Source: an uncultured Kiloniellaceae bacterium
GTDB taxonomy: Bacteria > Pseudomonadota > Alphaproteobacteria > Kiloniellales > Kiloniellaceae
Reading direction: 5' to 3'
Length of the DNA stretch: 64,000 nt
Assembly (NCBI GenBank): GCA_947493695.1
Contig: CANLSF010000005.1
Location: 62,001-126,000 of the forward strand
The notes below the pieces were generated by a model, which was not told where the DNA came from, searched no databases, and saw only the letters and a list, made by a program, of their open reading frames with translations. Below, piece after piece: positions 1 to 64,000 of this stretch. The first letter of the stretch is position 1; each line of letters starts with the position of its first letter. Made by a program: the position numbers and the translations under genes.

Positions 1-224
1 ATACGACCTCCAAAGTGCACCGCGCCGGGCATGATGAGCGTTACTTCCGTTCCGACAGGTACGACGGTATCGCCATCAAGACGTACACCGCTGACCGAAG
101 CATCCAGTACTCGACAGGGGATTTGTTGTCCATCGCCGGTCTGAAGCCGCACCTGAAGCTGCGTGGCCAATCGCGGGAAACGCCGTCTATCCTTGCGATC
201 GTCGCCGCCTGTTCTTCCTGTCAT
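1..224 (-). CDS. PilZ-domain protein, C-terminus outside the window
   Basis: Reading the minus strand from an ATG at 224 gives 74 codons that run off the left edge, so only the N-terminal part is visible. The PilZ c-di-GMP-binding signature is clear: an RxxxR arm (R14 to R18, in RRRFPRL) followed by D41-A-S-V-S-G46, the D/NxSxxG motif. The region is otherwise beta-rich, as expected for a PilZ barrel. PilZ proteins bind cyclic di-GMP and often tune motility or exopolysaccharide; which of these applies cannot be read here. A possible AGG ribosome-binding site lies about ten bases upstream. The longer plus-strand frame over the same bases (15-332) is a shadow. Confidence 0.8.
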   Translation of the reverse strand, partial: MTGRTGGDDRKDRRRFPRLATQLQVRLQTGDGQQIPCRVLDASVSGVRLDGDTVVPVGTEVTLIMPGAVHFGGR

Positions 225-463
225 AAACAAGAAACCTGTCAAATCTGGGCAGCGCAATGGCTTACGCCGGGTTCAGGGCGCAGGGTACACTCCACCGCAT
301 TGAAATATGCGAGTTCATCTACAGCTATGTAGTTCACAATGCTGGGTGCCCTGCCCCAAGTTTTGTGCCGATGGGCCGAACAAGCGCTGTAAGTGTACGG
401 CCTTGGTCTTGCCAGAATGTTAAGTCTTTAGATTAACCCGCCTCGCGAAATCCTCTAGAAAGT

Positions 464-832
464 ATGGTGAAAATGACGGACAACAGATTGAATAATAAAG
501 AAACCTCTTCGATTTCGGGTTATCACGCGCATGTCTATTACGATGCGGGGTCCAAATCACGAGCCGAGCGTTTGCGGGCTGCCATAGAAGAGCGCTTTGA
601 TGTTGAGATGGGCCGGTGGCGTGACAATCCCGTTGGACCGCATCCGACCGGAAGCTATCAGGTCGCCTTCGCGCCCGAGCTCTTTGGAGAGATCCTCCCT
701 TGGCTCGCCCTCAACCGGGACGGCCTTACCATCTTCACGCACACCGAAACCGGCGATCACTTGGCAGACCACCGTGATCATGCCATCTGGCTCGGCGATC
801 AACAGGAGCTGAAGCTCTCGATTTTTGAATAG
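464..832 (+). CDS. DOPA 4,5-dioxygenase family protein
   Basis: A 122-residue protein matching the small DOPA 4,5-dioxygenase family. An HxH pair stands near the N-terminus (H21, H23, in GYHAHVYY), an HPTGSYQ motif lies around residue 60, and a histidine-rich HTETGDHLADHRDHAIWLG segment around residues 92-110 completes the likely metal site. Family members are extradiol-type ring-cleaving dioxygenases or close relatives. In bacteria their natural substrate is usually unknown, so the enzyme name reflects the fold and not a proven reaction. It stands alone, divergent from the PilZ gene. The ATG at 473 (MTDNR) is an equally possible start. Confidence 0.8.
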   Translation: MVKMTDNRLNNKETSSISGYHAHVYYDAGSKSRAERLRAAIEERFDVEMGRWRDNPVGPHPTGSYQVAFAPELFGEILPWLALNRDGLTIFTHTETGDHLADHRDHAIWLGDQQELKLSIFE

Positions 833-860
833 GGCCGCTAGTTGCTGGGAGTCATGCTTT

Positions 861-880
861 GCCGAATAAATCTATTCGGC
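861..880. terminator. Hairpin between converging genes
   Basis: GCCGAATA and TATTCGGC form a perfect 8-bp stem with a four-base loop. It sits between the 3' ends of the DOPA-dioxygenase-like gene (+) and the CinA-like gene (-). There is no clear T-run on either side, so its function as a terminator is a guess from position. Confidence 0.35.
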
Positions 881-962
881 TGCAGACCCAGGTCATGGGT
901 CTCAGAGCAAGAGGCTTGTATGGGTTACAAGATACGCTTAAACGCGACGGGCGTTCACCACA

Positions 963-1778
963 TCAGGCTTCACGGACGGGCTCATCCCCCAGGCTACGCA
1001 CGGTCGCCGCAACAACCTCGACGGCCGCCTCCAGGTCCGCTTCATCCGGCGAACGCAAAACCAGCCGGACGCCAAAGCGCTCGCCGATCCGGTATGGGTA
1101 GCTGCCGATCTCGACATCGGGAAAGCGCGCCTGGGCCTCGCCCAGCCCCTTTGCAATCGTACCTTCCGGGAGGGCAACCGCCAGGGTTACGCTGCGCACC
1201 GGCGCGCCCCCCGTCAGATCTGCCTTCAGACTTTCAAACATAGCCTGCATGACCCGCGGGATGCCTGCCATCACGAAGACATTTTCCATCCGGAAGCCGG
1301 GCGCTTTGCTGACCGGATTTTCGATCAGTGAGGCCCCTTCCGGCGTATGGGCCATACGCAGCCGCGCTTCGTTCAGATCGCCCTCGGCATAGTGCGCCTT
1401 GAGCAAAGCATGCGCCTCAGGATGCAGTGTCCATTCAACACCAAAGGCCTTGGCAACGCAGGCAGCGGTAATGTCATCGTGTGTCGGGCCAATCCCGCCG
1501 GTCGTAAAGACGTAGTCGAACTTCGCGCGAACCTCGTTCAATGTCTCGACGATTACGGCCTCAATATCCGGAACGACCCTGGCCTCAATCAGACGCACGC
1601 CAATCTCGTTCAATTGCTCGCCCAGGAAACCGAGATTGGCGTCCTTAGTGCGTCCTGACAGGATCTCGTTGCCGATGATCATCAGGCACGCCGTGACAAC
1701 AGTCTTTTCTCCCGAACCAGATCCCTTCGGTGACGCAATGTGGGTGTCGGGGGCAGTGTTGTCGGACTCTGAAGGCAT
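963..1778 (-). CDS. CinA N-terminal (MoaB/Mog-like) molybdopterin-binding domain protein
   Basis: About 271 residues when started at the ATG at 1778, which has a GGAAG Shine-Dalgarno eight bases upstream. A longer frame to 1817 needs a non-ATG start. The protein is the COG1058 type. IGNEILSGRTKDAN near residue 35 and TTGGIGPTHDDIT near residue 95 are the molybdopterin-binding-fold signatures of competence/damage-inducible protein CinA. The C-terminal nicotinamide-nucleotide amidase half of full-length CinA is absent, which is common in alphaproteobacteria, where that half may be a separate gene. The first 28 residues are polar and probably disordered. Function is not established for the stand-alone domain. 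Confidence 0.85.
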   Translation of the reverse strand: MPSESDNTAPDTHIASPKGSGSGEKTVVTACLMIIGNEILSGRTKDANLGFLGEQLNEIGVRLIEARVVPDIEAVIVETLNEVRAKFDYVFTTGGIGPTHDDITAACVAKAFGVEWTLHPEAHALLKAHYAEGDLNEARLRMAHTPEGASLIENPVSKAPGFRMENVFVMAGIPRVMQAMFESLKADLTGGAPVRSVTLAVALPEGTIAKGLGEAQARFPDVEIGSYPYRIGERFGVRLVLRSPDEADLEAAVEVVAATVRSLGDEPVREA

Positions 1779-1946
1779 GGGCAGTCTTCCGGTTGAGGTG
1801 CAAATCAGGCCCGGCAAGAGAAGGGAGTCACGCCTGCCTGTCAGTCTGGATGGGGATAGTCTACAGGCCGAATCGCTGCCACGTCACGCTCACAGCAAAA
1901 CCACAGCCAAGCCGCCTGAGGTTCAGATCCGTCAATCCAGCCTAGT

Positions 1947-2492
1947 TCAGCGTGCAGCGTAGCCTTTTGAACGCATGCAGGTGGAAAACAGCGAACGACG
2001 CCGCGACTCGTGATCGTAACTGCGGAGTTTGGAACTCAAGAGTCCGACGCTTTGCGTATCGCCGAAGCCATCGCCGTAAATCGCGCGCCTGTCCTGTTCG
2101 ATCCTGGCGTCGTTGCGGGTTTGCGCGGCCGCATAGCGATAGCAGGATTCGATGTCCGCATTATGCGTGGCTTCATCTTTGGGAGCGCCTTTCCACAAAG
2201 ACCCTTCCGGCCCACGGATATATGTGCCGCTCTCGCTGGCGGCGCGGGTCTCCGGCGTGTCTTCGACCCGTCCGTAGGGATAGGTTCCTTCAGAAGAAGG
2301 CACCACCGCCAGGTCACGCGATTGAGCAGGCGGTGTCTGACCGTCTGTTCCTGCAGGCGGTGTCGCCAGCGTGCTGGCCGAGGCCGGTTGCCGCTTATAC
2401 TGCTTTTCCTGAAAAGACGAACAGGCCGACAGTCCTAAGGCAAGCACCAGCACTGCAGGCACAATTTGATGAATTGGATTGGATCGTGCCAT
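1947..2492 (-). CDS. Lipoprotein of unknown function
   Basis: The start at 2492 is chosen because it puts an AAAGAG ribosome-binding site just upstream and a type II signal peptide at the N-terminus. The hydrophobic stretch VPAVLVLALGLSAC ends in a lipobox with Cys24. The mature part of about 158 residues begins with a Pro/Thr/Ser-rich linker. It then has a C-terminal region with three cysteines' worth of conserved-looking segments (IESCYRYAAAQ and LFSTCMRSKGYAAR). No enzymatic motif was recognised. An outer-membrane-anchored small protein is the best description. It is divergent from sfsA. Confidence 0.75.
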   Translation of the reverse strand: MARSNPIHQIVPAVLVLALGLSACSSFQEKQYKRQPASASTLATPPAGTDGQTPPAQSRDLAVVPSSEGTYPYGRVEDTPETRAASESGTYIRGPEGSLWKGAPKDEATHNADIESCYRYAAAQTRNDARIEQDRRAIYGDGFGDTQSVGLLSSKLRSYDHESRRRSLFSTCMRSKGYAAR

Positions 2493-2873
2493 GTGGGAAC
2501 TCTTTCGGAACTGAAACATATTGGCGACTCGGATGGAAGCAGGGTGGGTATCTTGTAAGTTGGTCACTTCGCCATCGCGAAGCAAGAAGCTACACATATA
2601 TCTCACAATGTTTAAGACTCCCTAATTCAGAGAGTATTCCGGTAAATCCCCGGAATACATAAGAATTACGCATCAGAAGTTCACACTTTCCGGTTTAAAA
2701 AAGTTCTTGGGGCACAAAGTAACGACAACACCCCGAGACACAATTCACCGCAGGGTTTTGTGGTTCTCCTGAATGGCTTGTCTTCAGAATTTTTGTGCAG
2801 GATCGGTTTCACGCCGATTGAGAGACAGAGGAATTTGAGGCACCCTGAATGCCCACCGATTTAAGGATTACGC
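2493..2873. other. Divergent intergenic region with an inverted repeat
   Basis: This spacer separates the minus-strand lipoprotein gene from sfsA and must hold both promoters. The one clear structure is the 9-bp inverted repeat listed at 2634-2658. No open frame with a plausible ribosome-binding site was seen, and no other motif could be assigned. Confidence 0.4.
2634..2658. promoter_or_regulatory. 9-bp perfect inverted repeat, possible operator
   Basis: GTATTCCGG and CCGGAATAC are exact reverse complements separated by seven bases. The site is about 140 bp upstream of the lipoprotein start and 215 bp upstream of sfsA. It lacks a T-run, so an operator or mRNA-leader hairpin is more likely than a terminator. 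The binding factor is unknown. Confidence 0.35.
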
Positions 2874-3587
2874 ATGGAATTCCCAGACCCACTGATTTCC
2901 GGAAGACTGATCAAACGCTACAAACGTTTTCTGGCCGACGTCGAACTTGAAGGTGGGGATGTTGTAACCGCGCACTGCGCCAATCCTGGTTCCATGATGG
3001 GCCTGGCTGAACCCGGATCTCAGGTCTGGCTCTCCCCTGCCCGCAATCCGGCGCGCAAGCTTAAGTTCTCGTGGGAGATCGCCTCCGCAGACCAGGAGCT
3101 GGTTGGCATCAACACAAGCCTGCCGAACGCGATCGTCGCCGATGCAATCTCAGCCGGGAAGATTCCAGAGCTCAGCGGATATGCCAATCTGAAGCGCGAA
3201 GTCCGCTATGGAAAGAACTCCAGGATAGATATTCTGCTGTCAGCGGGAGCAGACGATGACCCCAGACCAAATTGCTATGTCGAAGTCAAAAACGTAACCT
3301 TGAAACGCAGGGCCGAACTTGCCGAGTTTCCGGATTCCGTTACCAGCAGAGGCGCAAAACATCTGGAGGAGCTGGGCGATGCGATTGAGGAGGGTTTTCG
3401 CGCAGTCATGTTTTTCCTGATACAGCGCGGCGACAGCACCCGTGTTGGGGTCGCCGGCGATATCGACCCGAACTACGAAGCCGCATTCCGGCGCGCTTTG
3501 TCGCGCGGCGTTGAGGTGGTCTGCTACGATTGCAAGGTTACGCCAAGCTCCATTGAGTTAAACCGGGCTCTTGAGTTCAAGATATAA
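2874..3587 (+). CDS. sfsA: SfsA, sugar fermentation stimulation protein homologue
   Basis: At 237 residues this is the normal SfsA length. The family pattern is visible throughout: an N-terminal LISGRLIKRYKRFLADVEL segment (OB-like), HCANPGSMMGL, the nuclease-fold core with RIDILL and CYVEVKNVTL, and FPDSVTSRGAKHLEEL. SfsA proteins were named for a maltose-utilisation effect in Escherichia coli and have a PD-(D/E)XK nuclease-like core with DNA binding. The true biochemical role remains unclear. The gene appears monocistronic, followed by 230 bases before map. Confidence 0.92.
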   Translation: MEFPDPLISGRLIKRYKRFLADVELEGGDVVTAHCANPGSMMGLAEPGSQVWLSPARNPARKLKFSWEIASADQELVGINTSLPNAIVADAISAGKIPELSGYANLKREVRYGKNSRIDILLSAGADDDPRPNCYVEVKNVTLKRRAELAEFPDSVTSRGAKHLEELGDAIEEGFRAVMFFLIQRGDSTRVGVAGDIDPNYEAAFRRALSRGVEVVCYDCKVTPSSIELNRALEFKI

Positions 3588-3815
3588 TCATCTGCTTTTG
3601 CCGCCGATAGGCGCGATAACGCTGTTGTAGCGGGAAATGGCCCCGTAAACTGGGGAAATGATGGGGAAAATTGATCATGGATACGTCGCGCACTGGCAAT
3701 TTTATCCCTTCCTGGAACTTTAAGACTTCTGGATATATAAAGTGGGACGAACCACATAGATGATAGCCCTGGAGGTTTCGCCACCCCCACGGGAACAGAC
3801 CGCAGGACGAGACAC

Positions 3816-4658
3816 ATGCAGTACGGCCAAGCTGAATCAGAAGAGTTAGCTCTTCAAATGAGTGCAGAAGAACGACGGATTACCATCCACGACGCCGCAG
3901 ACTTTGAAGGTATGCGCAAGGCCGGGCGCCTGGCAGCGGAAACCCTGGATTTCATCACCCCTCACGTGGTTCCCGGCATAACGACTGAAGATCTCGACAA
4001 GCTCTGCCACGATTTCATCATTGAACATGGCGCGGTACCGGCACCGCTGAATTATCGCGGCTTCCCGAAGTCGATCTGTACATCGGTCAATCACGTCGTT
4101 TGCCACGGCATCCCCAGCGCCGATAAGAGGCTGCACGATGGCGATGCGCTCAATATCGACGTAACCGTTATTCTGGACGGCTGGCATGGCGATACCAGCC
4201 GGATGTTTTATGTCGGCAAGCCAAGCATCAAAGCAAAGCGGCTGGTTGAAGTGACTTATGAGGCCATGATGCGTGGTATCGAAGTCGTTAAACCAGGCGC
4301 AACCCTGGGCGACATTGGCTTCGCGATCCAGAGCTTCGCGGAGAAGAAACGCTTTTCCGTGGTGCGCGACTTCTGTGGCCACGGCCTGGGCCGAATCTTT
4401 CACGAAGCTCCCTCCGTGCTGCACTATGGCCGGCCGGGAACCGGAACGCGTCTGCGCGAAGGCATGTTCTTTACGATCGAACCCATGATTAACGCGGGCC
4501 GCCTGGATGTGAAAATCCTGAAAGACGGCTGGACGGCAGTCACCAACGACCGCTCGCTGTCGGCGCAGTTCGAGCATTCACTTGCCGTTACGGCAGATGG
4601 CTATGAGATCTTCACGAAGTCGCCAAAGGGTTGGACCTGTCCGCCCTTCCTGGATTGA
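3816..4658 (+). CDS. map: Type I methionine aminopeptidase
   Basis: Removes the initiator methionine from nascent proteins in the cytosol. All metal ligands of the pita-bread fold are visible in order: Asp in NIDVTVILDGW, Asp in HGDTSRMF, His in GHGLGRIFHE, Glu in FTIEPM and Glu in FEHSLAV. The substrate-site His is in NHVVCHGIP. Length is 280 residues from the ATG at 3816, which has AGGACGAG upstream. Homologues usually begin closer to the in-frame ATG at 3858 (MSAEERR), so the first 14 residues may not be translated. radC follows 73 bases later on the same strand, a common alphaproteobacterial neighbour. Confidence 0.95.
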   Translation: MQYGQAESEELALQMSAEERRITIHDAADFEGMRKAGRLAAETLDFITPHVVPGITTEDLDKLCHDFIIEHGAVPAPLNYRGFPKSICTSVNHVVCHGIPSADKRLHDGDALNIDVTVILDGWHGDTSRMFYVGKPSIKAKRLVEVTYEAMMRGIEVVKPGATLGDIGFAIQSFAEKKRFSVVRDFCGHGLGRIFHEAPSVLHYGRPGTGTRLREGMFFTIEPMINAGRLDVKILKDGWTAVTNDRSLSAQFEHSLAVTADGYEIFTKSPKGWTCPPFLD

Positions 4659-4731
4659 GCCCGGGTTAAAACCTCGACTGAACTGAAGCATAACGACAAA
4701 GGCGGCATCGCGTTGGGGGCATCGGCGGGAC

Positions 4732-5451
4732 ATGGATGAGCTGGCGGAAGGCGGCATCAACGCCCCTGTTAATCCCACCAAACCTCACTTTCACGGTCAC
4801 CGCGAACGCCTGCGCCAAAGACTGCTGGGTCAGGGCCCGGCTTCCCTCAGCGACTACGAGATCATCGAATTTCTTCTGTTCGGCGCGAAGCCGCGCGGAG
4901 ACGTCAAACCGCTCGCCAAAGCCCTGATTGCGCAGTTCGGCAGCCTGGCTGCGGTCCTCTCTGCTTCCCCGCAGGAGCTGAAGAAGGTGCCTGGTATGGG
5001 GGATGCCTCGACCGCGGCACTTCTGATCATCCGGGAAGCCGGGACTAGGCTCACACGCGCTGACATCCTCGACAAGCCGGTGATCGAGTCCTGGAGCTCA
5101 CTGGTCGGTTACTGCAGAACAGTGATGGGGCGTGCATCGATCGAGCATTTCCGGGTCTTATTTCTGGACCGGAAGAACCGCTTGATCGCCGACGAAGAAC
5201 AGCAGCGCGGAACGGTGGATCATACACCGGTCTATCCCCGTGAAGTGGTCAAACGCGCGTTGGAGCTTTCCGCCAGCGCACTCATTCTGGTTCACAATCA
5301 CCCGTCCGGTGACGCCACCCCCTCAAATGGCGATATCGAGATGACCAAAGAAATCCGGGACACTGCGAGTCGGATGGGTATTGAGCTGCATGACCACCTG
5401 ATCGTCACGCGCAGCAGCGAAAGCAGCTTCCGCTCTCTAGGTTTACTCTAA
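4732..5451 (+). CDS. radC: RadC/UPF0758 family JAB-domain protein
   Basis: A 239-residue protein with the standard RadC layout. An N-terminal helix-hairpin-helix-like region (LKKVPGMGDASTAALL, about residues 82-97) is followed by the JAB1/MPN domain carrying the metal motif HNHPSGDATPS. Despite its name, a DNA-repair role for RadC is not supported in Escherichia coli. The JAB fold suggests a metalloprotease or isopeptidase-like activity, not shown for this family. It sits directly downstream of map on the same strand and may be co-transcribed. Confidence 0.93.
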   Translation: MDELAEGGINAPVNPTKPHFHGHRERLRQRLLGQGPASLSDYEIIEFLLFGAKPRGDVKPLAKALIAQFGSLAAVLSASPQELKKVPGMGDASTAALLIIREAGTRLTRADILDKPVIESWSSLVGYCRTVMGRASIEHFRVLFLDRKNRLIADEEQQRGTVDHTPVYPREVVKRALELSASALILVHNHPSGDATPSNGDIEMTKEIRDTASRMGIELHDHLIVTRSSESSFRSLGLL

Positions 5452-5638
5452 ACCAACCCGGCCTCGCGAAGGTTTTACACTACCACCGCGTACAACCTAT
5501 TGGTAATAGACAGGTAGTAATCGCCTCTCCAAACTTGCGCACCTAAAGTAGGTAGACCTGTACGCTTGGCGGGGCCCCGGGCGAGCGAAAACGAGAGAAA
5601 TTACTAGAAGAAAAATAAACTGAAGGGAGAACACATCG

Positions 5639-6070
5639 ATGAAAACACTATACACCGCTCTTGTTCTGGGAGCTCTGGCCCTCACCCCCATGAAAGCAAG
5701 CGGCCATGACCTGGGCTTTTCCGGCCTGCTGGGTGGCGTTCAAGAGCTCGATCCCATTACACTGGCGTCCGGCAAGCCTATGACGGAAAAGCCTTATGAG
5801 CTGGAGGCCGGCAAATACTATCGGCTGGAACTCATCGCAGACGGATCAGCAGAAATCGCAATCAGCGGCGCTGAATTCTTTCGCAATGTCTGGGTCAATG
5901 AGGTCGTGATCAACGACATTGAAGTGCGGCCACTCGGCCTGGACAGCCTGGAATTCGACGATGAAGGTGTGGCGGAGATCTCCTTTGTCACCATTCGGCC
6001 AGGCACATTCATCCTTCGCATCCCCGGTACGACCGGCAAATCCCAACAAGCTATTTTCAATGTAAAGTAG
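5639..6070 (+). CDS. Exported protein of unknown function
   Basis: The ATG at 5639 follows GAAGGGAGAA, a good ribosome-binding site. The first 22 residues are a classical signal peptide (TALVLGALALTPMKASG then H). The mature domain of about 120 residues is predominantly beta-strand (YYRLELIADGSAEIAI, WVNEVVINDIEVRPLGLDSLEF, VAEISFVTIRPGTFILRIPG). This recalls a small cupredoxin- or immunoglobulin-like sandwich, but no His/Cys/Met copper-ligand set is evident. It is flanked by a possible terminator and appears to be a single-gene unit. I do not recognise the family. Confidence 0.8.
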   Translation: MKTLYTALVLGALALTPMKASGHDLGFSGLLGGVQELDPITLASGKPMTEKPYELEAGKYYRLELIADGSAEIAISGAEFFRNVWVNEVVINDIEVRPLGLDSLEFDDEGVAEISFVTIRPGTFILRIPGTTGKSQQAIFNVK

Positions 6071-6077
6071 TGTGGCC

Positions 6078-6109
6078 GGCACTTATCGGAGCAGAGTCCG
6101 GTAAGTGCC
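6078..6109. terminator. Hairpin after the exported protein gene
   Basis: GGCACTTATCGGA pairs with TCCGGTAAGTGCC (13 bp with one G-T wobble) across a six-base loop, eight bases after the stop codon. It lies between converging genes. The run of T on the plus strand comes only nine bases later (CTTTT), so termination may be modest or bidirectional. Confidence 0.6.
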
Positions 6110-6232
6110 TAAACCGCTTTTGCATTGGCGTGCACAAATCGGGTCGGATCTGATCCTGTATCCCACGGCGCAGAATTTCCCACTTGTGACTTTGGCGCTG
6201 TACCTTGGACGCGCCTCGCATCACTCGGTTTG

Positions 6233-7621
6233 TTAAAGCGAGACGATTTTACCGGGGTTCATAATGTTTTGCGGGTCGAATGCCAGCTTGAGGGTCCGCA
6301 TCGCCGCGACTGCATCACCGTGTTCAGCCTGAAGGAATTTGATTTTACCGCTGCCGATACCGTGTTCGCCGGTGCAGGTTCCTTCCATGGCAAGCGCCCG
6401 CATCACGAGGCGGTCGTTAATCCGATTGGCCTCTTCCAGCTCTTCAGGTTTCTCCGGATCGATCAACAGGGTGAGATGAAAATTACCGTCTCCGACATGC
6501 CCGACCAAGGGCGCAATCAGATAACTCCCGGCCAGATCTTCCTGGGTCTCCATGATGCAATCCGCCAAGCGCGAGATCGGTACGCAGACGTCGGTCGCCC
6601 AAAGCTGACAGCCTGGCCTTAGAGACTGGGCTGCATAGGCAGCATTGTGGCGTGCCTCCCACAGCTTGTTGCGCTCTTCCAGCTTTCCGGTCCACTGGAA
6701 GTCGCCACCGCCAAACTCCGCCGCGATCTCCCCGACCAGCTTTGCCTGCTCTTCGGCGCCCGCCGATGTGCCGTGAAATTCCAGAAACAGTGTCGGTTGC
6801 TCAGCCAGACCAAGGCCTGAATAGCTGTTGCAGGCCTGGACTTGCAGCTTGTCGAGAAGCTCGATCCGCGCGATCGGTATGCCCATCTGGATTGTCGAAA
6901 TAACGGAATCCACAGCAGACTTCAGTTCTGGGAAAGACACAATCGCCGAGGTGATGGCCTCAGGAATGCCGTAAAGCCGAAGGGTGATTTCAGTGATCAC
7001 ACCCAATGTTCCTTCGGACCCGACAAAGAGACGCGTGAGATCGTAGCCGGCCGACGACTTGCGCGCACGGCGAGAAGTTTTGATAATCCGCCCATCAGAC
7101 AGAACCACGGTCAGCGCCAGAACGTTTTCCCGCATGGTGCCGTAGCGCACCGCGTTCGTCCCGCTGGCCCGGGTCGCCGTCATCCCCCCTATCGACGCAT
7201 TTGCGCCGGGATCAATGGGGAAGAACAATCCCATATCCCGCAAATAACTGTTGAGCTGTTTACGGGTCACACCGGGTTGAACCCGGCAATCCAGGTCTTC
7301 CCCGTTTACTTCGAGCACCTGATCCATCTGCATCAGATCGATACAGACCCCGCCCCGATCCGCAATAACATGCCCTTCCAAAGACGTACCCGCGCCGAAG
7401 GGAATGACCGGCGTCGCGTTCTCGGCGCAGATCTTCACGATCGCGGCAACTTCTTCAGTTGTATGCGGAAAGGCAACGATGTCGGGTGCTACCGGGTGAT
7501 GCCAGGACTCGTCCTTGCCGTGATGATCGCGTACCGACTGAGATCTGCTTACCCGGTCTCCGAGAATGGCCTGGAGCTCCAAACCGACCTTATCGACATT
7601 CGTCGCTTCTACCGCTGCCAT
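6233..7621 (-). CDS. FAD-binding oxidase, D-lactate dehydrogenase (cytochrome)/GlcD type
   Basis: A 462-residue protein of the GlcD/Dld family, about the usual length. The N-terminal PCMH-type FAD domain shows PDIVAFPHTTEEVAAIVKIC, IPFGAGTSLEGH, GANASIGGMTATRASGTNAVRYGTMRENVL and FVGSEGTLGVITE. The C-terminal substrate domain has VGHVGDGNFHLTL and the closing CTGEHGIGSGK and DPQNIMNPGKIV motifs. Such enzymes oxidise D-lactate, glycolate or another 2-hydroxy acid and pass electrons to cytochrome c or quinone. D-lactate is the best guess because this is a single-subunit form with no glcE/glcF next to it. It is monocistronic. Confidence 0.9.
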   Translation of the reverse strand: MAAVEATNVDKVGLELQAILGDRVSRSQSVRDHHGKDESWHHPVAPDIVAFPHTTEEVAAIVKICAENATPVIPFGAGTSLEGHVIADRGGVCIDLMQMDQVLEVNGEDLDCRVQPGVTRKQLNSYLRDMGLFFPIDPGANASIGGMTATRASGTNAVRYGTMRENVLALTVVLSDGRIIKTSRRARKSSAGYDLTRLFVGSEGTLGVITEITLRLYGIPEAITSAIVSFPELKSAVDSVISTIQMGIPIARIELLDKLQVQACNSYSGLGLAEQPTLFLEFHGTSAGAEEQAKLVGEIAAEFGGGDFQWTGKLEERNKLWEARHNAAYAAQSLRPGCQLWATDVCVPISRLADCIMETQEDLAGSYLIAPLVGHVGDGNFHLTLLIDPEKPEELEEANRINDRLVMRALAMEGTCTGEHGIGSGKIKFLQAEHGDAVAAMRTLKLAFDPQNIMNPGKIVSL

Positions 7622-7965
7622 ATCCCCGGATCTCCTATCTCATCTCTGTGGCTGGAACAGCGCGACCGTGAGCCGCCAAATTCTACAGGCCTAAACGTCA
7701 GTATGAAGGTAATATAGCGCAGTTGCGGATCAAGGAAACGACCAATAGCGCCTGCGTGAGGGCGAAACCTGCAGCTCTGCAAGCATTCTACAGATGGACA
7801 GGGCTCTTCAGTCGCACCGGCTTCGCAAGAGTGTTTCGCGTTTTTCTTGAACCACAGAGCCTCAGAACCTGCTTGCGCGATCAGCTGCTTGCTGATTGAG
7901 GGACAGGGATTTTTGAGTCAACTTAGATGCCAAATGCAATAACATCTGCTTCAGGAGTTCCGACC
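7622..7965. other. Divergent intergenic region, nothing assigned
   Basis: This gap lies between the 5' ends of the FAD oxidase gene (-) and the small exported protein gene (+). It presumably contains both promoters. I found no convincing inverted repeat, RNA gene or small open frame in it. Confidence 0.3.
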
Positions 7966-8190
7966 ATGACCGAACGAATCTTTTTTGGCTGCGCCTTGCT
8001 TCTGCTCGGCATATTCGTTGTCACAGATCAACCTGCACAATCACAGCAGCGCGATGATAAATATACAGTCTCTTCCAGCGATGGCGTGGCCTATGTCGTG
8101 AACATCAATACAGGCGCCGTGCGCTACTGCGACAAGGGACACTGTTTCCATGTCTCCCAACAGCTCGGGAAGATAAAGCTTCCCGAGTGA
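7966..8190 (+). CDS. Small exported protein of unknown function
   Basis: The start at 7966 is preferred over the upstream in-frame ATG at 7927. CAGGAG lies nine bases ahead of it, and it places a hydrophobic signal segment (FFGCALLLLGIFVVTD) right at the N-terminus. The product is 74 residues. After the signal, the mature peptide of about 50 residues contains the paired cysteines of RYCDKGHCFHV (CX4C with a His between), a possible disulfide or metal site. A strong terminator follows. No family was recognised, and the gene is supported by its ribosome-binding site, signal peptide and terminator. Confidence 0.7.
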   Translation: MTERIFFGCALLLLGIFVVTDQPAQSQQRDDKYTVSSSDGVAYVVNINTGAVRYCDKGHCFHVSQQLGKIKLPE

Positions 8191-8347
8191 CCTCGCCGAG
8201 CGCTTTCCCTTAGATCAGGTTTCGCGCAAACAGGAATTGTGCGCACAAGTTGGCGTCTTGGGCTGAGCGTCCCCGACGATCCACTGGAACTCGTTTCGCT
8301 TCCTCAACATAGGAGCGAGAAGACACGAACAGAGCCGTCACAAAAAG

Positions 8348-8376
8348 AAACGGAGCCGACTGGCCCCGTTTTTTTT
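8348..8376. terminator. Rho-independent terminator
   Basis: AAACGG-A-GCC pairs with GGC-C-CCGTTT around a GACT loop (nine pairs, one mismatch). It continues directly into a run of eight T on the plus strand, with an A-rich left flank. It serves the small exported protein gene and, read the other way, the converging histone-like gene. Confidence 0.85.
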
Positions 8377-8471
8377 CGCACAATCCGCCCAAACCTGGCG
8401 AATATGTCGATGTGTTAAAAGCAAACCCGTTGCCTGCTTTTGTTTTCGAACTGAGTAATCCTCAGCCCCTT

Positions 8472-9377
8472 CTATTGGCCGCGCTTAAGAAAAGCAGAGG
8501 CGATCACGGACTTTACCCGTCCGTCTGTGACACTCAGAGAAACTGAATAATCGCTTTTTGCTGCAGCACTACCTGCTGCCGCGGGCTTTGCCTTCGCGGG
8601 CGCTTTAGCCGACTTTGAAGCAGCCGTTTTTGCAGGAGCAGCCTTTGCAGCTCGCTTGGCAGGAGCCGCCTTCTTGGGCGCGGCCTTAGCACGAACGGGC
8701 TTCTTAGCGGCACTGGCCGCAGGCTTTGCTGCAGCAGGTTTGGCTTTCCTGACAGCTGCACTTTTTGCACGTGCTGCAGGTGCTTTTGCGGCAGCAGTGG
8801 TTTTGGCCGTTGATGCCTTCTTTGCCGCAGGCGCCTTCTTTGCCGCGGGAGCTTTCTTGGGAGCAGCGGCTTTCTTTGCAACCGGGGTCTTCTTCACAGC
8901 TGCTGCTTTTTTGGCAACCGGTGCCTTCTTGGCGGCAGCCGGTTTCTTCGCGACAGCAGCTTTCTTCGCTACAGTCGACTTCTTGGCAACTACCGCTTTT
9001 TTAACAGCAGGCGTCTTTCGTGCTGTCGTCTTTGCGGTCGCGGTGGCTTTCGGCTTCGCAGCAGCTGTTGTTTTGGGTTTCGTTGAACGCGCCGGAGCTG
9101 CTTTGGCCGTCCCGGCAACCGCAGCCTTCGGCTTCGCCGAACGGGTTGTCGAAGCCTTTGCAGGTCGAGTTGTCTTCGGAGCCACTGACTTCGCAGCCGT
9201 CGCCTTCGGTTTTGTGGCACGCGGCTTTACAGCTGGCTTACGTGCTGGCTTTGCAGCGCTGCTCTTAGATGAAGCCGCTTTGGCTGGCGGTGATTTCGGG
9301 GCAGTGGATTTTGGGGAAGCAGGTTTTGATTTGTTGCTCAATGTCTTCGACTTTGCAGAAACAGGTTTTTTGGCCAT
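8472..9377 (-). CDS. Histone H1-like Lys/Ala/Pro-rich protein
   Basis: A 301-residue, extremely basic and low-complexity protein. From residue 2 to about 274 it consists almost entirely of Lys, Ala, Pro, Ser and Thr in degenerate repeats such as AKKA, VAKKAP, KPKA and TARKTP. This is the composition of eukaryotic H1 tails and bacterial H1-like proteins (AlgP, HctB type), which bind DNA and compact the nucleoid. The last 26 residues are different: a non-repetitive, beta-like segment (DYSVSLSVTDGRVKSV) that could be a structured tail. An ATG at 9377 is the only sensible start. The long plus-strand frames across it are compositional shadows. Direct DNA binding is inferred. Confidence 0.85.
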   Translation of the reverse strand: MAKKPVSAKSKTLSNKSKPASPKSTAPKSPPAKAASSKSSAAKPARKPAVKPRATKPKATAAKSVAPKTTRPAKASTTRSAKPKAAVAGTAKAAPARSTKPKTTAAAKPKATATAKTTARKTPAVKKAVVAKKSTVAKKAAVAKKPAAAKKAPVAKKAAAVKKTPVAKKAAAPKKAPAAKKAPAAKKASTAKTTAAAKAPAARAKSAAVRKAKPAAAKPAASAAKKPVRAKAAPKKAAPAKRAAKAAPAKTAASKSAKAPAKAKPAAAGSAAAKSDYSVSLSVTDGRVKSVIASAFLKRGQ

Positions 9378-9706
9378 TAACGATCTCCGGTCATTCGCGC
9401 CGGCGTGCTTAGGTCTAGGAACAGCTTGGCGCTTCTTAGATGCGTTATGAATGGCCTGATTTTAACCTTAATGAAACTAAAACTGCCAGTTCGGCCCCAA
9501 AAAGAACTGAATTTCGGAAATTTCCCTGTGAAAATTTAAAAAATTGCAGATTCTTGAAGTCAAACGTCAGGCAAATTTAGGTTTTCGGGAAATTCATCAA
9601 TGCCGATTCGCGTCGGAACCAAGTCGTTCTTCGCACGACATTGAGAAACCAGAGCCAGAAGTCGGATTGTTAGTGGACGACAGCTGAATGCTGGAGCCTG
9701 TGGAGA
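9378..9706. other. AT-richer intergenic region
   Basis: This is the upstream region of the histone-like gene. It is richer in A and T than its surroundings. It holds a short 10-bp palindrome, GGAAATTTCC near 9517, which is the only structure noticed. No small gene was convincing. Confidence 0.3.
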
Positions 9707-10072
9707 TCAGAAGTCCAGGCAGCCGTCGGGAAGAATACCAGCCAAAACGCTTGCCACCTTGTCCGGCGTATCAAGGAATCTCAAGCCAGCAACAACGCCG
9801 CTGGTCCACGCAACCTCAACTTCAAAATCGACACTGCCCGCCAGAGTGATCTTATTGATCTGATCACTCTCCAGAGGCTCGTCAAACCGGACTTTAGCTC
9901 CGCTAGCCGAGAGGTCGAGGATCACGCAATCGACCTTCTTTTCCTGTTTCTCATCGGGATTGCACACCTGCCCTGATACAAGAACGTAGGCACGCTTATG
10001 CCCCCTTCGCTCGTCGTCTTCTACGAGCGATAGAGTATGCGTTCTTTCAACCTGCTGGTCCTTTGCAACCAA
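9707..10072 (-). CDS. PilZ-domain protein
   Basis: A 121-residue single-domain protein. ERRGHKRAYVLVSG (about residues 21-34) supplies the arginine-rich arm, and DLSASGAKVRF the D/NxSxxG motif, of the c-di-GMP-binding PilZ barrel. The closing AGLRFLD is also typical. No ATG is available: the likely start is the TTG at 10072, with GAGGG nine bases before it. Its target is unknown. The nearest gene upstream on the same strand is the FlgC-like protein, about 190 bases away, which hints at a motility link but does not prove one. Confidence 0.82.
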   Translation of the reverse strand: MVAKDQQVERTHTLSLVEDDERRGHKRAYVLVSGQVCNPDEKQEKKVDCVILDLSASGAKVRFDEPLESDQINKITLAGSVDFEVEVAWTSGVVAGLRFLDTPDKVASVLAGILPDGCLDF

Positions 10073-10258
10073 AGCCTCAATCCCTCAAATCTTTTAAAAC
10101 GCCAGGTTCTGTCGACCAATTCATGACCGAAAATAGTTAGGATGGCGCTAAGAGATGGAGTTAACGCTCCCTAAACAGGGCGTAACGAGTCCCAAACAAG
10201 AGCGGGATTCATTTGAACCCGGGTACGATCTTTCCGTCCGTTTTCCGGGCGCTAACGC

Positions 10259-10654
10259 TTAGCTCTTTATATCCATCAACGTCGACAGCATTTCGTCTTG
10301 TGTCTTGATCACCGAGGCGTTCGCCTCATAGGCACGCTTTGCCAGGATCTGATTTGAAAACTCGGTTTCGAGCGAAACATTCGGCAGGTCCACAACGCCT
10401 TCTTCATTCGCCACTGGGTTTTGCGGCGCATAAACCGATACGGACTCTGGCTGGACCGGACGCGTCTCAGCGCGTACACCGCCGCCCGCTGTGGTCGTCT
10501 GAATCACTTCCTGCGGCTTGTAAACGGCGTTCCTGCCCTCGGTCACCCCGGGCGTTCCCGCCGTGCTCATATTGGCGACGTTGTTTGCAGAAACCGCCAA
10601 ACGCTTGCTCTGCGCCTGCAATCCCGAAACCGAGCTGTGGAAATTAATCGCCAT
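10259..10654 (-). CDS. Orphan FlgC-like flagellar basal-body rod protein
   Basis: The start at 10654 (MAINFHSSVSGLQAQ) has AAGG seven bases upstream; a longer frame to 10705 lacks support. The product is about 131 residues. The N-terminal helix ends in SANNVANMSTAGTPG, the Flg_bb_rod signature. The C-terminal helix LAKRAYEANASVIKTQDEMLSTLMDIK is the matching rod C-terminal domain. These halves pack as a coiled coil in axial proteins of the flagellum. A separate, better flgC is at 35058-35465, so this copy lies 25 kb from the main cluster and may be an accessory rod protein. Confidence 0.82.
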   Translation of the reverse strand: MAINFHSSVSGLQAQSKRLAVSANNVANMSTAGTPGVTEGRNAVYKPQEVIQTTTAGGGVRAETRPVQPESVSVYAPQNPVANEEGVVDLPNVSLETEFSNQILAKRAYEANASVIKTQDEMLSTLMDIKS

Positions 10655-10973
10655 GGTCAACCTTGGTTCTTTCCAGAGCCGACATGTTATGCAAAAGAAA
10701 AACACACATCAAATAATTGTTTTTAAACAATATTTCTCTAAAATCCTGTGTTATTTTTAGAGCTATGCTTTTGATGCACGGCAGCCAGACCTATATCGGT
10801 TAAACATAAGGCTGGCCTCACCTATATCGAACTGTCATATATACGATCACACGATGGAGCAGAGGGCACGCATTGGATTGCGGGCGCCGGTGCGCCCCAT
10901 AGCGCTGCACCGCCTCGAACCAATTTGCCGGCCTTCAACAGGTATCGAACTGTACGGAGTTAGGACCCGCGAA
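10655..10973. other. Divergent region before the PadR gene
   Basis: An AT-rich stretch (about 10690-10760) precedes the FlgC-like gene. The right half carries direct repeats in front of the padR-like gene, listed separately. A frame from 10854 would extend the PadR protein by 40 residues of unrelated composition and is rejected. Confidence 0.35.
10789..10830 (+). promoter_or_regulatory. Direct repeat pair, possible PadR operator
   Basis: ACCTATATCG occurs at 10789-10799 and again at 10820-10829, about 31 bp apart and therefore on the same face of the helix. A degenerate third copy (AGGTATCGAAC) lies near 10940. Position just upstream of a PadR-type regulator suggests autoregulation. The true PadR site is often palindromic, so this is tentative. 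Confidence 0.35.
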
Positions 10974-11552
10974 ATGGATGTAAAAACACTCTGCCTTGGA
11001 GTTCTCAGCCGTGGTGACGCAAGCGGTTACGAGATTAAGAAGGCTTGTGAAGAAGGCCCCTTCAGTCACTTCCAGGACGCCAGTTTCGGCTCGATATATC
11101 CTGCGCTTGCGAAACTTTCGGCAGACAAACTGGTCGACTGTTATCAGATGAGCCAGGAAAAGCGCCCGGACAAGAAGGTCTACTCGATCACCAAAGCGGG
11201 GCGCGCAGCATTGTTCGACGCGCTGGTCGTCCCCCCTTCTCACGATAAGGTCAATTCCGACTTCTATTTCATGACCTTCTTCGCTCAGTTGATTCCCGTA
11301 GAATTCCTGCGAGATGTTCTGGAGCGGCGCATTGCCTGGTACGAAGACGTCGTTGCACGCATGCAGGAATGCGATATGGCCGTCCGCCCCGCAGGAGAGC
11401 GCTTTACCCATGGATTGGGCCTTGCCCACTACCGCGCCGAGATCACCTATCTCAGAGAAAACATCGATCAGTTGCTTCTGGAAATCGAGGCCGCCCAATC
11501 AGATGACGCACCGCAGGACAGGTCCCTTCTGTCTCAGACAGTCTCAGCCTAG
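10974..11552 (+). CDS. PadR-family transcriptional regulator
   Basis: Begins at the ATG at 10974 (MDVKTLCLGVLSRGDASGYEIKKACEEG), preceded by a GGAGTTAGGA ribosome-binding region. Residues 1-85 form the PadR winged helix: the LCLGVLSRGDASGYEI helix, FGSIYPALAKLSADKLVDCY as the recognition part, and RPDKKVYSITKAGRAALFDAL as the wing. The second half is the Vir-like C-terminal helical domain used for dimerisation. The gene lies 57 bases upstream of an MFP/RND efflux pair on the same strand. By analogy with other pump operons it probably represses them and responds to an exported compound. The ligand is unknown. Confidence 0.88.
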   Translation: MDVKTLCLGVLSRGDASGYEIKKACEEGPFSHFQDASFGSIYPALAKLSADKLVDCYQMSQEKRPDKKVYSITKAGRAALFDALVVPPSHDKVNSDFYFMTFFAQLIPVEFLRDVLERRIAWYEDVVARMQECDMAVRPAGERFTHGLGLAHYRAEITYLRENIDQLLLEIEAAQSDDAPQDRSLLSQTVSA

Positions 11553-11609
11553 GGCCATGGTTCCTCCGGAAGTAAACAGAGTTATAGCAAAAGTAAAACG
11601 GATCCCCTG

Positions 11610-12713
11610 ATGAAACGTTCTTACCTCATCGCATCTCTACTGGGTTTGGCAGCAGTCGGATGGATTGCCTCCGGCCAGATCGGTCACAGCGACAATGCCC
11701 CAATGGTGCAGAAACCCCCTGCAAACCTGGAGGCAAGCAAGACCATCGCGTCTGTACGTGTTCGTGCGCAAACCGCGACCCCCTACAGGATTGATGTGGC
11801 ATTGCGTGGCAGCACGGAAGCCGTGCGCAAAGTTAATGTAAAAGCCGAGACCTTCGGCCGGGTTGTGGAGCTGAATGCAGAAAAAGGCGGCAGCATTGCG
11901 TCAGGCGATGTCCTCGTACGGCTGTCGCCGGAAGAGCGCCCTGCTATGCTCGAGGAAGCACGTGCCCTCTATGAACAGCGGCGCATTGAATACGAAGCAG
12001 CGCGCAAGCTCTCTAAAAAAGGCTTTCGGGCTGAAACCCAGTTAGCCGCCTCTAAAGCTGATCTGGAGGCCGCGGACGCCGCCGTAAAGCGCGCCAAGGT
12101 CGCGTTGGAAAACATTGTAATACGCGCGCCCTTCGACGGCTTTGTTGACGAGCGCATGGTCGAAATCGGTGACTTCATCGACAAAGGCGACCCCATCACC
12201 AAGGTAGTCGACCTCGATCCGATTCTGATCGTGACGCAGATCAACGAACGTTCGATCAAACAGCTTTCGGTCGGCGAGCCCGGCTATGCACGTCTGATTA
12301 CCGGTGATGAAGTGCAAGGGAAAATTCGCTTCATTTCGGCAGTCGCCGATCCGCAGACCCGGACCTTCCGGGTCGAGATCGAAGTTCCCAATACGGATCG
12401 AAAAATCCCTGACGGTCTCTCGGCCGACGTGCGTCTGCCGTTGAAAGAGATTCCTGCCCACCTCGTTTCCCCGGCGATTCTCTCCCTGACCGATAGCGGC
12501 GAGGTTGGCGTAAAGGTCGTGAACAAGAACAACATCGTCACCTTCATGCCGGCCACAATCGTGGCCAATGGCGCGACAGGCGTCTGGCTGTCGGGCCTGC
12601 CCGAGGCGGTCACACTGATTACCGTGGGACAGGAATTCGTGACCGACGGACAGGAAGTGACACCCATCGACGAAGAAACGCTTAAGCCCATCGAAATCGG
12701 GAGCAATTCGTGA
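11610..12713 (+). CDS. RND efflux periplasmic adaptor (membrane fusion) subunit
   Basis: A 367-residue HlyD/AcrA-type adaptor. An N-terminal membrane anchor (residues 4-22) is followed by the barrel-sandwich halves: VKAETFGRVVELNAEKGGSI near residue 75 and IRAPFDGFVDERMVEIGDFI near residue 170. The alpha-hairpin between them is made of ARALYEQRRIEYEAARKL and SKADLEAADAAVKRA. The beta-barrel segment IRFISAVADPQTRTFRVEIEV follows. It bridges the inner-membrane pump and an outer-membrane channel, which is not encoded here. Its stop codon overlaps the pump start by four bases (GTGA), implying translational coupling. Confidence 0.92.
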   Translation: MKRSYLIASLLGLAAVGWIASGQIGHSDNAPMVQKPPANLEASKTIASVRVRAQTATPYRIDVALRGSTEAVRKVNVKAETFGRVVELNAEKGGSIASGDVLVRLSPEERPAMLEEARALYEQRRIEYEAARKLSKKGFRAETQLAASKADLEAADAAVKRAKVALENIVIRAPFDGFVDERMVEIGDFIDKGDPITKVVDLDPILIVTQINERSIKQLSVGEPGYARLITGDEVQGKIRFISAVADPQTRTFRVEIEVPNTDRKIPDGLSADVRLPLKEIPAHLVSPAILSLTDSGEVGVKVVNKNNIVTFMPATIVANGATGVWLSGLPEAVTLITVGQEFVTDGQEVTPIDEETLKPIEIGSNS

Positions 12714-15700
12714 ACGCCATTATCGAGGCAGCCGTCACGCATTCGCGGACCGTTATCGCGACCCTGATTCTGATCCTGATGTCAGGCACCTATGCCTACA
12801 TTACAATACCGAAGGAATCAGAACCGGACATCAACATACCGATCCTCTACGTCAGTCTGTCGCACGAGGGTATTTCTCCCGAAGACGCCGAGCGGCTTTT
12901 GATCAAGCCGATGGAGCAGGAACTTCGTGACGTCGAGGGCGTCAAGGAAATGCGCTCGACCGCCTATCTCGGCGGCGGAAATGTCCTTCTGGAATTTGAA
13001 GCGGGTTTTAACGTCGACATCGCCATCGCAGATGTCCGCGAAAAGGTCGACATCGCGAAACCGGAACTTCCGGATGATGCCGACGAGCCCAGCGTCAACG
13101 AAGTCAATCTCAGCCTCTTTCCCGTTCTTGTCGTATCGCTTTCCGGCAATGTGCAGGAACGCACCCTGCTGCAGTTGGCGCGCGGCCTTCAGGATAAAAT
13201 CGAAGGAATCGGAACCGTTCTCGAGGCGAAAATCGCCGGAGACCGGGATGAACTGGTCGAGCTGGTTGTCGATCCCCTCGCGCTTGAAAGCTACAATCTG
13301 AATGTCACCGACATTATCAACCTGGTTTCCCGCTCGAACCGCGTGATTGCGGCGGGTTCGGTCGACACCGGTCAGGGGCGCTTTTCAGTGAAGGTGCCAG
13401 GCCTGTTCGAAACCTCGGACGACATTCTGAACATGCCACTGAAGGTGAATGGCGACGCGATTGTTCACTTCCGCGATGTCGGCATCCTGCGCCGGACCTT
13501 TAAGGACAGCGACGGCTACGCCCGCACTAACGGGCGTCCGGCAATTGCACTGGAGGTCTCAAAGCGAACGGGCTCGAACATCATCGAGACCATCGAGAAG
13601 GTGCGCGAGGTCGTCGAGCGCGAACGGAAGTTCTGGCCTGAAGAAGTCGTGGTCTCTTTCAGCCAGGATAAATCGAACAACATCCGCAACAACCTTCTGG
13701 ATCTCCAAAATAACGTCATCAGCGCCATCCTGCTGGTGATGGTGGTGATCGTCGCGGCTCTTGGGTTGCGCTCCGCAGGACTGGTAGGCATCGCCATCCC
13801 AGGCTCCTTCCTGGCCGGCATCCTGGTGCTTTATGCCATCGGCTTCACCGTAAACATGGTGGTGCTTTTCAGTCTAATCCTCGCGGTTGGCATGCTGGTC
13901 GACGGCGCCATCGTCGTCACGGAATTCGCCGACCGAAAAATGAGCGAAGGACTGGCACCCAAAGAAGCCTATGCCCTGGCTTCGAAACGCATGGCCTGGC
14001 CCATCATCGCCGCCACCGCCACCACGCTGGCCGCCTTCCTGCCGCTGATGTTCTGGCCGGGTGTTGTCGGGGAATTCATGAAATTCCTGCCGATTACCCT
14101 GATCGCAACCTTGAGCGCATCGCTCTTCATGGCCCTGATATTTATTCCGGCGCTGGGCGCGAACCTTGCCGGGTTCATGCGCTTCCTGCTGCCCGTTCTC
14201 GCGACGGCATTAGGGGCGGCACTTTTCTCGCAGATCATTCCGGCTTTGCTTGCAGCCGTCGGCCTTTACCCGGAGATCGCAGGTTACTACGCAGTGGTCG
14301 GCGGACTGATCGGCGCAGCCACAGGCCTGTACTTTGGGCTCAAGCTCGGACGTATGGCATTCCTGAGCCTGAATGCGGCCCGACCGATCGAGGCGGGTGC
14401 GAGCCAATCTCTGGCTGCCGATGCCCGGTTCGAACCAGGCAGTGTGAAGGGCTTTACCGGCTCCTACCTGGGTGTTCTTCAGTCAGCTCTCAAACACCCG
14501 GCGAAAGTGATAACAGTTGCGGTGCTGATGCTGGTCGCCGCGCAAGTCAGCTACGGGACCTTCGGAAAAGGCGTCGAATTTTTCCCTGACGTAGAGCCCG
14601 AGAACACGATCCTGCAGATCCATGGCCGCGGCAATCTCTCCGTCGAGGAACGCGATGCCTTGTTGCGGCAGGTGGAAGATCAGGTCATTGCCCTGCAGCT
14701 CGAACACGGCGAGTTTCACACAATCTTCGCAAAGAGCATGGCAACCTCGGGCACGGGTGACGATGAGGCGGAGGACCTGATCGGTGTTATCCAACTTGAG
14801 TTGACTGACTGGTTCAGCAGGCGGCCCGCGGACGATATCATCGCCGACATCCGCGAGCGAACCGCGCCTTTGGCAGGGATCTTCGTAGAACCCCGGAAAG
14901 AAGAAGCCGGACCACCCGTCGGAAAGGCTGTTCAGGTGCAGGTTTCCTCGGCCTTTCCGGACGAGATCGAACCGGTCGCACGGCAGATCGCCGAAGCCAT
15001 GGTCGAGATGGGCGGTTTTGTTGACATCGAGGACGGTCGCCCGGTTCCCGGGATCGAGTGGGAACTCGCAGTTGATCGCGCGCAGGCCGCGCGCTTTGGC
15101 GCCGACGTAACCCTTATCGGCAGCTACGTCCGTATGGTGACCTATGGCACAAAGCTCGGCGAGTTCCGGCCCGACGACAGTAATGAAGAAATCGATATTG
15201 TCGTCCGCCTGCCTCGCATGTACCGCAACATCGATCAGCTCGATCATATACGCATCCAGACGGAATCCGGCCTGACGCCAATTTCGAACTTCGTCACCCG
15301 GACACCGAAACCGAAGGTTGGCCTTCTGCGGCGGACGGATGGCAATCGGGTCATGACGGTCAAAGCAGATGTCGCACCTGGCATTCTGGCCGACGACAAG
15401 GTCACGCAGGTGCGCGAGTGGCTGCAGACGGCGCAGATCAATCCGCGTGTCGATATAACCTTCAAAGGTGAAGACGAAGAGCAGAAGCAGGCACAGGAAT
15501 TCCTCATGAAGGCCTTTATCGTGGCCCTCTTCATGATGGCAATCATTCTGGTGACGCAGTTCAACAGCTTCTACAGCGCCTTCCTGATCCTGACCGCTGT
15601 GATCATGTCGACCATCGGTGTGATGATGGGTCTGCTCATCACCGGTCAGCCTTTCGGCATTGTGATGTCCGGCATCGGGGTCATCGCCCTGGCCGGGATC

Positions 15701-16147
15701 GTCGTGAACAACAATATCGTGCTGATCGACACCTTCGACCGTATTCGCGAGACGGGCGTGCCTACGCGAGAAGCCATTCTACGCACCGGAGCCCAACGTC
15801 TGAGGCCGGTTCTGCTGACCACAATCACAACCATCCTCGGCCTCATGCCGATGGTGCTGGCGGTGAACATCGATTTCGGATCGCGTGTGGTTCAGGTTGG
15901 TGCGCCTTCCACGCAGTGGTGGACCCAACTCTCGTCCGCCATTGTCTTCGGCCTTAGCTTCGCGACGGTTCTCACCTTGCTCTTCACGCCCTGTGCTTTG
16001 ATGCTGCGGGAAAACCTGCGGGTACGTTTCGCATCGAAAGACGACGATTCTACCGACAGCAACCGCGGGCGATTGCCGGAATTTCCCGATCTCTCCAAAG
16101 GCAATAAAGGCGGCGGCGCCGGAGACGTTCCAGCTATCGCGGAATAA
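12710..16147 (+). CDS. RND efflux pump, inner-membrane subunit (AcrB-like)
   Basis: A 1145-residue transporter of the HAE-1/AcrB family starting at a GTG that overlaps the adaptor stop. TM1 (VIATLILILMSGTYAYITI) precedes the first porter loop. TM4 carries the proton-relay signature as GMLVDGAIVVTEF, with one Asp where many pumps have two. The second half repeats the plan with GIVVNNNIVLIDTF. It is longer than the usual 1030-1050 residues because about 100 residues between TM6 and TM7 contain two extra hydrophobic segments (near 490-515 and 526-545). Exported substrate is unknown. The gene ends three bases from the converging phospholipid gene. Confidence 0.93.
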   Translation: MNAIIEAAVTHSRTVIATLILILMSGTYAYITIPKESEPDINIPILYVSLSHEGISPEDAERLLIKPMEQELRDVEGVKEMRSTAYLGGGNVLLEFEAGFNVDIAIADVREKVDIAKPELPDDADEPSVNEVNLSLFPVLVVSLSGNVQERTLLQLARGLQDKIEGIGTVLEAKIAGDRDELVELVVDPLALESYNLNVTDIINLVSRSNRVIAAGSVDTGQGRFSVKVPGLFETSDDILNMPLKVNGDAIVHFRDVGILRRTFKDSDGYARTNGRPAIALEVSKRTGSNIIETIEKVREVVERERKFWPEEVVVSFSQDKSNNIRNNLLDLQNNVISAILLVMVVIVAALGLRSAGLVGIAIPGSFLAGILVLYAIGFTVNMVVLFSLILAVGMLVDGAIVVTEFADRKMSEGLAPKEAYALASKRMAWPIIAATATTLAAFLPLMFWPGVVGEFMKFLPITLIATLSASLFMALIFIPALGANLAGFMRFLLPVLATALGAALFSQIIPALLAAVGLYPEIAGYYAVVGGLIGAATGLYFGLKLGRMAFLSLNAARPIEAGASQSLAADARFEPGSVKGFTGSYLGVLQSALKHPAKVITVAVLMLVAAQVSYGTFGKGVEFFPDVEPENTILQIHGRGNLSVEERDALLRQVEDQVIALQLEHGEFHTIFAKSMATSGTGDDEAEDLIGVIQLELTDWFSRRPADDIIADIRERTAPLAGIFVEPRKEEAGPPVGKAVQVQVSSAFPDEIEPVARQIAEAMVEMGGFVDIEDGRPVPGIEWELAVDRAQAARFGADVTLIGSYVRMVTYGTKLGEFRPDDSNEEIDIVVRLPRMYRNIDQLDHIRIQTESGLTPISNFVTRTPKPKVGLLRRTDGNRVMTVKADVAPGILADDKVTQVREWLQTAQINPRVDITFKGEDEEQKQAQEFLMKAFIVALFMMAIILVTQFNSFYSAFLILTAVIMSTIGVMMGLLITGQPFGIVMSGIGVIALAGIVVNNNIVLIDTFDRIRETGVPTREAILRTGAQRLRPVLLTTITTILGLMPMVLAVNIDFGSRVVQVGAPSTQWWTQLSSAIVFGLSFATVLTLLFTPCALMLRENLRVRFASKDDDSTDSNRGRLPEFPDLSKGNKGGGAGDVPAIAE

Positions 16148-16150
16148 TGA

Positions 16151-16771
16151 CTAGGAGCTCGGGCCGTCGGAGAAACTCCCTGCGGCGGCCACGGCCCTTG
16201 TCGCGGTCGTGATCCAGCACAAGCTCCCAAATATCCAGGCAATCAGCGCAAAATCGCCGGGAAGAAGGCACATCAACGCAAAAGCGGCGATGGTCTCGCT
16301 GCCCTCCGTCAGGCCCCCGAGATAGTAGAGGGATTTTCGGCCACGGATATCTGTCGTGATCTTACGCTTTTCCGCGAAGATGGCGTAGGCGAGGAAAGAT
16401 GATCCGGTGCCCACAAATGACAGAATCAGAAACGCCGCAGCAACGGCATTCTCCTCTGGTCGTGCCAGGGCAAATCCGAAAACGAACGCCGCATAGATGA
16501 TGAAATCGCCGACAATATCCAGATAACCGCCAAAGTCAGTCAGCTTGCTGTGACGGGCGACGGCACCATCCAGGCCATCAAGGATCCGGTTTGCGAAGAA
16601 CAACAGCATTCCGGCGAAGTAAACTTCAAATGCAATTGCGCCCGCAGCCGCAGCCCCCAGCACAACGCCCGCATAGGTCACGTGATTGGCCCGCAGGCCG
16701 AGGCGAACGACGGAGCGTCCGATCTTGTCTAACGGCGGATTGATGCGCCGCCGCATCCAGGCATCCAGCAC
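16151..16771 (-). CDS. CDP-alcohol phosphatidyltransferase family membrane protein
   Basis: A 206-residue integral membrane protein with the CDP-alcohol phosphotransferase signature DG-x2-AR-x8-G-x3-D-x3-D, seen as DGLDGAVARHSKLTDFGGYLDIVGD minus its flanks (about residues 65-89). About five membrane helices follow. These enzymes exchange CMP for an alcohol on a CDP-activated lipid. The specific alcohol cannot be read, and the overall shape resembles Escherichia coli YnjF. It is the last gene of a minus-strand group with pssA and psd, 79 bases after pssA, so a phospholipid head-group role is likely. Confidence 0.82.
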   Translation of the reverse strand: MLDAWMRRRINPPLDKIGRSVVRLGLRANHVTYAGVVLGAAAAGAIAFEVYFAGMLLFFANRILDGLDGAVARHSKLTDFGGYLDIVGDFIIYAAFVFGFALARPEENAVAAAFLILSFVGTGSSFLAYAIFAEKRKITTDIRGRKSLYYLGGLTEGSETIAAFALMCLLPGDFALIAWIFGSLCWITTATRAVAAAGSFSDGPSS

Positions 16772-16850
16772 GCCGGCAGTTCCTACTGTGACGCTGTCTG
16801 GCGAGTATCGGCGGTGGGCAGCATTTGCTTTCTCCTCGCTCCAGCCGCTG

Positions 16851-17690
16851 TTACCGGCCGTCGGGTTCCTGACGATCCGGGTAGGAAGAACCTCTGTCAG
16901 TCTCCTGAGAAGGAGTCACCGTTTCAGGTTCAATTTCCTCAGGCATGGAGGAACGCATCTTCCTGAAGGATATCTGTGCCATCGGGATGCTCGCAAAATA
17001 GACCAGTCCGGCCACACTGAGAGTCACCCAGGGTGTGCTCACCAGGAACGCCGCGAAGGCGCCGACAGCGATCAGAACAAATCCGACATGACGCAGGGGC
17101 ACCTTGATGCGTTTTGATGAGTAGGTTGGGATCTGGCTGACCATCAGGGCCGCAACACCGATAAATACGATACCGTTCAAAATCTGTGAGCGGAAGATGT
17201 CGTCGCCCAGCTTGAAGCTCAGAACCATCGGCAGAAGCATCAGGCCCGCACCTGCAGGCGCAGGCACACCAACAAAAAACTTACTGGACCAGGAAGGCGC
17301 GTCCTCCTGACTGAGCCCGGCGTTGAAGCGCGCAAGCCGGAGTGCACAACACATGGCGTAAACCAGCGCGAGTGCCCAGGCCAGACCGCCAAGATCATGC
17401 ATCGCCCAGAGATAGACAATGATCGCCGGAGTGACGCCGAAATTTACGAAGTCCGCCAGCGAATCCAGTTGGGCGCCAAATTCACTGGTGGCTTTCATCA
17501 GGCGCGCGACCGGCCCGTCCAGCCCGTCGATCACCATGGCAACGACAACCGCCGCAACGGCGACCTCCCAGCGCTCGTCCAACGCCCAGCGGATCGCGGT
17601 CATCCCGGCGCAGAGCCCCATTAAGGTGAGTGCGTTCGGAATCAAACGATTGATTGAAAGTCCACGCAGGCGGCGCCGACGCGTAGCCAT
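16851..17690 (-). CDS. pssA: CDP-diacylglycerol-serine O-phosphatidyltransferase
   Basis: Makes phosphatidylserine from CDP-diacylglycerol and serine in the inner membrane, the precursor of phosphatidylethanolamine. The 279-residue protein has the catalytic motif DGLDGPVARLMKAT followed by EFGAQLDSLADFVNFGVTP and about eight membrane helices. This is the type II (integral membrane) PssA of alphaproteobacteria. The C-terminal 30 residues are polar and rich in Glu/Pro. Its ATG directly follows the TAG stop of psd with no spacer, so the two enzymes of the pathway are almost certainly one transcriptional and translational unit. Confidence 0.94.
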   Translation of the reverse strand: MATRRRRLRGLSINRLIPNALTLMGLCAGMTAIRWALDERWEVAVAAVVVAMVIDGLDGPVARLMKATSEFGAQLDSLADFVNFGVTPAIIVYLWAMHDLGGLAWALALVYAMCCALRLARFNAGLSQEDAPSWSSKFFVGVPAPAGAGLMLLPMVLSFKLGDDIFRSQILNGIVFIGVAALMVSQIPTYSSKRIKVPLRHVGFVLIAVGAFAAFLVSTPWVTLSVAGLVYFASIPMAQISFRKMRSSMPEEIEPETVTPSQETDRGSSYPDRQEPDGR

Positions 17691-18392
17691 CTATCGAACC
17701 TCCCCCAATCGAATCTCTTCGCTCGACGTGAGATCGGCAATCACGGTCTCGCCACCGATCATCCGTTGCCCGACAGCGACCATGGGGGCAACGCCATCCG
17801 GCAGGTACACATCCGTGCGACTGCCAAAACGGATCAGACCGAATCGCTCGCCACCCCGCACAGACTGGCCGTGTGTCAGGGTGCAGATTATACGCCGCGC
17901 AATCAATCCGGCGATCTGCACGAAAACGATGTCGCGCCCGTCGCTTGTGGTCATGCGGACAGACTGGCGCTCGTTAAGGTCCGAAGCTTTGTCTTCGGCC
18001 GCGTTCAGAAACGCGCCCTCGTGATAAGCCAACTCAGTGATTGTGCCGTCCGTGGGCACGCGATTGACGTGCACATCAAACACACTCAGGAAAATGCTGA
18101 CGCGCGTAAGCGACACGTCACCCATCCCGAGTTCCGCAGGGGGCGTTGCCGGTCCAACGGCGGAAACCAGACCGTCGGCAGGACTCACGACTAACCCTGG
18201 GCGCACCGGTACAAAGCGGTCGGGATCGCGAAAGAAGTATGTACAGAACGCAGCGAGAAGCAGCCCGAGCCACACCAACGGCGGCCAGATCAGGGCAAAG
18301 ACCACGGCCAGCAAAAGCGCGCCGGCGATAAACGGCCAGCCAGCCCGGTTCACCGGGACCAGCACGTATTTCAGCACATTGTTCTCCATCAC
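17691..18392 (-). CDS. psd: Phosphatidylserine decarboxylase, short form
   Basis: Converts phosphatidylserine to phosphatidylethanolamine. The 233-residue proenzyme is the short bacterial/archaeal-like class. Two hydrophobic segments (residues 19-50) anchor it. HVNRVPTDGTI and YHEGAFLNAAEDKASDLNER are core motifs. The self-cleavage site is the Gly-Ser of GLIRFGSRTDVYLP, in place of LGST of the long class; the serine becomes the pyruvoyl group. It is the first gene of the psd-pssA-CDP-alcohol transferase operon on the minus strand. An ATG immediately downstream (second residue) could equally be the start. Confidence 0.93.
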   Translation of the reverse strand: MMENNVLKYVLVPVNRAGWPFIAGALLLAVVFALIWPPLVWLGLLLAAFCTYFFRDPDRFVPVRPGLVVSPADGLVSAVGPATPPAELGMGDVSLTRVSIFLSVFDVHVNRVPTDGTITELAYHEGAFLNAAEDKASDLNERQSVRMTTSDGRDIVFVQIAGLIARRIICTLTHGQSVRGGERFGLIRFGSRTDVYLPDGVAPMVAVGQRMIGGETVIADLTSSEEIRLGEVR

Positions 18393-18618
18393 ATAAAAAC
18401 CCGTAAATCCTCAAGGCATCATAGAGACCGCCCTACCCCACCGCAAACGCAGTGTCACGGATATTCACGTCTTCAAGCCTATTGAATCCAATGTTTTTGA
18501 ATTTGGACCGCACTCCGGATCAGCTCGACCGCCCAATGACTTCGCCTGGAATCCTTACACACGAAATTACAGAACCGTAAGTATCTCGAGTCGAGGGATC
18601 CCAGTCGTGGTCGTCACA

Positions 18619-18650
18619 AGCTGAAAGCCTCTCATTCGAGGCTCAAGCTT
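18619..18650 (-). terminator. Hairpin at the end of the LysM gene
   Basis: AGCCTC (18626-18631) and GAGGCT (18638-18643) pair around TCATTC, and outer AAGCT/AGCTT sequences extend the stem imperfectly. It overlaps the 3' end of the LysM gene. The downstream minus-strand T-run is short (GCTTTC), so efficiency is uncertain. Confidence 0.45.
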
Positions 18651-20092
18651 TATCCGTCACTGGGCAAACGAAAGATCTGACCTGGATAGATCAGATCGGG
18701 ATCCCGGATCTGTTCCCGGTTGATTTCATAGATCACAGTGTAGCGCGTCCCCTGGCCATAAGTCGTTCTGGCAATACGCCAGAGACTATTGCCCGGCTGC
18801 ACGGTTACAAAGTTTTCGTCCGGATGGCTTGCAATCGTGTCCGCCCGTGAAAACGGCGTTTCGACACGTGCCAGGACCTTTCCGTCGGTCTGTACCTGAT
18901 CAACCCTGAGCCGGTGTAACCCGACCGGAACCAGGTCTTCAGGAGTCATTGCCCAACGTCCGTCATCACCGGTCAGAGCTTCGCCAACGGGAATGTTGTC
19001 GAGATAAATAATCAGCGCAGCACCTGCATTTGCCCGGCCCCCGATAACCGCCCGACCGTCATCGTCGTAATCAACGGAATCCAGGAATAGATTACCGTTG
19101 CCGATACCTTCGCCGGCAGTGTTCGGTTTTTGCAGAATGCGCGCAGGTCCGGCTCCCTGGCGCGGTACGATCACAGCAATAGGCTCTTCAACGCCGGTAT
19201 CCGCAACCGCGACCTGACTGGGCGTGATCGGACTGTCGGGTGCATCGTTATTATCTTCCGAGGCATCGGGTAGCACATTGCCATCTGCCGCGCCGACATC
19301 TGTTTGTTGCAGCGTAGTCTCAGCTTGCTGCGCCGTAGCATCAGCGGCAGGCGTCGCATCCCGGGCCGTCTGAACGCGGTCCTGCGGCTCAGGCACTGCG
19401 ACGATTACAAGCTCGGCTGACTCAACCTGGGTTTCATCCGGCAGTCGCGCCGTCACCCCGAGGCTGTGACTTCCGGGAACCAATGGTATATCCAGGACCA
19501 GCACCCACTGACCGCGGGAATCCGCGGTGACAATGCCAAGGGGTGTGTCACCGTCGTAGATGGTCACCTCACTGCCGGCTGGTGCACGACCGGCCAGAAT
19601 TGCTTCGCCACTCTTTTCCACCCGCACCACATCGAATGACGGCGCATCGCCCGACGGTCTGGCGACAGTCTCGCTCTCGGCCTTTTCGATGATCCTGGCA
19701 ACAACCTGCGGCGTTCTAGGTTCCGGCGCAGAGGGTTCTGTCGCAACGGCTTGAGACGTCTGCTGATCTGCGGAAGGTGTCAGCCCCTGCCCGACCGCCG
19801 CCACCGGGTTTGCCGCGCTGGCCGTTTCTGTTTCACTGGATGATCCGGCGACACCGTCGGCAGGAGCCTCTTGGACGGGCGCGTTCACAACCACGGGCTC
19901 CTGCGGCGCAGGATTACCGTCTTGAATGACCGGGTTGCTTGAAGAGGTTACGCTGTCTGCGTCAGCGGGAAGAGCCTGCGGTGTCACAATCTGGACAGTG
20001 CTATCCGATCCTCCGCCCAGCCAATGGTAAACGCCAAAAGCTGCGGCAAATATCGCGATTACAACGACAGATACGAGACTAAGAAAACGCAA
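18650..20092 (-). CDS. LysM-domain envelope protein with a long disordered region
   Basis: A 480-residue protein anchored by one N-terminal membrane helix (residues 4-25). Residues 30-300 are low-complexity and rich in Ala, Pro, Glu, Gln and Thr. This stretch is interrupted by a bacterial Ig-like unit (EAILAGRAPAGSEVTIYDGDT onward), and a second copy follows at about residues 345-410 (AVIGGRANAGAALIIYLD). The C-terminus is a LysM peptidoglycan-binding domain (VQPGNSLWRIARTTYGQG to YPGQIFRLP). It probably spans the periplasm and touches peptidoglycan. The start is a TTG with GGGAG eight bases upstream; no ATG fits. Confidence 0.87.
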   Translation of the reverse strand: MRFLSLVSVVVIAIFAAAFGVYHWLGGGSDSTVQIVTPQALPADADSVTSSSNPVIQDGNPAPQEPVVVNAPVQEAPADGVAGSSSETETASAANPVAAVGQGLTPSADQQTSQAVATEPSAPEPRTPQVVARIIEKAESETVARPSGDAPSFDVVRVEKSGEAILAGRAPAGSEVTIYDGDTPLGIVTADSRGQWVLVLDIPLVPGSHSLGVTARLPDETQVESAELVIVAVPEPQDRVQTARDATPAADATAQQAETTLQQTDVGAADGNVLPDASEDNNDAPDSPITPSQVAVADTGVEEPIAVIVPRQGAGPARILQKPNTAGEGIGNGNLFLDSVDYDDDGRAVIGGRANAGAALIIYLDNIPVGEALTGDDGRWAMTPEDLVPVGLHRLRVDQVQTDGKVLARVETPFSRADTIASHPDENFVTVQPGNSLWRIARTTYGQGTRYTVIYEINREQIRDPDLIYPGQIFRLPSDG

Positions 20093-20432
20093 ACGCCCGA
20101 CTCCCTTCTTAAGTCACTAGCCTAGTACGCTCCCCCCGTGTATGCAATTACATCGCCACGCCAGAGAATCAAAACAAAAGCAAGCCGGTGTCCGTACAAA
20201 AACATTGTTACTTATCTGCATGTTAAACCGGTTTTTTACAGTTTTGTGGGTCATACAGATTTAATGCAGAACATCAAGCAGCACAGCTCTGGCGATTCGC
20301 AAGCATTTCAACAGCTAATCCGGCACGGCTCATAGGTAGGTCCGATTCGATACGATCGCCGTTATTCTCACCTGCATTTGAACAGCCTCACAGCATATGT
20401 GTCATTCAGTCTCGTTCTAAGGAGCCGCTACC
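20093..20432. other. Divergent intergenic region, little to assign
   Basis: This lies between the LysM gene (-) and the LOG-family gene (+). Apart from a 10-bp palindrome, AAACCGGTTT near 20225, I see nothing specific. A short plus-strand frame at 20138-20335 has no ribosome-binding site and ordinary intergenic composition. Confidence 0.3.
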
Positions 20433-21017
20433 ATGTCTCAAATATCCGCCCTTTGTATTTACTGCGGTGCCTCTCAGAACGTTGATCCAAGGCATCTTGA
20501 GAAAGCAGATGAATTAGGCCGCGTAACGGCTGGAAAAGGCGTGGAACTTGTTTATGGAGGCGGTCACTCGGGGATGATGGGTGCTGCAGCAGATGGCGCG
20601 CTTAGGGCCGGTGGACGGGTAACCGGAATCATCCCGGAACACCTAAAGGAACGCGAAGCCGCCCACAGCGGCGTGACAGAGATGATCGTCGTCGATTCCA
20701 TGCACGTCAGAAAACAAAAGATGTTCGAGCGCTCGGACGCGTTCTGCGTTCTGCCGGGTGGTCTCGGGACACTCGACGAAACCTTTGAAATCATTACATG
20801 GAAACAGCTTGGTCTGCATGACAAGCCCATCATTCTGCTGAACCTGTACGGCTTCTGGGATCCTTTGATGGAGATGGTCCAACGTCAGGTTAAGGGCGGG
20901 TATCTTCACGACGACCCCGAATACCTCTTTTCGCTCGCAAACGATATTGAAGACGTATTCACTGCAATCGCAAACTCAAAGGAAGCCAGGGTAAAGTCCG
21001 ACAGCTCTCGTCTGTAA
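20433..21017 (+). CDS. LOG-family nucleotide 5'-monophosphate phosphoribohydrolase
   Basis: A 194-residue Rossmann-like protein with the LOG signature PGGLGTLDETFEIITW (residues about 109-124) and VYGGGHSGMMGAAADGAL near the N-terminus. The catalytic Arg/Glu pair lies in MHVRKQKMFE and TLDE. Plant and bacterial LOG enzymes release adenine-type bases from their riboside 5'-monophosphates, for example to activate cytokinins. In free-living bacteria the activity on AMP and related nucleotides, or a salvage/stress role, is more likely. AGGAG lies seven bases before the start. It is monocistronic. Confidence 0.9.
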   Translation: MSQISALCIYCGASQNVDPRHLEKADELGRVTAGKGVELVYGGGHSGMMGAAADGALRAGGRVTGIIPEHLKEREAAHSGVTEMIVVDSMHVRKQKMFERSDAFCVLPGGLGTLDETFEIITWKQLGLHDKPIILLNLYGFWDPLMEMVQRQVKGGYLHDDPEYLFSLANDIEDVFTAIANSKEARVKSDSSRL

Positions 21018-21264
21018 CAGTGAAGAACCCGCGTATCCTCAAGAGTTACGACCGCATTTTTTCTTTCGCTGGCTGCAGTCAAACCCGGCTCAATCGCCTG
21101 TTTGGCGTCAAATTACATAACATTTCTGCGACTTTTCGCAGGTGCGAGGTAAGTCGCCTTGCGTGGCCGTAAAAGACTGCTATGTTTCCGCCACTTTTCG
21201 ATATCGGCCTTTCCGGACGGCACGTCGGGACGAGGCGATTCAGGGCGCAATTCCGGAGGAACAT

Positions 21265-22479
21265 ATGGCTAAGATCAAAGTCCAAAACCCCATTGTCGAA
21301 CTTGACGGCGATGAAATGACCCGCATCATCTGGGCAAAGATCAAAGAGACCTTGATCCTGCCTTATCTGGACATTGATCTTAAATACTATGACCTCTCGG
21401 TCGAAAGCCGCGACGCAACGGACGACCAGATCACCATCGATTCCGCAAACGCGATCAAGGAACATGGTGTCGGCGTCAAATGCGCGACCATTACGCCTGA
21501 CGAAGCCCGGGTCGAAGAATTCAAACTGAAAAAGATGTGGCGTTCCCCGAACGGCACAATTCGGAACATTCTCGGCGGTACCGTGTTCCGTCAGCCGATC
21601 ATCATGAACAATGTCCCGCGTCTGGTGCCCGGATGGACACAGCCGATTGTGATCGGCCGTCATGCCTTCGGCGACCAATACCGTGCCACTGACATGGTTG
21701 TGCCCGGTCCCGGTAAACTGACCATGACATTCCAGCCGTCTGACGGCGGCGAAGCCGTAACCCATGAAGTCTATGACTTCCCGGCCGGTGGTGTCGCCAT
21801 GAGCATGTATAACCTGGATGAGTCCATTCGCGGCTTCGCCCGGGCCTGCATGAACTACGGCCTTGATCTCGGCTGGCCTGTGTACCTCTCGACCAAGAAT
21901 ACGATCCTCAAGGCCTACGACGGGCGTTTCAAGGACATCTTCCAGGAAATCTTCGACACCGAGTTTGCAGACAAGTTTGCGCAAAAGGGCCTTTCTTACG
22001 AACACCGCCTGATCGACGACATGGTTGCCGCCGCGATGAAGTGGTCCGGTGGCTTTGTCTGGGCCTGTAAGAACTACGACGGTGACGTTCAGTCCGACGT
22101 TGTCGCCCAGGGCTTTGGTTCGCTCGGCCTGATGACGTCTGTCCTGATGACACCCGACGGCAAGACCGTTGAAGCCGAGGCTGCGCACGGCACCGTCACC
22201 CGGCATTACCGGATGCACCAGCAAGGTAAGCCGACTTCGACCAACCCGATTGCCTCGATCTTCGCCTGGACGCGCGGCCTTAAGTACCGTGGCGCCTTCG
22301 ACAACACGCCGGAAGTAAGCGACTTTGCCGAAACCGTAGAGAAGGTCTGCATCGAGACTGTCGAGAGTGGCTTTATGACCAAGGATCTCGCGTTGTTGAT
22401 CTCGCCGGATCAGAAATGGCTGACGACAGAAGAGTTCATGGCCAAGATCGACGAAAATCTCAAGAAAACGATGAGCTGA
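21265..22479 (+). CDS. icd: NADP-dependent isocitrate dehydrogenase
   Basis: Oxidatively decarboxylates isocitrate to 2-oxoglutarate in the TCA cycle. The start at 21265 has GGAGGA six bases upstream and gives [23 protein letters not shown], the standard N-terminus of the eukaryote-like homodimeric class. The frame continues upstream without support. At 404 residues it is the normal size. Other landmarks are [12 protein letters not shown]-like substrate segments, [15 protein letters not shown], and [20 protein letters not shown] near the metal site. The nucleotide-binding part ends in [10 protein letters not shown]. Two peptidyl-prolyl isomerase genes follow, the first only nine bases away. 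Confidence 0.96.
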
Positions 22480-22488
22480 GGAAAATCC

Positions 22489-23037
22489 ATGCGGTTTTTT
22501 ACGACCCTTGCAGCTGTGCTATTCAGCGCAGTCCTGAGCGTGAGTACAGCCCAGGCCGCTGACCCGGAGAATACACTTGTCATGGAATTGCCGGCTGGGC
22601 AGGTCCTGATTGCCCTGCGTCCTGATCTGGCCCCCAAGCATGTGGCCCGGATCAAGGAACTGGTGCGCGAAGGCTATTACGATGGGCACGTGTTTCACCG
22701 TGTAATCGATGGCTTCATGGCTCAGACCGGCGACCCCACAGGTACCGGCAGAGGTGGATCCGGTCAGAAGATCGACGCTGAATTCACGCGCGAGCCTTTC
22801 AAACGCGGCACCGTTGGCATGGCCCGGTCCAGCAATCCGGATTCTGCTGACAGCCAGTTTTTCATCGTCTTCGAGCGCGCAAGCCACCTGGACACACAGT
22901 ACACCGTATGGGGCGAAGTCGTATCGGGCATGCAGTTCGTCGACAAGCTCCAGAAGGCCCCGCGAGGTCGCCAGAGCGGCTCTGTTGACAATCCGGATGC
23001 TATGAGCAGCCTGAAAGTTCAGGCCGACGTTCAATAG
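22489..23037 (+). CDS. Exported cyclophilin-type peptidyl-prolyl isomerase
   Basis: Accelerates cis-trans isomerisation of Xaa-Pro bonds, here in the periplasm: a 23-residue signal peptide (FFTTLAAVLFSAVLSVSTAQA) precedes the domain. Cyclophilin motifs are YYDGHVFHRVIDGFMAQTGDPTG (catalytic Arg in FHRV), GTVGMARSSNPDSADSQFFI and WGEVVSGMQFVDKL. At 182 residues it is a compact bacterial form. It starts nine bases after icd with AGGAAA as ribosome-binding site, so it is probably co-transcribed with it. It is about as similar in DNA to the next gene as expected for a tandem duplicate. Confidence 0.94.
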   Translation: MRFFTTLAAVLFSAVLSVSTAQAADPENTLVMELPAGQVLIALRPDLAPKHVARIKELVREGYYDGHVFHRVIDGFMAQTGDPTGTGRGGSGQKIDAEFTREPFKRGTVGMARSSNPDSADSQFFIVFERASHLDTQYTVWGEVVSGMQFVDKLQKAPRGRQSGSVDNPDAMSSLKVQADVQ

Positions 23038-23085
23038 GCGCAGTTGTCGCCCTATAGACGCCAGACCCGAAATCTATCAATGAAA

Positions 23086-23105
23086 GGGCCCGCAACTGCG
23101 GGCCC
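23086..23105. other. Strong GC hairpin between the two cyclophilin genes
   Basis: GGGCCCGC and GCGGGCCC form a perfect 8-bp stem with an AACT loop, 25 bases before the ppiB start. The flanks carry no T-run, so it is unlikely to be an efficient intrinsic terminator. An mRNA-stability or processing element between two genes expressed at different levels is a reasonable guess. Confidence 0.5.
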
Positions 23106-23129
23106 TGTGACGAAAAAGAGAGACCTACC

Positions 23130-23618
23130 ATGACCGACAACGCCGAAGACACAATGGTCATCGCACTCGAATGGGGCGAAGTCGTTATTAATCTGCGCCC
23201 TGATCTTGCGCCGAACCATGTTGCCAGAATCAAAGAGCTGGTCCGCGAAGGTTTTTATGACGGCATCGTGTTCCACCGCGTCATGGATGGCTTCATGGCA
23301 CAGACCGGCGACCCGACCGGAACGGGAACAGGCGGTTCCGGCAAAAAGCTGGGTGCCGAATTCACCGAAGAGAACTTCGGACGCGGCACGGTTGGCATGG
23401 CTCGCGCCAACCACCCGGATACCGGCGACAGCCAGTTCTTCATCTGCCTGGACGACGCCAGCTTCCTGAATGGCCAGTACACCGTCTGGGGTGAAGTCAC
23501 TGAAGGTATGGATCACGTCGACCGGATCAAGAAAGCGCCAGCCGGAAGCCAGAGCGGTCAGGTCGAAGATCCGGACGCTATGGTGACTGTCCGCATCAAG
23601 GCCGATATTGACGCCTGA
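23130..23618 (+). CDS. ppiB: Cytoplasmic cyclophilin-type peptidyl-prolyl isomerase
   Basis: A 162-residue cyclophilin without a signal peptide, so it acts in the cytosol. It repeats the preceding gene almost motif for motif: FYDGIVFHRVMDGFMAQTGDPTGTG, GRGTVGMARANHPDTGDSQFFI and YTVWGEVTEGMDHVDRI. The exported copy and this one therefore look like a tandem duplication in which one copy gained or lost a signal sequence. AGAGAGACC lies before the ATG. A strong bidirectional terminator follows, closing the icd-ppi-ppiB unit against the converging alaS. Confidence 0.94.
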   Translation: MTDNAEDTMVIALEWGEVVINLRPDLAPNHVARIKELVREGFYDGIVFHRVMDGFMAQTGDPTGTGTGGSGKKLGAEFTEENFGRGTVGMARANHPDTGDSQFFICLDDASFLNGQYTVWGEVTEGMDHVDRIKKAPAGSQSGQVEDPDAMVTVRIKADIDA

Positions 23619-23700
23619 CGCCGGTCACGTTCAAAGAAACGCGATAGGTGCTAAAGCCGGATCGAGCGTGACCTATACGCCTCCTCTCAGGCTCTAAAAC

Positions 23701-23750
23701 AAAAAGCCCGCCAGATAGCCGAAAATTCGGCATCCTGGCGGGCTTTTTTG
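23701..23750. terminator. Bidirectional rho-independent terminator
   Basis: AAAAAGCCCGCCAG pairs with CTGGCGGGCTTTTTT, giving a 13-14 bp stem. The loop contains a second small stem (GCCGAA/TTCGGC). The T-run on one strand and the A-run on the other serve ppiB (+) and alaS (-). Confidence 0.93.
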
Positions 23751-23792
23751 TCAAATACAGAAGCGACGGTGTCGCGACAAAGGCAGTTGCGA

Positions 23793-26447
23793 TCAGCCGC
23801 CGGCAATCGCCGTTTCAACGGCTGTAATCGCGGCGTTGGCGGCCGTCGCATCGGGACCGCCCGCCTGGGCCATATCAGGGCGTCCGCCACCGCCACGGCC
23901 CCCCAGAGCTTCCGAGCCGACACGGACCAGATCCACGGCAGAGTAGCGGCTGGTCAGATCTTCCGTGACGCCAACCACAATAGAGGCCTTGCCTTCGTTG
24001 ACCGCAATCAGGGCCACAACGCCACTGCCGATCTGCTTCTTCAGATCGTCTGCGGTGGCTTTGAGATCTTTTGCAGGCACGCCATCGAGAACCCGAGCCG
24101 CCAGCTTGATACCCGCGATCTCCTTGGCCGCGTCTTCAGCAGCTCCACCACCGGTCGAGAGCTTACGGCGCGTCTCCGTGAGTTCTCGCTCAAGCTTACG
24201 GCGTTCGTCCATCAGGCTCTGGATCCGACCGGGCAGATCGCCGGGCGCCACCTTGAGCGTGGCGGCCGCCTCGCTCAGGAGGTTGTCCTGACGGGCGGTG
24301 TAGTCGATGGCCGCCTGCCCCGCCAGCGCCTCGATCCTGCGGACGCCTGACGCCAGGGCGCCTTCACCCGTGATCTTGACGAACCCGATATCGCCCACGC
24401 GCGTCACATGTGTGCCGCCGCAAAGCTCTGTCGAGTAGACAGCGCCGTCTTTGTCTTTGTCCTCGCCGCCCATGGAAAGCACGCGAACCTCATCGCCGTA
24501 CTTTTCGCCGAAAAGCGCAAGAGCACCAGCGGCAATCGCCTCATCGGGCGTCATATAACGGGTCGTGACCGCAGCGTTGTCCCGAATACGCTCGTTGACC
24601 TCATTCTCAACGGCCTGGAGATCCGCGGCCTCAATGGCTTTGGGATGGCTGATATCGAACCGCAGGCGGTCAGGCGCGACCAGAGAGCCCTTCTGGGTCA
24701 CATGACTGCCCAGACGGCGCCGTAATGCCTCGTGCAGCAGGTGGGTCGCGGAGTGATGTGCGCGCAAAGCGGAGCGCCGCTCGCCGTCGATAGTCATTTC
24801 GACCGCCGTATCGACTTTCAGCATACCAGAGGTCACCTTGCCGATATGAACAAAGACCGTGCCCAGCTTCTTCTGCGTGTCGATAATTTCGACCCGGGTG
24901 TCGCCGTCGCTCACCAAGACGCCGGTATCGCCCATCTGACCACCGGATTCGCCGTAAAAAGGCGTCTGGTTGGTAATCACCATGACGTCCTCTCCGGCTT
25001 CGGCGGCCTCAACCTCCTTGCCGTTCACCAGAATTGCCGTGACCTGGCCCTCAGCGGTTTCGGTGTCGTACCCCAGGAAGTCGGTTCCACCGAGACGCTC
25101 GTGCAGATCGAACCACAGAGTCTCGGTTGCGGCTTCACCTGATCCGGTCCAGGCCTTGCGGGCAGCGGCACGCTGGCGTTCCATAGCCGTGTTGAAGCCC
25201 TCGACATCGACCGTCTGACCCTGATTGCGCAGAATGTCCTGCGTAAGGTCCAGGGGGAACCCGAAGGTGTCATAGAGCTTGAAGGCAACCTCGCCGTCCA
25301 AAGCCCGGCCTTCGCCCAGCTTTTCGGTCTCGCCTGAGAGCAGCTTCATGCCCCGGTCCAGAGTTTGACTAAAGCGGCCCTCTTCAAGCTTCAGTGTTTC
25401 TGAGATCAGGGCTTCGGCACGTTTGAGCTCCGGAAACGCCTGTCCCATCATTTCGACCAGCGTCGGCACCAGCCGCCAGATCATCGGGTCCTTGACGCCC
25501 AGCAAGTGAACGTGACGCATGGCCCGGCGCATAATCCGGCGTAAGACATAGCCGCGGCCATCATTGGAGGGCAGCACGCCATCGGCGATCAGAAAAGCCG
25601 TCGAGCGCAGGTGATCGGCGATCACCCGGTGCGATACGGCGTGCTCACCGTCAGCAGATACGTTGGACGTCTCCGCAGAGGCCTCGATAATTGTGCGCAG
25701 CAGGTCGATATCGTAGTTATCGTGCTTGCCTTGCAGGATCGCGGTCAGGCGCTCCAGTCCCATGCCGGTATCGATGGAAGGCCGCGGCAGGCTGACGCGG
25801 TTCTCCTTGTCGAGCTGCTCGAATTGCATAAAGACGAGATTCCAGACTTCGATAAAGCGGTCGCCGTCTTCATCAGGACTACCAGGAGGGCCACCGGGAA
25901 TAGCCTCGCCGTGATCGAAGAAGATCTCAGAGCAGGGACCACAGGGGCCGGTATCGCCCATCGCCCAGAAATTATCCGATGTCGGAATGCGAATTACCTT
26001 GTCGTCGCTCAACCCGGCAATCTTTTTCCAGAGACCGGCCGCCTCTTCATCCTCGGAATAGACCGTAACAAGCAGCTTTTCCGCGGGTAGACCGTAAACC
26101 TTGGTGATCAGGTCCCAGGCCATCTCGATGGCTTGATCCTTGAAGTAATCACCGAAGGAAAAGTTGCCCAGCATCTCGAAAAAGGTGTGATGGCGGGCCG
26201 TATGGCCGACATTTTCCAGATCATTGTGCTTTCCACCGGCGCGCACGCACTTCTGCGAAGTCGTCGCGCGGCTGTATGGCCTGTTCTCCTGCCCGGTGAA
26301 GACATTCTTGAACTGCACCATACCGGCATTGGTGAACATCAGTGTCGGGTCGTTCCGCGGCACAAGCGGTGACGACGCAACGATCTCATGTCCGTTTTTG
26401 CCAAAATAATCCAGGAATGTACTTCTAATCTCGTTACCGCTGGTCAT
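23793..26447 (-). CDS. alaS: Alanyl-tRNA synthetase
   Basis: Charges tRNA-Ala. The 884-residue protein has every expected part. The class II core shows [36 protein letters not shown] and [15 protein letters not shown]. The editing domain carries zinc motifs HHSATHLLH and CGGTHV. A coiled coil ([18 protein letters not shown]) leads to the C-terminal DHHA1/C-Ala domain, ending in [16 protein letters not shown]. Length is normal. It converges on ppiB and is divergent from the IalB-like gene. Alphaproteobacteria often have recA next to alaS, as here with one gene between. Confidence 0.97.
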
Positions 26448-26790
26448 GGTCTGATTTCATCTCTCAACCGCTGGAATCGGCTCTTTCCGATACCTGAGCG
26501 AACCTAACATAAGGGCTCGGTTTGTAGCCTGCCATCCCGGGACTGTCCAGCAAGCACGGATTTGTGTTTCCGCGAAAGCCCTGGCGCCTATGACAAAGCA
26601 TCGCAGGCGATTTACGACTAAATCCCCAATACCCCACGTCCTGAGTGTGTTTTCGGAACGCCATCCCCTCACCCGACGAAAGATATGCCTGAAACAAACG
26701 CAGATTTGATTGGAAATAATGGCGTTTCTGACACGAAATTAGCTCGGGTAGACGGTTCCCAATACAATGCAAAGGTTCTAGGATCGCGCG
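26448..26790. other. Divergent intergenic region, nothing assigned
   Basis: This lies between alaS (-) and the IalB-like gene (+). Open frames crossing it on both strands have no plausible start signals and unusual Cys/Arg-rich composition. I regard it as promoter DNA only. No T-box-like or other leader structure was recognised upstream of alaS. Confidence 0.3.
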
Positions 26791-27423
26791 ATGATAAAAC
26801 AGCTTCAGATAGCCGCCACACAGGCGGCCGGTCCTTTCAAGGCCAGCGGACGCTCGCGTTGCCGCAGTTCCGCACGTCTTCTCCGATCCCTGGCGGTCGT
26901 GGCAACAGCTCTCCTGCTTGCCGGTCCTTTGCTGGACCAGCCAGTCAGTGCACAAACCACAGCACCGGCCCAAAGCGACGGTCTATCGCCCGACGGCGCA
27001 AAAACCGTGGCGACCCATGCGGACTGGACTGTGCGCTGCGGCCCCAATCCACAGACCCAGGCTGAAGTCTGTTACATGGTCCAGGGGATCACCTCCAAAG
27101 AAACCGGCCGGGGCGTAATGCAGCTGGCTATTGGGAAATTCGGCCCGGAAAAACGCGACCTGGCGCTGATTACCCTCCCTCTGGGTGTGCGTCTGCCACC
27201 GGGAATCGCAATCGAGGTCACTGGCAAAGAACGCCGCAAGCTGCCGTTTGAGCGATGCCTGCGAAGCGGATGTCAGGCACAGCTACTGATCGACCAAGCT
27301 GTACTGAGTGAGTTTAAAGCAGGCGTTGACGGCCGCATTCTCTTCTATGATCTGAATGGGAAACCCGGCGCCTTGCCTTTCTCTCTTCAGGGCTTCACAG
27401 CGGCCTTCGCCGGTATCAAATAG
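26791..27423 (+). CDS. Invasion-associated locus B (IalB) family exported protein
   Basis: A 210-residue secreted protein. A basic N-terminal extension precedes a hydrophobic signal (SLAVVATALLLAGPLLDQPVSAQ, residues 33-55). The IalB domain follows, recognisable from HADWTVRCGPNPQTQAEVCYM, LPLGVRLPPGIAIEV and PFERCLRSGCQAQLLI, with four conserved cysteines likely forming disulfides. The C-terminal FYDLNGKPGALPFSLQGFTAAF is also typical. Named after Bartonella IalB, the family is common in non-pathogenic alphaproteobacteria and its function is not known. The ATG has TAGGA seven bases upstream. Confidence 0.88.
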   Translation: MIKQLQIAATQAAGPFKASGRSRCRSSARLLRSLAVVATALLLAGPLLDQPVSAQTTAPAQSDGLSPDGAKTVATHADWTVRCGPNPQTQAEVCYMVQGITSKETGRGVMQLAIGKFGPEKRDLALITLPLGVRLPPGIAIEVTGKERRKLPFERCLRSGCQAQLLIDQAVLSEFKAGVDGRILFYDLNGKPGALPFSLQGFTAAFAGIK

Positions 27424-27439
27424 AATATCGAATAGCAAA

Positions 27440-27471
27440 AAGGCCGGAGAGAAATTAATCTCTCCGGCCTT
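27440..27471. terminator. Bidirectional rho-independent terminator
   Basis: AAGGCCGGAGAGA and TCTCTCCGGCCTT form a perfect 13-bp stem with an AATTAA loop. It sits between the converging ial-like and recA genes. The T-run on the plus strand is short (CTTCTTAA); on the minus strand TTTTTGC follows the stem, favouring recA termination. Confidence 0.88.
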
Positions 27472-27521
27472 CTTAAACTGCGTTTACAACTCTCCACCGC
27501 ATAACCCCGGCGGCAGGTAAC

Positions 27522-28592
27522 CTACTCTTCTTTCGCGTCGCTTTCCGGACCGCCTTCCAGCATTGCCGAAGCCACGAGGCCTGCGTTCTGCCGGATGGCG
27601 CTCTCAAGCTTCTCCGCCGCTGCCGTGTTGTCACGCAGGAATTTCTTCGCGTTCTCACGCCCCTGCCCGATCCGCTGACCGTCATAGGAGAACCAGGAAC
27701 CCGACTTTTCAACGATGTCGGCTGCGACCCCAAGGTCCAGCAACTCGCCGGTCTTTGAAATACCCTGACCGTACATGATATCGAACTCGATGATCCGGAA
27801 CGGCGGCGCCATCTTGTTCTTGACCACCTTGACCTTGGTCTGGTTACCGACCACCACATCACGGTCCTTGATCGCCCCGATGCGGCGAATATCCAATCGG
27901 ACAGAAGAATAGAACTTCAAAGCATGACCGCCCGTCGTGGTCTCCGGGTTACCGAACATCACACCGATCTTCATACGGATCTGATTGATGAAGATCACCA
28001 GGGTCTGAGATTTCGAGATCGAGCTGGTCAGCTTCCGCAGCGCCTGGCTCATCAGTCGCGCCTGAAGACCCGGCAGCGAATCGCCCATCTCACCCTCGAG
28101 TTCGGCTTTCGGCACCAGAGCCGCCACCGAATCGATCACGAGAACATCGAGAGCGCCTGAGCGCACCAGCGTATCGACAATCTCCAGCGCCTGCTCACCG
28201 GCATCCGGCTGAGATATCAATAGCTCACTGACATTACAGCCCAGTTTTCCGGCATAAATCGGGTCCAGTGCGTGCTCCGCATCAACGAACGCACAGGTTC
28301 CACCAGCTTTTTGTGCCTCGGCAACCACGTGCAATGCGAGCGTCGTCTTACCAGATGATTCCGGCCCATAAATCTCGACGATACGGCCGCGCGGCAGGCC
28401 GCCAATTCCCAAGCCGATATCCAACCCCAGGGAGCCGGTCGAAACCACTTCAGCTTCCACGACCTGATCTTCGCCAAGCCGCATAATCGAACCCTTGCCA
28501 AAGGCGCGCTCAATCTGGCCTAAGGCGGCATCCAATGCCTTCTGTTTGTCCACGTTTTTTCCTTCGACCAGACGCAATGCGCTCTGTGACAT
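27522..28592 (-). CDS. recA: RecA recombinase
   Basis: The 356-residue strand-exchange protein of homologous recombination and the co-protease of the SOS response. Landmarks are the Walker A motif [10 protein letters not shown] (near residue 70), [20 protein letters not shown] (Walker B and loop L1), [22 protein letters not shown] (loop L2) and an acidic C-terminal tail ending [10 protein letters not shown]. The ATG at 28592 is preceded by AAGGAAGG. A LexA-type site lies about 90 bases upstream (28679-28693). A strong terminator follows the gene. Confidence 0.97.
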
Positions 28593-28678
28593 GATGATGA
28601 TGCCTTCCTTATCTCATAGGGGTGTCGGAACTGCAATGTGCGGATTGTACCGTTTTTGTTCTCACTTTCAAGAACAAA

Positions 28679-28693
28679 GATCAAAACAAGAAC
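28679..28693 (-). promoter_or_regulatory. LexA (SOS) box of recA
   Basis: On the recA strand the sequence reads GTTC-TTGTTTT-GATC. This matches the GTTC-N7-GATC form of the alphaproteobacterial SOS box known from Rhodobacter sphaeroides recA, one base off the commoner GTTC-N7-GTTC. It is about 87 bases upstream of the recA start. Additional GTTC half-sites nearby (28657 and 28674 region) have other spacings. Confidence 0.7.
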
Positions 28694-28765
28694 ATTCTGT
28701 GGTATTTGGCTGTATTTCTGGATCTGAGATGCATTTAAGTGGTGGTGCGCAAATGCGTGCCGCAT

Positions 28766-28785
28766 CGATAACACCGGCGTTATCG
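28766..28785. promoter_or_regulatory. 20-bp palindrome, possible operator
   Basis: CGATAACACCGGCGTTATCG is palindromic except for one mismatched pair (seven-base arms CGATAAC/GTTATCG around CCGG). It lies about 108 bases upstream of the DUF3108 gene and 174 bases upstream of recA. A dimeric repressor or activator would fit such a site; which one is unknown. Confidence 0.5.
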
Positions 28786-28892
28786 GGTCTGGTCGATTCG
28801 GCATCGCGAACTAAATAACCATCAGGCGGAATTAAAGATGCCCGAGCGGAAACCAGTATCGCAGGTAACGACAGATCGAACGGGGTGGTTGA

Positions 28893-29696
28893 ATGATTGA
28901 CTTGATGAGCACAGGAATCCCCCGCCGTCTGGCAGGTATCCTGTCTGCGGCGAGCGTATTGATGACGGCTGGCGTTACCGTGAAGGCGGAGCAATCCATG
29001 GAGCTACGCTATGAGGTTGCCTGGGGCAATATGACCCTGGCGGAAGCGCAAGTGAACTATGCCTTGAACGACAAGAGCTACGAAATCAAGGGCAGCGGCG
29101 AAAGCCTTGGCACCCTGGCCTTCCTCTTCCCCTGGAAAGGCTCCGCACGCAGCGTGGGTCTGATGACATCCGAAGGCTATCAGGTATCGCGCCATGACAG
29201 CGAAGGCAGCTACAAGGACAAGACCCGCCGCACCAGCGTTATCTGGAACAGTGACAATCCCCTGCCGAAACTGGAGGCTGAACCTCAGTCTGACCTTAGC
29301 GAAGTTACCCCTGTCCCCGAAGGTGCCACGGCGGGAACCGCCGATCCCTTCACTGTGCTCCTGAGCACACTGGATCGACTGGAACAGGGAGAGCGTTGCG
29401 ATGCGGAGACCCGGGTCTGGGACGGTCGCCGGCTCTACGACCTGAAAATCGGACATATCGGTGAAACTGAACTAACTGGCGACCGTCCCTGGACCTATAG
29501 CGGGGCCGCAATTGGTTGCAGCCTGACCTATACGCCAATCGGCGGATTTCGACGGGAGTCGGAATGGAAAGACCGTCAGGACGAGATTCGCCGGATTATC
29601 TGGGTCGGGCGCCTTCCCAATGAAAAGCTGGTCCCGGTCAGGATCGAGCTTACGGCGCCGATCGGAAACTTCGTCGGACGCCTCTACACGCGGTAG
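28893..29696 (+). CDS. DUF3108 domain exported protein
   Basis: A 267-residue protein with an N-terminal signal segment (LAGILSAASVLMTAGVTVKAE). The rest is the beta-rich DUF3108 domain: MELRYEVAWGNMTLAEAQVNYAL, an FPWKGSARSVGL segment, and the closing RRIIWVGRLPNEKLVPVRIELTAPIGNFVGRL. The two central cysteines (ERCDAET and IGCSLTY) may be paired. The family is widespread in proteobacteria and envelope-located, with unknown function. It is divergent from recA and converges on cckA, with 22 bases between stops. Confidence 0.85.
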   Translation: MIDLMSTGIPRRLAGILSAASVLMTAGVTVKAEQSMELRYEVAWGNMTLAEAQVNYALNDKSYEIKGSGESLGTLAFLFPWKGSARSVGLMTSEGYQVSRHDSEGSYKDKTRRTSVIWNSDNPLPKLEAEPQSDLSEVTPVPEGATAGTADPFTVLLSTLDRLEQGERCDAETRVWDGRRLYDLKIGHIGETELTGDRPWTYSGAAIGCSLTYTPIGGFRRESEWKDRQDEIRRIIWVGRLPNEKLVPVRIELTAPIGNFVGRLYTR

Positions 29697-29718
29697 CTTG
29701 GGACCCCGGGAGCCGCCC

Positions 29719-32100
29719 CTAAACCGGTTCGCCGCCCAGTACATCCTTCACCTTCGCCGCCAGTTGCTTGAGGCTGAATGGTTTCGGCAGGAAGTGTATC
29801 CGTTCGTCCTCGCCCAGCTTCTGCCGGAAATTGTCCTCGGTGTAGCCCGATATAAAGATCACCTTGAGTTCCGGATGCGACTCGCGGACCGTCTTGACCA
29901 GCGTCGGCCCGTCAACACGCGGCATAACCACATCGGTAATCAGAAGATCGATCTGCTCTGAAGCTTCGCGCAGAACTTCCAGTGCCTGCTCGCCGGAGTT
30001 CGCCTCCAGGACCGTATAGCCTTTGTTGCGCAGCGCGCGCGAGCCGAAGGCCCGAACGGCATCCTCGTCCTCGACCAGCAGGACATTGCCGATACCGGTC
30101 AGATCTTTCTGCACCTGAGCGTCCGCACCCGGCACAGCAGCTTCGCTTTCAGCCCCTGCAACATGATGTGGCAGGAAGAGCGAGAAAATCGTCCCGCGGC
30201 CAACCACGGAATCAACGAAGATAAATCCGCCGGTCTGTTTGACGATGCCATAGACCGTCGACAATCCAAGACCGGTGCCAGCCCCGACCTCCTTGGTCGA
30301 GAAGAAAGGATCGAAAATACGGTCCAGGATTTCGCGTGGAATTCCGCAGCCTGTGTCCTCGACCTCAACGGCGACATAGTCGCCCTTGGGCATCACCTCG
30401 CCTTTGTAATTCTTGTCTTCTTCGACCGTTATGTTGGCGGTCCGAATGGTCAAAGCGCCCCCATCAACCATGGCGTCGCGCGCATTCACCGCGAGGTTGA
30501 TCACGACCTGTTCGAGCTGTCCCTGGTCAGCCTTGACCAAGCCCAGATCACGGCCATGGATCATCTTGAGATCGATGTTCTCGCCGATAAGCCGCGCCAG
30601 CAAATGTGAAAGTTCGGCCAGGATGTCCGTAATGATCAGTTGACGTGGTTGCAGGGTCTGCTGACGCGAAAATGCCAGGAGCTGACGCACAAGGTTCGCA
30701 GCGCGGTTGGCGTTCTGCTTGATCTGCATGATGTCCGCGAAGGACTGGTCGCCGGGCCGGTGCCGCAGCAGCAGCAAGTCGGAGAAGCCGATCATCGCGG
30801 TTAGCAGATTGTTGAAGTCATGGGCAATACCGCCGGCCAGTTGCCCCACGGCCTGCATTTTTTGCGACTGGGCGAACTGTTCTTCCAGGTTTTTCTGTTC
30901 GGTCGTATCGATGAAATGCGCAATGAAACCCGCCGTCTCGCCGTCACTGCCGGCCATCCGGGTCACATAGACCGTGCACACCAGTTCTCCGCCATGGAAC
31001 CCAAGTTCCAGAACCGTTTGCCGGCTCGGATTCTGCAGATCGCTCAGTGCGCTTTGAAAAGCAGCTCGATCGTCGGGAACCGCCAGTTCAATAAGTGACA
31101 AGCCGTGGACATTCCCGGGTTCGCGCAAAAGATCGCGGAATGCCCGGTTGCTTTCGGTAACACAGCCCTTCGGGTCAATCAGGGCAATACCGACAGGCGC
31201 CTTTTCAAAGAAGCTCTTGAAGCGCTCTTCAGAACGCTCCAGCGCCCTGGCCACGGCCCGTTCGCTGGAGAGATCCCGGACAACGGAGCGCGTGCAGAGC
31301 CCACCGCGTTCATCAGCGGGCACCACGTCCTGACTGATAAAGGCAACGAACTTCCCGCCATCACGCTTTTTCAGCGTTACCTCGCCCTTGGAAACATTCT
31401 CGTCCTCGAAGGGACTGTAGGGCAGGAAATCGCCATCGTTTTCCAGAATGTCATGCAGGCGCAGTGTACCGCTTTCCAGCTCCGCGTGGGTGCGCCCCAG
31501 CCATTCGGCCAGCATCTGATTGACGAAGAGAAACCGCCCTTCCCCATCCACCGAATAAAACCCGATCGGCGCGTTCTCCAACAAATCGGCAAAGCGATTC
31601 TGCTGGTCATTGATGACCTGTTCCATCTGGCGGCGCAGGGTAATGTCGTCCACAAACCAGAAAACATAGCCCGGCCAGCCTTTGACCGGATAGGCGGCGA
31701 CGTAACGCCACTGGGTTTCGATCTCGCTGGTGATACCGTCTTCGCCGACGGCGGTTTCGCCCCGGCCCGGAATCCTGACTTCAGCATAGCCCTCCAGACC
31801 ATTCTTGGCCTTGGCGTCGAGCATTTCGATCTGCTCTCGAACCTCCAGGTCTCCGCGGGTCTCCGCGACCAGAAGATCCGGGATGGGTTTGTCCACTTTG
31901 CCGAAGAGTTCGTAGAAGGCGGCATTGGACTGAACAACCTTGCCGTTGGATGCAACAATCTGACGCGGCCTCGACACAGATACAAAGGTCGCAGCGTAGA
32001 TCGAGAGATCCATCTTGGTGCGGCGCCAACCGATAAAGCCATAGGCCGCGAGCGCCGCCAAGACGGCGATGATAATCCAGTACGCTATCTCAATACCCAC
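29719..32100 (-). CDS. cckA: CckA-type hybrid sensor histidine kinase
   Basis: A 793-residue hybrid kinase. One N-terminal membrane helix (residues 5-24) leads to three PAS-like segments (about 40-150, 170-290, 290-400). The HisKA domain has the phosphoacceptor His427 in [21 protein letters not shown], as in CckA. The HATPase carries [10 protein letters not shown] and [20 protein letters not shown]-terminal receiver has Asp723 in [14 protein letters not shown]. In Caulobacter CckA phosphorylates CtrA via ChpT and so controls cell cycle and flagellar genes; the same target is inferred here. It starts at a GTG, 228 bases after flhB on the same strand. Confidence 0.9.
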
Positions 32101-32327
32101 GAACGACCACTGCCCTATATTGTTGTTTCCGCGCTGCTGCCCGCGCTGCGCCGAATCGGTTCTGACGAATCGCCGCAGAAAACTGCGACATATTAAACTC
32201 TGGCGGGAGCCGGCGCCAGATCAGCAGTTGCACCTCGCAAAAACGCTGTAAGGTCTAAGGCTGGAATATCCACCAGGATAGTGCGCGACTGCGCAGATTG
32301 ATCTTCACCCCTCAGTTCTCAACAGCC

Positions 32328-33416
32328 CTATGTCTTTTTCGCACCGGGCAGTTTCCCCTTCAGACGCATCACGTAGCCGATGACTTCCGCGACGGCCGTA
32401 TAGTGTTCAGCAGGGATCTGCTGATCGAGCTCAACACCGCCGTAGAGTGCGCGCGCAAGCGGCGGGTTCTCTATGACCGGCACATCATTCTTTTTCGCCA
32501 CCTCACGAATTCGAAAGGCAATCTCGTCGGCGCCCTTGGCCGTCAGCACCGGTGCTTCCATAGTTTCAGAATCATACTTTAATGCCACTGCAAAGTGGGT
32601 CGGGTTGGTCACGACAACATCGGCTTCAGGAACCGCCGCCATCATGCGTTGTCTTGCGCGCTCGGCCCGCAGTTGGCGCAACCGGCCTTTTACGATCGGG
32701 TCGCCTTCTGTCTGCTTGAACTCGTCTTTCAGTTCCTGCATGGACATCATCAGCTGCTTGGTGTGCTGGTAGCGCTGGAACATAAAGTCACCGCCTGCGA
32801 TCACCGCCATGACCGCGAGCACCCCGATCAGTATCTGCACCGCCATCTCCTGCAGAAGGAGCAGCACCTGGGAAATCTCCATTGAGGTGATCTGCGGGAT
32901 CATTTCTCTGCGCGGCGACATCAGCATGACAATGATAACTGCAACAATCGTGAGCTTGGCGATACCTTTGATGAATTCCGCGATCGACTTCGCTGAAAAA
33001 AGCCTCTTCATACCCTTCTGGAGGGAAATTTTTTCAAGCTTCGGGTTCAGGGATTCGGCTGACACCAACCAGCCGATTTGCAAAAATGTCGAGCTGATCG
33101 CAGCGGCAATCGCAATAATCGCGGGCAGCAGCACAAGGCCCCCGACCCCAATCAAGAGCTCGCTGGTCAGGCTCTGCAGGGTTTCGGCGTTTATGCGGAT
33201 GGCATGGGGATTCTCGAGGAAACGAACCAACTGCGACCCCAACCCCTTGGTCAGGGACGCACCGAATACCCCGATGACCGATGCAAAAGCCAGCAGCATG
33301 AACCAATGCGAAACTTCCTGAGACTTTGCGACCTGGCCCTTTTTTCGAGATTCGTCGAGCTTTTTTTGCGACGGTTCTTCGGTTTTTTGGGAGTCGTCTG
33401 TATTGTCCTCTGACAT
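32328..33416 (-). CDS. flhB: Flagellar export apparatus protein FlhB
   Basis: The substrate-specificity switch of the flagellar type III export gate. The 362-residue protein begins with the usual polar TEEPSQKKLDESRKKGQVAKSQEV stretch (shown in part), followed by four membrane helices. The cytoplasmic domain is self-cleaved between Asn and Pro of NPTH (VVTNPTHFAVALKY). The C-terminus matches FlhB down to the VIGYVMRLKGKLPG end. It is the last flagellar gene of the minus-strand flgB-flgC-fliE-fliQ-fliR-flhB series. A second, truncated FlhB-like protein is encoded at 36749. Confidence 0.96.
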   Translation of the reverse strand: MSEDNTDDSQKTEEPSQKKLDESRKKGQVAKSQEVSHWFMLLAFASVIGVFGASLTKGLGSQLVRFLENPHAIRINAETLQSLTSELLIGVGGLVLLPAIIAIAAAISSTFLQIGWLVSAESLNPKLEKISLQKGMKRLFSAKSIAEFIKGIAKLTIVAVIIVMLMSPRREMIPQITSMEISQVLLLLQEMAVQILIGVLAVMAVIAGGDFMFQRYQHTKQLMMSMQELKDEFKQTEGDPIVKGRLRQLRAERARQRMMAAVPEADVVVTNPTHFAVALKYDSETMEAPVLTAKGADEIAFRIREVAKKNDVPVIENPPLARALYGGVELDQQIPAEHYTAVAEVIGYVMRLKGKLPGAKKT

Positions 33417-33472
33417 GGCTGTCCGTTCCTATCGCTTCGACGCGAGCCTGATATCGCAAGCGGTCAAATACA

Positions 33473-34237
33473 TCATGACGGCGCCAGGAAAGGCATCAGG
33501 GTTCCCCGGAACTGGGTGATGTACCAGCCCATCATGACCGGCAACGACAGGAACAAAATAATCACGCCCATCGCGACCTGCAGCGGCATCGCAACAAAAA
33601 AGACCTGCACCTGCGGCATCAAACGGCCGAGAACACCCAGCCCCAGATAAAACACTGTGCCGACGGCGATGAAGGGAGCAGAAAGTTGAAAGGCCAGAAG
33701 AAAAGTTTTGGAAACGACGCGCGTGACCATTTCACTGAAGTCGCCGAGCGGCAGGGGTTCGCCCGGACGAAATAGCGTGTAGCTGTCCGCTACGGCCATC
33801 AGCATGACGTGATGAAGATCGAGCATAAACATCAGGAGCACTGCGATGGTGGTCATGAAGGACCCCATGATCGACCCCTGTTGCTGAGAACTTGGATCAT
33901 CAACCAGTGCATTTGCCAGGGATGACATGAACGCGATGATCATGCCCGCCGTGGCCATTGTCGCGATAAAGAGTCGCGTCACGGTGCCAAGAAAAAAACC
34001 AATAACCAGCTCACCCACAATCAGCAGCACAAGGGTCAGTATGGCTTCAGGCAATGGCGGGACTGTGTCACGCACAATCGGCGCAATCACAATTGAAACC
34101 AACAGGGCGAGGAAGAGGCGTGCACGCGGCGCGACGTAGGGCTCGGCAAAACCAGGCAACAACATCAGTGCTGCCCCGACACGTACAAACACGAAGAGAA
34201 CGACAAAAAGCTCGGCAGGTAGAAATTCGTCGAGCAT
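33473..34237 (-). CDS. fliR: Flagellar export apparatus protein FliR
   Basis: An inner-membrane component of the export gate, forming the core complex with FliP and FliQ. The 254-residue, six-helix protein shows the FliR family features (FVLFVFVRVGAALMLLPGFAEPYVAPRARLFLALLVSIV shown in parts, and the C-terminal VGVILFLSLPVMMGWY region). It starts six bases after the fliQ stop, with flhB 56 bases downstream, so all are probably one transcript. Confidence 0.95.
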   Translation of the reverse strand: MLDEFLPAELFVVLFVFVRVGAALMLLPGFAEPYVAPRARLFLALLVSIVIAPIVRDTVPPLPEAILTLVLLIVGELVIGFFLGTVTRLFIATMATAGMIIAFMSSLANALVDDPSSQQQGSIMGSFMTTIAVLLMFMLDLHHVMLMAVADSYTLFRPGEPLPLGDFSEMVTRVVSKTFLLAFQLSAPFIAVGTVFYLGLGVLGRLMPQVQVFFVAMPLQVAMGVIILFLSLPVMMGWYITQFRGTLMPFLAPS

Positions 34238-34243
34238 GCAGCG

Positions 34244-34510
34244 CTACCCCAGTGAGACGATGCGATCCATCAGAGTCTTGGTGAAGGTCATCATCGTTCC
34301 CAGCATGAAGGGCATAAAGACAACAATACCAAGACACACCGCGACAATCTTGGGAACAAAGGACAGCGTCATTTCCTGCATTTGAGTCAGAGCCTGAAAC
34401 AAAGCGATCAGCAGGCCGACGCCCAAGGCAATCAAAATGATCGGCGCGCCGATTTTTAAGGTGATGTAGATCGCTTCCCTGGAGACCTCTATGACTTCAA
34501 CTGGATTCAT
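34244..34510 (-). CDS. fliQ: Flagellar export apparatus protein FliQ
   Basis: An 88-residue, two-helix membrane protein. The helix regions are LKIGAPIILIALGVGLLIALFQAL and IVAVCLGIVVFMPFMLGTM, and the connecting TQMQEMTLSFVPK matches the conserved FliQ loop. It assembles around the FliP-FliR core of the export gate. The gene sits between fliE and fliR on the minus strand. Confidence 0.95.
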   Translation of the reverse strand: MNPVEVIEVSREAIYITLKIGAPIILIALGVGLLIALFQALTQMQEMTLSFVPKIVAVCLGIVVFMPFMLGTMMTFTKTLMDRIVSLG

Positions 34511-34633
34511 ACTGCCTGTTCTCGGAATAATACGCCTCAGAGGGAGGCGAAGGGCGCGTGCAAAAGCTTCAATGTTGAAAAACGCATCGACCGGCTGAAG
34601 TGAACGACAGACGGCGGGAAGTACGGCATGCGA

Positions 34634-34945
34634 TCAGATGGGCATGCGGAGAATTTCCTGATAGGCCTGTACGACCCGGTCGCGGACTGTAACTACGGTC
34701 TGCAACGTGACCTCAGCCTTGGACATGGCCGTAACGACATCGGTCAGATCGGCAGTTCCCGCCGCCGCCTTGAGGCTCTGGGTCTCGCCTTCATTCAGAG
34801 TACCGACCACCTCATTCGCCATCCCGCGCAGGGTCGTGGCGAAATCCTCTTTCGGCGCCATGGCGCTCGAATCAAGTGGCTTTATCGCGTCCTTGCCTGC
34901 GACCTTCTGATATGCGCCGATGGCATCGGTAAAATTCACTGGCAT
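34634..34945 (-). CDS. fliE: Flagellar hook-basal body protein FliE
   Basis: Junction protein connecting the MS ring to the rod. Starting at the ATG at 34945 (MPVNFTDAIGAYQKVAG) it has 103 residues and a GGAG six bases ahead; a GTG six codons earlier is less likely. The C-terminal helix VTAMSKAEVTLQTVVTVRDRVVQAYQEILRMPI is the FliE signature that pairs with other axial proteins. It lies between flgC and fliQ. Confidence 0.94.
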   Translation of the reverse strand: MPVNFTDAIGAYQKVAGKDAIKPLDSSAMAPKEDFATTLRGMANEVVGTLNEGETQSLKAAAGTADLTDVVTAMSKAEVTLQTVVTVRDRVVQAYQEILRMPI

Positions 34946-35057
34946 GATCAACTCCGCGCCCACAATCTCTTGGGGTCAGTCGTATCCGCCTTCTTGGCCT
35001 GTTCTCAGCCACCATCCTGGTAGCCGTGTCGGTCGTCGTCGACTTTAAAATCTACCC

Positions 35058-35465
35058 TTAAGACAGAATCTGCAGGGTCTTCTGAAGCATGTTCCGGGAC
35101 GCTTCGATCGCTTTGAGGTTTGCTTCGTAACTTCGTTGCGCTTCACGCATATCCGTCATTTCAATCAGCGTGTTTACGTTCGGGCGCAGCACATAACCAT
35201 CGTCGTCCGCAGCGGGATGACCGGGTTGATAAGCGCGCGAAAACTCGCTTTTATCGGTCATAATCTTGCGGACCCGGACGGTTTCGGCGCCAAGTTCGCG
35301 GTCCATTGCGTTGGCAAAAGAAACCAGCTTACGGCGATAAGGAGAACCGCCGGGCGTCTGCGCAAGCGACTCGGCATTCGCCACGTTCTCGGCAATCACG
35401 CGCAGACGAGTCCCCTGCGCCCGCATCCCCGAAGCGGCAATATGCAATGTCTTGAACAGATCCAT
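35058..35465 (-). CDS. flgC: Flagellar basal-body rod protein FlgC
   Basis: Proximal rod protein, 135 residues. The N-terminal FKTLHIAASGMRAQGTRLRVIAENVANAES is the rod-protein signature, and the C-terminal EAQRSYEANLKAIEASRNMLQKTLQIL is the matching helix. AGGAG lies eight bases before the ATG. Middle residues include the FlgC-type PYRRKLVSF and VNTLIEMTDM segments. It follows flgB by about 70 bases on the same strand. Confidence 0.95.
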   Translation of the reverse strand: MDLFKTLHIAASGMRAQGTRLRVIAENVANAESLAQTPGGSPYRRKLVSFANAMDRELGAETVRVRKIMTDKSEFSRAYQPGHPAADDDGYVLRPNVNTLIEMTDMREAQRSYEANLKAIEASRNMLQKTLQILS

Positions 35466-35536
35466 CTCTTCTCCTCTGCCCGTTTCCTAAAGAACTGGGC
35501 CTAGCCGGTCATCGACCGGCGGCTAAAGTTTCTGCG

Positions 35537-35947
35537 TCACGCAGACCCCTTCAACGCCATCCTGATCATGGCCACGTGCTTTCGATAAAGCTGAGTCATG
35601 GTCTGAAAATCAGTCTGGTTCTGTGTCATGTTGACCAGCTGTTCCTCAATCACCACGGCGTTTCCGGCAGGCGCTGTTTCATAAAGCTCTTCCTGCTCGC
35701 GCGCGCGGCCATCAGGACCGCGCATCGAAACACCCTGAATATGATTGCCATTCGTTGCCGCCGGGCGGAGAGCCTGTGATTGCGCCTGGCGCGAAACGGC
35801 CCGTTTGAAAGAGCCATCCTTGAGATCATGCGGGACGTAGTTCGGCGTATCCGCATTGGCAATATTCTTCGTCAGCACGTTCTGACGTGCCGTCAGCCAC
35901 TGCATGCGTTTCGCGATCACATCGGTGATGCTTAGTTTACCGTCCAT
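35537..35947 (-). CDS. flgB: Flagellar basal-body rod protein FlgB
   Basis: Proximal rod protein of about 136 residues. Motifs are MQWLTARQNVLTKNIANADTPNY near the N-terminus and NMTQNQTDFQTMTQLYRKHVAMIRMAL at the C-terminus. The start is either the ATG at 35947 or a GTG three codons upstream; neither has a strong Shine-Dalgarno. It heads the minus-strand flgB-flgC-fliE-fliQ-fliR-flhB group and is divergent from csrA. A one-mismatch CtrA-type box (TTAA-N7-TAAA, 36015-36029) lies in the shared promoter region. Confidence 0.94.
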   Translation of the reverse strand: MDGKLSITDVIAKRMQWLTARQNVLTKNIANADTPNYVPHDLKDGSFKRAVSRQAQSQALRPAATNGNHIQGVSMRGPDGRAREQEELYETAPAGNAVVIEEQLVNMTQNQTDFQTMTQLYRKHVAMIRMALKGSA

Positions 35948-36124
35948 AGCGCCCACACAATTCTGGTTTTGAGACCATTCAATTGGATTTGTCTTAATAA
36001 TCCGATATCTCTCGTTAAGATTCGGTAAAAAACGGTTCGCTTGTTATGGAACAATCACCGTATTAGAGTGTGGGTCGGGGGCTGGATAGAATCCGGCTAG
36101 GGGCAGGGAGTTTTTACAAAGCCG

Positions 36125-36379
36125 ATGCTTTATTTAACGCGGAAAATCGGCGAATCCGTGATCATTAACGACAATATTGAAGTTACCGTCGTTGATATCC
36201 GTGGCAAGTCGATCAAGCTCGGGTTTACATTCCCGGAAGATGCCACTGTTCTCCGACGCGAGATTTATGAGCGGATTCAGGAAGAGAACCGCGCCGCGGC
36301 AGCGGGCAGCGAAGCCCTTGCCTTATCGATCGCCGGGGTCGAGAAAGACGACGCGCCCGGCGGAGACGGCAACACCTGA
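36125..36379 (+). CDS. csrA: CsrA carbon-storage regulator / translational repressor
   Basis: An 84-residue RNA-binding protein with the full CsrA core MLYLTRKIGESVIINDNIEVTV and the C-terminal strand containing IKLGFTFPEDATVLRREIYERI. The R-rich conserved residues of the RNA-binding surface (R6, and RRE near 44) are present. A 25-residue polar tail extends beyond the core. CsrA dimers bind GGA motifs in mRNA leaders and block translation; in FliW-containing bacteria the FliW protein antagonises it and couples flagellin synthesis to assembly. fliW is at 58960 in this window. Confidence 0.95.
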   Translation: MLYLTRKIGESVIINDNIEVTVVDIRGKSIKLGFTFPEDATVLRREIYERIQEENRAAAAGSEALALSIAGVEKDDAPGGDGNT

Positions 36380-36748
36380 TCCGATTCCGGTATTCAACCC
36401 GAATGCCTCTGCTTTCAACGATAGCTTTTTCAAGATTTCTGTTTAAACCGCAGGGCCGAGCACCGAATTTCTTTCTGTGTGTAGGCCGATTTGCTTCATT
36501 CTCTCGGTTTTGAGAAAAATTTTATATTTCAACGGCTTATATATCACCTTTCAAGCGACACGCATCGCAGCTGGGACGGTCCAGCGCGATTCCTAACGGC
36601 TGGAACCAAACCGCGTCGCAAAAATAGATATGAATCAGCAGCATAGCTGAAAGGTTAAACCTTTCGTTAAGCATAACCGGTGATAATCAACCAAGGTTCA
36701 CCAGAGTTTCGGCGCCGCGTTTCGCCAACTCTTTGCCAGGAAGTTGAT
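36380..36748. other. Intergenic region after csrA with a palindrome
   Basis: Holds a perfect 17-bp inverted repeat, listed at 36649, just before the FlhB-like gene. The part near 36510-36550 is AT-rich. A GTG-initiated extension of the next gene would begin at 36680. No RNA gene was recognised. Confidence 0.35.
36649..36665. promoter_or_regulatory. 17-bp perfect inverted repeat
   Basis: GAAAGGTT-A-AACCTTTC is exact on both arms around one central base. It overlaps TTAA sequences (36655 and 36667) that almost match a CtrA box but with eight instead of seven bases between. It is 84 bases upstream of the FlhB-like gene's preferred start. A promoter operator for the FlhB-like/fliO/fliP genes is plausible. 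Confidence 0.4.
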
Positions 36749-37117
36749 TTGGCCGAACAGCCGCATACACCGCGCTCCAGCGCACAGCCAACGCGAAAAG
36801 CGGCCTCCGCTGCGCGCGCCAAATCAGATGCGCCTTCGCCCGACGAACCGTCTTTGGCTATTGCACTGCACTCAAGCGGCGGCCGCGCGCAAAGCACGCA
36901 GGTTATCGCAAAAGGCAGCGGTGAAATCGCCGAGCAAATCCTGCAACTGGCCTTCGAGCACGGTGTAAAGGTGCGGACCGACGCAGACCTTGCAGCCATC
37001 CTCTCAGCCGTCGAAGTGGAGAGCGAAGTACCGCTCGAAGCGCTCACGGCAGTCGCCAATATCCTTAGCTACATATATCGCGCTGAACAGCCCCTACCCC
37101 CGGAATCCAGCACATGA
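36749..37117 (+). CDS. Free-standing FlhB C-terminal domain homologue (FlhX-like)
   Basis: Residues from about 35 onward match the cytoplasmic export-switch domain of FlhB: LAIALHSSGGRAQSTQVIAKGSGEIAEQ, then LAFEHGVKVRTDADLAAIL and EALTAVANILSYIYR. The four membrane helices and the NPTH autocleavage motif of FlhB are absent. Such free-standing FlhB-like proteins can partly substitute for the C-domain of FlhB in other bacteria. The start is uncertain. TTG at 36749 has AGGAAG five bases upstream and is preferred; a GTG at 36680 would add 23 residues. It overlaps the next gene by four bases. Confidence 0.83.
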   Translation: MAEQPHTPRSSAQPTRKAASAARAKSDAPSPDEPSLAIALHSSGGRAQSTQVIAKGSGEIAEQILQLAFEHGVKVRTDADLAAILSAVEVESEVPLEALTAVANILSYIYRAEQPLPPESST

Positions 37118-37428
37118 CAAATCTCAAAGACATCTCCGAAGCTGCGCATGATCTGCGTCATAAGATTCGCCGCGGAACGCAAGCCGCCGAGAAGGGGGAC
37201 GTCATAGATCTCTTGCCCATTCAGGGGGAAGTCGACTCGCTCTGCAACGCCCTCGCCGCCTTGCCGAAGGACCAGAACGAAGCCGTTCGGAATGATGTCA
37301 TTGGCCTGGTCGACGAGCTCACAAATCTCTCGGACAAACTAAACCAGGGGCTCCTCATCATCAAAAATGAACTGAAGGATCTCTCGGAACGGCAGCGCGC
37401 AGTCTCCGCATACGGGAAGGCACCTTGA
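37114..37428 (+). CDS. Small helical protein in the flagellar locus
   Basis: A 104-residue, fully helical-looking protein with heptad character (VDSLCNALAAL, LVDELTNLSDKLNQGLLIIKNELKDLSERQRAV), ending AYGKAP. Its ATG overlaps the stop of the FlhB-like gene by four bases, so the two are translationally coupled, and fliO follows. Size and coiled-coil look resemble FlgN/FliT-type export chaperones, but I see no diagnostic motif. The annotation as a flagellar accessory protein rests on context. Confidence 0.7.
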   Translation: MTNLKDISEAAHDLRHKIRRGTQAAEKGDVIDLLPIQGEVDSLCNALAALPKDQNEAVRNDVIGLVDELTNLSDKLNQGLLIIKNELKDLSERQRAVSAYGKAP

Positions 37429-37531
37429 AAGCAGACGCGTTGTAACCGTGTCACGCCGTTCCTGACGAACAACTGTCGTTCCACCCGATTCTTCAGCTTT
37501 CAGAAAACACTAAAATCACTGAATTGGCGTT

Positions 37532-37828
37532 ATGGATTTAGAAGTATACCTGCGCTTCGTTTTGGCCCTGATCTTCGTGCTGGGTCTGATTGGCGGCCTC
37601 GCACTGCTCGCACGGCGTTTTGGTTTCGGCGGCCGGATGATTGTCCAGGCCGGAATGAAACAACGCCTTTCGATCTGCGAAGTCCGCCCGCTGGACGCCC
37701 GCCACAAACTGGTGCTGATCACACGTGATGAGAAAGAGCATCTGCTGTTGATCGGCCCAACCAACAGTCTTGTCATCGAAGGTGGCATTGCAACAACCGC
37801 AGTGACCGGGCAAGGAGAGCAGGCATGA
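37532..37828 (+). CDS. fliO: Flagellar biosynthesis protein FliO
   Basis: A 98-residue protein with one N-terminal membrane helix (FVLALIFVLGLIGGLALLARRFG), followed by a small basic cytoplasmic domain: RLSICEVRPLDARHKLVLITRDEKEHLLLIGP is the FliO family core. FliO assists assembly of the FliP ring of the export gate. Its stop overlaps the fliP start by four bases. Ribosome-binding site before the ATG is weak. Confidence 0.9.
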   Translation: MDLEVYLRFVLALIFVLGLIGGLALLARRFGFGGRMIVQAGMKQRLSICEVRPLDARHKLVLITRDEKEHLLLIGPTNSLVIEGGIATTAVTGQGEQA

Positions 37829-38571
37829 CTTTTCTGCGCGTCCGTTTACCTGCAGGTTTGATCGCACTCTTTCTCGGTCTGATCCCACAGGCGGTGATGG
37901 CCCAGGCTCTTACCCTGGATCTGGGAGAAGAGATCGTCGGATCGGGCACAGGCCGGATCCTTCAGATCGTCGCCCTTATCACAATCCTCAGTCTCGCACC
38001 TGCGATCCTGATGATGGTGACCTCCTTTACGCGGATTGTGGTGGTGCTGTCATTCTTGCGGAGTGCCATGGGCATCCAGCAGACCCCACCCAATACTGTT
38101 CTGGTCAGCCTGGCGTTGTTTTTGACCGCCTTCATCATGATGCCGACCATGGAAGCCGTATACGATCAGGCCATCGAACCCCTGATCGAAGAAGACATTA
38201 CCGAACTCGAGGCGATTGAACGCGGCGCACTGCCGATCCGCGCCTTTATGCTGGATCATGTGCGCGAGCAGGACCTGAAGCTTTTTATCGAGCTGGGCAA
38301 TATCGATGACGTCGCCGCGCCCGAGGATACACCGATGCGGGCGTTGATTCCCGCCTTCATGATCAGCGAATTGCGCCGGGCGTTCGAGATCGGGTTCCTT
38401 CTGTTCCTGCCCTTCATCATCATCGACATGGTGATCGCTTCGATCCTGATGTCCATGGGTATGATGATGCTGCCGCCGATTGTGATCTCCCTGCCCTTCA
38501 AGCTGATTTTCTTCGTGCTGGTCGATGGCTGGTATCTGGTGTCGGGGAGTCTGGTAAAGAGTTTCGGGTAA
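37825..38571 (+). CDS. fliP: Flagellar export apparatus protein FliP
   Basis: Core of the flagellar export gate, 248 residues. FliP is made with a cleavable signal peptide, seen here as PAGLIALFLGLIPQAVMA. Conserved elements are MMVTSFTRIVVVLSFLRSAMGIQQTPPN, FIMMPTMEAVYDQAIEP, and the last helix pair ending FKLIFFVLVDGWYLVSGSLVKSF. It converges on the DUF3592 protein gene 25 bases later. Confidence 0.96.
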   Translation: MTFLRVRLPAGLIALFLGLIPQAVMAQALTLDLGEEIVGSGTGRILQIVALITILSLAPAILMMVTSFTRIVVVLSFLRSAMGIQQTPPNTVLVSLALFLTAFIMMPTMEAVYDQAIEPLIEEDITELEAIERGALPIRAFMLDHVREQDLKLFIELGNIDDVAAPEDTPMRALIPAFMISELRRAFEIGFLLFLPFIIIDMVIASILMSMGMMMLPPIVISLPFKLIFFVLVDGWYLVSGSLVKSFG

Positions 38572-38596
38572 AGACACTCCAGACAAAGACTGTGGA

Positions 38597-39400
38597 TCAC
38601 CGATGCCCCGTGGCCAGCGCATCCGCAGACGCGTCGAACAGATTCCGTTTCACGCCCCAGAAACCGCCCACCACCAGAACTGCGTAAAAGAACAGCGGCA
38701 GGATAAAATCTGAAAGCGCCCGGCGTCCTTCCCAAACATTGGTATCCGGATCACTCGGCAAATAGCTGACCAGGACTCTGTTTCCGGCCACAAAGTGCTT
38801 GCCAGCAAGGTTGGGGACTCTGACCTTCGATTTCACGTCTTCGCCTGCATGGGTGCGGAACCGGTAAATCGAATAATAGGCACCGCGTTCTTCATCTTCT
38901 GTCCCAGCAGACTTCCAGGTCTTCTCGATCACGGCCTCCGCACGCTCGTGATTGACTTCGATCTGCAACTGGTCCGCCACATCTAGCATTGCAAAAAACA
39001 TCAGCTTGAGGCCAATGAGTCCGCCAATCAGAAACACCAGGGTACTGCCGATCCGTCCGGCCGAGGTCTCGGGTACACCCGCGTCTTCATCCGGCAATCC
39101 GGTCTGCAAGCGCCGCACAAACCCGAGAACGCCAAAGACAAGCATTGGCAGACCGATCAGAAGTTGACCAACCATGATCAGCCAGGGCGTCGCATCAGCA
39201 AACAGGTCCATTGGGCCGCCGTTTGCCGCGCCTAAGACCTCGTTTACGGTCCCCTCACCTCCCGGAATCTCTGTCTCGAGAAAGAGATACACCTGCAGGG
39301 TCAAAAAGAGACCAACACCGCCGAGGTAAAGCAAAAAACCACCAATCACGGTCATGATGAGATTTGCAAATACACTCACCCCAAAGCGAAAAACACTCAT
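38597..39400 (-). CDS. DUF3592-like membrane protein
   Basis: Start at 39400 (MSVFRFGVSVFANLIMTV) has GAGGAG nine bases upstream. The product is 267 residues with four or five membrane helices: two near residues 12-40, one near 85, one near 130 and one near 240. The soluble part contains AYYSIYRFRTHAGEDVKSKVRVPNLAGKHFVAGNRVLVSYLPSDPDTNVWEGR, given here in pieces. This is the DUF3592 pattern, with its typical closing V-Y-P-x-D/N-P motif. The function is unknown. It stands alone between fliP and the TPR gene and need not be flagellar. Confidence 0.75.
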   Translation of the reverse strand: MSVFRFGVSVFANLIMTVIGGFLLYLGGVGLFLTLQVYLFLETEIPGGEGTVNEVLGAANGGPMDLFADATPWLIMVGQLLIGLPMLVFGVLGFVRRLQTGLPDEDAGVPETSAGRIGSTLVFLIGGLIGLKLMFFAMLDVADQLQIEVNHERAEAVIEKTWKSAGTEDEERGAYYSIYRFRTHAGEDVKSKVRVPNLAGKHFVAGNRVLVSYLPSDPDTNVWEGRRALSDFILPLFFYAVLVVGGFWGVKRNLFDASADALATGHR

Positions 39401-39602
39401 ACCCAAACACTCCTCTAAGGTAGTGTTCGAGTAACACGCCATAAGTTAAAAATAGAGAAATTATACAACTCAATACAATTTTTAGCTGCTGCTTCGCACG
39501 CATAGCCTCCCGACAAACCGCCGGGTCAAATTCTTGTTCATTTTGAAAATCTTGTCAGGCCGCAGGTCAAGCGACTGATCAGCGATGCAGGTGTTACCCC
39601 GC

Positions 39603-42600
39603 CTATTCCAGCTCACTCAACTGCGTTGAATTCAGTTGTTGGCGATAGCTGGTAACGAAGTCCTGAATCTGTCCGATCTGAGCCAGTTCCTCTGTAATCG
39701 ACTTCACATCATTGCCGATCAGATCGCCTGACAGAAGGGCAAAGGATTCTGCCTGTGGCGTTTCATCCATGGGGTCCCGATAGCTTTCCGCCAGGAGCTC
39801 CAGGGCGGGACGATCGTCTGCCAATGTCAGCGCAACCGCGAGATTAAGGACAGCAAGAGCTTCCTTGTTCGACAGTTCCCGTTTGGGCGGATCAGCCGGC
39901 ACCAGACGCGCAAGCGCAAGGCCTGCGTCTTTCCAGTTCCGCTGCTTCCAGAGGATCTCCGCCTTGAGTTGCAACGCGTCTGCTGTAACGTCGTTTTCGA
40001 GCGAAGCCAGAGCTTCATCTTCCCTTTCCGCTTCCGCCAGAGCCCTCGCCCGTAGATGACGGCGTTGCTGTGTAAGGGGTTCAGGAAGTTTCGCCATTTT
40101 GCTCTCATCAAGCAGGCGCAGGGAGTCTTCCGGCTTACGCTCAAGCAAACGGATCAATGCGGCACGCGCAGCGACTTTGGCCTTTTCCTCGCCCTTGAGG
40201 CGATGGTCGACCTGATCTTCCAGCAAATCACCGGCACGCTCCAATAGGTCGACCTCAACCAGGCGGTCCGCCAACTTCGTGATAATGGCATCGCCTTCCT
40301 TGCCCGGCGGTGTGAGTTCCTTGTATTCCTCGTAAAGCGCAACAGCCGTCACAGCCTGAACTTTCTCGCCCTTACCCGTAAGGTAGAGGTCTTTAAATTC
40401 CTGCTGCATGCGCCGCGTGACCTGTTCGGATCGCTTTGACGACGGAAAGTGTGATGCGGCCTGTCGCATGGACTTCAGGCCTTGCCGGTAGTCGCCCTTA
40501 TCCAGGTAGAGATCCCCCAAACGCTGCAGGAGCGCAAATTCGAACTGATCGCCGCGCCAGGCAAAGCGCAGGTTCTCGATTTCATCGATTGCTTCTTCTG
40601 CGGTCAGGGTTCCTTCGTCGAGCCCCATGTCAACCAGTGCAAGCCGAGCGCGGGCGCTTGAAGGCCGATGCCGGTTGCGTGCTATCTTCTTCCAGAGTTT
40701 CGACGCTTCTTCCTCCTCGCCATCAAGCAAGAGACGCCGACCAGTGAGGTAACCAACCTGCGCCAGTTCAGCTTCGGTCGGCTCGTCCGCCTCGATTCTA
40801 CTTAGTTGCAGACTTGCCCCGCCGGTATCTCCCGTGGCCAGACTGGCTTCTGCCTCAAGAAGACGCAGACGGTTTCGCACCGGACGGGCGTATTGATCGA
40901 TCAAGTCATCCGTTTCGGCGAAACCGGTCGCTGCGGCTTCCCAATCCTGGTCCTTTGCCGCCAGTGCCGACTGCCAGAGAACCGCCTCACGCTCACCGGT
41001 AAGTGCTGGATGGGCGAGACTGCGGGCCGCATCCTCGTAATTTTCACCCAGGAACTGGCTGGCCCCCTTCATCATCACGACTTCCGGATCGGATGCGAGG
41101 TTCGGATTTTCCTCCTCCAGCAGGCGCAACATCCCGAGCGCCTCGGCAGCCCGGCCATGACCGAAGTAGAAACGGGCCAGATCCAGGCGTGCGATACCAA
41201 CCTTGTTATCCTCTTCCCGGATAACGTCACGCTGGAGCTCTTGTTTGTTCTCGGTGAATTCCTCATCTCCGCCGCGCCGCGCGAGGTCCAGATCGAACAT
41301 AGACCCGCCGGCCATCAGATTGCGTTCCCCAGTGCTGGGCAAAGCACGGGCGTCAGAGCCGGAAACCAGCAGCGGCTCACGTCCTGAAACGACGACACCG
41401 CGTGCTTCGAGGCTCATGGCCAGGCCTTCTGCATTCGGTTGCAACACGACCCCCTGATAGCTGACCAGAGCCCGGAACTGCGCAAATTGCTGTGCGGAGG
41501 CGACACCAAGACCGGGCGTGCGGACCGGCGCAACGACGATACGATCGTTCAGATCAGGATCCGCTATCGAAAGCAGGGTTCGCGCGCCACCGCGTGAGAA
41601 AATCACTTCCGGTCCCTGTTCTCCTGAGGTAACCGAAACTGAAACGGCATCTTCGGGCAGTGGAACCCGCCGCCTGATATCGACCGTCCAGACATTGTCC
41701 TTGAAGGCCAGACGCGGCGCAAAGAGCGGTGGCAAGGTCAAGCGTACAGCGGTTCCACGCTGGACCGGCACCCGGTCAATCGGCTCCAGGTGAGGCGCGA
41801 TCTTGCGCAGTTGTTTTGTCAGATCGAAAGGCCCCAGCCGGTCGAATACAAGCCAGAGACGGTTCCCTCGCTGAAAAGCAGCCGCACCAGTCGCCCGATC
41901 CCAACCGAACTTCAGTACCGTTGGGTCAATGGGTTCCGGCGCCTTTCCAGGTGCCGGCGTCATCTGAGGGACCTCCTGATCGTCGGCGAGCATCACGAGT
42001 GCCGCCCGACCGCCAACGTCCTCACCCTCCGCAAGTGCGGCCTCGACATTCAGCTTTGTTCGAAAAGCATCGAGCGTAATTAAGTTGTCTTCGGGAACAG
42101 GAGCCCCGGCTTTCTGTGCGGCAACCGCTGCGCGGATACTTTCGGGTGTTGCGAAGCGAAACGGGGCATCTGCATTTTGTACCTCACGCTCGCCGGACTC
42201 TTCACCGGCCTGATCCTGAAGCGCCTTCTTGTCTTCCTGTTCCTGAGGACTTTTCGCTGCGGTCGCAACACCGGTCTCAGTCGCGACGGTGCCTTCAGGT
42301 TTCGCTGCTTCGTCGCCCTCGGCTTTAGGTTTCTGAGGCAACAAGAACGTTGGTTTCCGGACAGGTGGCGGAGCGCCTGTTTCAGCTTTTTCGCGCGTTT
42401 TCTCCGGCGCGGATGAATCGGCAGGTTTGGCGACTTCCTTTTCCGCAACAGCCTCAGGTTCGGTTTTCTTCGCTTCGGCAGTCTGCTGGTCTCGCGGCGG
42501 CGTTACATCCAAAACCGCTTTATTGCCATCACGAAACAACCGGAAAGTCGAATTCCTTGGTGCTTTAACTGCGATACGGCTGCCCTTGTCGGACTTCGCG

Positions 42601-43160
42601 ACCGTCACCCCGGTGATGCCGGCTGGCAGATCCCGCTGCACGCGCTCGAGGCCAAACTGCGCCGGCTGATCGAACACGATGGTCGCCTGACCATCGGATT
42701 GCTCAAGGCGCGCAGACACCGGCTTTTCCCAATCAAAGACCACGCGGCTGTATGTCGGATGCTCACCAGCCCGCACCTGTATCCGGTCATTGCCAGCCGG
42801 TCGCGCATAGAGATCAATCACGACCTTGCCGTCGATCCGCGCGGATCTGACATCAAATTCCTTTTTCAGCGGGAAGCGAACTTCACGCCCCTCGGCACTG
42901 ACTCTTCCCTTGCCGATGTATCGGAACAAGGCTTTCTGAGCGGCGCTGAGATCAAAATCGGAGGCGACCTGGAAGCGGACCAAAACCGCATCCTTTTCCG
43001 CCTGAACCGTGAAAGCAGCCTCCGCCGGCGTGTCGAACACAATGCGCGCAAAATCTGGATGCACGCCTCCGCGGACCGTAACCTTTTCTGCGGCCCAACC
43101 GAGACTGGACATTGATGTCAGCATCAACAAAGCGAGACACAGGAACTTCAGTCTGCGCAT
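39603..43160 (-). CDS. Giant TPR protein with AMIN-like N-terminal repeats, flagellar operon
   Basis: An exported protein of about 1185 residues. A signal peptide (FLCLALLMLTSMSSLGWAA) is followed by AMIN-like beta units (HPDFARIVFDTPAEAAFTV, HPTYSRVVFDWEKPVSARL). A Glu/Ala/Pro-rich linker spans about residues 225-370, then more beta-rich segments. From about 620 to the end there are many tetratricopeptide-like repeats (ARFYFGHGRAAEALGMLRLLEEENPNL, LGDLYLDKGDYRQGLKSMRQAASHFP in parts). It starts at an ATG overlapping the stop of the MotB-like gene (TGATG). A periplasmic scaffold for the motor is inferred from its place. Confidence 0.85.
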   Translation of the reverse strand: MRRLKFLCLALLMLTSMSSLGWAAEKVTVRGGVHPDFARIVFDTPAEAAFTVQAEKDAVLVRFQVASDFDLSAAQKALFRYIGKGRVSAEGREVRFPLKKEFDVRSARIDGKVVIDLYARPAGNDRIQVRAGEHPTYSRVVFDWEKPVSARLEQSDGQATIVFDQPAQFGLERVQRDLPAGITGVTVAKSDKGSRIAVKAPRNSTFRLFRDGNKAVLDVTPPRDQQTAEAKKTEPEAVAEKEVAKPADSSAPEKTREKAETGAPPPVRKPTFLLPQKPKAEGDEAAKPEGTVATETGVATAAKSPQEQEDKKALQDQAGEESGEREVQNADAPFRFATPESIRAAVAAQKAGAPVPEDNLITLDAFRTKLNVEAALAEGEDVGGRAALVMLADDQEVPQMTPAPGKAPEPIDPTVLKFGWDRATGAAAFQRGNRLWLVFDRLGPFDLTKQLRKIAPHLEPIDRVPVQRGTAVRLTLPPLFAPRLAFKDNVWTVDIRRRVPLPEDAVSVSVTSGEQGPEVIFSRGGARTLLSIADPDLNDRIVVAPVRTPGLGVASAQQFAQFRALVSYQGVVLQPNAEGLAMSLEARGVVVSGREPLLVSGSDARALPSTGERNLMAGGSMFDLDLARRGGDEEFTENKQELQRDVIREEDNKVGIARLDLARFYFGHGRAAEALGMLRLLEEENPNLASDPEVVMMKGASQFLGENYEDAARSLAHPALTGEREAVLWQSALAAKDQDWEAAATGFAETDDLIDQYARPVRNRLRLLEAEASLATGDTGGASLQLSRIEADEPTEAELAQVGYLTGRRLLLDGEEEEASKLWKKIARNRHRPSSARARLALVDMGLDEGTLTAEEAIDEIENLRFAWRGDQFEFALLQRLGDLYLDKGDYRQGLKSMRQAASHFPSSKRSEQVTRRMQQEFKDLYLTGKGEKVQAVTAVALYEEYKELTPPGKEGDAIITKLADRLVEVDLLERAGDLLEDQVDHRLKGEEKAKVAARAALIRLLERKPEDSLRLLDESKMAKLPEPLTQQRRHLRARALAEAEREDEALASLENDVTADALQLKAEILWKQRNWKDAGLALARLVPADPPKRELSNKEALAVLNLAVALTLADDRPALELLAESYRDPMDETPQAESFALLSGDLIGNDVKSITEELAQIGQIQDFVTSYRQQLNSTQLSELE

Positions 43161-43957
43161 CACCTCTCCCCCGCAGTATCAAGCAGGATAACTTCGAAGC
43201 GGTGCAGAGCCGTTTCCGCAGTTTCCTGTTCGCCGTCGTCGACCAACTCTTCATCAGGCGAGGCTTCCGGCTGCCATGCAACGCCGCGCGGGCGGATGGA
43301 TCCAGCGTAGCCGGTGTCTTCAAGCAGTCGCGCAAGATGAATCGCCCGGCCAAGAGTTTCTGTCCAGACCGCTTCCTTTTCGGCGTTAGCCGCATCTGTT
43401 TTTAGGTCTTCAGTCGGGTACCCGACAATTTCGACACTGTTTGAAAGGCTCCGGAAAACCCCACCCAACGCTGAGATTGTGCGTTCTGCTTTCAAGCCAA
43501 GTTCGAGGGAGTTTTCCTCGAACAGCAGAGCATCCGGTAAGGAAACGATGAGGCGGTTACCCTGATTGACAAAGCCAGCATCTTTCAGGATCTCGTCATC
43601 CTCCAGACGTTCGAAGAGAACGTTGGACAGGTAATCGAGGTCTGTGCCGGGCACGCTGCGCACCGGCTTGATATCCAACTGTGCCTTTGGTTCGACAACC
43701 TCGGACTCTTCGACACTGTCGAGGCTTTCCGCGAGCGAGCCCGTGAGGTTCTGCCACTTCACGACATCAAGGCTGGACATCGAATACAATAGAACGAAGA
43801 ACGTCAGCATCAAGGCCACCAGATCGGTGAAGGTGACCATCCAGGCGTTCGGCGATCCGGCAGGACGCGTCGCAGTAGTTGCCAGCGGACGGGTCAGCCG
43901 CAGGGGCTGTGGCGTAACATTCAGGGTTTCTTCGCTGTTGAGATCCGCCTGTGTCAT
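43160..43957 (-). CDS. MotB-like flagellar motor protein
   Basis: A 265-residue protein with the MotB plug at its N-terminus: NAWMVTFTDLVALMLTFFVLLYSMSS. Asp45 stands where the proton-binding Asp of MotB is found, so a role as stator ion-channel subunit is likely. Behind it comes a periplasmic domain of about 200 residues that is weakly OmpA-like (RLIVSLPDALLFEENSLELG, VEIVGYPTEDLKTDAANA). The NxxL...RRxxxV peptidoglycan motif is not clear. Its ATG overlaps the preceding gene's stop (ATGA). No motA is in the window. Confidence 0.82.
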   Translation of the reverse strand: MTQADLNSEETLNVTPQPLRLTRPLATTATRPAGSPNAWMVTFTDLVALMLTFFVLLYSMSSLDVVKWQNLTGSLAESLDSVEESEVVEPKAQLDIKPVRSVPGTDLDYLSNVLFERLEDDEILKDAGFVNQGNRLIVSLPDALLFEENSLELGLKAERTISALGGVFRSLSNSVEIVGYPTEDLKTDAANAEKEAVWTETLGRAIHLARLLEDTGYAGSIRPRGVAWQPEASPDEELVDDGEQETAETALHRFEVILLDTAGER

Positions 43958-44649
43958 GGCTGTGCCTCGGCGCCGCTCTCGGTATCGCGAACCCCGGCGG
44001 TCTCCTCACTGCGGAAATTCAGGAAAATAGCCCCTGGCCGGTCGACTTCCAAAGCCGTAGAAATTCTCTCAAGCGGTAAACCTGCTTTTGCGAGCTGTTG
44101 CCCGAGATGACCGAGGCGGCGGAGTTCGACGGAACGCCCCTGAAGTCCGTCCAGACGGACCAGGGCGTTGCCGGGGACCCCATGGCGAATCTCCACCCGG
44201 AAAACCACACCCTGGGAGCCTGCCGCAAGGACGGCTTTTGTCAGTCGTTGCAACATAAGGTCGCGCCCCGGATTCAGCTCCGTTGCGCTCTTGGCGAAAA
44301 GCATGCTCGACGGCAGTTCGACCCGCACCTCACTATTGCTGGCGCCCTCGTTCAGACGGATCGCCGGAAGGGTTGCATCCAACAGGTCGGCCAGTTCCTC
44401 GGCCAGTTCTCTGGCGCCCGAGAGTTGCCCGGCGCCGGCAGCTTGTTCGGAAAGGTTTTTATAGGCCTGAATGCGGCCATCAAAAGCCTGGCTCACGCTA
44501 TCGATGACGACGCGTTGCTTGTCTTCTTCAATCACTGAAAGTGCGTTGAGAAGAATAAAGAATGCCAGAAGAAGAAGTTTGAGACTCAGCAGAGCGATCA
44601 CATTTGGATCGCTTTGTCCTGCGAGGGTCCTTGTCAGCGGACCTGCCAT
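43954..44649 (-). CDS. MotB-like paralogue lacking the ion-binding Asp
   Basis: A 231-residue protein aligned with the next gene over the membrane helix: ALLSLKLLLLAFFILLNALS here against TFTDLVALMLTFFVLLYSMS there, with identical FF and LL spacing. The Asp position is Ser22, and a Lys (K24) sits in the helix. The periplasmic part repeats the same plan (VRVELPSSMLFAKSATELNPG). It probably pairs with the functional MotB-like protein as a structural or regulatory partner and not as a proton carrier. Six bases separate it from cheZ. Confidence 0.75.
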   Translation of the reverse strand: MAGPLTRTLAGQSDPNVIALLSLKLLLLAFFILLNALSVIEEDKQRVVIDSVSQAFDGRIQAYKNLSEQAAGAGQLSGARELAEELADLLDATLPAIRLNEGASNSEVRVELPSSMLFAKSATELNPGRDLMLQRLTKAVLAAGSQGVVFRVEIRHGVPGNALVRLDGLQGRSVELRRLGHLGQQLAKAGLPLERISTALEVDRPGAIFLNFRSEETAGVRDTESGAEAQP

Positions 44650-44655
44650 CGCGGA

Positions 44656-45261
44656 TCAGTCAAAGCCCATAAGGGCGTCTATGTCATCCTGACTGATTTC
44701 ATTTCCCGGAAGCTGTGGACCATTGCAAAGATCCTCATCCGGCCTTTCCGTTTTACCGTCAGCGCGCTTCGGCGTGACCGGACGTTCGATGCCGGCAGCC
44801 TGAAACTCTTCTCCGAATGCCGCGAGCAGGCCTTTGACCTTGTTCTCAACATGTTGGAGTGCGTTGACGACGGTGCCAATCCGTTGACCAGTGATGTCCT
44901 GGAAGCTACATGCCTCATAGACCTGCGTCACCGAATTGTTGATTTTGTCAGCAACCTCCTCATCGACGGTCTCGGCCAGGGCCTCGAGCTCTTCCATCGA
45001 CCCCAATATGGTATTGGTTGCGGTCTCGGTCGCACCGACAATTGCGGCCAGCTCATCCGTCGCTGTGGGCAAATGCTCACTTGTGATCTCATCCGCACGA
45101 AGTGAAGCAATCTCTGCTTTAGCGTTCGAAATGAACTCAGCAACTGATTCAACTTCAGCAAAGAGGCGCATGCTCGCCGCTGAGAGATCACCCTCAGCGG
45201 CTTCCATGTCAACTGCTGTCACGTTATCCGCGGCAGCTTCTGTGCCCGCCGGCAATGACAT
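44656..45261 (-). CDS. cheZ: CheZ, phosphatase of CheY-P
   Basis: Dephosphorylates CheY-P to end the chemotactic signal. The 201-residue protein is mostly a long helical hairpin with the catalytic motif ACSFQDITGQRIG (Asp122 and Gln126, as in the D/Q pair of CheZ). The last residues, EISQDDIDALMGFD, form the CheY-binding peptide after a flexible Pro/Asp-rich linker. AAGGA lies seven bases before its ATG, and cheY ends 11 bases upstream. The operon order cheY-cheZ-motB-like pair-TPR ties signal readout to the stator. Confidence 0.92.
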   Translation of the reverse strand: MSLPAGTEAAADNVTAVDMEAAEGDLSAASMRLFAEVESVAEFISNAKAEIASLRADEITSEHLPTATDELAAIVGATETATNTILGSMEELEALAETVDEEVADKINNSVTQVYEACSFQDITGQRIGTVVNALQHVENKVKGLLAAFGEEFQAAGIERPVTPKRADGKTERPDEDLCNGPQLPGNEISQDDIDALMGFD

Positions 45262-45272
45262 AAGCTTGATCC

Positions 45273-45662
45273 TTAAAACGCACCAAGCACGGCAGTGAGT
45301 TTGCTCTTCAACGTCGCAGCGTTAAACGGCTTGACGATGTAGTTGTTTACACCAGCCTGCTTAGCGGCAACTACGTTCTCACTCTTGCTCTCGGCAGTGA
45401 TCATGATGAACGGCAGAGCCTGAAGCTGGTTGTCGGTGCGGCATTCCTTGAGAAGCTGCAAACCGCTCATTGGCTCCATGTTCCAGTCGGAAATAACCAG
45501 ACCGTAGGACTTGTCGCGCAGTTTCTGCAGTGCAGCACTGCCGTCAGCGGCTTCGTCAACATTGTTGAAACCAAGCTGTTTCAGCAGGTTACGAATGATG
45601 CGAAGCATCGTCTTATAGTCATCAACGATCAAAATCGGCATGTTCATGTCGACAGCGGACAT
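45273..45662 (-). CDS. cheY: Chemotaxis response regulator CheY
   Basis: A 129-residue single-domain receiver. The acidic pocket is Asp14/Asp15, the phosphorylated Asp59 lies in VISDWNMEPMSGLQLL, the conserved Thr is in FIMITAES, and Lys in YIVKPFNAATL. The WNMEP signature with the FNN-x-VDEAADG segment is characteristic of CheY proper. AAAGGAG lies six bases before the ATG. It is the first gene of the cheY-cheZ-motB-like group, 135 bases from the motE gene on the same strand. That spacer holds a one-mismatch CtrA-type box (45750-45764). Confidence 0.95.
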   Translation of the reverse strand: MSAVDMNMPILIVDDYKTMLRIIRNLLKQLGFNNVDEAADGSAALQKLRDKSYGLVISDWNMEPMSGLQLLKECRTDNQLQALPFIMITAESKSENVVAAKQAGVNNYIVKPFNAATLKSKLTAVLGAF

Positions 45663-45797
45663 AATAGTCTCCTTTAATTACCGGCGGTCCCCTCAGAGCG
45701 ATCCCTGTGAATCGTCTCGTAAAACCTGTTGAACTTTAGCGGTATTCGATTAACGCAGCGTAAACGGCAAGGTCTTCAAATCGTTGAATTCCGTTTA

Positions 45798-46505
45798 CTA
45801 TTTAGCAATAGGTAGGGTCCGGCGCTGGGCCAGCTCCAGTGTGATGGTTTTTGCGCGCTCAGGATCCATTTTCGCCAGAATTGGTGCGGTTTTGCGCTCT
45901 TTCATCCGCTCGATAACATCCAGCAGCACCGCCAGATCGAGCTGTTCGAAGATGCGCGCAGCATCCTTCGGCTTCATGGCTTCGTAAATCTTCACCAGGC
46001 TTTTCATTTGAGCCTCGGTTTCCTCGTCGTGCTCTTCAAGCAATCCCTCAATCGATTTGCGCAGGGCCTCGAGTTCGGCCACCTTCTCATCAATCCGGCT
46101 CTCCGCCGCTTTCAGCAGCACTTCGCGCTGGTCAAGCGCTCGACCGCGCTGTTCGATCTCTTCGCGCCGTTCAGAAAGAGACTGCAGAAGATTGATTTCT
46201 TCATCCGTTAGGGAAAAAGGATCGCGTGGTCCCTTGGTTTCTGCCGGATCCACCGATGCCTGCTTGTTCGCCATCTCTTCGCCGTCCGGGGACTCGGTCA
46301 ACTCTGCGACCGTCTCTGCCTCGGCCTCAGGCTCTAGTTCTGCAGTTTCGGCAGCGGCTTCGTCCTCAGCAGACTTGGCGGCAATCTGCACAAATCCGGT
46401 CTTCGCGGCAGTTGCTGTGGAAACACCCTGCCAGATATTGCCAATTTTCACCGTGAACAGCGCAGCGGCGGCAACAATAAGTAAGGGTAATAAACGAAGT
46501 CGCAT
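45798..46505 (-). CDS. motE: MotE-type flagellar motor chaperone (MgtE-N domain)
   Basis: The start at 46505 (MRLRLLPLLIVAAAALFTV) has GGGAAGG upstream. The product is 235 residues: a membrane anchor (residues 5-20), an acidic Ala/Glu linker, a coiled coil (EEIEQRGRALDQREVLLKAAESRIDEKVAELEAL in parts), and the MgtE-N domain LVKIYEAMKPKDAARIFEQLDLAVLLDVIERM. MotE in rhizobia is a periplasmic chaperone for the MotC stator protein. Here the domain order is the same, and the stator candidates are the neighbouring MotB-like genes. Confidence 0.88.
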   Translation of the reverse strand: MRLRLLPLLIVAAAALFTVKIGNIWQGVSTATAAKTGFVQIAAKSAEDEAAAETAELEPEAEAETVAELTESPDGEEMANKQASVDPAETKGPRDPFSLTDEEINLLQSLSERREEIEQRGRALDQREVLLKAAESRIDEKVAELEALRKSIEGLLEEHDEETEAQMKSLVKIYEAMKPKDAARIFEQLDLAVLLDVIERMKERKTAPILAKMDPERAKTITLELAQRRTLPIAK

Positions 46506-46667
46506 GGATACCTTCCCGGTGTCGGATCCTTCCGGACCCAAAGGGTCAATTCCTTGACCAGCCGCCTACATCTGGAAATCTCAGCTTTTCCGCCAGAAAC
46601 GGGTCCATCAGAGATGGCAGTACAAGCAAAATTCAAAATCTCTTAAAGAGAGTTTACAGCAGGTGGA

Positions 46668-47234
46668 TTAACGCATTCTTTGCAAAGCTTTGAGCAAGGC
46701 CTGTGCGCCAGGATTCTCGGACGACGACAGGTTCAGCCGTTCCGAAATCGGCACGTCGGGATCTGCATCTTCTTCCAGCCGCCGTGAAGCACCCTGCCCT
46801 GCGCGCATATCCGATGCCGGGCGCGCCTGTCGCTGGTTTCCGTCTTTCGCTATTGGTGCAGCCGGCTTGCGAGCGACGCTGCGGGTTTCCGAAAGATTAT
46901 CACGTGCACCCGCGGAGGCTGTTTCGAGTTGATTCGAGAGCGTCTCCCCCCGTTCCACCAGAAACTTCAAATCAGTCAGGACCTTGGCAGCGTCATCGAC
47001 CTGCTGCTGGAGATTGTTACCACTCGATCCGGCGTGCGAGCGTAATTCGGCCAGTCCCTGTTCCGCCTTCGCGGTCGATTCAGCGAAATCCTTAATCAGG
47101 CTCTCCATTTCGCTCTTTGACTTGCGCAGAGCCCCAAGTTTTCTGTCGAGAATAGCGGCATAAACGATGGTCGCGACCAAAAGGCCCGCCACAATCAGTT
47201 CTACAATCAAAGTAAAATCTAACCCTGTGCTCAC
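46668..47234 (-). CDS. DUF6468 protein of the flagellar operon
   Basis: A 188-residue protein: one N-terminal membrane helix (LIVELIVAGLLVATIVYAAIL), a coiled-coil segment rich in Ser/Glu/Lys (SKSEMESLIKDFAESTAKAEQGLAELR), then a basic Arg/Ala-rich linker and a short C-terminal helix (GAQALLKALQRM). It matches the DUF6468 family by position and architecture, known from flagellar operons of this order. Function is unknown. It starts with GTG overlapping the stop of fliM by four bases (GTGA), so it is translationally coupled to fliM. Confidence 0.78.
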   Translation of the reverse strand: MSTGLDFTLIVELIVAGLLVATIVYAAILDRKLGALRKSKSEMESLIKDFAESTAKAEQGLAELRSHAGSSGNNLQQQVDDAAKVLTDLKFLVERGETLSNQLETASAGARDNLSETRSVARKPAAPIAKDGNQRQARPASDMRAGQGASRRLEEDADPDVPISERLNLSSSENPGAQALLKALQRMR

Positions 47235-48334
47235 GACGCTTCACTCTCTCGCGTCAGTTTGTTCACGACGCGCACCGCGATGCTGCCATTCTTGCGCCCC
47301 ATGTTGCCCTGGAACATCGGCACATCACCGCACCGCATCTCAATTGCAGAGGCCGGAGTGCAGGAGAGCGCAAGATGGCTCCCGACTTCCCAGTTCATGA
47401 TATCGCCGAGGGGTAATTCCACCTGCTCCAGAACGGCCTGTATCGGAACATCCGTTTGCCAAAGCTCCGCGGTCAGATGACCCTCCCAAATCGAATCCCG
47501 GCCGAATTTTTCACCCATGAACTGCTGGAGCAGCAGTTCACGTACCGGCTCAAGAGTCGCATAGGGGATCAGCAGTTCGATACGGCCGCCACGATCTTCC
47601 ATATCCACCCGCAAAGTGATGACAATGGTCGCGTTAGCGTGCCGCGCAATAGTTGCAAACCGCGGATTCGTCTCCAGGCGTTCAAATCGGAAATTCACAG
47701 GCGAGAGAGGGTCAAAGGCGCTTGATAAATCTGCCAAAACCACATGAACCATGCGCTCAACCAGATTGCGCTCGATTGTTGTATAAGGTCGCCCTTCAAT
47801 ACGCATCGCCGCTGTACCACGGCGTCCACCGAGCAGCACGTCGACAATGGAGTAAATCAGGGCCGAATCAACAGTCATGAGACCGAAGTTATCCCACTCC
47901 TCGGCCTTGAAGACCGACAGCATCGCAGGCAGCGGGATCGAATTCAGATAATCACCAAAGCGCGCAGAGGTAATGTTGTCCAGGCTGACTTCAACGTTGT
48001 CGGACGTGAAGTTACGCAGAGATGTAGACATCATCCGGACAAGGCGATCAAAGACCACCTCGAGCATCGGAAGACGTTCGTACGACACCAATGCGGAGTT
48101 AAGAATCGCCTGAATACCGGACTGCGCAACATCATCGTCGGCAGAGGTATCGACACCCAGGAGACTATCGATTTCACTTTGATCGAGAACGCGGGTAGAG
48201 CCGGCAGCCTCGCCCTCGCCACCTCCATCGAAATCACCTTCGCCGCCACCGTCTTCGTCGTCGTCCGCCATGGCCTCCCATTCGGCCATCATCGCATCTT
48301 GGTCGACTTCTTCGGTTTCTGTTTCATCAGCCAT
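47231..48334 (-). CDS. fliM: Flagellar motor switch protein FliM
   Basis: C-ring protein that binds CheY-P and sets rotation direction. The 367-residue protein carries the FliM core: middle-domain motifs such as LPMLEVVFDRLVRMMSTSLRNFTSDNVEV, and the FliN-like C-terminal domain. The CheY-binding peptide (DQSEIDSLLG, residues 51-60) is preceded by about 48 extra, strongly acidic residues (DDDEDGGGEGDFDGGGEGE and similar). FliM usually begins almost directly with this peptide. It lies 12 bases after fliL. Confidence 0.94.
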   Translation of the reverse strand: MADETETEEVDQDAMMAEWEAMADDDEDGGGEGDFDGGGEGEAAGSTRVLDQSEIDSLLGVDTSADDDVAQSGIQAILNSALVSYERLPMLEVVFDRLVRMMSTSLRNFTSDNVEVSLDNITSARFGDYLNSIPLPAMLSVFKAEEWDNFGLMTVDSALIYSIVDVLLGGRRGTAAMRIEGRPYTTIERNLVERMVHVVLADLSSAFDPLSPVNFRFERLETNPRFATIARHANATIVITLRVDMEDRGGRIELLIPYATLEPVRELLLQQFMGEKFGRDSIWEGHLTAELWQTDVPIQAVLEQVELPLGDIMNWEVGSHLALSCTPASAIEMRCGDVPMFQGNMGRKNGSIAVRVVNKLTRESEAS

Positions 48335-48346
48335 TTATGCAAACCG

Positions 48347-48877
48347 TCACTGAACGAGCATTTCTTTGAAGAGAACATCCTGGATCACGGCGGGCCGTGC
48401 CGCTGCATTCACACGAAGCAATAGTTCTTCGCGCAATCGCTGCAGCCCGGCAGAGCCTTGAAGGTCCTCGATCCGCAGTTCCCGCAGATAGACCTGAAAA
48501 TTGTCGCGGATGCGCGGCAGAACAGCCTCCACCTGCGGCACGTCGGCTTCAGACTGAAGTTCCAGGCTGACCGAAATCTTAAGGAAATTCGAACGCCGGT
48601 TACCGGACGTCAGGTTTATCAGCATTTCCGGGAGGTCATAGAAGACCGCCGGGCCGATGGGAACTTCCTCCACCACCTCTTCGGCGACTTCCTCTTCTTC
48701 CTTGCCCAGCAATGAGTCGGCCAGGCCGGAGAAGTAAACTCCTGCGCCGGCGACCAGCAGGAGAATGATCGGCAAAACGATGAAGAGAATAAGCTTCTTC
48801 CCGTTCATGCCGCCTTTCTCGCGAGCTTCGACCTCAAACTCTTCGCTGACGTCTTCAGATACCGCTTGATCGGACAT
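48347..48877 (-). CDS. fliL: Flagellar basal body-associated protein FliL
   Basis: A 176-residue single-span protein. Acidic N-terminal tail, membrane helix (residues 27-48: LILFIVLPIILLLVAGAGVYFS), a short acidic linker, then the periplasmic FliL domain (VFYDLPEMLINLTSGNRRSNFLKISVSLEL, shown in parts, and ELLLRVNAAARPAVIQDVLF). FliL supports the stator and increases torque or stability. It heads the fliL-fliM-DUF6468-motE series. A one-mismatch CtrA-type site (TTAA-N7-TTGA) lies about 60 bases upstream. Confidence 0.92.
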   Translation of the reverse strand: MSDQAVSEDVSEEFEVEAREKGGMNGKKLILFIVLPIILLLVAGAGVYFSGLADSLLGKEEEEVAEEVVEEVPIGPAVFYDLPEMLINLTSGNRRSNFLKISVSLELQSEADVPQVEAVLPRIRDNFQVYLRELRIEDLQGSAGLQRLREELLLRVNAAARPAVIQDVLFKEMLVQ

Positions 48878-49055
48878 ATACGCAGGACTCTTTGGTTTTC
48901 AGAAACTTAACTGGCGGTAACCCTACGCTGTGATGGTTAAAAAGAAGTTGAAATCCTTGCTCTAGGTCGCGGAACACCCCTGCACATCCATCCGGGGCAA
49001 GAACTACCCGGCAGGCCTTGCCGCGCCGAGGCTCCCTCTCGTCTTTCACGCATAA

Positions 49056-49079
49056 AAAACGGCTCTTTTCCGCCGTTTT
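49056..49079 (+). terminator. Terminator-like hairpin inside a divergent promoter region
   Basis: AAAACGGC and GCCGTTTT form a perfect 8-bp stem around TCTTTTCC. No gene ends here on either strand, so it may shield the flgF promoter from upstream transcription. Confidence 0.5.
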
Positions 49080-49095
49080 CAGACTGAACCGCAAT

Positions 49096-49111
49096 TGGCA
49101 CAGGTCGTGCA
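49096..49111 (+). promoter_or_regulatory. Sigma-54 type promoter of flgF
   Basis: TGGCAC-AGGTC-GTGCA matches the -24/-12 consensus TGGCAC-N5-TTGCA at ten of eleven positions with exactly the required spacing (GG to GC, 12 bases). Transcription would begin about 49121, 62 bases before the flgF ATG. Sigma-54 control of late basal-body and hook genes is known from Caulobacter and others. Confidence 0.75.
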
Positions 49112-49182
49112 ATACCAAATCCGATCAGGTGGCACCGGCAACAGATTGTCGAAAACACCACTCAGAATTTGGACGTTTAGCG

Positions 49183-49908
49183 ATGGAAAATACCGGTTAC
49201 ATAGCTCTTTCCCGCCAGTCGGTCCTGCGGCGCAAGATGGATATCATCGCCAATAACCTGGCGAACATGACAACACCCGCGTTCAAGGGTGAAGACATGA
49301 TGTTTGTCGAACACCTCAAGAAGACCGGCGACAATGACCGGGTCAGCCTGGTGCAGGATCTTGCGCTCCTGCGTAACCTCAACGCCGGCCCCATGAGCAA
49401 AACCGACAACCCACTCGATCTCGCGATCAACGGCGACGGCTACTTCGCAATCGAGACGCCCGATGGGGAACGCTACACCCGAAACGGAACCTTCCAGCTC
49501 AATCAGGATGGTCAGGTCGTCACGACGCAAGGTGATCTGGTGCTCGGGACCGATGGGAATGCGATCACCATTCCGGCGAACGAACCGCACATCACGGTCG
49601 CGCGAGACGGCAGCATTTCCGCAGGCGAGACGCTCATCGGCCGGATCCAGATTGTTGGCTTCGAAAACGAACAGGAACTCGAGAAGCTTTCCAACAGCAT
49701 GTATGCACGTGGCGACCAGGAACCGCAGGCAGCTGAAGGTTCCGAGATCGCGCAAGGCATGATCGAAGGCTCGAACGTTCAGGGCATCGTCGAGATGACC
49801 AAGATGATCACTACAGTCCGCAGCTATACCGCCACAAGCAAGCTGGTCGACCAGGAGCACGAGCGTCAACGCCGCGCTATCCAGGTCCTGGCTTCGACAC
49901 AACAGTAA
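49183..49908 (+). CDS. flgF: Flagellar proximal rod protein FlgF
   Basis: 241 residues from the ATG at 49183 (MENTGYIALSRQSVLRRKMDIIANNLANMTTPAFKGE, the rod signature). DGYFAIETPDGERYTRNGTFQLNQDGQVVT is the family's middle motif. The C-terminal VEMTKMITTVRSYTATSKLVDQEHERQRRAIQVLA pairs with the N-terminal helix. The upstream GTG/ATG extension to 49018 is not supported. It is followed by flgG after 17 bases. Confidence 0.95.
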   Translation: MENTGYIALSRQSVLRRKMDIIANNLANMTTPAFKGEDMMFVEHLKKTGDNDRVSLVQDLALLRNLNAGPMSKTDNPLDLAINGDGYFAIETPDGERYTRNGTFQLNQDGQVVTTQGDLVLGTDGNAITIPANEPHITVARDGSISAGETLIGRIQIVGFENEQELEKLSNSMYARGDQEPQAAEGSEIAQGMIEGSNVQGIVEMTKMITTVRSYTATSKLVDQEHERQRRAIQVLASTQQ

Positions 49909-49925
49909 AATAGAGGAATAACTCG

Positions 49926-50711
49926 ATGAGATCATTGAACATTGGCGCTACGGGCATGCTGGCACAGCAGCTCAATGTCGAAGTTATCTCGAACAATATC
50001 GCGAACATGAATACGACGGGCTTCAAACGCCAACGCGCCGAGTTCAACGATCTGCTCTATCAGAACCTGCGCCGGGCGGGATCCGCATCCTCGGATACCG
50101 GTACAATTGTTCCAACCGGCGTTCAGCTGGGTCTGGGTGTCAAACCAGCCGCCGTCTACCGGATCACGGAACAGGGCAACATTTCGGTCACCGACAATCC
50201 CCTTGATGTGGCGATCAACGGTGAAGGCTACTTCACTATTGAACTGCCTTCCGGTGAAACCGGCTACACACGTGCAGGTGCATTTCAGCTCTCTCCGGAC
50301 GGCGATATCGTGACCCCCGATGGCTATGTGGTTCAGCCGGGGATCACCATCCCGATCAACGCGACCTCGATCTCGATCAACGCCAGCGGCGAAGTCTCTG
50401 TCGACATTGATGGCCAGGTCGCGCCTCAGATCGTCGGTAACATCGAACTGGCCACTTTCCCGAACGCCGCAGGGCTCGATGCCATCGGCGACAATATGTT
50501 CCTCCAGACCGCAGCTTCCGGGCAGGCCGCCGTTGCCGCGCCGGCCTCAACAGGCACCGGATCACTTCTGCAGGGCGCACTGGAGACGTCCAACGTCAAT
50601 GTCGTGGCGGAGATCACCAACCTGATCACGGCTCAACGGGCCTACGAGATGAACTCAAAGGTCATCCAGTCTTCCGACGAGATGATGCAAAGCGTTGTTC
50701 AACTTCGATAG
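49926..50711 (+). CDS. flgG: Flagellar distal rod protein FlgG
   Basis: 261 residues, the normal length. Rod signature LNVEVISNNIANMNTTGFKRQRAEFNDLLYQ, the FlgG middle GYFTIELPSGETGYTRAGAFQLSPDGDIVTPDGYV, and the C-terminal VVAEITNLITAQRAYEMNSKVIQSSDEMMQ. It forms the distal rod. GAGGAA lies before the ATG, and flgA follows 15 bases later. Confidence 0.96.
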   Translation: MRSLNIGATGMLAQQLNVEVISNNIANMNTTGFKRQRAEFNDLLYQNLRRAGSASSDTGTIVPTGVQLGLGVKPAAVYRITEQGNISVTDNPLDVAINGEGYFTIELPSGETGYTRAGAFQLSPDGDIVTPDGYVVQPGITIPINATSISINASGEVSVDIDGQVAPQIVGNIELATFPNAAGLDAIGDNMFLQTAASGQAAVAAPASTGTGSLLQGALETSNVNVVAEITNLITAQRAYEMNSKVIQSSDEMMQSVVQLR

Positions 50712-50726
50712 GATAGGAGGCGTTTC

Positions 50727-51722
50727 ATGATGCGTATGATCTCACTGGCCTGCTTCACAATCCTAGCCATCGGGCTTTCTGTTTCGCTTTTTGTCACTCC
50801 AGCGACCGCAAAAGCCGACGCGACCGAAGCTGAAGAACTCGTCATTACCTTAAACCGCGATGTTGTGGTGGAGGGTGAAATCGTGAGGCTTGGCGATATC
50901 TTCTCCGGACTCGGTGAAAAAGCCGAGACGGCAATCGCTCGCGCACCGGCACTGGGCAAAAAAGTCCCAGTCGGCGTACGTTGGCTGACAGCCGTGGCAC
51001 AGAAGTACTCCCTGCCCTGGCGCGCAAGCTCCCGGCTCGACAAAGCGGTGATACAGCGTGCTGTGAACATCATTCCTTCCACGCAGATCAAGGCGCGGGT
51101 CAAGGAAGCTCTGACAGGCGAAGGCCTACAGCAAAATGCAAAGCTTGAATTCGACACACCGGCGGTTCAGATGATGCTGCCGCGCGAACTGGGCTCGGGC
51201 CTTGCGATCACGAGCATCTCCTTTGAACCGGCCAGCGGTCGCTTCACAGCGCACCTCGCGGCACCTGCAGTTGGGGTGCCGGTCACCAAGACAACGGTTC
51301 GCGGCCGCGCAATCCGTGTCGTCGACGTACCGGTTCTGAACCGTCGGATCGACACAGGAGAAGTCATCCGGAGTGACGATCTCGAGTGGGTCAGCCACCG
51401 TGCTGATCGTTTGATGCGCAACGCGCTGCTGGACAGCGAATCAATCGTTGGCAAGAGCGCACGGCGCCCAATCGGCGCAGGCGTTGTCCTCAAAGCAACC
51501 GAACTGCGGACACCTGAAGTCGTTGCCAAGAACAGTCTCGTTACTATTCGCCTCGAAACAGAGCGCATGGTGCTCACTGCGCAAGGACGGGCAATGCAGG
51601 CTGGTACGATGGGCGAGGCCATACAGGTCATCAATACAAAATCGAACAGCATTATCAGCGCAGAGGTCGTGGGCCGTGGCATTGTCCGGGCCGCTCTCTC
51701 AAATAACGTCGTCATCAATTAA
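50727..51722 (+). CDS. flgA: Flagella P-ring formation chaperone FlgA
   Basis: A 331-residue exported protein with a signal peptide (CFTILAIGLSVSLFVTPATA, residues 9-28). The C-terminal SAF-type domain has VVDVPVLNRRIDTGEVIRSDDLEWV and the FlgA-family end TMGEAIQVINTKSNSIISAEVVGRGIVRA. FlgA is the periplasmic chaperone for FlgI (P ring). GGAGG lies seven bases upstream. The N-terminal 140 residues are longer than in enteric FlgA, common in alphaproteobacteria. Confidence 0.92.
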   Translation: MMRMISLACFTILAIGLSVSLFVTPATAKADATEAEELVITLNRDVVVEGEIVRLGDIFSGLGEKAETAIARAPALGKKVPVGVRWLTAVAQKYSLPWRASSRLDKAVIQRAVNIIPSTQIKARVKEALTGEGLQQNAKLEFDTPAVQMMLPRELGSGLAITSISFEPASGRFTAHLAAPAVGVPVTKTTVRGRAIRVVDVPVLNRRIDTGEVIRSDDLEWVSHRADRLMRNALLDSESIVGKSARRPIGAGVVLKATELRTPEVVAKNSLVTIRLETERMVLTAQGRAMQAGTMGEAIQVINTKSNSIISAEVVGRGIVRAALSNNVVIN

Positions 51723-51736
51723 AGGAGGGATTGAGC

Positions 51737-52510
51737 ATGTCTGACCATCCCAACCCAACTCTGTTGCTCTTGAAAAACACGGTTGCGGTGTCCCTCATCG
51801 CCGTGAGCTTAAGCGCCTGCAACATGATCAATCGTTTGTCGGAAGTCGGCAGTGCGCCAGCTCTTTCTACGATTGAAAACCCGGCCCACATCGTATCTGG
51901 CGGGCAGCAGGTCAGCCTGCCAATGCCTCCCCCCGTCGAGGTTGAGCGTTCGCCCAGTTCGCTCTGGCGTCCAGGGTCACGCGCCTTTCTGAAAGATCAG
52001 CGTGCCGCCGAGGTCGGAGATATTCTGACAGTTATTATCGAAATCAATGATTCCGCTGCAATCTCAAACCGGACCAACCGAAGCCGGGTCAACGCGGAAG
52101 ACGCATCCGCCACCTCGTTCCTTGGATACGAAGCAAGCCTCGCCAGTATTCTGCCGACTGCCGTAGACGCGACCGATCTGGTTGATCTGGACAGCACAAG
52201 CAGTTCGGAGGGCGCGGGCGCCGTGGCTCGAGACGAGTCCATCAATCTTCGGGTCGCCGCTCTGGTGACGCAGGTTCTGCCAAATGGGAACCTGGTGGTT
52301 GCCGGGCGCCAGGAAGTTCGGGTGAACTATGAAGTGCGTGAGCTGCAGGTTGCCGGCCTGATCCGTCCAGAAGACATCACCTCAACCAATCAGATCAACT
52401 ACGATCAGATCGCTGAGGCCCGGATCGCCTATGGTGGCCGGGGACAGATTTCAGACGTCCAGCAGCCACGCTATGGTCAGCAGGTCTTCGATATTATCTG
52501 GCCGTTCTAA
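51737..52510 (+). CDS. flgH: Flagellar L-ring lipoprotein FlgH
   Basis: 257 residues from the ATG at 51737; AAAGGAGG is eight bases before it, whereas the in-frame TTG at 51731 is too close. A lipoprotein signal ends at LIAVSLSAC with Cys28. Core motifs are SLWRPGSRAFLKDQRAAEVGDILTVIIEINDSA, VTQVLPNGNLVVAGRQEVRVNYE and VAGLIRPEDITSTNQINYDQIAEARIAYGGRG. FlgH is the outer-membrane L ring. A terminator follows against dksA. Confidence 0.95.
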   Translation: MSDHPNPTLLLLKNTVAVSLIAVSLSACNMINRLSEVGSAPALSTIENPAHIVSGGQQVSLPMPPPVEVERSPSSLWRPGSRAFLKDQRAAEVGDILTVIIEINDSAAISNRTNRSRVNAEDASATSFLGYEASLASILPTAVDATDLVDLDSTSSSEGAGAVARDESINLRVAALVTQVLPNGNLVVAGRQEVRVNYEVRELQVAGLIRPEDITSTNQINYDQIAEARIAYGGRGQISDVQQPRYGQQVFDIIWPF

Positions 52511-52560
52511 TACCACACTGCCCTGCTCACACCGCGGTGCAGAGGAAATAAGAGCAAAAA

Positions 52561-52594
52561 AATGGCTGGCCGCTTCATCAAGCGGTCAGCCATT
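52561..52594. terminator. Bidirectional rho-independent terminator
   Basis: AATGGCTGGCCGCTT pairs with AAGCGGTCAGCCATT (15 bp, one G-T wobble) around CATC. Seven A directly before the stem give the minus strand a full T-run for dksA; the plus-strand side (GCATTT) is weaker for flgH. Confidence 0.9.
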
Positions 52595-52641
52595 GCATTT
52601 CAACAAGCGGCAAATCTTCACGCGGCTTGCGTCAGATCAGA

Positions 52642-53058
52642 TCAATCGTCCCGATGTGTCCGTTCCAGACGTTCGTGCAGCTCTTGAGCTTCGATCGAAA
52701 GAGTTGCAATCGGCCTGGCTTCCAGTCGACCCAGACTAATTGGCTCGCCGGTTTCCTCGCAATATCCGAAGTTACCGGTCTCGATTCGCTCGAGAGCCTC
52801 GTCGATCTTGGCGATCAGTTTTCGTTCCCGGTCCCTTGTCCTGAGCTCAAGCGCCCGATCCGTCTCGGTCGAGGCCCGATCAGCAACATCGGCTTCCGGC
52901 ACGTTGTCTTGTTGCAAATTCTGCAGGGTTTCACTCGATTCCCTGAGAAGTTCGTCTTTCCAACTCAACAGCTTCTGACGGAAATACTCCATCATCAGCG
53001 GGTTCATAAAACTCTCGTCATCAGCAGGACGATAGTCGTGCGGTAATGGTATCGTCAT
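52642..53058 (-). CDS. dksA: DksA-family RNA polymerase-binding regulator
   Basis: Works with ppGpp on RNA polymerase to adjust stress and ribosomal transcription. About 138 residues from the ATG at 53058. The typical coiled coil (EYFRQKLLSWKDELLRESSETLQNLQQ) carries the tip motif DVADRASTETDRALELRTRDRERKLI, and the C-terminal zinc-finger region is IETGNFGYCEETGEPISLGRLEARP. Only the first of four zinc-ligand Cys remains (CEET...IATLSIEAQE), so it probably folds without zinc, as several single-Cys DksA relatives do. A GTG at 53070 is an alternative start. Confidence 0.93.
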   Translation of the reverse strand: MTIPLPHDYRPADDESFMNPLMMEYFRQKLLSWKDELLRESSETLQNLQQDNVPEADVADRASTETDRALELRTRDRERKLIAKIDEALERIETGNFGYCEETGEPISLGRLEARPIATLSIEAQELHERLERTHRDD

Positions 53059-53260
53059 TCCTAATCCCACACATGGTCAAATTGCAGCGCCGCGGAGTAT
53101 ATGAAATTTGCTGCCCACGACAAGCTTCTGAAGCAACTTCAGGGTCCAATAACGGATTTTTGTCTAAATTCCGTTAGATTTGTCATTGCACAGACGGTCG
53201 AATCCAAAGAAATGTTCACTCTTCGTTCGATTCGTGCGTCTGACGTCGCCCTTCACAGGG

Positions 53261-53674
53261 TCAACGGCCCAACTTCGCTAACTCTACAGCAGCCCGAAGT
53301 TCGATTTCGTTCAAGACCTCTCGCAGCCGAGGGTCTGCGGTTGCAGCGGTTTCGCGGTTTACCATCTGCGAGAGGCGTTCCAGCTCGCTGATCGACACGC
53401 GTCCGAGCAGCAGCCCCATCCTCAAACTGTCCAGGCGCTCCAGCAGGTCTTCCCCTCTCTGCTGGGCCTTTGCACGGCCTTGCGTGGGGTCATCTACCTC
53501 CTGAAGTGCGACAAGTGCATCCAGCGCACCCAGTGGCGCGGCGCTCTCCAGACTGGCAGGAGTCGCCTTTTCCGAACCAAGTGCCTTCGCAAAGCCGCCC
53601 GCTTGCGCGGACCCGCCACGCTCGCTGCGTTTTGTCGCTGACGTCCTCGGAGAAGAAACGTTACCTATTTTCAT
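53261..53674 (-). CDS. fliX: Flagellar assembly regulator FliX
   Basis: A 137-residue protein resembling Caulobacter FliX. It has a variable basic N-terminus (MKIGNVSSPRTSATKRSERGG), a middle AALDALVALQEVDDPTQGRAKAQQRGEDLLERLDSLRMGLLLGR (in parts) and helices to the C-terminal ELRAAVELAKLGR. FliX couples early basal-body assembly to the sigma-54 activator FlbD, switching on late flagellar genes. A perfect CtrA-type box is 47-61 bases upstream. It is divergent from flgI. Confidence 0.88.
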   Translation of the reverse strand: MKIGNVSSPRTSATKRSERGGSAQAGGFAKALGSEKATPASLESAAPLGALDALVALQEVDDPTQGRAKAQQRGEDLLERLDSLRMGLLLGRVSISELERLSQMVNRETAATADPRLREVLNEIELRAAVELAKLGR

Positions 53675-53720
53675 CGCTTACCGCTCGATCAAATACCAAC
53701 GCTAAGCTGGCCTTTTATCG

Positions 53721-53735
53721 TTAAGAAGGAGTTAA
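53721..53735 (-). promoter_or_regulatory. CtrA box upstream of fliX
   Basis: TTAA-GAAGGAG-TTAA exactly matches the CtrA consensus TTAA-N7-TTAA, with a further TTAA ten bases on. The response regulator CtrA is activated by the CckA phosphorelay, and cckA is at 29719. By my rough estimate a perfect match would be expected by chance less than once per window of this composition. Confidence 0.65.
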
Positions 53736-53873
53736 CTTACTGTGTTAATGAGGAAATTTTTACCTGCCTAGGTGGTCACGAATTACCGGGAGAAGACCGA
53801 AACACCCCGGCAGCACCTGTTGAGTCGAGCCCGAGACCGCAGCTTTCCTGACAAAAATACGTAAATCGATTCT

Positions 53874-53889
53874 TGGCACGACATTCGCA
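53874..53889 (+). promoter_or_regulatory. Sigma-54 type promoter of flgI
   Basis: TGGCAC-GACAT-TCGCA agrees with TGGCAC-N5-TTGCA except one base, with correct 12-base GG-to-GC spacing. Predicted start of transcription is about 53900, 52 bases before the flgI ATG. Confidence 0.72.
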
Positions 53890-53951
53890 TATGGTCAGAC
53901 GTCCGCAAGCACTCGAACAACCCGGACATGAACCAGAACCGAGAGATTTGA

Positions 53952-55127
53952 ATGTTTCAGCAAGTCCAAGCCTCCTTTATCGGCAAGATTGCATCCGCAG
54001 TGAAAGCGGCCCGGGTGACAGCGAAAACGCTGATTATCTCGGCACTTTTGCTCTCGATTGCAGGCCCCGCCGCCGCTCAGATGCAGCACAGGATTAAGGA
54101 CATCGCGGATTTTGAGGGCATTCGGGAAAACATGCTGGTCGGATATGGCCTCGTTGTCGGTCTGAACGGCACAGGCGACGATCTGGGCAGCGCCGTCTTT
54201 ACCCGCGAGAGTCTCATCGGCATGCTTGAGCGCCTGGGCATCAATGCACGGGACGACGCGCTGGACACCGACAACGTGGCCGCCGTGATGATTACTGCGG
54301 ACCTGCCGCCCTTCTCCCGACAGGGAACACGGCTGGACGTGACCGTATCGGCCATCGGCGATTCTGAAAGCCTGCTCGGTGGCACCCTGCTCGTCACGCC
54401 CCTGCTCGCCGCCGACGGTGAAGTCTATGCCGTCGCTCAGGGCTCGATCGCAATTGCCGGCTTCTCGGCCGGCGGAAATGCCGAGACCATTACACGTGGC
54501 GTACCGACAGTGGGCCGCATTGCCAATGGCGCGATCATTGAGCGGGAACTGGATTTCGAGCTCAGCAAACTGCGCAGCGTCAAGGTCGCACTGCGGAACC
54601 CGGATCTGACCACAGCACAGCGTGTGGCCAACAGAATCAATGATTTCCTGAAAGTACCTGCCGCGCGCTCCCTTGATCCCGCAACGATTCAGGTGACTGT
54701 GCCAAACACTTACAACGGCGATGCCGTCGCCATGCTGACAGACATCGAGCAGCTCCGGGTCACGACGGACCAGGTGGCGCGCGTTCTGATCGACGAGCGC
54801 TCGGGCGTGATTGTCATGGGCGAGAATGTCCGCATCAGCACAGTAGCCATCGCGCAGGGCAACCTGACCATCCGGGTGACAGAAACACCGCAGGTCAGCC
54901 AACCCAACGCCTTCGCAAACACCGGCGATACCGAAGTCGTCGACCGCACCACCATCGAAGTCGACGAAGATGCCGACCGGCGCCTAGCCGTCCTGCCCTC
55001 CGGGATCAGCCTCCAGGAGATGGTCAATGGCCTGAATGCTCTGGGTGTCGGCCCGCGCGACATGATCACAATCCTGCAATCAATCAAAGCCGCCGGCGCA
55101 CTGCAGGCTGAAATCGAGGTGATGTAA
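53952..55127 (+). CDS. flgI: Flagellar P-ring protein FlgI
   Basis: Forms the P ring in the peptidoglycan layer. 391 residues; a signal region (VTAKTLIISALLLSIAGPAAAQ) is followed by RIKDIADFEGIRENMLVGYGLVVGLNGTGDD, the FlgI signature. Others are GTRLDVTVSAIGDSESLLGGTLLVTPL, GDAVAMLTDIEQLRVTTDQVARVLIDERSG and the C-terminal LQEMVNGLNALGVGPRDMITILQSIKAAGALQAEIEVM, shown in parts. Its last codon overlaps the flgJ start (TAATG). Confidence 0.96.
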   Translation: MFQQVQASFIGKIASAVKAARVTAKTLIISALLLSIAGPAAAQMQHRIKDIADFEGIRENMLVGYGLVVGLNGTGDDLGSAVFTRESLIGMLERLGINARDDALDTDNVAAVMITADLPPFSRQGTRLDVTVSAIGDSESLLGGTLLVTPLLAADGEVYAVAQGSIAIAGFSAGGNAETITRGVPTVGRIANGAIIERELDFELSKLRSVKVALRNPDLTTAQRVANRINDFLKVPAARSLDPATIQVTVPNTYNGDAVAMLTDIEQLRVTTDQVARVLIDERSGVIVMGENVRISTVAIAQGNLTIRVTETPQVSQPNAFANTGDTEVVDRTTIEVDEDADRRLAVLPSGISLQEMVNGLNALGVGPRDMITILQSIKAAGALQAEIEVM

Positions 55128-55495
55128 TGGACAATATGAACCAGTACAACGCCCTCTTTTCCAACGCCACCAGCAATGCCAGCGTTCAGAAAGCCGCGGC
55201 CGACGTCCGCAATCAGGCGAACGCGACCCAGTCCAAGGGCACGCCTTCGGATCAGAAACTCGCCTACGCAAAGCAGGCGGCCGAAGAATTCGAAGCGGTA
55301 TTCCTGGCACAGATGCTCGGCCCGATGTTCGACAATCTTGAAACCGACGGCATGTTCGGCGGTGGATCCAGCGAAAAGATCTATCGCTCCCTGCTGGTTC
55401 AGGAATACGGCAAATCCATTGCCAAAACCGGAGGCATCGGTATTTCCGACGCCGTCCAGAGTGAGATACTCAAACTTCAAGAGGTAGCACAATGA
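55127..55495 (+). CDS. flgJ: Rod-binding protein FlgJ (N-terminal domain only)
   Basis: 122 residues corresponding to the rod-binding half of FlgJ: KQAAEEFEAVFLAQMLGPMFDNLETDGMFGGGSSEKIYRSLLVQEYGKSIAKTGGIGISDAV in parts. The muramidase half known from enterics is missing, as usual in alphaproteobacteria, where a separate hydrolase opens the peptidoglycan. It scaffolds rod assembly. Overlaps flgI and the next gene (ATGATG). Confidence 0.92.
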   Translation: MDNMNQYNALFSNATSNASVQKAAADVRNQANATQSKGTPSDQKLAYAKQAAEEFEAVFLAQMLGPMFDNLETDGMFGGGSSEKIYRSLLVQEYGKSIAKTGGIGISDAVQSEILKLQEVAQ

Positions 55496-55989
55496 TGCAA
55501 GCCGCCATCCCACAGATGACAGATGTCGTGATCGCAGATGCTCATACGGATTATTCTGAGAAACCGCATGACAAAAACTCGATCCATTCGATCATCAGCG
55601 TAGTGCGCGACCTTACGAACCTGATGAGCCGGGAAGTCGAACTACTGCGCGCCATGCAAATCCAGGAATTCAGTGTCCTGCAGGGCCAGAAGCTTGAGCT
55701 GATCAGCGCTTACGAGGACGAGACAGCAGCTCTTCGCGAGGACAAGTTCGCCACCGAACGACTCGACGAGAGCCTACGCGAAGAACTGCGGGACGTTGTC
55801 GGCCGCATGACCGAGACCATGCGCGAAAACGAGGCCGCCATCCGGGCAGCCCAGACCACCAACGAGAAGCTGGTGAAAGTTATCACAACCGCAGTTCAAA
55901 CCGCACAGAACAGTCATATCGGCTATTCCAAACAGGGCACGAACCAGGCGACCGGCGCGGTCTCTCTGCGGATCAACCAGGAACTCTGA
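55492..55989 (+). CDS. FlgN-like flagellar export chaperone
   Basis: A 165-residue helical protein. VRDLTNLMSREVELLRAMQIQEFSVLQGQKLELISAYEDE resembles the FlgN helical hairpin, and the C-terminal VQTAQNSHIGYSKQG is where such chaperones bind hook-filament junction proteins. It is directly upstream of flgK and flgL, the expected clients of FlgN. The start overlaps flgJ; a second ATG immediately follows the first. Motif support is moderate and context support is strong. Confidence 0.8.
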   Translation: MMQAAIPQMTDVVIADAHTDYSEKPHDKNSIHSIISVVRDLTNLMSREVELLRAMQIQEFSVLQGQKLELISAYEDETAALREDKFATERLDESLREELRDVVGRMTETMRENEAAIRAAQTTNEKLVKVITTAVQTAQNSHIGYSKQGTNQATGAVSLRINQEL

Positions 55990-56068
55990 ACCTTTATAGG
56001 GCTAGACGCTTCCGGGCAGCCTCTATCAACCACCGACGACAGTCAGCAACAGTTATGAGCAACCTCAA

Positions 56069-57949
56069 ATGTCACTGAACCTCACACTGAACAACGCCCT
56101 CAGCGGCCTGCAGGTGAACCAGTCGGCGTTGACGGTCATCTCTAACAACATTGCGAACGTCAATACGCCGGGTTACTCGCGTAAGGTTCTTCAGCAGCAA
56201 ACCCGCACACTGGTCAACGTCGGTTCGGGCGTCGAAGTGTCCGGTGTCAACCGGCAGGTCAATAAGTTCTTACAGCGCGACCTGATCGCCAACACCACAG
56301 CGCTCGGCTATGCCAACGTGACCGCGGAATACCTCAACAGATCACAAAGCCTGTTTGGCTCCGTTGGGGACAACAACGCGCTTGGTAACGCCCTTACCTC
56401 TCTGGCGACAGCCTTCGAAGATGTCGCCGTCAGCCCGGAAATTTCTGCCCATCAGTTCACAGCGGTCAGTCAGGCGGTCTCCGCTGCGCAGCGTTTCAAT
56501 CAGATGCAGGACAACATCGAAGATATGCGGCTGCAGGCCGACATCGAAATCAACAACGCGGTGACCCTCATCAATCAGCAGCTGGAAATCATTGCCGAAA
56601 TCAATGGGAAAATGCCCCAGGCCCTTGCATTGGAACAACCTACCGGTGATCTGGAAGATGCCCGGGATGCAGCGCTGAATAAAATCGCCGATCTCATGGA
56701 CGTACAGCACTTCGTCAACAGCGACGGCGAGATGACGGTTCTGACCGGCGGCGGTTCGCAGATCGTCAGCGGGCCGAACGCGAGTGTCCTGGAGCATAGC
56801 CAGTCAACGCTGATCACAGCGACACAGAGCTATCCGACAAACCTGAGCGGCGTGCACCTCAACGCCGGCGGCGTTCTGACACCCGCCAACGACATCACCA
56901 GTCAGATCAAGTCGGGGCGCCTCAACGCGCTTTTTGAGATGCGGGACGTCACATTGCCCTCAATGACCGCGCAAATCGATCAACTGGCCGCTGCGGCGCG
57001 CGACGAGATCAACCGGGCGCACAACCGTGGCGCCAATACACCTCTCGGACAAGGTACCGGAGCAGGCGATCCCGCTGCAATGCTCGGAACAAGAGCCTTC
57101 AACAATACCGGCGATGCCATGACGCTGGGCAGCGACGTGACAATGGTGATCCTGGACGCCGATGGGAACATCGTTGGGGCGCCAGGCAACATACCCGCAG
57201 GCGCAACAACGCCAGACGCTGTGCGTAACAGCATCGATACCTTCCTGGGTGGTCTAGGTTCAGCGCAATGGACCGCCGACAACGAGATGGAAATCAAATT
57301 GGAACCCGGTCACCGCCTGGCCTTTCGCGACAATGGCCCAGCCACCGAAGGCGGCGATACACAGATCGACTTCGATGCCGATGGCGATGCCACTGCCGAC
57401 ACCTTTCACGGTCTCTCCAACTTTTTTGGCCTGAACAATCTCTACGAAACGCCTCAACTTGGAGGTGGTGTCGCGGCGATGGAGCTGCAGGGCGATCAAA
57501 CAGGTGTTTCAAGAACACTGAGGGTACGCAGCGATCTGATCGAGAGCCCGGAGTTTCTGTCACGGGGCAGGATTTCAGGCACATCACCAGATTTCGTGCT
57601 CGGAAACGGCAACAACGAAGTTGCGCAGGAACTCGCCGATGTGTTCGGCGCAAACTTCAGTTTCGCCAGCATTGCCAACGGCCCTCCGGGCTTGACGACA
57701 ACCATCGCCGGCTACGCGGGTACAATCCTCTCGTACAATTCCGCAATCACTTCCGCCGCGGACTCACAGGCCGAGTATCAAGGCTTTCTTCATCAGGATG
57801 TCACGACCCGGGTGCTCTCGGAATCCGGTGTGAACGTCGACGAAGAACTCGCGAATATGGTCATTTTCCAGAATGCATATCAGGCATCAGCCCGGATCGT
57901 GCAAACGGCGAATGAAATGTTCGACACGCTCTTGTCCATCGGCAACTAA
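56069..57949 (+). CDS. flgK: Flagellar hook-associated protein 1, FlgK
   Basis: Junction between hook and filament. At 626 residues it has LQVNQSALTVISNNIANVNTPGYSRKVLQQQ, the axial signature, and a C-terminal MVIFQNAYQASARIVQTANEMFDTLLSIGN that pairs with it. The middle third is variable with a Gly/Ala-rich region near residue 330-345. Preceded by the FlgN-like gene and followed by flgL after 11 bases. Confidence 0.95.
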   Translation: MSLNLTLNNALSGLQVNQSALTVISNNIANVNTPGYSRKVLQQQTRTLVNVGSGVEVSGVNRQVNKFLQRDLIANTTALGYANVTAEYLNRSQSLFGSVGDNNALGNALTSLATAFEDVAVSPEISAHQFTAVSQAVSAAQRFNQMQDNIEDMRLQADIEINNAVTLINQQLEIIAEINGKMPQALALEQPTGDLEDARDAALNKIADLMDVQHFVNSDGEMTVLTGGGSQIVSGPNASVLEHSQSTLITATQSYPTNLSGVHLNAGGVLTPANDITSQIKSGRLNALFEMRDVTLPSMTAQIDQLAAAARDEINRAHNRGANTPLGQGTGAGDPAAMLGTRAFNNTGDAMTLGSDVTMVILDADGNIVGAPGNIPAGATTPDAVRNSIDTFLGGLGSAQWTADNEMEIKLEPGHRLAFRDNGPATEGGDTQIDFDADGDATADTFHGLSNFFGLNNLYETPQLGGGVAAMELQGDQTGVSRTLRVRSDLIESPEFLSRGRISGTSPDFVLGNGNNEVAQELADVFGANFSFASIANGPPGLTTTIAGYAGTILSYNSAITSAADSQAEYQGFLHQDVTTRVLSESGVNVDEELANMVIFQNAYQASARIVQTANEMFDTLLSIGN

Positions 57950-57960
57950 GGAACGCAGTT

Positions 57961-58881
57961 ATGTTTAGGGTTGCAAACTTCGCGCAGCATCAGCTCACAC
58001 TCTCATACACGCTCGGGACACAGTCGGACGCGGCACGAACACAGATCCAGATTGCGAGCGGTAAGAAGGCGCAGCAGTATTCAGAGATTCCGCGCGACGC
58101 CAACCAGCTCGTCAGTCTTGAGCGCGACATTCAGATGACCGAAAAGTTCACGCAGAACATCGATCAGGTGGTCGCGCGACTGAACATCATGGAGAGCTCA
58201 ATCGCGACCATGGTTTCCCGTGCCACCGAAGTGCTGGGCATCATGAGCCAGGGCCTGAGCGGTTCCAACATCGACGACCTGCCGCTTGAATCCTTTTCAG
58301 CTACATTTTTGCAAGAAGCAGCCTCTCTGATTAACACATCGCATGAAGGCCGTTTCCTGTTCGCCGGTTCGCTGACCGACTCGCCACCTGTCGATCTCAA
58401 CGACCCAGCCTATACGCCCGCAGCCGGTTTGCCTGGCATCTTCACGGCAGACTTCGACTACTACAACGGCGATCAGGCAACCTTGTCAGTGCGAGCCGCT
58501 GATTCCTTTGAGACCGATTACGGCATCACCGGCGACGATCCCGCGTTCGAAGAGCTGCTGCGTGCGCTCGCATACATGGATTACGCCGGAGCCAACCTCG
58601 ACACGGATGTCCTGGAGGAAGCCTACACTCTGATGAAATCTGCAATTGACGGTCTGGCCGACATGCGCGGACAGATCGGTGCAACCTCTTTGGTACTCGA
58701 GAAAACCAAGGAAGGTCATGAGAGTTTCAAAACCTATGCCGAGAACATCGTATCAGGTTTGGAAGACACAGATATCGCCGCCGCGACGACCCAGCTCTCC
58801 ATGGATGAGCTCACGTTGCAGGGTTCCTATCTCGCTCTCTCCAGGCTCTCATCCTTAACTCTGATTAACTTCCTGAACTAA
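57961..58881 (+). CDS. flgL: Flagellar hook-associated protein 3, FlgL
   Basis: 306 residues of the flagellin-related family. The N-terminal helix (HQLTLSYTLGTQSDAARTQIQIASGKKAQQYSEIP, in parts) and C-terminal helix (TTQLSMDELTLQGSYLALSRLSSLTLINFL) correspond to flagellin D0 ends. The middle contains the FlgL landmark EGRFLFAGSLTDSPPVD. It forms the second ring of the junction before filament growth. Confidence 0.93.
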   Translation: MFRVANFAQHQLTLSYTLGTQSDAARTQIQIASGKKAQQYSEIPRDANQLVSLERDIQMTEKFTQNIDQVVARLNIMESSIATMVSRATEVLGIMSQGLSGSNIDDLPLESFSATFLQEAASLINTSHEGRFLFAGSLTDSPPVDLNDPAYTPAAGLPGIFTADFDYYNGDQATLSVRAADSFETDYGITGDDPAFEELLRALAYMDYAGANLDTDVLEEAYTLMKSAIDGLADMRGQIGATSLVLEKTKEGHESFKTYAENIVSGLEDTDIAAATTQLSMDELTLQGSYLALSRLSSLTLINFLN

Positions 58882-58959
58882 TAATTCGCAATAGAACAAA
58901 AGCACTAGCGGATACCTTTCTTTAACCACGACCGTCTAATCTAGCGAGCATAGCAAGAC

Positions 58960-59475
58960 ATGAATGCCTTTTCGCAAGCAGTTCACTCCGAGGAGCCAAG
59001 TATTTTGGTAGGCATGGCAAATTCTTCGTCCATGACCGGTGACGCCGACCTCGTCACTGTCGAATCACGCTTCGGCGTATTCGAATTTGACCGAAAACTC
59101 TGTATCACGATGCCCAAAGGTCTTTTGGGCTTCAGCAACTATAGAGATTTCGGAGTCACGGCGATTCCAAACGAAAAGCTTGCACCGCTCCTGCTGCTGC
59201 AATCAATCGAGGCAGCTGAGCTGACCTTTGTCGTTCGCCCGTTGGATACGACGACAGGTCTGATTGAAGAGCAGGACATTGCGTCAGCATTCGAAGCACA
59301 GTCAATCGACCGAAAATCCGGTGTTGCATTGTTGCTCACAACCTTCCACCGCACGTCCGAGGGGCTTCAGCAGTCCGTAAATCTGCGTGCGCCCCTGCTG
59401 ATTGATTCTGATTCCCGTCAAGCCTGGCAACACATCTTCCGCAACGATCGTTACGACGTTCGCCACATGCTCTGA
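58960..59475 (+). CDS. fliW: Flagellar assembly factor FliW
   Basis: 171 residues with the FliW core: VESRFGVFEFDRKLCITMPKGLLGFSNYRDFGV, APLLLLQSIEAAELTFVVRPL and SVNLRAPLLIDSDSRQAWQ. FliW binds free flagellin; when flagellin is secreted FliW is released and blocks CsrA, allowing translation of its targets. The N-terminal 25 residues before VTVESRFG are extra, and internal ATGs (58978 onward, at MANSS and MTGDAD) may be the true start. It closes the flgI-flgL transcript, with csrA at 36125. Confidence 0.92.
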   Translation: MNAFSQAVHSEEPSILVGMANSSSMTGDADLVTVESRFGVFEFDRKLCITMPKGLLGFSNYRDFGVTAIPNEKLAPLLLLQSIEAAELTFVVRPLDTTTGLIEEQDIASAFEAQSIDRKSGVALLLTTFHRTSEGLQQSVNLRAPLLIDSDSRQAWQHIFRNDRYDVRHML

Positions 59476-59538
59476 TCGCGCTTCCGGGTTTGGCAAGGTT
59501 CGCGGTCTAACGCGCGAAGCCTCTGTTTTCACAACGTA

Positions 59539-59567
59539 AAAAGCCGCCCTATTATGAGGCGGCTTTT
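59539..59567. terminator. Bidirectional rho-independent terminator
   Basis: AAAAGCCGCC pairs with GGCGGCTTTT around CTATTATGA (10 bp, perfect). It separates the converging fliW (+) and fliS (-) genes and has A/T runs suited to both strands. Confidence 0.9.
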
Positions 59568-59637
59568 GTCGTTTGTGGCGTTACCTGTCTGAGGTGCAGG
59601 CCCCCTGCCCGCGCTCGGAATGGCAGACTGAACCTCT

Positions 59638-60075
59638 TCAGGCAGAGAGCCCGATGCTGCCCCCGGCTTCCTGGATAGCGTCAGTTACCGAGACACTGCT
59701 GCTCGGATTTGTGGCGAGTTCATGCCAGCTATTACGCACATTATTCAGGCTGCGAATAACCTCATCGCACATATCGACTGAATTCGAAGAGTTGATCTGC
59801 TGGAACCGCGCGAACATAGTATCGTAAAACTGGCTAAGCATGGGAGAGACATCGCCGCCCTTGTCGAAATCCAGATTTGCCTGGAGCCCCAGCAGAATCT
59901 GAGAAGCCTTCTTCGTGGCATTAAATCTGTCCTCGATACGATCTTCATCAATGGCCAGCTTGGCAGCGGTAATTGATCGGATCATGCCATCATAGAGCAT
60001 AACGACTGCCTGCAAAGGCGACACGGCATTTGAAGCCGCAGCGTAGGCAGACCTTGCCTGCGAATGATAGCTCAT
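59638..60075 (-). CDS. fliS: Flagellar export chaperone FliS
   Basis: 145 residues of the four-helix FliS fold: VSPLQAVVMLYDGMIRSITAAKLAID (flagellin-binding face) and RFNATKKASQILLGLQANLDFDKGGDVSPMLSQFYDTMFARFQQINSSNS (in parts). FliS binds flagellin and prevents premature assembly. It follows fliD after 23 bases on the minus strand. Flagellin itself is not in the window. Confidence 0.94.
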   Translation of the reverse strand: MSYHSQARSAYAAASNAVSPLQAVVMLYDGMIRSITAAKLAIDEDRIEDRFNATKKASQILLGLQANLDFDKGGDVSPMLSQFYDTMFARFQQINSSNSVDMCDEVIRSLNNVRNSWHELATNPSSSVSVTDAIQEAGGSIGLSA

Positions 60076-60098
60076 ACTCTCACACCTCCCTGGCGTGT

Positions 60099-61829
60099 TT
60101 AACGATCTTGCTGGATAAAGGCTTTCAGCTGATTCGTCTGGTTCTCAGCGAACGCAACCGCCTGCTCCATCTTGGAAAACTTATCCATCAGGAATGCACG
60201 ATACGTGATCATACGGGTTTCGATTTTCGCAATCTCCGCCGTGTAATCCTCTTTCTGAGCGCCGAGATTGCTCATATCCTCTGCGATAATTCCGCCGTTG
60301 GGCTTACCGTAGTTGTCTGCCGTCTGATAGATTTTTTCAGCGAAGCCCAGACTGGTCGAGATCTGGATTGTCTCGCCACCTGACGAAGCTGCACCGGAAT
60401 ATGCGAGCGTCATGCCTTCAAAGGCCGTTCCCTCCATACCGACAAGACGCGAGCCGTCGATTTCGAAAACAGCTCCATGGCCGGTAACGCTGACACCGGT
60501 CGGAACACCTGATGCGTCGGTACCCGCGATCACCAGTTCGAAGTCACCAACAGAGAGAGCGTTGCTTCTCGTGATAACCGCGACATTGGCGGAATCTGCA
60601 TTGAAACCGAACTCAAACAGATCGCGCACTTCACCCAGGTTGCTCACCAACTGAGCATCGAAGACAGCACTATCGATAGTCAGGTAGTTGTTGGAATCGA
60701 GCTCGATACCGATGTCGCGAAGGGTAGAGAGCGCGTCTGCAGCGAGATTGTCGGTAAAGCCGGAGATATCCGAACCAAGCGCGCCATCGAGACTTCGGAG
60801 TGTGTTGTCACCAAACAAAACCGAATCTGCCGAGACTTCACCGTCGGTTGAAACTTGTTGCTGAGAGAGAGAAAACGCTCTCACTTCGTTGTAAGCGGCC
60901 ACAAAGTCGGTGATACGCTGACTAACTGCGGAAAGGTCCTGGTCGATCTCAACCTGGATAGTGGTGCCCGGCTCAGCCTTATAGATATCAATGGTCAATC
61001 CTGTGATTGCATCACCGATTTCATTTGAATCCCTGGTGATTGGATCCGGGATTCCATCAATCACAACCATCGCAGGTTGCGGTGTCTCCAGGACATTCGT
61101 GTAGGTCGCACCATTATCCGCCGATATCCCCAAGGTATTGAGCAAGGCGTTGCCACCTGCTGCGGACATGGTGATTGTTTTGTTTGTTTCTTCCGCCGTT
61201 AAGACAATTCGAAAATCCCCTTCGGCAATCTTCAGCGAGGAAGCTCGGACACCCGTTGTGTCAGATTGCGAGTTGATGGCCGCAACAAGTCCATCGAGGG
61301 TCATATCTGCGCCAACGGTGATACCAACTGTATCGCCGCCGTCCAGGCCGATTGTCAGTGTATCTGCGACACCAAGACCCGTGGTGTTGTCTGCGATTGT
61401 CCCGCCCGTGATCTTGTGTGCCGTGGCGATCTGCTGAATTTCAAATTCGTAAATACCAGCGACAGCATCGTTTGACGCGGTGACACCCATCAGATCCGTA
61501 GCAGGAGAAGGCGTACCGGCGAGCGCACTGGTGGTCAGGAAAGCAGATTTCTGCTCAAACACATTTGCGAGTGCGCCATTCAAGCCTGGCGGGTTGCGCA
61601 GGCCATCGGCTGCAACTCTCAAGTTTTCGACGAGGGCTTGCAGGTTGGCGTATGCCGCCGACTTGATGTCGCTTTCTTCAATCCGCTGATTGAGACGCAC
61701 GATTGGGAAGCTCTTGGCCTGGACCAAAGCATCGACGACTCCAGCCGTATCAAGACCGGAGAACGAACCGCTCAGAACCGGCCTGCCGTTGGATAGTGAT
61801 AGTGTGCCTTGGGTGCCTGCGAGTGCCAT
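60099..61829 (-). CDS. fliD: Filament cap protein FliD (hook-associated protein 2)
   Basis: A 576-residue protein with the FliD N-terminal domain, SGSFSGLDTAGVVDALVQAKSFPIVRLNQRIEESDIKSAAYANLQALVENLRVAADGL in parts. Central features are VTASNDAVAGIYEFEIQQIATAHKI and a Gly/Thr-rich repetitive beta region. The C-terminal coiled segment (IAKIETRMITYRAFLMDKFSKMEQAVAFAENQTNQLKAFIQQ) closes the cap. It polymerises flagellin at the tip. FliD is preceded by flaG and followed by fliS. Confidence 0.94.
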   Translation of the reverse strand: MALAGTQGTLSLSNGRPVLSGSFSGLDTAGVVDALVQAKSFPIVRLNQRIEESDIKSAAYANLQALVENLRVAADGLRNPPGLNGALANVFEQKSAFLTTSALAGTPSPATDLMGVTASNDAVAGIYEFEIQQIATAHKITGGTIADNTTGLGVADTLTIGLDGGDTVGITVGADMTLDGLVAAINSQSDTTGVRASSLKIAEGDFRIVLTAEETNKTITMSAAGGNALLNTLGISADNGATYTNVLETPQPAMVVIDGIPDPITRDSNEIGDAITGLTIDIYKAEPGTTIQVEIDQDLSAVSQRITDFVAAYNEVRAFSLSQQQVSTDGEVSADSVLFGDNTLRSLDGALGSDISGFTDNLAADALSTLRDIGIELDSNNYLTIDSAVFDAQLVSNLGEVRDLFEFGFNADSANVAVITRSNALSVGDFELVIAGTDASGVPTGVSVTGHGAVFEIDGSRLVGMEGTAFEGMTLAYSGAASSGGETIQISTSLGFAEKIYQTADNYGKPNGGIIAEDMSNLGAQKEDYTAEIAKIETRMITYRAFLMDKFSKMEQAVAFAENQTNQLKAFIQQDR

Positions 61830-61896
61830 TGCCTTACTCCTTCTACGGCCTAACTATCCCTCGAAATTCCTAAAATTCGTTAAACTTCCGAAGATT

Positions 61897-62271
61897 CTAA
61901 GCTTTTGTCTCAACAACGTGATTTATCGCCGGTTGTGAAGAAGATGTGGGATAGGTCCGAAGCATATTTTCTGTGGGAAACTCAAGGATCACGTCGCCTC
62001 GCTTTTGATCGAAAATCTGCACCACCAGGCGTCCGGACTCGGAGTCACGGTACGTCGCGAGGCCCGATACTTTCGAGACAATCGGCGCAACCTGCTGCGA
62101 CGCGGGCTGCTTGGCAGTTGTGTCAACAGCAGCGGCAGCACGCGCCTCCATCCCACCTTCCGAGCGCGAAGGCGCAGGAACGGTAGCCTGTGGTTTCGGG
62201 GCTGCCGCCGGCGCAACAGACGCGGAAGCAGTACTCGTTTTACCCGTAGGGTTAATTGAGGTGTCGACCAT
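61897..62271 (-). CDS. flaG: FlaG-family flagellar protein
   Basis: A 124-residue protein with a low-complexity Ala/Pro/Ser-rich N-terminal half and a C-terminal FlaG domain: VSGLATYRDSESGRLVVQIFDQKRGDVILEFPTENMLRTYP. The LVVQI-x-D-x2-x-G-x-V-I-x-E-F/I-P-x-E pattern is diagnostic. FlaG affects filament length in other bacteria. It lies between the 60-residue ORF and fliD on the minus strand, so it probably shares their transcript. Confidence 0.87.
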   Translation of the reverse strand: MVDTSINPTGKTSTASASVAPAAAPKPQATVPAPSRSEGGMEARAAAAVDTTAKQPASQQVAPIVSKVSGLATYRDSESGRLVVQIFDQKRGDVILEFPTENMLRTYPTSSSQPAINHVVETKA

Positions 62272-62347
62272 TTTTCACGACATCCTTCACTGGGTTAATA
62301 AATCGGCAGGAGGCAAGTTCATTCTGCTGAACCACCTCCCAAACCAT

Positions 62348-62530
62348 CTATTGAAGAATTCGCATGAATAACTGCGGCATCCGGTTGGCCTGGGACAAAT
62401 CCGAGGCAGAAACCCGCACGGGGTGCGCACCGTTGGCAGATGTACCAACGTGAGATGAAGCCGTAGCGGCAGTATTATTCAGAAAGCGTCCGGACGTACC
62501 GGCGGCGATAGGTGATGCAACTACAGGCAT
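62348..62530 (-). CDS. Small protein of the flaG-fliD-fliS operon, function unknown
   Basis: A 60-residue frame with AGAAGG eight bases before its ATG. The protein is rich in Ala/Ser/Asn (SGRFLNNTAATASSHVG) and ends in a basic amphipathic segment (LSQANRMPQLFMRILQ). No domain is recognised; resemblance to a flagellin N-terminus is too weak to claim. Its reality is supported by the ribosome-binding site, a sigma-54 type promoter 113-140 bases upstream and the downstream flaG-fliD-fliS genes on the same strand. Confidence 0.6.
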   Translation of the reverse strand: MPVVASPIAAGTSGRFLNNTAATASSHVGTSANGAHPVRVSASDLSQANRMPQLFMRILQ

Positions 62531-62537
62531 GCTAAAA

Positions 62538-62544
62538 TCCTTCT
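62538..62544 (-). promoter_or_regulatory. Ribosome-binding site with a GGA motif, second CsrA-type site
   Basis: On the minus strand AGAAGGA ends seven bases before the ATG at 62530. It is the only Shine-Dalgarno candidate for the 60-residue ORF and itself contains GGA, the CsrA recognition core. Confidence 0.55.
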
Positions 62545-62559
62545 ACTTGAAGCTAGATA

Positions 62560-62578
62560 CCCTTCCATCCTGGAAAGG
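62560..62578 (-). promoter_or_regulatory. Leader hairpin with GGA in its loop, candidate CsrA site
   Basis: In the transcript, CCUUUCC and GGAAGGG form a 7-bp stem (one G-U pair) around the loop AGGAU. GGA in a hairpin loop near the ribosome-binding site is the preferred CsrA target, and the second GGA is in the Shine-Dalgarno about 30 bases downstream. Binding of one CsrA dimer across both would block translation. Confidence 0.5.
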
Positions 62579-62584
62579 CCCTAA

Positions 62585-62609
62585 TGAGATCACCTACTTG
62601 GCGATCTCA
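62585..62609 (-). other. Second hairpin in the 60-residue ORF leader
   Basis: TGAGATC and GATCTCA pair (7 bp), continuing after one mismatch with CC/GG around a five-base loop. It is in the predicted leader, upstream of the GGA hairpin. There is no T-run, so it is not a terminator. Confidence 0.4.
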
Positions 62610-62653
62610 GCGCCATCAGTTCAAATTCAAACTTTTGACACCAGGTTAGCCGT

Positions 62654-62669
62654 CGCAAATTCGATGCCA
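62654..62669 (-). promoter_or_regulatory. Sigma-54 type promoter of the 60-residue ORF/flaG operon
   Basis: On the minus strand TGGCAT-CGAAT-TTGCG differs from TGGCAC-N5-TTGCA at two peripheral positions and keeps the 12-base GG-to-GC spacing. Transcription would begin near 62643, giving a 113-base leader. It is the third such element beside flagellar genes in this window. Confidence 0.65.
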
Positions 62670-63179
62670 AATTTTGCCCTGTGTCGGAAAAAATTTTTCG
62701 TATGTATTTCAACGTTTTAAACGTACGCGTATTTGATGTGGGTAAAAATTGCCGGGTGCAGTCAGGAATATTTTGCCTACTTACGGGGAAAACCGGCAGT
62801 TTTTGCCGTGCACATCCAAGCTCACCGTCGTAAATACCAAATCAATGGAAATAATAAAAGCACGTAAAAATCAAACACATAGAATATTTTTATTTTAAAT
62901 TTTATATAAATAAATAACAAATTATTTTTATAATCGGAAATTAATGATTTTTTGATTTTTTATTCAGCGCAACGCATATTTTTGACAAAAATCGAAGTCT
63001 TTTCGAACTCATTGCTTCACAAATTTACACCCTCACACCCAGCCAACGATTCCGTGAGCGAAAATAGCCCCGCTCATCACAGCTATGTGTCCGCCACGTG
63101 CGTTGATCCTTGCTATGAATGTCGCCAAATCTGCACCACAAGTTATAATCGATTACCGCCCAACCTACTGGAGGATTAC
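62670..63179. other. AT-rich intergenic region
   Basis: Between the sigma-54 promoter and the YHS gene. Positions about 62870-62950 are almost all A and T (runs such as TTTTTATTTTAAATTTTATA). TTTTGCC occurs at 62672, 62771 and 62801, with AATTGCC at 62748. ACGTTTTAAACGT at 62712-62724 is a perfect 13-bp palindrome, and CGGCA/TGCCG flank 62794-62808. No gene is supported; the frame from 62952 is only an extension of the YHS gene. Confidence 0.5.
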
Positions 63180-63722
63180 ATGTTTCGTTCCCTGATGCTT
63201 TCGTCCGCCTTTGCTGTCATGGCAGCAGGTTCCGCATTTGCCGGTCAGCAGTATGTCGACGAATCCAAATACGCGCTCAGCGGTTATGATCCAGTCGCCT
63301 ACTTCGATCTCGAGCAGGTAGCGGTCGGACAGAAGCAGCCCGAAGCCGTTCCGGGTAAAGCCAGCATCACCGCTGACTATAATGGCTCCAAATGGGCTTT
63401 CTCGTCTGAGGCAAACCGCGACAAGTTCCTTTCAGATCCCGCTAAGTACGCCCCGCAGTTTGACGGCCATTGCGCCTACGGTATCGCGCAGGGCGGCAAA
63501 GTTCCGGGCAATCCTAACCTCTGGCGCATTGTCGACGGCAAGCTCTTCCTGAACATTACGCCGAATGTGGTTGGTTTCTGGGAAGAGGACATCAAAGGTC
63601 ATATCTCTTCCGCAGGCACCAAATGGACCGATCTTGAAGCCCAGGATGCCTCTGAAAAAAGCTGGAAGTCGATCAGCGCCAACGACGGCACTTACTCGAC
63701 GCCTGCTCCTAAAGGCAGCTAA
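63180..63722 (+). CDS. Exported YHS-domain protein
   Basis: Starts at 63180 with GGAGG six bases upstream. 180 residues: signal peptide (LMLSSAFAVMAAGSAFA), then the YHS fold with YALSGYDPVAYFDLEQ, a WAFSSEANRDKFLSDPAKYAPQFDGHCAYGIAQGGKVPGNP stretch (in parts) and LWRIVDGKLFLNITPNVVGFWEEDI. YHS domains are often linked to copper or other metal binding, with the Cys-Ala-Tyr-Gly segment a candidate site. It sits 56 bases upstream of a bufferin precursor, consistent with a metal-handling role. The upstream frame to 62952 is not supported. Confidence 0.88.
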   Translation: MFRSLMLSSAFAVMAAGSAFAGQQYVDESKYALSGYDPVAYFDLEQVAVGQKQPEAVPGKASITADYNGSKWAFSSEANRDKFLSDPAKYAPQFDGHCAYGIAQGGKVPGNPNLWRIVDGKLFLNITPNVVGFWEEDIKGHISSAGTKWTDLEAQDASEKSWKSISANDGTYSTPAPKGS

Positions 63723-63778
63723 AAAGACGATTTCGTCACCCTAATCTTTGTCAAACCACAGATAAATGGATGTAAAAA

Positions 63779-64000
63779 ATGAGTGCAAAAACAAACGTTA
63801 TGTCATCGGCAATGGTTGCTGGTGCAGTAGCTGTAGCCCTGTCCGTTTCAGTCTCTGCCCCTGCAAGCGCCGCAGGTAAGGAAAAATGCTACGGCGTTTC
63901 ACTTGCAGGTCAGAACGATTGCGCCGCAGGTCCAGGCACAACCTGTGCCGGCACCTCGACCATCGACTACCAGGGCAATGCCTGGACGCTTGTCCCTAAG
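63779..64000 (+). CDS. BufA1-type bufferin precursor (DUF2282), truncated at the window end
   Basis: 74 codons are visible before the edge. A signal peptide ([20 protein letters not shown]) is followed by [26 protein letters not shown] and [11 protein letters not shown], the DUF2282 pattern with Cys37, Cys48 and Cys56; a fourth Cys would follow the lysine-glycine-threonine usually found next. Bufferins are exported peptides whose cysteines are modified by a DUF692 (MNIO) enzyme with a DUF2063 partner and bind copper. Those partner genes would lie just to the right. GGATG before the ATG is a modest ribosome-binding site. Confidence 0.82.

Follow-up and report, generated by a model that had tools for sequence, protein, structure and literature searches.

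Control of flagellin in alphaproteobacteria is exemplified by FlbT/FlaF of Caulobacter, in which a protein acts on the flagellin 5' UTR, and FlbT is the usual candidate for such control in this class. Control of flagellin by CsrA and FliW is also known. The text of PMC4894983, which names FlbT/FlaF control of flagellin in Caulobacter, describes flaG as a CsrA target in C. jejuni and presents flaA_mini, an engineered RNA of approximately 250 nt that consists of the leader, 17 codons and a terminator. In E. coli, CsrA is described as controlling iraD via a short upstream ORF (excerpt of PMC5574718). An excerpt of PMC7652899 gives RUACARGGAUGU as the SELEX consensus of CsrA and 10-63 nt as the spacing over which CsrA can bridge two sites.

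Here we describe a Kiloniellaceae flagellin leader that has, at one locus, outlived its flagellin ahead of the cap operon, which is new; searches of the open-licence literature brought up no paper describing a leader retained once its flagellin was lost, or describing the Kiloniellaceae leader. The locus lies in a 64,000-nt stretch of DNA from an uncultured Kiloniellaceae bacterium, which is referred to as the window. Its features are as follows.

62655..62670, minus strand: sigma-54-type promoter element TTGGCAT-N5-TTGC, from the sequence
62586..62608, minus strand: leader hairpin 1, 9 bp, loop AAGTA, from folding and the alignment of 34 leaders
62560..62578, minus strand: leader hairpin 2, CCTTTCC-AGGAT-GGAAGGG, 7 bp, candidate upstream CsrA site, from the alignment
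62540..62552, minus strand: leader hairpin 3, CTTC-AAGTA-GAAG, which touches the Shine-Dalgarno, from the alignment
62538..62544, minus strand: Shine-Dalgarno AGAAGGA, candidate second CsrA site (GTAGAAGGATTT), from the alignment and consensus score
62348..62530, minus strand: 60-codon flagellin remnant, about 40 N-terminal and about 20 C-terminal codons with about 218 central codons missing, from alignment with full flagellins
62309..62340, minus strand: intercistronic hairpin (-15.0 kcal/mol) that has no strong T run, from folding
62280..62291, minus strand: flaG Shine-Dalgarno region AGTGAAGGATGT, candidate third CsrA site, 9 of 12 positions of the CsrA consensus
61897..62271, minus strand: flaG, Pfam FlaG at 1.9e-5
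60099..61829, minus strand: fliD, Pfam FliD_C at 5e-39
59638..60075, minus strand: fliS, Pfam FliS at 3e-27
58960..59475, plus strand: fliW, candidate CsrA antagonist, Pfam FliW at E 3e-17
36125..36379, plus strand: csrA, 84 aa with a C-terminal extension, Leu4 and Arg44 in place

A first-pass annotation of this DNA had already located the hairpin with the AGGAU loop (62560-62578), the Shine-Dalgarno AGAAGGA with its GGA (62538-62544), and csrA (36125) and fliW (58960) in the same window, all of which we found at those places. It had also reported the promoter, which is present, with a range (62654-62669) that was one base off, and was silent on hairpin 1, hairpin 3 and the flagellin origin of the 60-codon ORF. 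The promoter element TTGGCAT-N5-TTGC is presumably of the sigma-54 type, judging from its resemblance to the consensus, and its GG and GC are preserved in all three species that carry the 60-codon ORF (G000, G002 and G003). The AGAAGGA stands 7 nt ahead of the ATG at 62530 on the minus strand. The 181-nt leader region folds with a z-score of -2.39, and 4 of 200 shuffles were equally good. Hairpins 1 (62586-62608) and 3 (62540-62552) share the pentaloop AAGTA; in Kiloniella, the loop of hairpin 1 is AAGAA, or AGGAA in one strain.

When the window leader was used as a query against its own genome, four further copies turned up on the same contig, at 76-77% identity; they precede four full flagellin genes whose products start with MPVVATNTAAN. 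Two further flagellins there, starting with MPTVT, are without the leader motif; these two genes (L006:15980-18300, minus strand) have another, unrelated leader with the Shine-Dalgarno AAGGAGATG. A cobalamin riboswitch (121.6 bits; L006:6111-6331, minus strand) lies near the flagellin cluster. We collected 46 distinct upstream regions of such flagellin starts from the loci at hand and aligned 34 of them, the 12 in which the motif was missing by eye being dropped (6 MPTVT-type flagellins and 6 from Nitrospirillum or Azospirillum).

Over the 34 leaders, two-sided changes were observed in 14 of 20 base pairs, compared with a shuffle mean of 9.2 (14 was reached by 1 of 500 shuffles), and they affect 8 of the 9 pairs of hairpin 1 and 6 of the 7 pairs of hairpin 2. 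Pairing was retained in 91.7% of cells, while the shuffles averaged 81.3% and none of 500 was as high; the shuffles ignore relatedness, and the safer control, in which pair partners were slid, cut pairing to 35-59%. Hairpin 2, for which the first-pass annotation had suggested a search for covariation in related genomes, thus covaries, as does hairpin 1. Hairpin 3, including its AAGTA loop, is invariant in all 34 leaders, and hence there is no variation in which covariation could appear. Loss of the hairpin or of the GGA motifs in relatives that keep the gene order, which the same annotation had named as counter-evidence, was looked for within the genus and not seen. AGAAGGA is identical in 34 of 34 leaders, and the loop of hairpin 2 contains AGGA in 27; the other seven have AAGAA (3), ATGAA (2), GCGAT (1) or AGGCA (1). 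One flagellin leader of the window genome (L006:14455-14560, minus strand) has ATGAA in place of AGGA in this loop, and its paralogues in relatives have AAGAA. The possibility that the leader belongs to a known RNA family was rejected, as Rfam gave no match to it at gathering score in 7 loci and no match at E up to 10 in 62200-62760.

A covariance model built from the 34 leaders located at least 51 leader places in at least 17 of 23 Kiloniellaceae genomes; the model scored only the best first-look candidates (150 per genome in the family), so that places may be missed. Forty-seven of the 51 places found precede flagellin starts (41 complete genes and 6 cut by a contig or locus end), and the remaining four precede the 60-codon ORF in three cases and a 13-codon ORF in one. 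The leaders of the remnants scored 86.7, 84.4 and 83.1 bits, level with those of working flagellin genes. The order and class searches scored fewer first-look candidates per genome, with stricter filters. Among the best candidates scored, 38 other genomes of the order gave no match, and the only match outside the family among those scored in a class sample of 289 genomes reached 31 bits, compared with at least 41.7 in the family. This 31-bit match, which precedes an unrelated gene read as a PLP-dependent enzyme, was taken as chance. As judged from these searches, convincing matches were found in the family Kiloniellaceae only, and by sequence comparison the leader is the flagellin leader of the family, not peculiar to one small operon. 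The earlier description of it as the leader of a small flagellar operon gives way in its scope to a family-wide flagellin leader; flaG-fliD-fliS do lie downstream.

The 60-codon ORF aligns with the first 39-41 and the last approximately 20 codons of full flagellins. The genus members compared were Denitrobaculum tricleocarpae (G003), an uncultured Kiloniellaceae bacterium (G002) and Pelagibius sp. Alg239-R121 (G001), and in the last of these a complete 278-aa flagellin occupies the position of the ORF. Among the 19 fliD loci listed, a complete flagellin is present in 9, the 60-codon ORF in 3, the flagellin is lost in 1, and a contig end cuts 6. From the alignment, we conclude that the ORF derives from a flagellin gene whose central part, about 218 codons, is missing; at the window locus, this remnant stands where a flagellin would be expected behind the leader. 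All three species keep it open and at the same length, and its 183 nt contain no indel. A second lineage may have followed the same course: in G019, an uncultured member of the Rhodospirillales from the same family, a 44.5-bit leader (L075:4212-4308) precedes the 13-codon ORF, which is about 275 nt ahead of flaG, the flagellin is lost, and a fragment just upstream reads as a decayed flagellin. This is one genome, and selection is not to be inferred from that case alone.

The equal length and open frame of the remnant in three species, together with its perfect Shine-Dalgarno and start, are what a functional 60-residue mini-flagellin or leader peptide would predict. The open frame was rejected as proof of selection, as a stop-free frame arose without selection with a probability of 0.28-0.31 in simulation. 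Between G000, G002 and G003, dN/dS of the remnant was 0.94, 1.09 and 1.03 (intervals 0.42-2.15, 0.55-2.45 and 0.36-3.80), compared with 0.04-0.10 for fliD and 0.08-0.16 for flaG in the same species pairs. Changes in the remnant are spread evenly over the codon positions (16, 20 and 15 of 61), unlike those in fliD (90, 41 and 350 of 575). Thus, no purifying selection on the 60-residue peptide was seen, given the flat codon-position spectrum and dN/dS values with wide intervals, and Pfam gave no match for the ORF. On these grounds a functional peptide is unsupported, and we consider it very improbable.

The remnant has nonetheless diverged little. Among the three species, 51 of its 177 sites are variable, whereas fliD varies at 173 of 251 fourfold sites (p 1.6e-16), and the leader is the least variable of all, at 10 of 89 sites (p 0.001 vs the ORF). 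The flat codon positions and the low variation together fit constraint on the RNA rather than on a peptide, and from these comparisons the remnant and leader look kept as RNA, not as protein. Part of the low divergence of the remnant could stem from something common to flagellin genes, as the two ends of full flagellin genes are also poor in variable sites (19 of 123 and 8 of 60).

A plainer account is that the remnant is a relic, a flagellin truncated recently, whose leader has yet to decay. Its dN/dS of about 1 and the not improbable persistence of an open frame by chance are consistent with this account, and a recent exchange of the short stretch between species may give a similar pattern and so mimic conservation. 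However, the truncation is common to species between which synonymous changes in fliD have almost saturated (dS of about 2), and over that divergence the leader and remnant have changed as little as stated above, without an indel. Moreover, the leader persists while the non-coding DNA upstream is barely alignable among the three species. We therefore regard a plain relic as rather unlikely.

Compared with shuffled columns, the consensus fold of the remnant is unusually stable, with a z-score of -4.69 (0 of 200) and, in a repeat, of -5.15. None of 39 control windows from neighbouring genes reached the latter value (minimum -2.59), nor did any of 14 flagellin windows (minimum -2.84). Single-sequence folds gave modest z-scores of -1.64, -2.33 and -2.39. 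Three further signals were set aside: the two-sided changes in the ORF (3) were within controls (mean 2.4; 17 of 39 reach 3), 4 of 39 controls had paired columns of equally low variation, and a long-range pairing that would join the Shine-Dalgarno to the end of the ORF, at 0.97-0.99 in G000 and G003, was 0.11 in G002 and is not claimed.

This fold, and the conservation of the remnant as nucleotides and not as protein, might suit a natural CsrA decoy, in which a transcript of approximately 350 nt (leader, remnant and intercistronic hairpin) would bind CsrA and so free other flagellar mRNAs. In C. jejuni, the flaA leader is described as titrating CsrA off flaG, and flaA_mini as relieving repression (excerpt of PMC4894983); the near 1:1 ratio of CsrA dimer to hag transcript given for B. 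subtilis in an excerpt of PMC6529632 also keeps such titration possible. What weakens the decoy, however, is that the window genome has four intact flagellin genes, each preceded by this leader, so that an extra copy may add little. It would also carry two or three candidate sites only: those conserved in the three species are one loop and one or two Shine-Dalgarno sequences, and the large array of GGA hairpin loops within a single non-coding RNA that marks a CsrB/RsmZ-type sponge was not found. The support from structure is limited in turn, with two-sided changes and paired-column conservation within controls and single-sequence folds modest. Finally, the remnant is followed by a weaker hairpin than the full flagellin of G001, where the counterpart has -26.2 kcal/mol. 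The hairpin of the window is absent from the list of a terminator scan, and its consensus fold was no better than shuffled columns (z -0.44), on which grounds we rejected it as a terminator. Overall, a decoy seems to us unlikely, if less so than a relic.

With regard to the protein that would bind the leader, CsrA was found in 22 of 23 Kiloniellaceae genomes and FliW also in 22 of 23, while FlbT was found in 0 of 23 in a search whose control matched in Caulobacter. This distribution makes a CsrA/FliW target the best reading, and FlbT control was rejected for the family. In 18 other genomes of the order, FlbT was found in 9 and FliW in 5; the two occur together in 1 of the 41 genomes searched and are thus nearly mutually exclusive in the order. 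The window CsrA can be aligned with CsrA/RsmE chains of solved structure, and Leu4 and Arg44, residues with a role in CsrA, are both present; the window FliW had no PDB sequence match at 0.001.

A GGA within a Shine-Dalgarno is by itself expected. The stretch around that of the remnant, GTAGAAGGATTT, scores 10 out of 12 against the SELEX consensus, and the best score among 57 other window ORFs of at least 120 aa was 9, reached by two, one of them flaG. The flaG stretch is identical in the three remnant species, compared with AAAGGAGG in the relative with a full flagellin. The Shine-Dalgarno region of fliD, GTAGAAGGAG (61837-61846), is also similar to a CsrA site. The two GGAs of the leader are 27 nt apart, inside the range quoted above from PMC7652899. 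The first-pass annotation had proposed a two-site CsrA-type leader with FliW as antagonist; the conservation of structure, loop and Shine-Dalgarno and the presence of CsrA and FliW support this proposal, with sites that are candidates predicted from sequence. The CsrA reading is well supported, by sequence evidence only.

Some features might instead suggest that a protein other than CsrA binds the leader. The loops of hairpins 1 and 3, which are of the AAGTA type, contain no GGA, hairpin 3 and its loop are unchanged throughout the 34 leaders, and in B. subtilis FliW itself is described as also binding the hag leader (excerpt of PMC6529632). Given that FlbT is missing from 23 of 23 family genomes, in which CsrA and FliW are near universal, we consider another binder highly improbable.

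We slightly favour the reading that this Kiloniellaceae flagellin leader, a CsrA/FliW target, keeps flaG-fliD-fliS under flagellin-type control after truncation of its flagellin. CsrA would contact the loop of hairpin 2 and the Shine-Dalgarno, blocking ribosomes from the remnant, and FliW, which unexported flagellin would hold and export of flagellin set free, would remove CsrA. Approximately 218 codons would have been deleted from the flagellin in the common ancestor of the three species, and the leader and stump would then have been retained as RNA ahead of flaG-fliD-fliS. In this way FlaG, the cap protein FliD and the flagellin chaperone FliS would be made in step with flagellin, in response to the same signal. 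The comparisons show the leader family with its structure and conservation, the deletion, and the missing constraint on the protein; CsrA binding, relief by FliW and the effect on flaG-fliD-fliS are what we infer. The annotated target of control, a 60-residue ORF with flaG, fliD and fliS, is accordingly modified, the ORF being a flagellin without its centre and control of the other three genes conditional on this scheme.

Whether or not the stump is translated might affect the downstream genes through decay of the transcript, polarity caused by Rho or read-through at the intercistronic hairpin, possibly with help from the CsrA-like site at flaG. The remnant and flaG are separated by about 76 nt containing a hairpin, and flaG and fliD each have their own Shine-Dalgarno; translational coupling from remnant to flaG across this gap, unlike in iraD, is unlikely. 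There may be an internal promoter for flaG or fliD. As a more tentative extension, to which we give limited credence, a flagellin gene may here have turned into a regulatory RNA, a natural counterpart of flaA_mini that would tune CsrA and, in cis, the cap operon, and the G019 locus would perhaps be likewise.

The interest of the locus is that a natural deletion has parted the leader from its usual gene, yet the leader has been kept. It makes testable whether FliW/CsrA control serves flagellin alone or extends to the genes for the cap and chaperone, and whether the titration of CsrA is a reason for keeping flagellin mRNAs. It also yields a family of flagellin leaders that covaries and has no Rfam entry, from alphaproteobacteria with FliW and without FlbT.

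As the leaders of B. subtilis hag and C. jejuni flaA are described in excerpts of PMC4894983 and PMC7652899, the Kiloniellaceae leader resembles them in its AGGA loop, its site on the Shine-Dalgarno and a fliW nearby. It differs from them in having three hairpins instead of two and a sigma-54-type promoter, and its GGAs are spaced by 27 nt, compared with the 21 nt given there for flaA. Those leaders have a flagellin behind them, as is usual in Kiloniellaceae; at the window locus there is none. From Caulobacter FlbT/FlaF the system is set apart by the lack of FlbT in all 23 family genomes searched. As described for iraD, the gene of interest is preceded by a short ORF whose Shine-Dalgarno bears a CsrA-type site; in contrast to iraD, whose stop and start codons overlap, approximately 76 nt and a hairpin intervene here between remnant and flaG. 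Like flaA_mini as described, the locus has a flagellin promoter and leader followed by a short coding piece. However, the remnant is natural, has 60 codons that include the C-terminal end, and has been kept in three species, and whereas flaA_mini ends in a strong terminator, the window remnant is followed by flaG-fliD-fliS.
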